Virus record (IMG/VR): IMGVR_UViG_3300004460_000110
Coordinates: 1-26,432 of that record
Direction: 5' to 3' (one strand)
Length of the DNA stretch: 26,432 bases
Source of the DNA: a virus
Shown: positions 1-26,432 of the stretch, one piece after another
How positions within the stretch are numbered: position 1 is the stretch's first letter
Layout: the number at the start of each line of letters is the position of its first letter
The notes under the pieces: generated by a model
Database searches by the model: none
What the model was told of the DNA's origin: nothing
Seen by the model: only the letters and a program-made list of their open reading frames with translations
Position numbers and translations under genes: made by a program

Positions 1-2019
1 GGTGCAATCAACGACGGTGGTAACGAAGGAGTCAACACCATCGAGCATCTTAACGCGCTTCACAACGACAATGGAGACCTTGCAATCACAGACACCATCA
101 ATGTGCATTGGGTGAGTCATCCGCGCTACGGTTCATTCAGCCAATCACCACCGGGAGGAAGTGATGCAGGATATGGTCAGGGACCATCTCGCGGAGCAGA
201 CCGTGGTGGTGGTCATGTTGCTGATTCATTCTATTTCGCAGGACGCAACAATCAACAGACGGGACACTACTCAGTTCGTTTGCAAGGTGTGGGTGTTGAT
301 GCAACCACCACCGCGCTAACGACAAACGGTACATGGGTGGTTACATCTGATGGTGATTCTTTCTTTATGCTCGCTCCTAACGCAGGTGTTGACATCACAC
401 TCCAACCTGAAAAAGATGGTACGAACTATAAATTCCCTGAAGGGCATATTATTGAAGTATGTAACAACGGGTTAGGTAATATCATCTTCGATGACTTGAG
501 TGGCAGTAACGAGACAGTAGGACCCACTCACCGCGCTACGTTCATTTACGAAGGGAGTGTGTGGATTCGATGCGATTATCAATCCGCTATCATATCGGGA
601 AGTGCTATCGCGGCTATCTACGATAACAGCGGTACACCTGCATTCACTTCGGGTATCACCAAAGCCGAAGTCCAAACACTTCTCAACATTGAAGACAACG
701 CTGATGTAACCGATACAGCAAATGTTACCGCTGCGGGAGCATTGATGGACAGCGAAGTAACCAACCTTGCTCAAGTCAAAGCGTTCAACACAGCAGACTA
801 TGCTACGGCAGCACAAGGAGCAAAAGCCGACAGCGCACAGCAACCTCCATCAGAAGGGGCATTTGTTAATGGTGACAAAACCAAGTTAGATACAATCGAG
901 ACAAATGCAGATGTAACTGACACAGCGAACGTCACAGCGGCAGGTGCGTTGATGGATAGTGAGGTTACTAATCTTGCCCAAGTCAAAGCGTTTGATTCAG
1001 CAGACTATGCTACTGCGGCTCAGGGTACGAAAGCAGATACTGCACATGGGTGGGGTAATCATGCGTCTGCGGGATATAGCACAGCGACAGGTGTAGAGAA
1101 CAATGCAGATGTTACAGATGCAACCAATGTTAACGCCGCAGGTGCAATAATGCACAGCGATTTAGCAACCAAAGGACAGATAGTAGTAGGAGATGGTACG
1201 GGTGATGCAACCATTCTTGGTGTTGGAACTAACAACCACGTTCTAACAGCGGATAGTTCAGAGGCATCAGGTGTCAAATGGGCTGCGACAGCAGCGGCGG
1301 GTATAACAGCACTAACTGGTGATGTCACAGCAAGCGGTTCAGGTTCAGTAGCGGCTACTATTGCGGCTGATGCGGTTACTTATGCTAAGGTACAGAATGT
1401 AGCGGCGAATAACGTACTGTTAGGTAATGATAACGGCGCAGGTTCGGCTGTTCAAGAATTAGATGCAGCGGCGGTAAGAACTATCTTGAGTGTTGCAGAG
1501 AATGCAACAGAATACACAGACGCTATGGCACAAGCCGCTAACGACCCTGCTATTACAGGTAACACACTATTAGCAAACGGTAACGTAGCGGCGATAGCAG
1601 GTATAACCGTCAAGGCATCGAAGTGTTTTGTTTATCTTTCAGGAAATCAAAGTTACAGTTCAGGTCCTGTTAAGGTAACACATGACACGGCATTATGGAA
1701 TGTAGGTTCTAATTATGATTTAACCGCCAAATACTATATTGCACCGAGAGATGGTTATTATCTTGTAGCGTGTAGTTTTTATTTCACATCTAATCCATCA
1801 TGGGCGATGTCCCTAATTTACGTTGATGAAAATGCAGGTGCGGGATTTGCTATTCGGCTTCGTAGGCATAGTGTCAATGGTCAAGATACGCTTTTATCAG
1901 CAGTAATCAAATTAAATGCGGGTGATAAGGTTGCCCACTATGCTCAGGCTTCTAATAGTGGAAACATTGGGGCTGCTCTTAATACTCTCACCTACTTTCA
2001 AGTTACGGAGATGTTATGA
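1..2019 (+). CDS. Tail-fibre-like virion protein, 5' partial
   Basis: The frame is open from base 1, so the gene begins upstream and the GTG at 103 is not the real start; 672 residues are visible. The N-terminal part is Gly/Asn/Asp-rich. The middle holds three degenerate repeats built on NADVTDTANVTAAGALM, with the first two copies 207 bp apart. The last 130 or so residues (about 541-672, beginning KCFVYLSGNQ) look like a C1q/TNF-type jelly roll: alternating beta strands and a YYLVACSFYF strand. This layout, a fibrous repeat shaft followed by a globular C-terminal head, is typical of tail fibres or receptor-binding proteins of tailed viruses, and the NADVTD repeats are common in marine phage structural proteins. 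Its stop overlaps the next start as ATGA. A host-recognition role is inferred. Confidence 0.75.
   Translation, partial: GAINDGGNEGVNTIEHLNALHNDNGDLAITDTINVHWVSHPRYGSFSQSPPGGSDAGYGQGPSRGADRGGGHVADSFYFAGRNNQQTGHYSVRLQGVGVDATTTALTTNGTWVVTSDGDSFFMLAPNAGVDITLQPEKDGTNYKFPEGHIIEVCNNGLGNIIFDDLSGSNETVGPTHRATFIYEGSVWIRCDYQSAIISGSAIAAIYDNSGTPAFTSGITKAEVQTLLNIEDNADVTDTANVTAAGALMDSEVTNLAQVKAFNTADYATAAQGAKADSAQQPPSEGAFVNGDKTKLDTIETNADVTDTANVTAAGALMDSEVTNLAQVKAFDSADYATAAQGTKADTAHGWGNHASAGYSTATGVENNADVTDATNVNAAGAIMHSDLATKGQIVVGDGTGDATILGVGTNNHVLTADSSEASGVKWAATAAAGITALTGDVTASGSGSVAATIAADAVTYAKVQNVAANNVLLGNDNGAGSAVQELDAAAVRTILSVAENATEYTDAMAQAANDPAITGNTLLANGNVAAIAGITVKASKCFVYLSGNQSYSSGPVKVTHDTALWNVGSNYDLTAKYYIAPRDGYYLVACSFYFTSNPSWAMSLIYVDENAGAGFAIRLRRHSVNGQDTLLSAVIKLNAGDKVAHYAQASNSGNIGAALNTLTYFQVTEML
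697..1160 (+). repeat. Triplicated NADVTD-type protein repeat in the tail-fibre gene
   Basis: Copies start near 697, 904 and 1102. The first two share about 45 residues almost unchanged (NADVTDTANVTAAGALMDSE, then VTNLAQVKAF, then ADYATAAQG). The third keeps NADVTDATNVNAAGAIM and then diverges. Synonymous sites differ between copies 1 and 2 (for example gctgatgtaaccgat against gcagatgtaactgac), so the protein is conserved while the DNA has drifted. This argues for an old repeat under protein-level selection, not a recent slippage event. Confidence 0.8.
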
Positions 2020-2180
2020 TGACACCACAAGAGATGACAATAGGAATGCACAACGCAGGGTTTACTCAATTTGTTTACGCTGAACATGGTACATATTTTA
2101 TTGACGGCACTATCAACCTAAATGAATGGCCGAGTAGTTGGGGTACACCACCTACGCAAACCGTCATAAACAGTTGGTGA
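2016..2180 (+). CDS. 54-residue hypothetical virion-module protein
   Basis: The ATG at 2016 overlaps the tail-fibre stop (ATGA), which is the normal junction type in this genome. The product starts MMTPQEMTIGMHNAGFTQFV and ends INSW. It has many aromatic residues (Phe, Tyr, Trp), no membrane segment and no Cys. I do not recognise a family. Its place directly behind the tail-fibre gene suggests a small structural protein or fibre chaperone, but that rests on position only. It may look like noise because it is short; the overlap junction and the next gene starting 2 nt after its stop support it. Confidence 0.55.
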   Translation: MMTPQEMTIGMHNAGFTQFVYAEHGTYFIDGTINLNEWPSSWGTPPTQTVINSW

Positions 2181-2181
2181 T

Positions 2182-2337
2182 ATGATGATATGGTTATGGG
2201 CATTGTTGGCATTCTTTGCAGGATACGCGCTAACGTGGATGGCAACCATTGACTCAAAGGATTCGTTCATTATTTTTGAATCAGAAGAGGAACTCCAACA
2301 AGCGTGTTGGGAAGGACTGCGTAAGGGTGTGAAGTGA
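2182..2337 (+). CDS. 51-residue single-pass membrane mini-protein
   Basis: It begins 2 nt after the preceding stop, with GGTGA just upstream (the second Met at 2185 is the alternative start). Residues 1-23 (MMIWLWALLAFFAGYALTWM plus 3 more) form one hydrophobic helix, followed by a charged tail with an ESEEEL stretch and a basic end (LRKGVK). The topology is that of a small single-span membrane protein. Small membrane proteins beside tail genes can be holin-like or spanin-like, but one span and no other motif do not allow a function call. The stop overlaps the next ATG (TGATG). Confidence 0.55.
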   Translation: MMIWLWALLAFFAGYALTWMATIDSKDSFIIFESEEELQQACWEGLRKGVK

Positions 2338-2531
2338 TGGGGAAACTAAAAGCGCGCTTATCACAGAACTGTCCATCGTGTCATGAGAGTGTTCTCGCGC
2401 GCCGACTTGAGAGTCGATATGTTAATGATAGAGATTCGCGTGTCCTTGTTTGGGAGTGTCCAAAATGCGAAGCACTTTGGCGCGAATCAAGATTAAACAA
2501 ACCAAAATTCAAACATCATGGAGTTGATTGA
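2337..2531 (+). CDS. Zinc-ribbon mini-protein
   Basis: 64 residues from the ATG at 2337, which overlaps the previous stop; a GTG at 2334 is possible but less likely. Two CxxC knuckles (CPSC near residue 14 and CPKC near 41) are spaced as in a one-domain zinc ribbon, with basic residues around them (MGKLKARL at the N-terminus, NKPKFKHH near the end). Such ribbons usually bind nucleic acid or proteins; no specific role can be read. The following gene starts immediately after the stop. Confidence 0.65.
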   Translation: MGKLKARLSQNCPSCHESVLARRLESRYVNDRDSRVLVWECPKCEALWRESRLNKPKFKHHGVD

Positions 2532-4304
2532 ATGGGGAAAGAAAAGAAACCAAAGAAAGGCGGAATGGTTATTGTTATTGGTGTTGGTGCTAAACCAAAA
2601 AAGAAAGACCAAATGAAGAAAGCAGAAGATGATGCTCCTAAAAGACAGCGTCGTGGACGCGGTGGTAATCGTTCTACAACAAGAAGATTTTACGACAGAG
2701 TAAAGTCAGGTAGAATCAATCTTGAAAGCATTCTTGATAAAAGAAGAATTGACCACGATGAATTTTACGGTGAGTTTAAACGAAAAACAGGTCAAGACTT
2801 CGATGAATATATCTCATCAGGTGAAGAGAAATTTGATGTTCAAAAATTGATTGACGATATTGCATCGAAATCAGCAGAAGCGCGCGGAGGACAAAGAGAA
2901 CCGCGTGGTCAAGATAGGCAGCGTCAAATCTTTGACGGGCTTATGATGACTCCTGAACGCACGCTTAGAAATATGGGTATCAGACAAGAAGATTGGAAGA
3001 GAGCAGTTACACAGAGAAACCGAGAAGGTAATTTAACTGGTGATACATTCGACGAACTTAAATCTAAACTCGGTGATAAAAAGAAAATTGCAGCAAGAGA
3101 TGAAAAGAGAGCGACTATTAGTAGAGAGAAAGGTCAGGAAGAAAGAGAAGAATTCACCGAACGCGGTGGATACAAAGGTCTCCCTGAAGATGTTTTCGAC
3201 TATTTAACAGACCACCGTTCAGATGATACACAAGAAAGACATCTTGCTACTCGCGGTGATGAAGATGATAATGAACACGAACAGAATCAAGAATATGAGC
3301 GCATGAAGCGATTACTATCGGCTCTTAATGTACAATACGGTCCCGATGTCGTTGACTCTATGGCGCGTCGATATGCAACCGAAGGTCGTGCAGGTGCGCC
3401 TACAACACAAGCAGCGGTTGACCATCATGGGTTTTCCACAGGAAGACAAGGTAGAGGTGGAGGAAGTTCAGTATCCCATCTCCCATCAACTGTCTTCACT
3501 AATCCAAAAGCCGCGGCTAACACTCGTATGTCTTCACCACAAGAAGAAGAGTTTGAGGGTGTTACATTCGACCCTCGTGCAAAAGGTATTGATGGTGGAG
3601 GTTCACGACAGCATCAGGAATTTATCATGCGCGCATTGCAATCTGACTTAGTTAACCCTATGGAATCAGCGTTCGCTTTGTTGAAGGGTAATCCTTCTAT
3701 GCAAGACGCTCGTGGACAAAACATTGACCACCCTGCCGCTATGGTGTATGGCGATATTGCACAACAAATTGATGACGAAGATGACACAGAATCGTCACTC
3801 AAACGGAGACGTGTAATGGAAAATATGGACTTATCCACTCTCTATCCATACTCAACAAATCAGCAACCATCTGTACACAGGAATTTCAAGAATGATGACG
3901 AGTCGGGGTCACGCATGATGGAGCATTTACAACGAGATAATGTAAAAAATACTGACAAAGTGGAAGGTGAATACCAACAACGAAACGCCAAGAGAGGGCA
4001 AGAAAGGCACGCAGCGCGGAGGCATGGCGACCCTGTACCGCCGGCAGGGCCGGGGGCGACTCGAAGACAAATCTTTAACCAACAAGGGATTGATAATATG
4101 AAAGCGAAAGACATTCGACAAACTGCGCGTGACCGCACCGCGCATATGATGGACGAACCCGACCAAGCAGCAGGTGCAAATCATGGCATTGAGAGAATGC
4201 CGCGCCCCGAAGAAACAGACATTGCTAATGTCATGGATGATGACATCCAACGACTTAACCCTAAGATGAGAAACTTTGCAGACGCGTCAGGTAAACTACA
4301 ATAG
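2532..4304 (+). CDS. 590-residue highly charged, probably disordered virion-module protein
   Basis: The ATG directly follows the previous stop. The N-terminus is Lys-rich around a short hydrophobic patch (GGMVIVIGVGAKPKKK). Residues 38-60 are Arg/Gly-rich (KRQRRGRGGNRS), and most of the rest is rich in Asp, Glu, Arg, Gln and Gly with few aromatic or hydrophobic blocks. A short helical-looking region (about 60-120: FYDRVKSGRINLESILDKRR) may be folded. No enzymatic motif is seen. Low complexity, charge and a place in the late + strand module suggest a virion-internal, scaffold or injected DNA-binding protein; that is inference. I do not recognise the family. Confidence 0.7.
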   Translation: MGKEKKPKKGGMVIVIGVGAKPKKKDQMKKAEDDAPKRQRRGRGGNRSTTRRFYDRVKSGRINLESILDKRRIDHDEFYGEFKRKTGQDFDEYISSGEEKFDVQKLIDDIASKSAEARGGQREPRGQDRQRQIFDGLMMTPERTLRNMGIRQEDWKRAVTQRNREGNLTGDTFDELKSKLGDKKKIAARDEKRATISREKGQEEREEFTERGGYKGLPEDVFDYLTDHRSDDTQERHLATRGDEDDNEHEQNQEYERMKRLLSALNVQYGPDVVDSMARRYATEGRAGAPTTQAAVDHHGFSTGRQGRGGGSSVSHLPSTVFTNPKAAANTRMSSPQEEEFEGVTFDPRAKGIDGGGSRQHQEFIMRALQSDLVNPMESAFALLKGNPSMQDARGQNIDHPAAMVYGDIAQQIDDEDDTESSLKRRRVMENMDLSTLYPYSTNQQPSVHRNFKNDDESGSRMMEHLQRDNVKNTDKVEGEYQQRNAKRGQERHAARRHGDPVPPAGPGATRRQIFNQQGIDNMKAKDIRQTARDRTAHMMDEPDQAAGANHGIERMPRPEETDIANVMDDDIQRLNPKMRNFADASGKLQ

Positions 4305-4313
4305 GTGAGTTTC

Positions 4314-4958
4314 ATGGAGTGGTGGCGTATCCTTAAAGAAATGTCTCGCGAAGATTATAATATTGCTGCTCGTACTGGTGGCATTCCAATGACCGATGCG
4401 CGACAAGAATCGTATAAAGGAGCCGGACCCGATGGTAAAGACCTCCCTCTAAACACAGGTGATAGTTTTAGAACCATGCCCGATACAGAAGCACAACGTA
4501 TGATGCAAATACAACGTGACAACAGGCAAGGAGCGGCGCATGAAGGTACTCATGCTGGATTTGAAAGCATGGGTATGGAAGATTTTAGAGGCAATCAATT
4601 CCACGATGCTCCTCATTTTCAAGACCCAAATTTTGAACCAATGGTTGACAGTTTCTCTTTGCGTCCCGAAGACGCAAGTTTACCAGACCCGTCGTTCGCT
4701 GAACGCCATGAACCTGAACAACCTGAGCCTGAATTCGACCCTGAACTATCTTCATTCCATACAAGAGACAGAAGGCAGTCACCATCTGATGATGCATTTA
4801 CACATCTCAAGCGTAAGAAAGAAGCAGAGGCTCGTCGTATGCGAGAAGTAAAAGAAAGAGGTCGACGTATACCACAGCAACAGCAGCGCAGAGTCGGAAG
4901 AAGGCCGGGTGAAGGTAAAAACGCCTATCGAAATCGAATGAAAAGACAGCGACGGTGA
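4314..4958 (+). CDS. WWRILKE-signature protein 1, hydrophilic
   Basis: 214 residues from the ATG at 4314, preceded by GGTGA at a good ribosome-binding distance; the GTG at 4305 in the same frame is the weaker choice. The protein opens MEWWRILKEMSRED. It continues with a Pro/Glu/Asp-rich stretch (HEPEQPEPEFDPELS) and ends in a strongly basic tail (RRIPQQQQRRVGRR, then RNRMKRQRR). There is no known domain. The opening is nearly identical to that of the next gene, at DNA level too, so the two share a modular N-terminal tag. An acidic middle and basic tail fit a capsid-internal or nucleic-acid-associated protein, but the function is unknown. Confidence 0.7.
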   Translation: MEWWRILKEMSREDYNIAARTGGIPMTDARQESYKGAGPDGKDLPLNTGDSFRTMPDTEAQRMMQIQRDNRQGAAHEGTHAGFESMGMEDFRGNQFHDAPHFQDPNFEPMVDSFSLRPEDASLPDPSFAERHEPEQPEPEFDPELSSFHTRDRRQSPSDDAFTHLKRKKEAEARRMREVKERGRRIPQQQQRRVGRRPGEGKNAYRNRMKRQRR

Positions 4959-4963
4959 ATCTT

Positions 4964-5704
4964 ATGGACTGGTGGCGTATCCTCAAAGAGGCGAAGTCTC
5001 CTAAAGCAATTGAGCATAAGCGCAGATACGAAACAGAATACGAATCTTCACCATCGCGAAAAAAATACCGTAGAGATTTAGAACGTGAACGTCGCAAGCG
5101 CGGCGTAGCAGGTAAGGGTGGTAAAGACATGAGCCACACGAAGACAGGTAAGATTGTCCCTGAAGACCCACACACGAACAGGGCGCGCTCTCATCCATCC
5201 GTAGGTTCAACGCTCAAGACGTTTCTGCGCCCATGCAACTACTGCGGTGTCATTACGAGACCGGGTCAACAATGCAAGTGTGGGAACATGGTGAAAGCAC
5301 CACAGATGAATCTGCGTAACGAGTCTGCTCAATGTGAATTGTGCGGTTCAACGATGACAGGTGAAGAAGCGCAGCAATCCAATCAACAATTCGGCGCATC
5401 AGTATGCATTCCTTGTATAATGAAAGAGCAACAAGGAATCAATCAAGAGAACGACATGATGTTCCACAGCGAACCTATGGAAATAGCAATGCGCTTGCTA
5501 AAAGAACAGAAGAAGTTGTTCGTTCAAGGACAAAAGACTCTCGATGGGCGACCTGCCTTCTTACCGACTGACTTTGCATCAGAAGAGAATCGAAGACAAG
5601 CCGCCCTAAAAGAAGCGCAAGCAAAAGAAGCGCGGGAAGCACAGCGACGTAAGAACGCCGAAGGTCTTACTCCTCTTCCCCACTTTCAACAGAACCCGGA
5701 ATAG
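4964..5704 (+). CDS. WWRILKE-signature protein 2 with Cys4 zinc-binding segments
   Basis: 246 residues from the ATG at 4964, preceded by GGTGA; the GTG at 4955 is the alternative. It opens MDWWRILKEAKSPK, then has a basic region (RRDLERERRKRGVAGKGGK). At about residues 88-106 lies CNYCG...CKCG and at about 125-155 CELCG...CIPC, together two likely zinc sites. The C-terminus is a charged helix (EAQAKEAREAQRRK). The last 38 bp overlap the 3' end of the convergent membrane mini-protein gene. The family is unknown. The paired opening with the upstream gene suggests that both go to the same partner or compartment, such as the capsid. Confidence 0.7.
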   Translation: MDWWRILKEAKSPKAIEHKRRYETEYESSPSRKKYRRDLERERRKRGVAGKGGKDMSHTKTGKIVPEDPHTNRARSHPSVGSTLKTFLRPCNYCGVITRPGQQCKCGNMVKAPQMNLRNESAQCELCGSTMTGEEAQQSNQQFGASVCIPCIMKEQQGINQENDMMFHSEPMEIAMRLLKEQKKLFVQGQKTLDGRPAFLPTDFASEENRRQAALKEAQAKEAREAQRRKNAEGLTPLPHFQQNPE

Positions 5705-5804
5705 GGATGTTGTTAGCGGCACTCACAATGTAGTCTGCAACCATGAAGGTAAACTCAATCACCACCACAACAACAATCGCTAAGATGAAAAACTCAACTA
5801 TCAT
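5667..5804 (-). CDS. 45-residue membrane mini-protein coupled to the thermosome
   Basis: The ATG at 5804 overlaps the thermosome stop as ATGA, which argues for translational coupling and against the longer upstream reading of this frame. Residues 1-20 (MIVEFFILAIVVVVVIEFTF) plus MVADYIV form one long hydrophobic span, followed by a short polar tail ending SGEEE. It is the last gene of its operon and overlaps the convergent virion gene by 38 bp. The family is unknown. A viral membrane protein, for example for lysis or assembly at the membrane, is possible; nothing beyond topology supports it. Confidence 0.6.
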   Translation of the reverse strand: MIVEFFILAIVVVVVIEFTFMVADYIVSAANNIPIPGSVESGEEE

Positions 5805-7297
5805 TGACTGCGCCTCGCGATGATGTCGTCGATTCGTAGAATTGAACAAGCGACTTCTGTCGAGGAGTTGATAATTTGTTGAATAAGCGCGGCAGGTTCC
5901 CAAACACCTTTCTCTGCTGTATCAGTAACTTCTCCTTCTCCTGCGAAGTCGATGTACAATCCATGATTATCAGGGCAAGAGCGTAGTTCCATGACAACGT
6001 CAAGTGGGTCCATTCCTGCATTGCTTGCGATAGCGGCAGGAATGATTTCAAGTGAGTCTGCGAATGCTTCCATACACATACGTTCTCTTGCTGTCAATCC
6101 TTGCTCGTTTGTAGCGTAGTTCCTGACGGATGTAGCCAACTTAGAAAGAACTGCACCGCCGCCGGGGTAGACACGTCCATCTTTCAAGTAAAGACATAGA
6201 ACACCGAGAGCGTCGTCAAACGCGCGTTCGTATTCATCAAGCATTTGTCTTGTTGCACCACGAACAATGATTGTAATGGTATCACTTTCCTTTGTTTCGA
6301 CAGATACATAATCAAGGTCTCCGATACGAACAGATTTGACTGAACCCTCAATCATTGGGTATGCACCGTCAACAACGTCCGTAACACGATGATGAATAGG
6401 GATACCTGTAATGCGCGCAATAGAATCCATGTCGCTTTGTTGAACACGACTAACGACTGCGATGTTCTTAGCATCAAGGTACTTTGCTACTGCTTCATGT
6501 ACTCCATCTCGGACAATAAGAACATCACACATCTCAGAAATCGTCTCTGATAAGTTCCCTAAGATATGCATCTCTTGTTCTCTTATTTGTGCTAACTGAG
6601 CAGGGTCTTGAATCGTCATCTGAACATCTTCATAGTTGAACCCATCAACTCCACCATCGAGTAGTAGAATGCGCGGCATTTCTTTTCCATAGTGGTCAGG
6701 GTTTGTGAATGTCTTGTTAAGAACAAGTCCACTATGAATGTAAGAATCAGACATACTGCCACCCGATTGAGTGAGCAATCGTATTCTATCAAGTTCACCG
6801 TTGACTTGAATAGCGGCTTTAGCGCATAGTTGAGATGCAAATCCAAGTGCAGACTCGGATGCTTTACCTCGTAGTGCTGTGGAAGCAATCAATACTGGGT
6901 CTGCTTCAACAGATTTAGGTAAATTCTCGATTGCAATTCTTGACGCTTTGTTAAATGCGCGCACAACAGTTTGTGGGTGGATTCCTCGCATAAGTAATCC
7001 TTCACTCAACGCAAGCATTTGACCTGCGAGTACAACAACACTTGTTGTTCCGTCCTTGCACGTTTCTTCTTGTGTCTGACTTGCTTGAACCATCATCTGC
7101 GCACCGGGATGTGCTGTGTCAAGTTCACGCAAAATGGTGATACCATCGTTAGTTACGATTGTTTCTCCGCGTTCGTCTACGAGCATTTTATCCATACCTG
7201 CGGGTCCAAGTGTTGACCTTACGGTCTCAGCCACTTGAACTGCGGCTCGGATGTTACTCATTTGGGCTTCTCTTCCTGTTTTTCTTTCTTCTGACAT
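5801..7297 (-). CDS. Group II chaperonin (thermosome/CCT-type) subunit
   Basis: 498 residues. Nucleotide-binding motifs of archaeal thermosomes are clear: LGPAGMDKML (30-39), NDGITIL (50-56), KDGTTS (81-86, replacing GDGTT), IIVRGATRQM in the apical-to-intermediate return, ERAFDDALGV with the catalytic Asp, and PGGGAV. The C-terminal part AFADSLEIIP, NAGMDPLD, EKGVWEP and SILRIDDII follows the family closely. It builds double-ring ATP-dependent folding chambers in the cytoplasm, with a built-in lid and no GroES. It is about 45 residues shorter than cellular subunits (about 540-550) and lacks their flexible Gly-rich C-terminal tail; the usual Glu two residues after GGGA is replaced by Leu. It may form a viral homo-oligomer or mix with host subunits. 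It is coupled to the exonuclease upstream and the membrane mini-protein downstream. Confidence 0.95.
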   Translation of the reverse strand: MSEERKTGREAQMSNIRAAVQVAETVRSTLGPAGMDKMLVDERGETIVTNDGITILRELDTAHPGAQMMVQASQTQEETCKDGTTSVVVLAGQMLALSEGLLMRGIHPQTVVRAFNKASRIAIENLPKSVEADPVLIASTALRGKASESALGFASQLCAKAAIQVNGELDRIRLLTQSGGSMSDSYIHSGLVLNKTFTNPDHYGKEMPRILLLDGGVDGFNYEDVQMTIQDPAQLAQIREQEMHILGNLSETISEMCDVLIVRDGVHEAVAKYLDAKNIAVVSRVQQSDMDSIARITGIPIHHRVTDVVDGAYPMIEGSVKSVRIGDLDYVSVETKESDTITIIVRGATRQMLDEYERAFDDALGVLCLYLKDGRVYPGGGAVLSKLATSVRNYATNEQGLTARERMCMEAFADSLEIIPAAIASNAGMDPLDVVMELRSCPDNHGLYIDFAGEGEVTDTAEKGVWEPAALIQQIINSSTEVACSILRIDDIIARRSQ

Positions 7298-7301
7298 TGT
7301 T

Positions 7302-7919
7302 TCACCAACCTATTTGATATTCCTCAATTATACCTGTCTCTTCATTTCGACCTTTTACAAAGCCTTCTTTCCTCCCATGTTGAAACAAGTCATAATTGAG
7401 TTTGCAATCTGCTATGCAGTATTTCATAACGTCCAGTTCTCGACCTTCTCGCCAAGCGATAGGTGCGTCTGCTGATTCCATGATTTCTTTTCCTACTCCG
7501 AGTGTGTGTTTGCATAGGGAGTCAAGTCGATGACTTTTTCCACACGCGCTACGCACTTCCCAAGAAGTGTCGCATACTGACTCATTGTCTTTTTGAAGAA
7601 GAACACCTGCGTAATGCATATCAAGAGAATCACGAAGTACAGGGAGGTCAAACCCTCGTATGTTATGTCCAACGATGATGCCACCATTATCGACGTGCTT
7701 TTTGAGATGTTCACCGAGTTCACGAGGATGAAGAGCGTGTATATGCGCACCGTCAATTTCAATATTGCGAGCATGACTAAACGCTTTCGTAAACACATGG
7801 GCTTCTTCACCATCCCATGTAGCCACAACGGATGTATCGAAGAGTTGAGTGTTACCCCAACCTCCAATCTCATGAGAGAAGTTTGTTGTTTCAATATCAA
7901 GTGCCATAATCTTACTCAT
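7302..7919 (-). CDS. DEDD-family 3'-5' exonuclease (DnaQ/PolB-exo-like)
   Basis: 205 residues with the three exonuclease motifs in order: Exo I ALDIETT at the N-terminus (first Asp-x-Glu), Exo II VGHNIRGFDLPVL near residue 90, and Exo III MKYCIADCKLNYDLF near residue 170 (Asp with a Tyr three residues earlier). The layout resembles the proofreading domain of family B polymerases as a stand-alone protein. It would remove 3' nucleotides from DNA (possibly RNA) with two metal ions. The start is supported by GGAGG six or seven bases upstream of the ATG. It lies 2 nt after the ATPase gene and 4 nt before the thermosome. The polymerase in this window has its own exonuclease domain, so this one is more likely a repair, end-processing or recycling nuclease. 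Confidence 0.85.
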   Translation of the reverse strand: MSKIMALDIETTNFSHEIGGWGNTQLFDTSVVATWDGEEAHVFTKAFSHARNIEIDGAHIHALHPRELGEHLKKHVDNGGIIVGHNIRGFDLPVLRDSLDMHYAGVLLQKDNESVCDTSWEVRSACGKSHRLDSLCKHTLGVGKEIMESADAPIAWREGRELDVMKYCIADCKLNYDLFQHGRKEGFVKGRNEETGIIEEYQIGW

Positions 7920-7921
7920 GC

Positions 7922-9346
7922 TTAATCCTCCTTGAATTTAACGTAGACTGCGTTGCCGACACGGAATGTCCTGAACAATCCGTCCACATCTTTGTACCTT
8001 TTATACACAGTAGGTTTGCTTTTTCCGAGTTGATTAGCGTATCGGTCAAACATATCGTTCTTGAGAACCCATCCATCACCTTTGCCTTCGATTTCTGTTT
8101 GCTTGCAAGCCTTGAATGCATTATTCCATTCATCCTTGCGTGCAATCTTTTCAGCAGCCTTAGCACCAACTTCAACTTCGGACTCAAGCCAAAGGACAAG
8201 TTGTTCATAGACGTCGTACAGAATCTCCGTTGCCATTTCAACGTCATCACCTGTAACAGTCCAATCATCTTCTATACCAATACCATCACGTTCCACTCTC
8301 ATCATAGCAAGATGTGTCGCGAAGATTGTAGTGTAGTTTAGGATGTTAGGGATGAATGAACAAACAACATCACTCAAGTGCTTATCCATACCGCGTACTA
8401 ATGTGTAATATTCTTCGACTGAGGCGAGTAACTGAGGTTCAAACGATGCATCGACGTTAAACATCTCATGCATACAAGCGCGTGCTATTCCTTCTTTACC
8501 TGCGGGTCCGAATGAATGCCAGTCATCTGCTGATACACCTGCAAGGTGTAACAAGCGCGCTTCTGTCTTTTCACGGATGTTAATGAAGTGTTGAGCAATG
8601 TCTTCAAGTGATTGTACTTCTGTTAGTTTATCCTTGAATACACCACCCATTCTTCGCTCTGATACCATCTGTCGCATATCATCACTCCACGGTCGGTAAA
8701 GCAATAACACACGTTGGAAGAGTCCCTTCGTAAGTACATACTCTTTAACACCACTTGGTGGGAAAGAAGTAATCCAAAATGATACGCGGGATTCTGTTTC
8801 CACTTTACCATTCTTCATGTGTTTAGTTAGCGTGTTACTGTGGCTTCCGACGTTATTCATTGCTTGTTGTAGATACAAGATAACTTCTGAAAAGAACTGC
8901 TTAGGGTTTGCTTGCAGAAGAATTGAACCTTCATCGAAGTTCAAACACTTCTTACCTGCGAGTAATCCTTCATTTTGTATAAGTTCGTAACCACCTTCTC
9001 CGTCGCTTACTGAGTCGATAGAACCGATAAGCGCGCTGTCTGTTCCGCTTGTGAACATATCTGTGTCCAGTCCTGCGAGTTTAGCAACTTCACCTGTAAA
9101 CTCCCATGCGATTGTCTTACCTGACCGTGTAGGTTGAATCCAAAATACATGGATTCTTGGGTCAAGTGCAGAAGCCCATACGGGTATTCGCACATAGTCT
9201 ACAAGGGCTTGACCTTGTAAGTAGAAGAAAGAAATCAGACCGGGTACTTCGTTGAAAAACGAAGTCGTCCTGTACCGTTCAAGGTATTCTTTCATCATCG
9301 GGTATTCTTTTACTGCTGTATATTCGTTCCATTGTCTTTGGGGCAT
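7922..9346 (-). CDS. P-loop ATPase with C-terminal winged helix, replicative helicase candidate
   Basis: 474 residues from the Met at 9346, chosen because GGAG lies 8 nt upstream; Met codons at 9361 and 9355 are alternatives. Walker A is QPTRSGKT (about 71-78) and Walker B CLNFDEGSILL (about 134-144). A sensor-like WITSFPP and an arginine-finger-like KGLFQRVLLLY follow, in the order of AAA+ helicases of the MCM or SF3 kind. The last 60 residues (WVLKNDMFDRYANQLGKSKP, then VYKRYKDVDG) look like a winged helix. The window holds primase, polymerase, clamp and loader but no other replicative helicase, so this is the best candidate. The motifs are divergent from classical MCM, and a terminase-like or other ATPase role cannot be excluded. 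Confidence 0.6.
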   Translation of the reverse strand: MPQRQWNEYTAVKEYPMMKEYLERYRTTSFFNEVPGLISFFYLQGQALVDYVRIPVWASALDPRIHVFWIQPTRSGKTIAWEFTGEVAKLAGLDTDMFTSGTDSALIGSIDSVSDGEGGYELIQNEGLLAGKKCLNFDEGSILLQANPKQFFSEVILYLQQAMNNVGSHSNTLTKHMKNGKVETESRVSFWITSFPPSGVKEYVLTKGLFQRVLLLYRPWSDDMRQMVSERRMGGVFKDKLTEVQSLEDIAQHFINIREKTEARLLHLAGVSADDWHSFGPAGKEGIARACMHEMFNVDASFEPQLLASVEEYYTLVRGMDKHLSDVVCSFIPNILNYTTIFATHLAMMRVERDGIGIEDDWTVTGDDVEMATEILYDVYEQLVLWLESEVEVGAKAAEKIARKDEWNNAFKACKQTEIEGKGDGWVLKNDMFDRYANQLGKSKPTVYKRYKDVDGLFRTFRVGNAVYVKFKED

Positions 9347-9433
9347 TTTTTTCATCTCCATTGGGGGGCGGACAACTCTTGGGGTGTGGTGGCTATCCTA
9401 TAACCATTTCTCATTTTCTTATTTATCGCCTTA

Positions 9434-9450
9434 TTATAATAATTATAAAA
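9434..9450 (-). promoter_or_regulatory. AT-rich promoter with inverted repeat, upstream of the ATPase-thermosome operon
   Basis: In the 136-bp gap between the ERCC4 stop and the ATPase start, the - strand reads CCTTTTATAATTATTATAA. It contains a TATA-like TTTATAAT and a perfect 7-bp inverted repeat around one base (9434-9448). A second weaker TATA-like element, GGTTATAGGA, lies at 9396-9405 and would give a shorter leader. This is the only gap of this size in the lower - strand block, so a promoter here is expected. The palindrome on the TATA box could be a repressor site; that is inference. Confidence 0.5.
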
Positions 9451-9482
9451 GGTCTTTATTCTAATTGGCATAATCATAGTAA

Positions 9483-10172
9483 TCATCTCTCTATGCGAAC
9501 TTCTTCTTCGCTTGTCAATACTTTGATAATACGATTGCGCAACACTTTCCCCATACGAGGGACGTCGCGCAAACAATCTCCACAAGCGGCTTCTTCTATG
9601 GAACCGCACGCTTTGATGACAGCATCGACCATTTCAGGACCAATACCGGGAATAGTAAGTAACATATCAGCGCGCACATCATTTGTGCTAACGCGTCGCA
9701 CAGCCTGTGCGCCATGTCTACTTGCTTTTTTGTATGTCTTTTCATGTAATGCAACCATGAATGCTGCCGCTTCTCCTGCATTAGGAGCGCGGTATATGAG
9801 GCATCCAAAATCTGCTACAACGCGACCGAGAAACCCAGTCATTTGCTTGAGTGCTTGACTCATCGTTACAGATGAACCACGAGCATGAGCGCGATGAACG
9901 TAATCTTTTACATCACCCCATATCACTAATCCGTAGTTACCATCGTTGGCGTCCATGTTGTCGAGTTGTCTCATCAGATGACCGTTTCTCATTGAAGAGA
10001 ATAAGTCATCAATACTTTTTGCTTCAATGAGCCAATCACCGCATTTGTAATCTCCATTCACAAGGTTCTCACGCGCAACACTAACTGGTGGGCTTCTTGT
10101 TTTGGCTCGTCGTTCGACTGACGATACAAGAGAACCTCGTTCATTTGTGTCAATAATAAGTGGAGGCTTCAT
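9483..10172 (-). CDS. XPF/ERCC4-family nuclease with helix-hairpin-helix domain
   Basis: 229 residues. The N-terminal half holds the ERCC4 nuclease signature in variant form: LIIDTNERGS near residue 5, NGDYKCGDWLIEAKSIDDL (about 39-57, with the catalytic Glu-x-Lys) and a QLDNM helix. The C-terminal third is a double helix-hairpin-helix (LLTIPGIGPEMVDAVIKACG, then LRDVPRMGKVLRNRI). Archaeal XPF, Hef and viral ERCC4 proteins cut branched DNA such as flaps and forks. The usual ERK triplet is changed to EAK, so activity should be tested. It is the last gene of the replication operon, and its ATG overlaps the previous stop (ATGA). A role in fork or recombination-intermediate processing is inferred. 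Confidence 0.85.
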   Translation of the reverse strand: MKPPLIIDTNERGSLVSSVERRAKTRSPPVSVARENLVNGDYKCGDWLIEAKSIDDLFSSMRNGHLMRQLDNMDANDGNYGLVIWGDVKDYVHRAHARGSSVTMSQALKQMTGFLGRVVADFGCLIYRAPNAGEAAAFMVALHEKTYKKASRHGAQAVRRVSTNDVRADMLLTIPGIGPEMVDAVIKACGSIEEAACGDCLRDVPRMGKVLRNRIIKVLTSEEEVRIER

Positions 10173-10411
10173 TCATTCAACCCCCATATGTTTGTCGAGT
10201 GTGTTCCGCTAATCGTTGATGGTTTCTTGAACGTATCTATCACAATAAAATCAGGGTTCTTTGTAAGAAGGCTTGCTATTTCAGCGGTGGATGGTGTTTG
10301 TCGAGGCCATCTGTCTTTGAATACAAGGATGATACCATCTATTGAAAGGTCGCCTTCTTCGCGCAATGCTGTTTTGATGAATTTAATCAATCTTTTTTTA
10401 CCCATGCGCAT
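10169..10411 (-). CDS. 80-residue winged-helix-like small protein
   Basis: The start at 10411 is chosen because the ATG overlaps the primase stop (TGATG); the longer frame to 10462 would run inside the primase gene. The sequence MRMGKKRLIKFIKTALREEG, then LSIDGIILVFKDRWPR, TPSTAEIASLLTKN and FIVIDTF follows a helix, strand, helix, helix, wing pattern of a winged-helix DNA-binding fold. It lies between primase and ERCC4 nuclease, with ATGA overlap into the latter. It could be a regulator or a replisome accessory protein. I do not recognise a named family. Confidence 0.6.
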   Translation of the reverse strand: MRMGKKRLIKFIKTALREEGDLSIDGIILVFKDRWPRQTPSTAEIASLLTKNPDFIVIDTFKKPSTISGTHSTNIWGLNE

Positions 10412-11487
10412 CACCCTTCGTGGTCTCCCGTCCCATCCCATAATTGACAGCGACCAATACATAGACCCTTTCCTATCAGACTTTCACATCGTTCCATGTA
10501 CCCTGCTTCGACAATCGAACGCAGTTGATACTCAGTAACTCCGGGGTCATAGTCAGCCCATTCAAGAGACCTGATGAAATCATGAAGAGTAAGTATATGC
10601 TTATCTCTCATTTGAACAGTAGTTCGTTGTACAGGAAGAAAGTTTCTCAAGCGCGATGCAAGATAGATAGCCAAACTTGCGCGGCTTATATGCGGCGGGT
10701 TGCTTCCAACTTGACAAGCAGATTCCATAAGACAAGGGAGTATCTTGATACTTCCCATCTTTACAGTATCGAATGTAACAGGGTCTCCTGTAACTCTAAA
10801 CTGTGTCTTCTTGACTTCGCTGATAGGGAGATTCACTCCCTTATGACCGTAGAAGAATGCTGAGTTGCGTGGTTTTTGAGCCATCTCACATATCTCATCC
10901 CAACTAAGTTGGTCAACTTCTTGATGTGACAATGGGATACTCCATCGCATGACGTGCTGTTTAGCGTTGTATGAGTTCGGTACTCTTATGACACGCGCGG
11001 TGTCAAATGGTACAGTTGGGTCCATACAATACAACTCCATGTCTTTCTTCCACTTGTTAATCACTTTCTTACCTGCGGCTTTGATGTGAGACACCTGTGT
11101 TCCGTTGGAAGGGAGGTGTGTCTTATCGAGTGAAACCCATATGTGAAATCCATTACCGCTGAACCAAACACCATGATTGATTTGTTCTTTGAGAAGGTAC
11201 TCTTGAAGACGACTGACTTGATTAACGACTTCATCACCTTCAACTTCAATCATGTTGCTCCCCTTTCGATACTTCTTATCGAAGTCGAGAACGAAGTTCT
11301 TGATGACAGCGGTGTTGTATTCTCCGCGACGCCCGTTAGGTTTCAATGCTCTGAAACCATACACAGACATATACGCGCATTGTGAATTTTGCAGAGATGA
11401 CCAGTAACGCTCAAACTCTGATTGGTCGTTAACGATTTTTCTGAATAGTCCTACTTCTTTAGGGAAATCAAAGTGTAGTGGTTTCAT
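10411..11487 (-). CDS. Archaeo-eukaryotic primase with PriL-type Fe-S domain
   Basis: 358 residues from the ATG at 11487 (AGGT upstream; a TTG at 11493 is the alternative). The PriS-like catalytic half shows NFVLDFDKK near 67-75 (two metal-binding Asp), FSGNGFHIWV near 110-119 (the sGxGxH motif) and VPFDTARVIRVPNSYN near 160-175 (third Asp and Arg). The C-terminal half matches the PriL C-terminal pattern: ILPCLMESACQ, ISRASLAIYLASRL, then YMERCESLIGKGLCIGRCQLW. Its Cys residues could hold a 4Fe-4S cluster. Fused PriS-PriL-CTD primases occur in archaeal plasmids and viruses. It makes the primers for the polymerase encoded two kilobases upstream in the same operon. Confidence 0.88.
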   Translation of the reverse strand: MKPLHFDFPKEVGLFRKIVNDQSEFERYWSSLQNSQCAYMSVYGFRALKPNGRRGEYNTAVIKNFVLDFDKKYRKGSNMIEVEGDEVVNQVSRLQEYLLKEQINHGVWFSGNGFHIWVSLDKTHLPSNGTQVSHIKAAGKKVINKWKKDMELYCMDPTVPFDTARVIRVPNSYNAKQHVMRWSIPLSHQEVDQLSWDEICEMAQKPRNSAFFYGHKGVNLPISEVKKTQFRVTGDPVTFDTVKMGSIKILPCLMESACQVGSNPPHISRASLAIYLASRLRNFLPVQRTTVQMRDKHILTLHDFIRSLEWADYDPGVTEYQLRSIVEAGYMERCESLIGKGLCIGRCQLWDGTGDHEG

Positions 11488-11626
11488 TGTCAAACCTCAT
11501 TCCTGACGTTACAGCAAATTCAACCATTTTATCAATGCAAGAAAAACAGACAGCACGCTTATTGTATCGCATAGCAATACCTCCTTTGTCCCATCCACAT
11601 AGTTCGCATGGTCTTGATTCACTCAT
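11468..11626 (-). CDS. 52-residue zinc-binding mini-protein
   Basis: The start at 11626 is set by an ATGA overlap with the Cas4-like gene; a longer reading to 11656 would overlap it further. The sequence MSESRPCELCGWDKGG, then YNKRAVCFSCIDKMVEF has two CxxC knuckles 14 residues apart, a short treble-clef or zinc-ribbon pattern. The 3' end overlaps the primase start by 20 bp. The function is unknown. Confidence 0.65.
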   Translation of the reverse strand: MSESRPCELCGWDKGGIAMRYNKRAVCFSCIDKMVEFAVTSGMRFDNETTTL

Positions 11627-12543
11627 TCGCTCACCTGTACTGCATACTTCGGACATAACTCAAGTTTATCACAATAAGAGCATGGAGAGAAACGATAGTT
11701 CTCTTTGGCAATAGGGAACTCTTCATCAAGATACATCTTAATCAGTTTCTTCATTCTGTTCTCCATTGCTATTATACCACTTTTGCTTTTTTCAATCATC
11801 CAATGGTCGGCGGAAGAATATCGCCATCCCCAATGCGTAACAGGTCTGTCGATGTTTCTTTCTTGTAAATACGCGCTGTCACAGTTTTCAATAAGGAATT
11901 TGTAGTAAGCCATCTCTCTTCTCATGGAGTCAACTTTGTAATCAGCCCACTTACCTGTCTTCAATTCGTAAAGCATGAGTCCACCGTCAGGTGCTTCAAA
12001 CACACGGTCAATGATACCAACAAACTGAACAGGGACTGTACCGTATCCTTCAATATCCATATCGAGTTTAACTTCAAGTCGTACTTCATTAGCGAGAGGC
12101 ATCAATACATCAGACGCCATCTTGATACGCGCATTTTCAAACTCCATGAGCCAATTCATGTTACGGTAATAATCTTCATGATAGAAAGGGAAGTCTTTGT
12201 TCTCCGCGCGACGGTTTTCTACAATCTCTTTTTCAGTCGGAATCATTTTCTTCAGATATTCTGTCATGTCAGCCTTGTTATTCTTGTATTGTCGAATAGT
12301 CATGATGCGATTTTGCTTCTCAATCTTCTGATAAAACAAGTCGAGTCCATTGTGTACGTCGTCTCCAAGAACAAGGTGCTTAACTAAGCCTTGAGGACGA
12401 GGGTAATTTTGGTCAAGCCACATTTGTTGCGCGCACCAATCAACTGAACCTAATGTTGATTTGCTGATACGGATAATTATTCCTTCTTCTCCCATCTTAG
12501 GAGTCCATGCATAACTTGAGCCGTCTTCATATATCTTCACCAT
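11623..12543 (-). CDS. Cas4/RecB-like PD-(D/E)xK nuclease with Fe-S cysteines
   Basis: 306 residues from the Met at 12543, which overlaps the previous stop (TAATG) behind GGAGG. Motifs of the Cas4/RecB nuclease family appear in order: ISKSTLGSVDWCAQQMW with a lone Cys, GDDVHNGLDLFY (the His motif), FVGIIDRVFEAPDGGLM with the catalytic Asp, LYELKTGKW (the E-x-K motif), a QxxxY-like REMAYYKFLIE, and C-terminal FSPCSYCDKLELCPKYA. The last three Cys with the early one would bind a 4Fe-4S cluster, as in Cas4 and AddB. Such nucleases trim DNA ends. There is no CRISPR array or cas1 in the window, so a role in viral DNA recombination or end processing is more likely than adaptation. Confidence 0.85.
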   Translation of the reverse strand: MVKIYEDGSSYAWTPKMGEEGIIIRISKSTLGSVDWCAQQMWLDQNYPRPQGLVKHLVLGDDVHNGLDLFYQKIEKQNRIMTIRQYKNNKADMTEYLKKMIPTEKEIVENRRAENKDFPFYHEDYYRNMNWLMEFENARIKMASDVLMPLANEVRLEVKLDMDIEGYGTVPVQFVGIIDRVFEAPDGGLMLYELKTGKWADYKVDSMRREMAYYKFLIENCDSAYLQERNIDRPVTHWGWRYSSADHWMIEKSKSGIIAMENRMKKLIKMYLDEEFPIAKENYRFSPCSYCDKLELCPKYAVQVSE

Positions 12544-12698
12544 TATTCTTCCTCCTCTGTTACACATCTTGCGCACAATGACCTCATGTGTGGGTCAGGG
12601 CTTAGTTCATGGTCGCATCGAGGGCAGTAGCAATCGCAACTGTCTGATTCGACGTGTCCGCACATCAATCTATCATCTATTTGTGTTACCATAATCAT
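12543..12698 (-). CDS. 51-residue Cys-rich zinc mini-protein
   Basis: The ATG at 12698 overlaps the previous stop (TGATG) and the TAA overlaps the Cas4-like start (TAATG). The sequence runs MIMVTQIDDRLMCGHVESDS, CDCYCPRCDHE, then LCARCVTEEEE. Seven Cys include CDCYC, CPRC and CARC, enough for one or two zinc sites. The EEEE tail is encoded by the bases that form the GGAGG ribosome-binding site of the next gene. No family is recognised. Confidence 0.65.
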   Translation of the reverse strand: MIMVTQIDDRLMCGHVESDSCDCYCPRCDHELSPDPHMRSLCARCVTEEEE

Positions 12699-13000
12699 CA
12701 CCCATGAAAGGCTCCGCCGCCAACACCTGATTCTCTGTCCATCTCTTTAGAAATTCTGAGTAGCGCAACTTCCTTTGAACGACGTACACTTGCAATGTCA
12801 ACTTTGTAGAGGTCTTCATCATCACCCATGTTAGGGACTGTAATGTTGATAACAGTTGATGAAGGGACGAAAACGTGCCATCCATTGTCTTGTTTGACTC
12901 CGATATATTCACCGAGTAAAGCGTCTCCAAAGAAAAGTTCTCCTGTAACTGTGTGAACTTCTTTACTTCCCGTTTCAAAATATGTTATTGCTGAATTCAT
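12698..13000 (-). CDS. 100-residue hypothetical protein of the replication operon
   Basis: It begins with an ATGA overlap and ends with a TGATG overlap, so the frame is secure. Alternating hydrophobic and polar residues (VTGELFFGDALLGEYIGVKQ, then WHVFVPSSTVINITV) suggest a small beta barrel in residues 15-55, perhaps Sm-like or OB-like. A short helix (SKEVALLRISKEMDRE) and a Gly-rich tail (GVGGGAFHG) follow. No family is recognised. Its place between a coiled-coil protein and Cas4-like nuclease downstream of the polymerase suggests a replication accessory role. Confidence 0.65.
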   Translation of the reverse strand: MNSAITYFETGSKEVHTVTGELFFGDALLGEYIGVKQDNGWHVFVPSSTVINITVPNMGDDEDLYKVDIASVRRSKEVALLRISKEMDRESGVGGGAFHG

Positions 13001-13311
13001 TGTTGTCCCACCATTGTTGGTGCATCTATCTTGTTGATGAAGTAGAGGTCGGGCATCTTACGTCGCAACTCTTCTTGAAGTTCTGCAACCGCGCGGGCAA
13101 TGTTTGCGTTTATTGCGGTGTCATGTTCAAGTGCGGTAATTTCATCATCAAATCTATCAAGACGCTCTTCAACTTCTGAATGTTCGTTCGATAAATTGTT
13201 GACCTTTTCTTCAAGTTCGTTCACTTTCTTCATCAGCATCAAGCGGTCTTCGCTAAGTTCAACTATTCGGGCTTCTAATTTTTCTATTCGTTCTTCGTTT
13301 CTCATGGTCAT
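12997..13311 (-). CDS. 104-residue coiled-coil protein
   Basis: The ATG at 13311 overlaps the polymerase stop (TGATG); a GTG at 13314 is the weaker alternative. Residues 5-80 have heptad spacing of Leu, Ile and Val with Glu, Lys and Arg between them (IEKLEARIVELSEDRLMLMK, KVNELEEKVNNLSN), a clear long coiled coil. The C-terminus PDLYFINKIDAPTMV is not helical. It is probably a dimer or trimer. Its place directly behind DNA polymerase suggests a polymerase or clamp partner, but the fold alone gives no function. Confidence 0.7.
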   Translation of the reverse strand: MTMRNEERIEKLEARIVELSEDRLMLMKKVNELEEKVNNLSNEHSEVEERLDRFDDEITALEHDTAINANIARAVAELQEELRRKMPDLYFINKIDAPTMVGQQ

Positions 13312-15647
13312 CACCAGTAGGTTGCAGGTTTGGGTTTCCCCATAGCGGCTTCAATATCCCAACCTAAGACATTAAAGACTGTGCCAATTTTTTTCTGAAT
13401 AAGTTTCTCGATAATCGCATTCTCATCAAGTTCGTATCCATCGAGTTCATCTGTTTCTCGATACGCGGCATACTTTGTAGGTGGCATCCCTTGAGGGGGG
13501 TGTGACACATAGACGTACTGCACGCTGTCACCGACGACGTACTTGTCATCGTTGTGATTGTTGTAGTATAGTGCGGCTTGCCCTGCGGCAGTCCTCTTTG
13601 AAAGAACACCAATGCGAGTTGATTGTGTTATCTCTTTCATATTATATTCTCCTTTACGGATAGGAAGTACCATCTCAAGAACTGCATTACGCACGTCACC
13701 TTCGGAGGCTCCGGTGCAAACGAGTTCAAGGACAGTTCTTTCAGCACGCTTACTGATAGGTGCTTTACCACTCCCTTTCATCAACTGCGCGTTCTTCCAC
13801 TTACCCTCATCTTCGGGAGGGTAAGAGACAATACCGGCGTATCGGTTTGAGGTTTCCAAATACCAATAATCCATGTAAGCCTCAAGTTCAGCAATCAGTT
13901 TACTGTTACCTGTTTCTTCTTGTACAACAGTTGTTATTCGCGCGGCTAACTTTTCAGCGTCTTCAAGCGGTACTTGAATGAATGCAGAGTCAGTAAATCC
14001 ATAGATGACATTGTATCCCATGTTGGTCGCAACCGTATCAAGTAGTGCAATACATCGACGGCCTTGTGAGAGAATTGTCTCAGCGATGTCGAGGTCTGAC
14101 CAACCGTATCCTGAGTGGGCAGTCATTCCGTATAGTGATGCCATCACTCGCTTTACTGCTGATTGAGTAGTGTTCCATGCGGCACGCTCTTCTTTAGTCT
14201 CAGCGTTGCGCATCTTCTGTTTACATTCATCACGGTATTCAAACAAGTAGTCAACGATTTGAGGGAGTATCCCTTTTTCTCCTTGATACCAATGTGTTCC
14301 GTTCTCCAATGAGATGACATCTTCTCCCGGTCTGTCACGCTTTGTCGTCCAACATAAGTTGAAGCCTGACATGAGTGATGGGTACAACCCTTTGTAATCA
14401 AGTAACGCAACATTCTCATAGAGACCGTTATCCTTCTTGATGAACTCCGCGCCTTTCAGTTTGTCATGAGATGATTGGTATCTTGATGGTGCTTTCAATC
14501 CTGTTCTTCTTGAAATAAGACCGCGCGCAAAGTTTGTGACGTTTGACACGGACTTGAAAGAAACTCCTGTAAGTCGAACCATCTCCATGTAGAAGTCTGT
14601 TACGTTTCTTGACTCGTCGATACCACGAAGGAGGACGGTGTCAAGTAAACAGTAGTCGACGAACTCATCGAAATATTCGTACCATCCATTGTGAACAGTC
14701 ATGCCTTCAATCTCCTCTGTCAACTTTGAGCCGAGTCCGAGTGTTTCAGCAATGGTATTCAACTTGAGGTTAGGTAATTGGCCGCCACCACTATCCTTCC
14801 ATACACGTTCAAAACCTGTACCTGTACTTTCAGGAGCAGATGTATCGAACTGAATTCGACCTGCGATTGGTTGTGCATCGTATCGGTATCGTTCTCCCTT
14901 CTTTGGGTATCGAATAATACCAAGAGGACTTAACTTAGACGCGCTTCCGAATCCATAGATTTTATCAATGCGTTCAATCATGTGAGGTATGTCAAAGAAT
15001 GTTCCTGCATGAGCAATCATCATATCAGGGTCGCGCTCTTGCAAGAATGCAATGAAGCCGTCATACATATCTTTCTCAGAAGAGTACAGATGCAGTATGT
15101 ATTTCTCATCACGAACCTTTCTTTGTAAGAAACTGTATTCAATACCATCATGGTAATCTTTAGAATTAGTTCGCTCATCAGCCCATGCGAACACAACAGG
15201 TTCGTTAAGGTCGGAGTCAATGACAGCAATGACAGTCGTGAACTTATCATCACCTGTATCACATTCAATATCATACCACCACTTGCGCGGCGTCCATTTC
15301 GGCATCTCTTGAAACGTATCTATCATGTACTGGTCTTCAAATCGAACATCTCCTTCGTAGGTCTTAGGAAACATCCTACTCATCTGCATGATGTCGAATG
15401 GACTATCAGACTCAACCTTGAACAGAAGAGTTTTATCAAGTCCTTTGTATCTTACACTTCTGTTTATTCTCGCTGCTGGAAAACTGCGGATGACATTGTG
15501 GATTGTATACTCAGCGGTGCTGATAGGTATGTACAGATATGGTTTGTAATCCTCGACGACGTTTGATACTAAATTACCGTCTCCATCTCGATAGCGAGTG
15601 TAGATTGTTGGTGATTTGTCGTCATGATAGACTGTGTCAATTATCAT
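13311..15647 (-). CDS. Family B DNA polymerase
   Basis: 778 residues from the ATG at 15647, overlapping the clamp gene by 11 bp; an upstream start would enter the clamp gene. The exonuclease domain has Exo I WWYDIECD (123-130), a divergent Exo II AHAGTFFDIP (212-221, without the usual Asn) and Exo III DYCLLDTVL (331-339). The polymerase domain has motif A DYKGLYPSLM (417-426), motif B KRVMASLYG (499-507, Ala for the usual Asn) and motif C YGFTDS (549-554, Phe for the first Asp of DTD). The metal-binding Asp of motif A and second Asp of motif C are kept, so it may be active. It copies the viral genome with the primase, clamp and loader in the same operon. Confidence 0.95.
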   Translation of the reverse strand: MIIDTVYHDDKSPTIYTRYRDGDGNLVSNVVEDYKPYLYIPISTAEYTIHNVIRSFPAARINRSVRYKGLDKTLLFKVESDSPFDIMQMSRMFPKTYEGDVRFEDQYMIDTFQEMPKWTPRKWWYDIECDTGDDKFTTVIAVIDSDLNEPVVFAWADERTNSKDYHDGIEYSFLQRKVRDEKYILHLYSSEKDMYDGFIAFLQERDPDMMIAHAGTFFDIPHMIERIDKIYGFGSASKLSPLGIIRYPKKGERYRYDAQPIAGRIQFDTSAPESTGTGFERVWKDSGGGQLPNLKLNTIAETLGLGSKLTEEIEGMTVHNGWYEYFDEFVDYCLLDTVLLRGIDESRNVTDFYMEMVRLTGVSFKSVSNVTNFARGLISRRTGLKAPSRYQSSHDKLKGAEFIKKDNGLYENVALLDYKGLYPSLMSGFNLCWTTKRDRPGEDVISLENGTHWYQGEKGILPQIVDYLFEYRDECKQKMRNAETKEERAAWNTTQSAVKRVMASLYGMTAHSGYGWSDLDIAETILSQGRRCIALLDTVATNMGYNVIYGFTDSAFIQVPLEDAEKLAARITTVVQEETGNSKLIAELEAYMDYWYLETSNRYAGIVSYPPEDEGKWKNAQLMKGSGKAPISKRAERTVLELVCTGASEGDVRNAVLEMVLPIRKGEYNMKEITQSTRIGVLSKRTAAGQAALYYNNHNDDKYVVGDSVQYVYVSHPPQGMPPTKYAAYRETDELDGYELDENAIIEKLIQKKIGTVFNVLGWDIEAAMGKPKPATYW

Positions 15648-16416
15648 CGTCAACACCTGCTTGATGCTTAAGAACAAGAAGCGCACTCGTATCTTGATTG
15701 TCTAAGACTAAGGCACTCTTCTCTCCCATATGGTATTGAACAACACCGCTTGGCATAATCTTGAGTAGAGATGGTAACAACGAAGAGAAGACTGATTGGC
15801 AATCTATACTTTCATAGGTATCGAGAACTGCAATGACCCTTGTCATTCGCGCACCTCTCGCTTGACCCGCACTTACTATCATCTCAGCGTCTCTGACGGA
15901 GATACGAACAGGCGCGTCTTTAGATGTAACTTTAGTCATCGTTTGAAGTCCATGTAATTCACTCATCATCAGCGCACCGTGAGCCTGTATTGATGCACGT
16001 CCGAGTTTACTCCACGCGTTTCTCTTTGCTTCACTAATTGCTTTCTTCGCTCTATCTACTGATTGGTAAGATAGTATCTCGCGATAAGTTGGTGATGTGT
16101 AAGTGTCTACTCCGTTAGTTATTGTAAGCATACCATCTGATTGTCGAATCCTCGTAGGTTCTGACTTATCGCAAAACTTGAGGAACGCAACAACCTTATC
16201 GAGATTAGGGATGTAAACAGTACCTTGTCGATAATGTTCTCCTGATTCAAATTGATAGATACCTATCGAGTTCGTGAAGTAATGTGTATCCACATCAACT
16301 GAACCTGTCATTCGTAGATTTTGGATGTCACATCGAAGGTCGTTGACACCTTCTCCGAACCCGCCAATAAAAGCGCGCAACGATTCTGTGTCAAATGTTC
16401 CTTGAACAAAACTCAT
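15637..16416 (-). CDS. Sliding-clamp-like protein (probable PCNA)
   Basis: 259 residues, close to the usual 240-260 of PCNA. There is no unmistakable motif. The second half has the alternating pattern of a clamp domain (VRISVRDAEMIVSA; then CQSVFSSLLPSLLKIMPSGV followed by VQYHMGEKSALVL, resembling the C-terminal helix and paired strands of PCNA). The gene sits directly before DNA polymerase B, with an 11-bp overlap, in an operon that also has an RFC small subunit. A clamp loader needs a clamp, so context supports the call. The first half is more divergent. The C-terminus GVDDDN is acidic. Fold comparison would settle it. Confidence 0.55.
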   Translation of the reverse strand: MSFVQGTFDTESLRAFIGGFGEGVNDLRCDIQNLRMTGSVDVDTHYFTNSIGIYQFESGEHYRQGTVYIPNLDKVVAFLKFCDKSEPTRIRQSDGMLTITNGVDTYTSPTYREILSYQSVDRAKKAISEAKRNAWSKLGRASIQAHGALMMSELHGLQTMTKVTSKDAPVRISVRDAEMIVSAGQARGARMTRVIAVLDTYESIDCQSVFSSLLPSLLKIMPSGVVQYHMGEKSALVLDNQDTSALLVLKHQAGVDDDN

Positions 16417-16580
16417 TCAAGCACCTCTTCTGTAAGGATTTCTCCGGTCATCGCAACATGAATCAGATGACACTTGTGGCATATCGGCAGGTCGGTGTCT
16501 GTACCAACAGGCTCGTAGTTACCTTGCGAGCCACATAATCGTAGTTTGTTTCTCATGATGTGTTTTACTTTCTCAGTCAT
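16413..16580 (-). CDS. 55-residue Cys/His mini-protein
   Basis: The start at 16580 is chosen because AAGGAGGAAAC stands directly upstream; the gene overlaps the previous one by 8 bp and the clamp gene by ATGA. The sequence MTEKVKHIMRNKLRLCGSQG, then LPICHKCHLIHVAMTGE has one single Cys, a CHKCH knuckle and a further His, which could bind one zinc ion. The N-terminus is basic. No family is recognised. Confidence 0.6.
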   Translation of the reverse strand: MTEKVKHIMRNKLRLCGSQGNYEPVGTDTDLPICHKCHLIHVAMTGEILTEEVLE

Positions 16581-16935
16581 GTTTCCTTCCTCCTTGAACA
16601 TATCTTAGACAGACGCAGTCGTGAAATCGTATGTACTCTTCTCCTGTATCAGGATGAATCAGACGTTCTTGAACTGCACCTGTACCATTGCATTGCTTGC
16701 AAGAGTTGAGTGGTTTTAATTCCCACTTAACGAAGACACAGTTGCATGGTTCGTTGATGTATTCTATTTCATCGACATCACCTTCCCAGTTCTTCACCGG
16801 GGATTCTGTCCAAAGCATACCTGAGCCTCCGCAATCACTACACATAGGATTAGCCTCATACTCATGTTCGTCTTCCGCGCTACGTTCGACTGCATTGTTG
16901 TGTGCAGGTTTACCTGTTTTCTTCCAGCCGTTCAT
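16573..16935 (-). CDS. DnaJ-type Cys-rich zinc-finger protein
   Basis: 120 residues. Two CxxCxGxG elements (CSDCGGSG near 32-39 and CKQCNGTG near 79-86) are each followed by a CxC (CNC near 64, CVC near 107). This gives two complete Cys4 sites like the zinc-binding module of DnaJ/Hsp40, but without a J domain. Such modules bind unfolded proteins or nucleic acid. The ATG overlaps the RecA-like ATPase stop (ATGA). With a thermosome also encoded in this genome, a chaperone-linked role is possible, but the module alone does not show it. Confidence 0.7.
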   Translation of the reverse strand: MNGWKKTGKPAHNNAVERSAEDEHEYEANPMCSDCGGSGMLWTESPVKNWEGDVDEIEYINEPCNCVFVKWELKPLNSCKQCNGTGAVQERLIHPDTGEEYIRFHDCVCLRYVQGGRKHD

Positions 16936-17930
16936 ATTTGGCCCTCGCGAAGTTCAGGGAGTCCGAACCATTGTAGAGATTCATTCTTCTTTGTAACCAT
17001 GATTGTTCGACGTTGGTCGAGCAAGTCAGGGTTGGTCTTTGACTTAACAAATTCAACCTCGTATCGTGTTTCACCAGTAGGTTTCTTATCTTCACCGCGC
17101 ACCTTAGTCTTGTGGAAGTAAAGGATTTGATTAAGATAGTTCGCAGTATGCTTTTCCCACGATGCTTTCTTACCGATAACCGAGCCTGATTGGTCTTGTA
17201 GTTCCTTGAAGTGAGTCTCAAAGTAGACGCGTACTCCGAGTGACATTAAGGTACGAGCGATAGTTGTCAGTTGGTGGAAGCGTGTTGAACGAATCTGCCA
17301 ATTGAAACGCATACCGACCTGTTGATGCGGTGCAACTTTAGCACCGATACCATCAGGTGCAGTTCCTAAGTCTTCAATGAACATACAGTTCTTTGCAACT
17401 TCATCCCATAGGTCGACTGCTGTGAACAAGACTGAATGGAGACGTGGTTTGTCGCCGGGGTTAGCAGCCCAGTCTACGAGAGTCTGTCCAACCTTCATCA
17501 CACGACGGTGTGTAGCAGGATAGTCAATCGCTTCACGAATCTCTCCGTCCTCGTCGAATGTTTCAAACATGACGTTAGGGTTGAGACAACGGATGTTGTT
17601 AGCGTGTTCTCGATGATGAGTAACGCGAGTAGTTTGACCACCACCATCAAAGTCAAGACAGAAGATTACATCTCCGCGCTTCTTTTCTTCATCAGTCATG
17701 CTGTCAAGAACAATACCTGTCTTACCAACTCCTTCCGGTCCAACAAGTCCCATCAAAATCATACTGGTTGGAACATTCTGTCCCGCGCTAACGATTTCAT
17801 CCCAAACAGATTGGGCGATTGGTTTGCTGTGGCTTTGTTTCTCTTCCACCAATCCGGCAGGAACTGTTGCTCCTGTGGATGGGTCGAAGGTTTCTTTGGC
17901 TTCGTTTTTTATGTCGTTTAGGTTTGGCAT
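16932..17930 (-). CDS. RecA/RadA-superfamily ATPase, Sak4-like
   Basis: 332 residues from the ATG at 17930 (GGAGAGTGA just upstream; a GTG at 17939 is the alternative). Walker A GPEGVGKT lies at 64-71, followed by DVIFCLDFDGGG and a probable Walker B strand LHSVLFTAVDLWDEV. VRVYFETHFKEL could be the sensor strand. The order fits the compact RecA-like ATPases of phages (Sak4/AAA_24 type) that act in single-strand annealing or recombination. The protein starts MPNLN, exactly like the neighbour upstream. It lies between the ssDNA-binding candidate and the DnaJ-like zinc protein. Confidence 0.65.
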   Translation of the reverse strand: MPNLNDIKNEAKETFDPSTGATVPAGLVEEKQSHSKPIAQSVWDEIVSAGQNVPTSMILMGLVGPEGVGKTGIVLDSMTDEEKKRGDVIFCLDFDGGGQTTRVTHHREHANNIRCLNPNVMFETFDEDGEIREAIDYPATHRRVMKVGQTLVDWAANPGDKPRLHSVLFTAVDLWDEVAKNCMFIEDLGTAPDGIGAKVAPHQQVGMRFNWQIRSTRFHQLTTIARTLMSLGVRVYFETHFKELQDQSGSVIGKKASWEKHTANYLNQILYFHKTKVRGEDKKPTGETRYEVEFVKSKTNPDLLDQRRTIMVTKKNESLQWFGLPELREGQI

Positions 17931-17935
17931 TATTT

Positions 17936-19255
17936 TCACTCTCCATATTGGTTAAGGTTTGTATCTCCGCCCTCTCCCGCAGGAATTGCGAGGCGAGGAA
18001 CAGCGAATACACCGAGGGTTTTGATGGCAGGTTCGATACCATCATCTGTTGCACGAACACTTAGTCGTCCAAAGACAATGACAGTAGACTTGATTGCGTA
18101 TGGTTTCCACCCGTCATCAGTAGCAACGTCGAATGGATGACCCGCGTCTCCCAGTAGTCCGTGAACATAGCAAGGTAGGTTCTGTCGACGTCCACCGTTG
18201 AAGGTTCTCATGAGGTCAAAGGATGAGATGCTCATGGAGTAGTCATGACCTGATTGGTCCCACTCTGTTTCACGCGCTTCCTTTCTCATGTCGCTTACTT
18301 TACCACGAGCAAAGACCAATGGTCCGACTGGGTTGTAACCGGGAATCACTTCTTGACGAGTATCAAATACTTCTGCAAGTGTTGAGAGGTCTTTGATGTA
18401 AGCATGAAGGTCAGGGATTAACTTGTCAGGTTTGATTGCAGAGCGTACAGACTCATCGACGAAGTCATCACCATAGGTGAGCGCACCGGGGAGTGCGTAA
18501 GAGTTGTATGTGTCAGCCCATTCAGGTTTCACATTAGGTGATTGAGAGCGTACTTTGAGAGTACAAGCACTAAACAACTGTGGAACAAACCATTCATTAG
18601 GGTCAGTTGATGTAACAGTTACACGCAACAGTCTTTGTTCATCCATGAAGTTATCCTTATCGTTACCGAGGTAATGGTATGTTCGTTGCCATCGGTAAGG
18701 AGTGATAGGTTCACCGAAGCGACTCCAATCAGGATTGTTTTGTAGGATAGCAAGTGAAAGTCCGTTCTCTTCAAAGAGGAACCACGGTTTTGAATCCGCA
18801 GGTTCTTCTGTCGCAACAGCACCGTCTTTCTTTTCAAGCATCCATACTCCGTTCTCAGTATAAGCGCGTGCTACAAGACCTGATTGAATTGCTTCATCGA
18901 GGTCATTCATAGCGGCTGATACAGCAGGAGCGCGCTTTCGTTCTTGTCCGTCTCGCATCTTTGGGTCGATACCGACGAAGAATCCGACGAGTTGTACAGC
19001 GTTGTTTGCTCCACCACTTATGACTCTTCTTTCAACTACAAAGGTTTCAGCAGCATCCACCATGAAGGCGTCATCTTCTTGGTCGGGATTGTCAACTCCG
19101 AGTTCGTCTTTTAGATAGGTGAAGAATTCAGCAGTCGCATCATCAACTGTCTTCTTATTCTTCTCAGCCCACCACGTTAGGCGTTCTTCTACTTCACGGT
19201 GTAGTCCGTTTGGTTGTTCGTTATTTTGTGCTTCGTTTTGGTTTAGGTTTGGCAT
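17936..19255 (-). CDS. 439-residue protein, possible ssDNA-binding (RPA-like) protein
   Basis: The start at 19255 is 2 nt after the RFC stop, with GGAGG upstream. The N-terminus MPNLNQNEAQNNEQPNGL is polar. A helical part (EVEERLTWWAEKNKKTVDDA) is followed by regions rich in beta strands (VVERRVISGGANNAVQLVGF, RLLRVTVTSTDPNEW, STVIVFGRLSVRA) that could be OB folds. The tail is Gly/Asn-rich (AGEGGDTNLNQYGE). Position between clamp loader and RecA-like ATPase, and the beta-rich layout, suggest the single-strand binding protein this replisome otherwise lacks. No RPA motif or zinc finger is visible, so this is a weak structural guess. Confidence 0.45.
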   Translation of the reverse strand: MPNLNQNEAQNNEQPNGLHREVEERLTWWAEKNKKTVDDATAEFFTYLKDELGVDNPDQEDDAFMVDAAETFVVERRVISGGANNAVQLVGFFVGIDPKMRDGQERKRAPAVSAAMNDLDEAIQSGLVARAYTENGVWMLEKKDGAVATEEPADSKPWFLFEENGLSLAILQNNPDWSRFGEPITPYRWQRTYHYLGNDKDNFMDEQRLLRVTVTSTDPNEWFVPQLFSACTLKVRSQSPNVKPEWADTYNSYALPGALTYGDDFVDESVRSAIKPDKLIPDLHAYIKDLSTLAEVFDTRQEVIPGYNPVGPLVFARGKVSDMRKEARETEWDQSGHDYSMSISSFDLMRTFNGGRRQNLPCYVHGLLGDAGHPFDVATDDGWKPYAIKSTVIVFGRLSVRATDDGIEPAIKTLGVFAVPRLAIPAGEGGDTNLNQYGE

Positions 19256-19257
19256 AT

Positions 19258-20142
19258 TTATTCCTCCTTGTTTTTTGTGTCTGCGTTGTATAGACTTGCA
19301 ATGAAATAGTCCACGAAAGACTCTTCATCGAAAGGCCATTGGTTCATTCTTATTACGAAATCTCCCCATACAACGTAGAAAGTATATAGTCTTTCCGAGG
19401 TAAGCCCTACGGATTTGACATAGTTTTGTATCTCACGCATCAAATAATGCAATGAGGCTCCTGCTCGTATCATTCCAAGCATGGTTTTGTGAGTGTTCGT
19501 CCAGTCTCCTGCGGCGATATGTAATGTTATCTCGTCAATACTACTCTGAGATAGTTCAAGTTTCTTCTTGCTTAGGATGTGTTTACCTATTGCGCGAAGG
19601 TCTCCGTTGAATTGTGAATGCAATACTGCGGGGCTTTCTGAACTTGCTACTCCTGTCTTAGAAAGGAGTAGTGCCTGATACGCGCTAATTTGTTTTACGG
19701 TATATGGTTTGAATGAGAAGATAACACAGCGTGATTTGATAGCAGGGATAATCTTACTGTTATCATTACAGGTAAGTATCCACCAACAGTTACTCTTCTC
19801 CATGATTCGCTTGAGTGAATCTTGGGCAGGTTTGGTTAGTCCGTCAGCCTCATCCAATAGAATGAGTCGACCGCCGTTCCAAAGAGTGGCAGTCTTAGAC
19901 GCCGACTTCAATTGGTTTCTGATGAAATCTATACCGCGTTCATCGGAAGCGTTGTACTCAACGATGTCAAGTTCAAGATACTTACCGATGAGGTAAGCGG
20001 CTGTTGTCTTTCCAAGTCCCGGTGCGCCATCTAACATGAGGCATTGGGGGCTATCACTTTCCCACTCATCAACATAGAAAAGTGGATTGTTCGGGTCATC
20101 ATGACCGATATATTCTGCTAAGTTTTCAGGTTCAAAATTCAT
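19258..20142 (-). CDS. Replication factor C small subunit (clamp loader ATPase)
   Basis: 294 residues from the Met at 20142, chosen because GGAG stands 8 nt upstream and the TATA box at the right distance; the frame is open to 20208 but that part covers the promoter. RFC boxes are clear: GAPGLGKTT (39-47, Walker A), YNASDERGIDFIR (63-75), LILLDEADGL (93-102, Walker B) and IKSRCVIFSF (135-144, the SRC arginine finger). It opens the sliding clamp onto primed DNA. No large subunit is in the window; a homo-oligomer or use of the host large subunit is possible. It is the first gene of the replication operon. Confidence 0.93.
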   Translation of the reverse strand: MNFEPENLAEYIGHDDPNNPLFYVDEWESDSPQCLMLDGAPGLGKTTAAYLIGKYLELDIVEYNASDERGIDFIRNQLKSASKTATLWNGGRLILLDEADGLTKPAQDSLKRIMEKSNCWWILTCNDNSKIIPAIKSRCVIFSFKPYTVKQISAYQALLLSKTGVASSESPAVLHSQFNGDLRAIGKHILSKKKLELSQSSIDEITLHIAAGDWTNTHKTMLGMIRAGASLHYLMREIQNYVKSVGLTSERLYTFYVVWGDFVIRMNQWPFDEESFVDYFIASLYNADTKNKEE

Positions 20143-20180
20143 TTTTTTGTCTCCAACCGCTTCAACATATTCCGCGTCAA

Positions 20181-20188
20181 TATATAAA
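20181..20188 (-). promoter_or_regulatory. TATA box of the replication operon
   Basis: The - strand reads GGGGGGTTTATATATTGACG. TTTATATA matches the archaeal TATA box. Its end is 38 nt before the RFC start, so a transcript starting about 22-25 nt downstream would have a leader of about 15 nt carrying GGAG. No clear BRE is seen; a run of six G stands directly upstream instead. Confidence 0.65.
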
Positions 20189-20208
20189 CCCCCCAAAATC
20201 GGTGGCAC

Positions 20209-20326
20209 GTTTTCTCGATATTATACTATTATTATTATAACAATAAAGATAATTATTCTTCTTATTATAACAATAATAATAGAATAGTGATAATCATTCT
20301 AAACAGGCGTGGATGCATAGGTTTAC
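20209..20326. other. AT-rich intergenic region between two - strand operons
   Basis: No gene is seen. About 85% of positions 20220-20300 are A or T, far above the surroundings. It holds a duplicated 15-mer (20232-20246 and 20262-20276) and, next to the preceding stop, a small inverted repeat. It may serve as transcription stop for the upstream operon, upstream regulatory region for the RFC promoter, or an unwinding element of an origin; none of these can be proved from sequence. Confidence 0.5.
20232..20276. repeat. Direct repeat TTATTATAACAATAA, two copies 30 bp apart
   Basis: Copies at 20232-20246 and 20262-20276 are identical over 15 bp, start to start 30 bp, about three helical turns, so both would face the same side of DNA. 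Each is a partial palindrome (TTATT....AATAA). The lower promoter at 9434-9448 has a similar AT-rich 15-bp palindrome. Chance similarity is helped by low complexity, hence moderate confidence. Confidence 0.55.
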
Positions 20327-20330
20327 CTAT
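20317..20330. repeat. Small inverted repeat ATAGGT-TT-ACCTAT
   Basis: A perfect 6-bp inverted repeat with a 2-bp centre that covers the stop codon of the 20327-20677 gene. The loop is too short for a stable RNA hairpin of full stem length and no U run follows directly, so a protein-binding site is as likely as a terminator. Confidence 0.35.
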
Positions 20331-20677
20331 TGCTCATCAATCATTCGGATGATTGATTCAATCTCTTCATGGGATGGGGAACGCCCTTTGAAATCCATGA
20401 GCCGAATCATCTTGAGCATATTGTCAACGTCGTACACATATTGTTTGACGGGTGTGAGGATTCGTATCACCTGACGAATCAGCGTTGCGTCTTTGATGAC
20501 TCTTGCATTCACACCTTGCGTGGACAACCACATATTGAGAGCAGGTTCATCCTTTCGGCTCACAAGCACACGCCTCTCAACCCTGTATCCTATTCGTGTC
20601 TTCGGAGAGAAGTGAACGCTGATTTGAAATCGACATTCCCTTGCTAACCATGCAAGAAAGAAAGAGTCTTCATCCAT
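20327..20677 (-). CDS. 116-residue protein, weakly LAGLIDADG-like
   Basis: The start at 20677 overlaps the upstream stop by 8 bp behind GAGGTGA; the longer frame to 20812 lies inside the upstream gene. The sequence opens MDEDSFFLAWLARECRFQIS, then RVLVSRKDEPALNMWLSTQG and NARVIKDATLIRQVIRILTP. The helix-strand-strand layout and phrases resemble a single LAGLIDADG endonuclease domain, but the acidic catalytic residue of the motif is not in place. It could be a DNA-binding remnant or an unrelated fold. It is the last gene of its operon. Confidence 0.55.
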   Translation of the reverse strand: MDEDSFFLAWLARECRFQISVHFSPKTRIGYRVERRVLVSRKDEPALNMWLSTQGVNARVIKDATLIRQVIRILTPVKQYVYDVDNMLKMIRLMDFKGRSPSHEEIESIIRMIDEQ

Positions 20678-21992
20678 TCGGCTCACCTCTTTCCAGTAAG
20701 TCTCCGAGTTGGATAGCATCCGAGTGTCCGAGTGTCGTGTCAATGCGTGCAAGATATGGAGCGCGCATCTTCCCTTCTTCGTGAACGTATCCGAGTGAAT
20801 GGAAAATACCAATCAACCCTTCGTCGATGTCAAGCATACTCTGCGCATCGTATAGTCGAACAAGTTTGTCAGGGATGTCGTCGGCTTTCACGAAAGCATA
20901 CCCAACAGGGAATGGCTCAAAACCGTCGAGCGCGGCAATCTTAATTCGTATACCATCTCCATCACGGTATCCTCCAAGTATAAGCAACGGTATGTCAAAT
21001 GTTCTTCTCGGCACAATAAATCCTCCTACGCCTCCGCTGTGGAAGTAGGGTCGTTCAGCATCAATGAGTCGTAAGACCTCACCTTCTTCTAATGACTGAA
21101 CGATTGCTCTGAGGTGTGCGCGGTCTTTGACTTCCTTCGGATTTGTAGCACGCGCCTTTCTGTTACTCTTCCATAGATTCGGCTCACTCTCTCGGTACAA
21201 CCACTCGACTATGTTTCCTGACTCATCCATCTCACACACCACATCATCATCACCTTCAATCAAAGGTGCGCGCACGATTCGTACAGCATGACGGTCAAAT
21301 GAAAATAGCCTTCCCGCCCTTCTATGAACAAAGTAATTTTTACCACACACGACTTCATAGTGTGTGTTCGTGAAAGGGATTGACCATCTATTCCAACGTG
21401 AATAGGTTGGTGCTTTGAATGGATATGTCGGCTCAATATTATATTCCGATGGTAAGGTGTTGTTGAGCGCGCGCTGTATGACATCACCTGAAGGCATGAT
21501 TGTTCTCATGGTTTGCAGATGATTCGTTTCGTATGGTGTAACGTGTGCTATCGCACGCATGACTCTTCTGTAATTGAGTGAGGTTCTTCCAAAGCAGAAA
21601 CCCCAAAACAGCATTGCGCTGATTCGGCTCATGGATTGGAATACAATATCAGCATTCATCTCTCCTTTGAAAATCATATCTTTAATCTCGATAACCTCAC
21701 GCAAGGATAACGATGTCTCTATTTCATTAGGAGATTCACTCGCAAGAAGTGAAGGCATTTCGTGTTCGTCCATGAGTGATTCGTATTCTTCAGGGAACAA
21801 ACCGTAGGACTGCGCTAACATCTTGACGATGTGATGCGGCTTGATAGATAGGCGCGGGTTGGAACAGCAGATAGTAACGATGTCATGCGCACTCTCTTTG
21901 TTTCGTGTAAAGAGTTCTGATAGAATTTGCTTCTGTTGATTCGGCTCAGTCTGCGCGGCAAGCACAGCGTTGGCTAAATCTTCAAACCTCAT
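20670..21992 (-). CDS. ATP-dependent DNA-ligase-like protein without catalytic lysine
   Basis: 440 residues. The N-terminal 60 (FEDLANAVLAA, then ILSELFTRNKESAHDIVTIC) resemble the helical N-domain of archaeal DNA ligases. The middle runs YEVVCGKNYFVHRRAGRLFS (212-231), where active ligases have E-x-K-x-DG-x-R: the nucleotide-accepting Lys and Asp-Gly are missing. Next come EEGEVLRLI (302-310, for EGVMLK) and IVPRRTFD (326-333, for K-x-K). The end looks like the ligase OB domain: LLILGGYRDGDGIRI (336-350), VGYAFVKADDIPD, and MRAPYLARIDTTLG (409-422) like motif VI. I infer a diverged, probably adenylation-dead ligase homologue, perhaps a nick- or clamp-binding factor. The alignment is by eye. 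Confidence 0.5.
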   Translation of the reverse strand: MRFEDLANAVLAAQTEPNQQKQILSELFTRNKESAHDIVTICCSNPRLSIKPHHIVKMLAQSYGLFPEEYESLMDEHEMPSLLASESPNEIETSLSLREVIEIKDMIFKGEMNADIVFQSMSRISAMLFWGFCFGRTSLNYRRVMRAIAHVTPYETNHLQTMRTIMPSGDVIQRALNNTLPSEYNIEPTYPFKAPTYSRWNRWSIPFTNTHYEVVCGKNYFVHRRAGRLFSFDRHAVRIVRAPLIEGDDDVVCEMDESGNIVEWLYRESEPNLWKSNRKARATNPKEVKDRAHLRAIVQSLEEGEVLRLIDAERPYFHSGGVGGFIVPRRTFDIPLLILGGYRDGDGIRIKIAALDGFEPFPVGYAFVKADDIPDKLVRLYDAQSMLDIDEGLIGIFHSLGYVHEEGKMRAPYLARIDTTLGHSDAIQLGDLLERGEPNG

Positions 21993-22636
21993 TCTTCTTC
22001 ATCTCGGTTCGTCTTAACAAATATGAGACCGCGCAAGTGTGGAGGTATGGTTTCACCGTCATGGAATGTACCCATGATGAAGAGAGACTCTCGGTTTAGA
22101 GGTTCATCGAACGCTCCGCTGTCAGCAAGAGCAATGATTTCTTCTCGTTCAAGTACACGCATTCCTTTCCATGAGAAGAACAATTCGTCTCCTGCAACGA
22201 GGTGATAATCCATAGGACTTAGTGCGACTCCCTCATCCTTGACATCTTCTTTTCTATGATAGACGATGACGCGCCACCCGTTGTCTTGGTCAAGGTGTGT
22301 CCACTCTGCGTTTTCTAAATCGAAATTGACAATTGGAATTTCAGTATCAGGACACGTCCATTCTTTAGCCGCATCTTGCGCGGCCTTCTCAGGGTCGTGT
22401 ATGAGTTCAGCATCTTCGGTGATGAGTACAGCATCGAACGACTCCAACACCTTCTTGATTCGTTGGAGTGGAAGGAAAGAAGCGGGGCTTGCTTTCGATA
22501 CTCTTAGTGTGTTGTCGTTTTCTTTGATGAGTACAGCGTCAGCGACACCCCATGTATCACCGATACTCATTCTCTCCAACTGACTTCTCGTCCAGTCGAC
22601 GTCTTCTTCTGCGGGTTCCCAGTTATCTTCAATCAT
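21989..22636 (-). CDS. 215-residue acidic hypothetical protein
   Basis: Both ends are fixed by ATGA overlaps. The protein is acidic (many Asp and Glu; WEPAEEDVDW at the start, NRDEEE at the end), with one half of helices and strands around FDAVLITEDAELIHDPEKAA and a second half of beta strands (WRVIVYHRKEDVKD, FFSWKGMRVLEREEIIALAD, ESLFIMGTFHDG). There is no Cys pair or nucleotide motif. The phrase DNGWRVIV recalls DNGWHVFV in the 100-residue protein at 12698-13000, maybe a shared small domain. Function unknown; the next gene is the ligase-like protein. Confidence 0.7.
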   Translation of the reverse strand: MIEDNWEPAEEDVDWTRSQLERMSIGDTWGVADAVLIKENDNTLRVSKASPASFLPLQRIKKVLESFDAVLITEDAELIHDPEKAAQDAAKEWTCPDTEIPIVNFDLENAEWTHLDQDNGWRVIVYHRKEDVKDEGVALSPMDYHLVAGDELFFSWKGMRVLEREEIIALADSGAFDEPLNRESLFIMGTFHDGETIPPHLRGLIFVKTNRDEEE

Positions 22637-22926
22637 ATGTCTTCACCTTCATACCATCTAAACTTCTTACAACAGCGCGCAGGTACAATGATGAACTCTC
22701 TCTTCTTTGTGTACAACGCTATCTGATGTGGGTCTATCTCTTCTCCGCAACTACAAATGATTGTATCACCGAGAAGGTGAGACGCGTAGTCAAAGCCTTC
22801 GATGGAATGTGTTCTACCTTGCGGGTCTGTCATGGATGCTTCTGTAACTTCCACACCGCCAACGGTTGGATGTTCGATGAAGCCATCCTCTCCAAAATGA
22901 GTCGTGCTAAGATTATAGTCAGGCAT
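22633..22926 (-). CDS. 97-residue hypothetical protein with Cys motifs
   Basis: The ATG at 22926 stands behind GGGGGTGA, 27 nt after the previous stop, and the end overlaps the next start (ATGA). Beta-rich N-terminal half (PTVGGVEVTEASMTDPQGRT), then IICSCGEEIDPHQIALYTKK and VPARCCKKFRW. CSCG and the CC pair with His could hold a zinc ion. No family is recognised. Confidence 0.6.
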   Translation of the reverse strand: MPDYNLSTTHFGEDGFIEHPTVGGVEVTEASMTDPQGRTHSIEGFDYASHLLGDTIICSCGEEIDPHQIALYTKKREFIIVPARCCKKFRWYEGEDI

Positions 22927-22953
22927 TATTCACCCCCAAGAGGCGCAACCTAT

Positions 22954-23151
22954 TTACTCTTGCGGAAAACAAGCGAGTGCCACATCGTATGTTGTGTCAG
23001 TAATATCACAGTTAATCTCAATCTTATGGAAGATACCGTAAGGCACAGTTCGATAGATGAGCATATCAACGAACGTGTCAGGGTGTTTGCCACACGGACA
23101 GCCTTTGTATGGAAGGATGATGACGTCAAGAGGTTCTTGAGCAGGTATCAT
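22954..23151 (-). CDS. 65-residue hypothetical protein with CPCG motif
   Basis: The ATG at 23151 overlaps the previous stop (ATGA), with GGAGG 9 nt upstream inside the preceding gene. The sequence MIPAQEPLDVIILPYKGCPC, GKHPDTFVDMLIY, then IFHKIEINCDITDTTYD has one CPCGKH motif and two further Cys. A zinc site is possible but incomplete by eye. The 3' end is followed by the only untranslated gap in this part of the operon. Confidence 0.6.
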   Translation of the reverse strand: MIPAQEPLDVIILPYKGCPCGKHPDTFVDMLIYRTVPYGIFHKIEINCDITDTTYDVALACFPQE

Positions 23152-23411
23152 TCCTCTTCACCTCCATTGAATACTTTGACAGCCTTCACCATTGCATAAT
23201 GTACTATGCTGAAACCGTCAAGTTGGTTTATACTACGAGGATGTTCTAACCCGCGTCTTTTTACTTCTCGTTGATAGTGAAGTAGCATCACCATCTTGCG
23301 CTTCATTCCTCTTACAACACGTTGAGCGTGTTTCACCAATACCTTATCATTGAGTTGTGTGATTGGTATTTGATTACCGTCAGGCATGGTTACAATGTAG
23401 TCATCAGTCAT
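23148..23411 (-). CDS. 87-residue basic hypothetical protein
   Basis: ATGA overlaps on both sides. A short strand region (YIVTMPDGNQIPITQL) is followed by a long amphipathic basic helix (VLVKHAQRVVRGMKRKMVML, LHYQREVKRRGL) and a second helix near the end (FSIVHYAMVKAVKVF). It ends GGEEE, encoded by the bases that form the next ribosome-binding site. The basic helix would suit nucleic-acid binding. No family is recognised. Confidence 0.65.
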   Translation of the reverse strand: MTDDYIVTMPDGNQIPITQLNDKVLVKHAQRVVRGMKRKMVMLLHYQREVKRRGLEHPRSINQLDGFSIVHYAMVKAVKVFNGGEEE

Positions 23412-23521
23412 TCCTCTTCCTCCTGTTTCTTACCACAATCTTTCTTACCACACAGTCTAAATCCTGCGCGTATCATATTGTTACAGTTTTTCTTTTGGCA
23501 TATTTGTGCTGTTAGTCTCAT
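23408..23521 (-). CDS. 37-residue zinc-ribbon-like mini-protein
   Basis: The start overlaps the SNF2 helicase stop and the stop overlaps the next start, both as ATGA, so this very short frame exactly fills the space between them. MRLTAQICQKKNCNNMIRAG, then FRLCGKKDCGKKQEEEE: two matched Cys-x4-Cys pairs (CQKKNC, CGKKDC) in a strongly basic context with an acidic tail. It probably binds one zinc ion and perhaps nucleic acid, or modulates the helicase encoded directly upstream. Confidence 0.65.
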   Translation of the reverse strand: MRLTAQICQKKNCNNMIRAGFRLCGKKDCGKKQEEEE

Positions 23522-25509
23522 ATTAAACTCCCCTTTCCTTCTTTCAGTTTCTTTAGTATCGCTTGACCAATCTTGTCCCGCGCATCTGTATCTCCACCGT
23601 CAAGTATTGCGTTAACGATGAAGGCTTTGTCAGCAACAACTTGGTCGAACAGTACGTCGATTGTATCGTTTGCTGATAGTACCACCTTATGACAAGTGGA
23701 TTCTGTTTGTGTCATACGACGTACTCTTGCTGCTGCCTGTTGTTCCCATGCAGGAACCCATTCACGTTCAACGAAGAGTGTCGTGTTTGCTTTGTCTAAG
23801 TTCACACCTTCTCGCATAGCGTTAGTGGAACAGATGAGGAACTCAGAGCCTCCTGCTTGGAACTCATCAATAATGATTTGACGTTCATCGTTTGGTGTTA
23901 CACCTGTGATGACGCGCACAACACAATTGTCGTTCGTCGCTTCACGCAACCTCCATTCAATGCCTTCGATAACATCTCTGTGGTGCGCAAAAATGACAAG
24001 CGGCCTGTTATTGTTATCTATGTAAGTAGTTGCCCACTTAACTGCTTGCTCGACTTTCGCCAACCCTGCTTCGTGTCGAAGACCTGTCATCATGTTGAGA
24101 GCGAAACCCGCGTCTGTTGAACCAAACTGTTGTTGTTGTGTAACCCACTCACCCATCCATGAGTTGTGTGATTGTTTGTATCTGCTCTTGTTCACATCAT
24201 CAAGGTCGAAGGAGACAATAGTCTCAACCAACGATGGCATTTCACCTGCTATTCTTGGGTCATCCATAGAACGACGCAACATGAAATCACGCAAGATGTG
24301 ATTGAGTGGTGTGATGGATACGTCCGCGCTATCGGTAATGTTTGATGCACCGCTGTAATCCCAACCGAAGTAGTTCTTCTTAGCATCACAATACTTACGC
24401 GCAAACTCAAAGAAGTTACTGAACGTAGCAGGTAACATCATGCTGAGAATAGGGTAGAACTCCATAGGTCTGTTTGTTACAGGGGTTCCTGACAATGCGA
24501 TGATACCATCTTTGACTGACTTGACTATCTCAAGTGCCGCCTTTGTTGTGTTCGTCTTTGTGTCCTTTACACGATGTACTTCATCGAAGATGATACAGTC
24601 GTATTGTTGTTCTATCAATTGTTCCTTGCGGTGATGTAGAATATCGTAGTTGATGATATTGAATTTAGCCACGCTGATTATACCTTTCCAACCATTGATG
24701 ATGTAGGTTGAACAAGAAGCAGTAGTGTTGTTTAACCACTTATCAATCTCATTCGCCCAGTTGTGTTTAACAATTGCAGGGCAGACAATGAGGACACGTT
24801 TATGCTGTGCTAATTCGACGCAAGCGAGAGCCTGTAATGTCTTACCAAGACCCATCTCATCAGCGATGAGAATACGTTTGCGTCCACCAGTCATGTACAT
24901 GATAGGTGCGATTTGTTGGTACGGCCTCATACTAAAGAACGGTGCTTCATCAGGCAGTTCGATTTCAGTCTCGACCGCGCTTGACAGTTCTACACGTTGT
25001 AGTGTTTCTCCGTGTGCCTTCTGTACTTCTTCGTTCGCTTCAATAGCATCAGACAATGGTTCAAAGTGAGGTTGTACTGCTTTAGCAACAGCCATTGCAG
25101 TAGCGATAGGAATCATCCATGACTTCGTATTGTTCTGCCATCGTGCATTACCTGCCGCCGCGCCTTTCATAGCCGCATTGATGTCCTTCCAATTCGGTTG
25201 GAAATCCCAGTTGAGAATCAACTTATCAGGTGGTGAGAATGTAGCAGACGCGTTCGACGGTATGTCAATGAGAGACTCGTCAAACTCTAAACCATCAACT
25301 GTTATGTCGTTGTCAGCAAGGAAAGCAAGAGCCGCTTCAATTACATCGGCGCGGTCTTGAATAGCCCACATACCTCGTTCGCCATCCCATCCCATCTTCG
25401 GGAATGGTAACGCCGCCTTCATCTCATCTTTGAGATTGAATGGTACTTTGTTGAGGGCAATCTTTGCTCCCCATTTGTCTGTAAATCGTATGTATCCAAT
25501 GCTTATCAT
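23518..25509 (-). CDS. SNF2-family helicase/translocase, SMARCAL1 (HARP)-like
   Basis: 663 residues. The N-terminal 150 hold two W-rich segments (MGWDGERGMWAI at 39-50, NARWQNNTKSWMIP at 121-134) like the HARP repeats of annealing helicases. The SF2 core follows: motif I ADEMGLGKT (216-224), motif II IIFDEVHRVKD (306-316), motif III ALSGTPVTNRP, motif IV VIFAHHRDVIEG, motif V STNAMREGVNLDKANT and motif VI EQQAAARVRRMTQ. SMARCAL1-type proteins rewind RPA-coated single strands and remodel stalled forks. In this virus it could help fork restart or recombination. The start overlaps the preceding stop (ATGA). Confidence 0.88.
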   Translation of the reverse strand: MISIGYIRFTDKWGAKIALNKVPFNLKDEMKAALPFPKMGWDGERGMWAIQDRADVIEAALAFLADNDITVDGLEFDESLIDIPSNASATFSPPDKLILNWDFQPNWKDINAAMKGAAAGNARWQNNTKSWMIPIATAMAVAKAVQPHFEPLSDAIEANEEVQKAHGETLQRVELSSAVETEIELPDEAPFFSMRPYQQIAPIMYMTGGRKRILIADEMGLGKTLQALACVELAQHKRVLIVCPAIVKHNWANEIDKWLNNTTASCSTYIINGWKGIISVAKFNIINYDILHHRKEQLIEQQYDCIIFDEVHRVKDTKTNTTKAALEIVKSVKDGIIALSGTPVTNRPMEFYPILSMMLPATFSNFFEFARKYCDAKKNYFGWDYSGASNITDSADVSITPLNHILRDFMLRRSMDDPRIAGEMPSLVETIVSFDLDDVNKSRYKQSHNSWMGEWVTQQQQFGSTDAGFALNMMTGLRHEAGLAKVEQAVKWATTYIDNNNRPLVIFAHHRDVIEGIEWRLREATNDNCVVRVITGVTPNDERQIIIDEFQAGGSEFLICSTNAMREGVNLDKANTTLFVEREWVPAWEQQAAARVRRMTQTESTCHKVVLSANDTIDVLFDQVVADKAFIVNAILDGGDTDARDKIGQAILKKLKEGKGSLI

Positions 25510-25874
25510 TCAATCAACCTCTCTTCAAGTGGGTCAAGTTTATGCATAAGATTACCTAATGTTATCAAGAGTATATCTAAATCATCTTGAAAATGTTCAC
25601 CTTGTCTAACAATCTCCTGTTCCTTACCACATCCTTCGCATACTTCAACCGCGTAATAGTCGCAAGTAACATGGATTTCAGTTTCTTTAGGTTCAATCTC
25701 TCCGCTATTTAACTTACCAACAAATTCAGTTAAGTCCATATTGTTTCGTACCGCTGGCAAGATTGCTTGCTCCCATGATTCGATTATTGGTTTGTATCTA
25801 TACACTCTATTCCAAGTGCCATCATCACAAGAACAGTTAGTACAGTCATCATCACCACAATGCGCGCAACTCAT
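25506..25874 (-). CDS. 122-residue Cys-rich protein
   Basis: ATGA overlaps on both sides and GGAGG 9 nt upstream of the start. The N-terminus MSCAHCGDDDCTNCSCDDGT carries five Cys, and a further CEGC stands near residue 80 (CDYYAVEVCEGCGKEQEI), so one or two zinc sites are likely. The C-terminal helix (DDLDILLITLGNLMHKLDP) is amphipathic. Function unknown; it is cotranscribed with the SNF2 helicase directly downstream. Confidence 0.65.
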   Translation of the reverse strand: MSCAHCGDDDCTNCSCDDGTWNRVYRYKPIIESWEQAILPAVRNNMDLTEFVGKLNSGEIEPKETEIHVTCDYYAVEVCEGCGKEQEIVRQGEHFQDDLDILLITLGNLMHKLDPLEERLIE

Positions 25875-26368
25875 TCTTCTTCACCTCCGTATAGAGATGG
25901 GTTGTCGTCAGCCCATGCTAAGTGTCTTCGTGTTCGTTCATAGTAAGCGAGGTTCGATTCAACAGAGTGTATTGTGTCAATCAATCCATCACCTAAGTAG
26001 AAGTTACCAAACAAAGTAGTCTGCGCTTCAGGGACACCTTCAATACGTTCGTCAATGACAGAGGCTATCTTATTCAACTTCTTCATGAGTTCACCGTATC
26101 CTTTCATCTTATGTTCCTTCCCCCACTTGATAGTAGCAGCGCGTGTGTTTCTGTACAGCCATCGTGCATTCTCTTTGGATACAATGACCCATCGAATAAG
26201 CGGATGACCGTGTAATGGTTCAAACGGTAAGTCGTCAATATCCCAACCTTCTTTCTCAATAGCAGAGACAATGATGCGCGCACCGTCAAGTGCCGCAGAC
26301 TCACAATCGAGCCAACACATCTTGTTCGCACTTTGTACAGGGTTCTCATGTAGTACATAGAAACTCAT
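25871..26368 (-). CDS. Protein resembling the viral pyrimidine-dimer-glycosylase-like family
   Basis: 165 residues, start behind GGAGG (26378-26382) and in ATGA overlap with the upstream partial gene. The opening FYVLHENPVQSANKMCWLDC, then HGHPLIRWVIVSKENARWLY and WGKEHKMKGYGELM follow the order of a family common in large phages (F-x-L-D-x-DP-x-x-AA-x-x-C-D-K-H-V-V-K-M, later HP-C-x-x-W, NY-x-W and GK-x-H), annotated as pyrimidine dimer DNA glycosylase. The CDKHVVKM core is changed to CWLDCESAA here, so the enzyme activity may be lost or different. The match is from memory and by eye. Confidence 0.5.
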   Translation of the reverse strand: MSFYVLHENPVQSANKMCWLDCESAALDGARIIVSAIEKEGWDIDDLPFEPLHGHPLIRWVIVSKENARWLYRNTRAATIKWGKEHKMKGYGELMKKLNKIASVIDERIEGVPEAQTTLFGNFYLGDGLIDTIHSVESNLAYYERTRRHLAWADDNPSLYGGEEE

Positions 26369-26432
26369 TCTTCTTCGCCTCCTTTGAGGAAAGACGCGAC
26401 AGTAATATCTTTATCTTTCTTACCTGCTACAA
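26365..26432 (-). CDS. C-terminal fragment of a gene entering from beyond the window
   Basis: The - strand frame is open from the window edge and ends VAGKKDKDITVASFLKGGEE, E, stop, overlapping the next start as ATGA. At least 22 codons are coding by context: the GGEEE tail is the same ribosome-binding-site-encoded end seen on other genes here. Nothing can be said on function. Confidence 0.6.
   Translation of the reverse strand, partial: VAGKKDKDITVASFLKGGEEE

Follow-up and report, generated by a model that had tools for sequence, protein, structure and literature searches.

A predicted ligase-fold protein lacking the motif I lysine is conserved in the replication gene block of magrovirus-type viruses

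The stretch of viral DNA analysed here (the window; 26,432 nucleotides, positions 1 to 26,432 of IMG/VR record IMGVR_UViG_3300004460_000110) is a 26-kb fragment whose minus-strand gene block holds a family B DNA polymerase (PolB), a P-loop protein, a clamp loader, and an intact gene for a 440-aa protein, below called the pseudo-ligase (Table 1). Further genes of the block, provisionally labelled “rpa,” “pcna,” and “radA,” have no firm family match. HMMER searches with the single 440-aa sequence and with its close homologues gave no sequence match in Pfam, NCBIfam, PHROG, or PDB, and the ligase profiles PF01068 and PF04675 match none of the 31 family members.

Table 1. Features of the pseudo-ligase locus and the second ligase-like domain of related contigs. 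Window coordinates are given without a prefix.
Feature	Position	Strand	Basis
Pseudo-DNA-ligase gene, 440 aa, ATG to stop, intact	20670..21992	-	ORF, AlphaFold2 model, fold search
N-terminal all-helical domain, residues 1-184, counterpart of the ligase DNA-binding domain	21441..21992	-	AlphaFold2 secondary structure, profile alignment, fold match starting at residue 1
Nucleotidyltransferase-fold domain, residues 185-332, shortened to 148 aa	20997..21440	-	Structural match 10ye_L
OB-fold domain, residues 333-440	20673..20996	-	AlphaFold2 strands 333-369, helix 375-381, strands 387-417
Degenerate motif I, E213-V214-V215-C216-G217 (ligase E-x-K-x-D-G)	21342..21356	-	Column 215 counts
Motif III-like strand VCEMD, with E254 retained in 26/31	21225..21242	-	Register by inspection
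Motif IV-like EGEVLR; E305 30/31, R308 30/31	21069..21086	-	Register by inspection
Motif V-like FIVPRR	21003..21020	-	Register by inspection
Motif VI-like RAPYLARIDTT, Lys absent	20733..20765	-	Register by inspection
Clamp-loader gene, RFC small subunit-like, downstream of the pseudo-ligase in every case	19258..20208	-	AAA PF00004 1.1e-10, phrog_168 4.7e-36
Family B DNA polymerase, in the pseudo-ligase gene block	13311..15686	-	
Upstream 215-aa orphan gene, overlaps pseudo-ligase start	21989..22636	-	
Downstream conserved orphan gene, ~117 aa, overlaps pseudo-ligase end	20327..20680	-	
Second lysine-less ligase-like domain	G015:C1:36219-37259	+	PF01068 16-26 bits
Second lysine-less ligase-like domain	G016:C1:72416-73447	-	PF01068 16-26 bits
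Second lysine-less ligase-like domain	G024:C1:39826-40857	-	PF01068 16-26 bits
Second lysine-less ligase-like domain	G026:C1:51732-52766	-	PF01068 16-26 bits
Second lysine-less ligase-like domain	loci L257-L261		

Relatives were gathered from IMG/VR by scans with the 440-aa protein, its alignments, and its neighbours (PolB and primase). About 30 distinct sequences (22–81% identity) occupy the same genomic place in related viral contigs, with identities of 69–81% in the near clade, 35–54% in intermediate groups, and 22–26% in far groups; all come from metagenomic contigs of unknown completeness. No cellular homologue was found in a genome scan, and no homologue in the phage collection. The order pseudo-ligase, (117-aa gene), clamp loader, three more genes, PolB is kept in all contigs spanning the region. 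The 215-aa gene, the 117-aa gene, and a gene for an SNF2-like helicase are found beside the pseudo-ligase only outside the far groups, the absence of upstream genes there being weak evidence because the loci often start inside the pseudo-ligase gene. The 215-aa protein is conserved and strongly acidic (net −12.6 per 100 aa); close to its C-terminus, PPHLRG is invariant. The ~117-aa protein weakly matches an HNH-endonuclease PHROG (E 0.017). One pseudo-ligase copy, L102:3855-5338, is broken into two frames near motif I, which may be a sequencing error.

Descent from ligases was assessed by profile–profile comparison with nine genuine archaeal ATP-dependent ligases taken from genomes. A 27-member pseudo-ligase profile matched this reference with E 3e-4, and a 31-member profile with E 1.1e-5, collinearly over residues 1–276, the degenerate motif I segment falling onto ligase motif I. 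As a control, the same ligase profile was compared with 13 further gene families of these viruses, all of which gave E of at least 0.024. One out of 60 column-shuffled controls (hhalign) had an anomalously high score, and therefore the profile comparison alone is not proof of ligase descent. The C-terminal half by itself has no profile match; it is the fold search that supports the OB assignment.

An initial AlphaFold2 run with 14 close homologues was discarded (pLDDT 46); with 31 diverse sequences the model reached a mean pLDDT of 88.9 and a pTM of 0.71. In a Foldseek search against PDB, the best match was the Pyrococcus furiosus ligase (2cfm; E 1.2e-16, probability 1.00), and all of the 50 matches listed were ATP-dependent DNA ligases or ligase-containing complexes; a search of a viral structure library again matched DNA ligases, including that of Halogranum tailed virus 1. 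VIA-align to the Thermococcus ligase 3rr5 aligned 434 residues across positions 1–439 (Z 17.3). The overall rmsd of the model to full-length ligases is large (9–14 Å), most likely reflecting the domain arrangement, since the nucleotidyltransferase (NTase) domain alone (residues 185–332) fits human ligase III (10ye_L) at 2.4 Å over 146 residues (Z 13.6), with 148 aa in place of the 208 aa of the human LigIII domain chain.

The predicted fold thus satisfies the structural criterion for ATP-dependent DNA ligases, with the DNA-binding, NTase, and OB domains in order. A preliminary annotation made from the sequence alone (the sequence-only reading) had proposed the same layout, namely, an N-domain, a motif I region, EEGEVLR (residues 302–308), an OB domain, and MRAPYLARID (residues 409–418) in ligase order, and both the profile comparison and the fold search bear this out. 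An mRNA capping enzyme or RNA ligase was also considered and rejected, as the lysine is absent and residues 1–184 align with the DNA-binding domain of ligases. Taken together, these data make it almost certain that the 440-aa protein is a pseudo-ligase descended from a three-domain ATP-dependent DNA ligase.

The motif I segment reads Y212-E213-V214-V215-C216-G217, so that both K and D of E-x-K-x-D-G are lost. The lysine position (V215) is occupied by Val in 18, Ile in seven, Ser in two, Met in two, and Leu in one of the 30 aligned sequences, and, as it is never Lys, the loss is not a sequencing accident; the Glu position retains Glu or Asp in 28 out of 30. The next position, 216, may be Arg, Lys, Ser, Asn, Cys, Thr, or Glu, with Lys in 10 out of 30 sequences, and the loop past motif I lacks one residue relative to ligases. 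The registers of motifs III–VI were set by inspection and secondary structure, without residue-level superposition. With this reservation, the first Lys of motif V (segment GGFIVPRR, residues 323–330) is lost in 31 out of 31 sequences, and the second is Arg or Lys in 26, while the motif VI lysine is absent (R-I-D-T-T, Lys at 418–420 in none of the 31). No Lys column of the NTase and OB domains is conserved beyond 68%; instead, the conserved residues are His223 (30 out of 30), Arg281 (31 out of 31), Glu305 and Arg308 (30 out of 31 each), Gly324, Asp356–Gly357, Gly422, and Gln428. As far as can be predicted from these residues, the protein cannot seal nicks by the lysyl-adenylate route; on its adenylation or sealing activity itself, there are no assay data.

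The pseudo-ligase is under strong purifying selection and is not decaying: dN/dS is 0.02–0.16 in 13 pairs (two pairs containing the window sequence were saturated, dS > 2), length is intact in divergent relatives, and the OB domain is the best-conserved part in the near clade (pairwise identity 0.85). Common descent, clade-wide loss of catalytic residues, and purifying selection together meet the criteria for a pseudoenzyme. The sequence-only reading had noted EVVCG in place of motif I and PRR in place of the K-x-K of motif V, and had suggested a conserved ligase scaffold without adenylation chemistry. The motif I observation holds, that on motif V stands for its first lysine and needs refinement for the second, which is still basic in most relatives, and the scaffold is supported by the fold search, the residue counts in 31 sequences, and the selection test. 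Two of the checks it had proposed agree with it as well, structure prediction recovering a ligase fold over residues 1–439, and related viruses having lost the same lysine in all 30 aligned sequences while the rest of the protein is constrained; neither of the outcomes named as refuting it, an unrelated fold or a lysine correctly placed in the active site, occurred. Beyond that reading, every relative sampled shares the loss, and these viruses have another ligase-like domain that is also without the lysine.

This second domain came from searches of the long relatives (74–118 kb), where no genuine ligase was detected by PF01068, PF04675, or PF01653 (NAD-dependent ligase), controls being detected. 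PF01068 gave weak matches only (16–26 bits), at the C-terminus of an ORF of 1800–2400 aa that, where neighbours could be read, immediately precedes the genes for the head maturation protease and the major capsid protein. The matches resembled a genuine second ligase but correspond to a domain of this giant protein whose motif I, S-x-[WYM]-P-x-G-x-[RH], has Trp, Tyr, or Met in place of the lysine. Its homology to the 440-aa protein was not shown by profile comparison (E 0.05–0.24), and the snurportin cap-binding profile PF21974 gives a weak match to it (E 1.4e-4). That no active ligase was seen in the viral contigs means “not found,” not proven absent, and a ligase elsewhere in this virus is not excluded.

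The gene content of the window and its relatives agrees with that of the Magrovirales, described as having PolB, an archaeal-type primase, a clamp loader, an ERCC4-type nuclease, a chaperonin, and genomes of 90–118 kb (PMC10768690, PMC12999244), no reference magrovirus sequence having been compared. An “ATP-dependent DNA ligase” has been annotated in magroviruses (ICTV profiles PMC10768690, PMC12999244; PMC10160649) and placed beside the prohead protease (PMC7318539). Since this is the same arrangement as that of the giant domain, we infer that the published ligase probably is the lysine-less domain of the giant protein. It belongs to the same virus group by gene content and likewise comprises a ligase-like domain, but the 440-aa gene is a different one, located in the replication block.

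The host order is likely Poseidoniales, an indirect inference resting on kinship to magroviruses. In a sample of 60 Poseidoniales genomes (the order of L145), the ATP-dependent ligase profile PF01068 was found in none, and the NAD-dependent LigA profile PF01653 in 59; our literature search found no paper making either of these points. The viral chaperonin does not fix the host, being not close to the Poseidoniales copies (~33% identity vs. ~40% to its best cellular matches, in methanogen and other euryarchaeal genomes).

Compared with archaeal and eukaryal ATP ligases (3rr5, 2cfm, and the cores of human LIG1/3/4), the pseudo-ligase has the same three domains in the same order over residues 1–439, but lacks the motif I Lys and Asp, the first motif V Lys, and the motif VI Lys, has a pruned NTase domain, and matches no Pfam ligase profile. 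The m3G-cap-binding domain of snurportin-1 has a capping-enzyme fold without catalysis and binds the m3G cap. It thus represents a covalent-nucleotidyltransferase fold in which the lysine was lost and a binding role taken up, as we propose for the pseudo-ligase, although snurportin-1 is a eukaryotic import factor and has no DNA-binding domain or OB pair. Catalytically inactive LIG4, likewise a dead ligase serving as a scaffold (PMC9638927, PMC10858965), is reported to support end joining (PMC9638927, PMC10858965, PMC11754673) and gives an experimental precedent for a scaffold role, but it is a laboratory mutant of an active enzyme, whereas the pseudo-ligase is a natural lysine-less lineage.

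The data establish the fold, a lysine lost from every relative, purifying selection, a fixed place upstream of the clamp loader in the replication block, and, for the long relatives, the lack of a recognisable active ligase; a ligase body kept while its active site is lost everywhere probably has a non-chemical job at the replication machinery. On this view, the adenylating lysine of a three-domain archaeal/eukaryal ATP-dependent ligase, together with nearby residues that bind the nucleotide, would have disappeared before the divergence of the sampled magrovirus-type viruses. Strong purifying selection would since have maintained the protein as a non-catalytic component of the viral replisome. 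The helical DNA-binding domain and the NTase/OB jaws may close around DNA at nicks or primer junctions and keep it in place for other factors, while a different enzyme would do the sealing, the simplest candidate being the host NAD-dependent LigA. As a whole, we consider retention as a non-catalytic replisome factor, with sealing elsewhere, a reasonably probable explanation; DNA or nick clasping as the main role is inferred without binding data and remains tentative, if quite plausible. The low Lys and Arg content (11.4% vs. 15–18% in genuine ligases) is uninformative on DNA binding, because viral PolB is equally low (12.0%), and no PCNA-interaction motif is evident by eye. The uses suggested in the sequence-only reading, nick sensing, clamp binding, and partnering the host ligase, fit the location in the replication block, functional data being absent.

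Partnership with the host ligase is at least sensible, given a host order with only NAD-dependent LigA. In its direct form, an adaptor would bring Poseidoniales LigA to Okazaki fragments and to the archaeal-type clamp of the virus; the ligase content of the likely host order and the lack of a recognisable active ligase in the viral contigs agree with this, but with no interaction evidence and a host link resting on kinship alone, we regard it as unlikely. That the host enzyme comes from a different ligase family could also suit an antagonist or decoy occupying nicks or a host-ligase partner, so that viral or host DNA stays unsealed, or shielding nicked viral DNA from host enzymes. By inference, a nick-binding dead ligase would compete with a living one; however, the gene lies in the viral replication block of all relatives, a position more in keeping with a core role than with interference with the host, and we find the decoy reading quite improbable.

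Other readings turn on the former active site. The clustering of conserved residues in former motifs IV and V might indicate a nucleotide or nucleic-acid sensor, whose remodelled pocket (Glu305, Arg308, GGF-x-x-PRR, DGF) binds a ligand as snurportin does, and the PF21974 match of the giant-protein sister domain points the same way; yet the PRR part is lost in the far clade and no ligand has been identified, and there is only a small chance that this is the case. It is very unlikely that catalysis persists, as nucleotidyl transfer or ligation, by way of a shifted lysine or an altered chemistry: near-invariant Glu305 and Arg308 and the lysines at position 216 could be read in this way, but that position is variable, no lysine column of the NTase and OB domains exceeds 68%, and the NTase domain is cut down. 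The erosion of motifs I, V, and VI might also mark a decaying relic without function, to which we give next to no credence, since it is contradicted by the dN/dS values, the intact length in divergent relatives, and the 85% identity of the OB domain in the near clade.

A dead ligase that evolved naturally would allow the functions of the ligase body other than catalysis to be studied. Magroviruses infect abundant marine archaea and have been described as ligase-carrying and as replicating with little need for host factors. Should both ligase-like proteins be dead, the published claim would be wrong for the sealing step, and sealing must be borrowed, the likeliest source being a host ligase that belongs to a different family. 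A wider conjecture, possible but less secure than the clasping role, is that a whole archaeal virus order has no active ligase of its own and keeps two dead ones, a replisome clasp or LigA adaptor and a giant head-module fusion; this would be the first natural lineage known to us that uses a DNA ligase scaffold without ligation.

The polymerase of the same block has its own peculiarities. Its motif C is YGFTDS or YGHTDS in each of the 68 homologous sequences matched and thus lacks the first Asp of the common YGDTDS, both in the window and in its homologues. Moreover, in four contigs (L227, L230, L250, L252) PolB is split into two adjoining ORFs (e.g., L230:6467-7840 and 7840-8886), at approximately residue 440/446, just past motif A.
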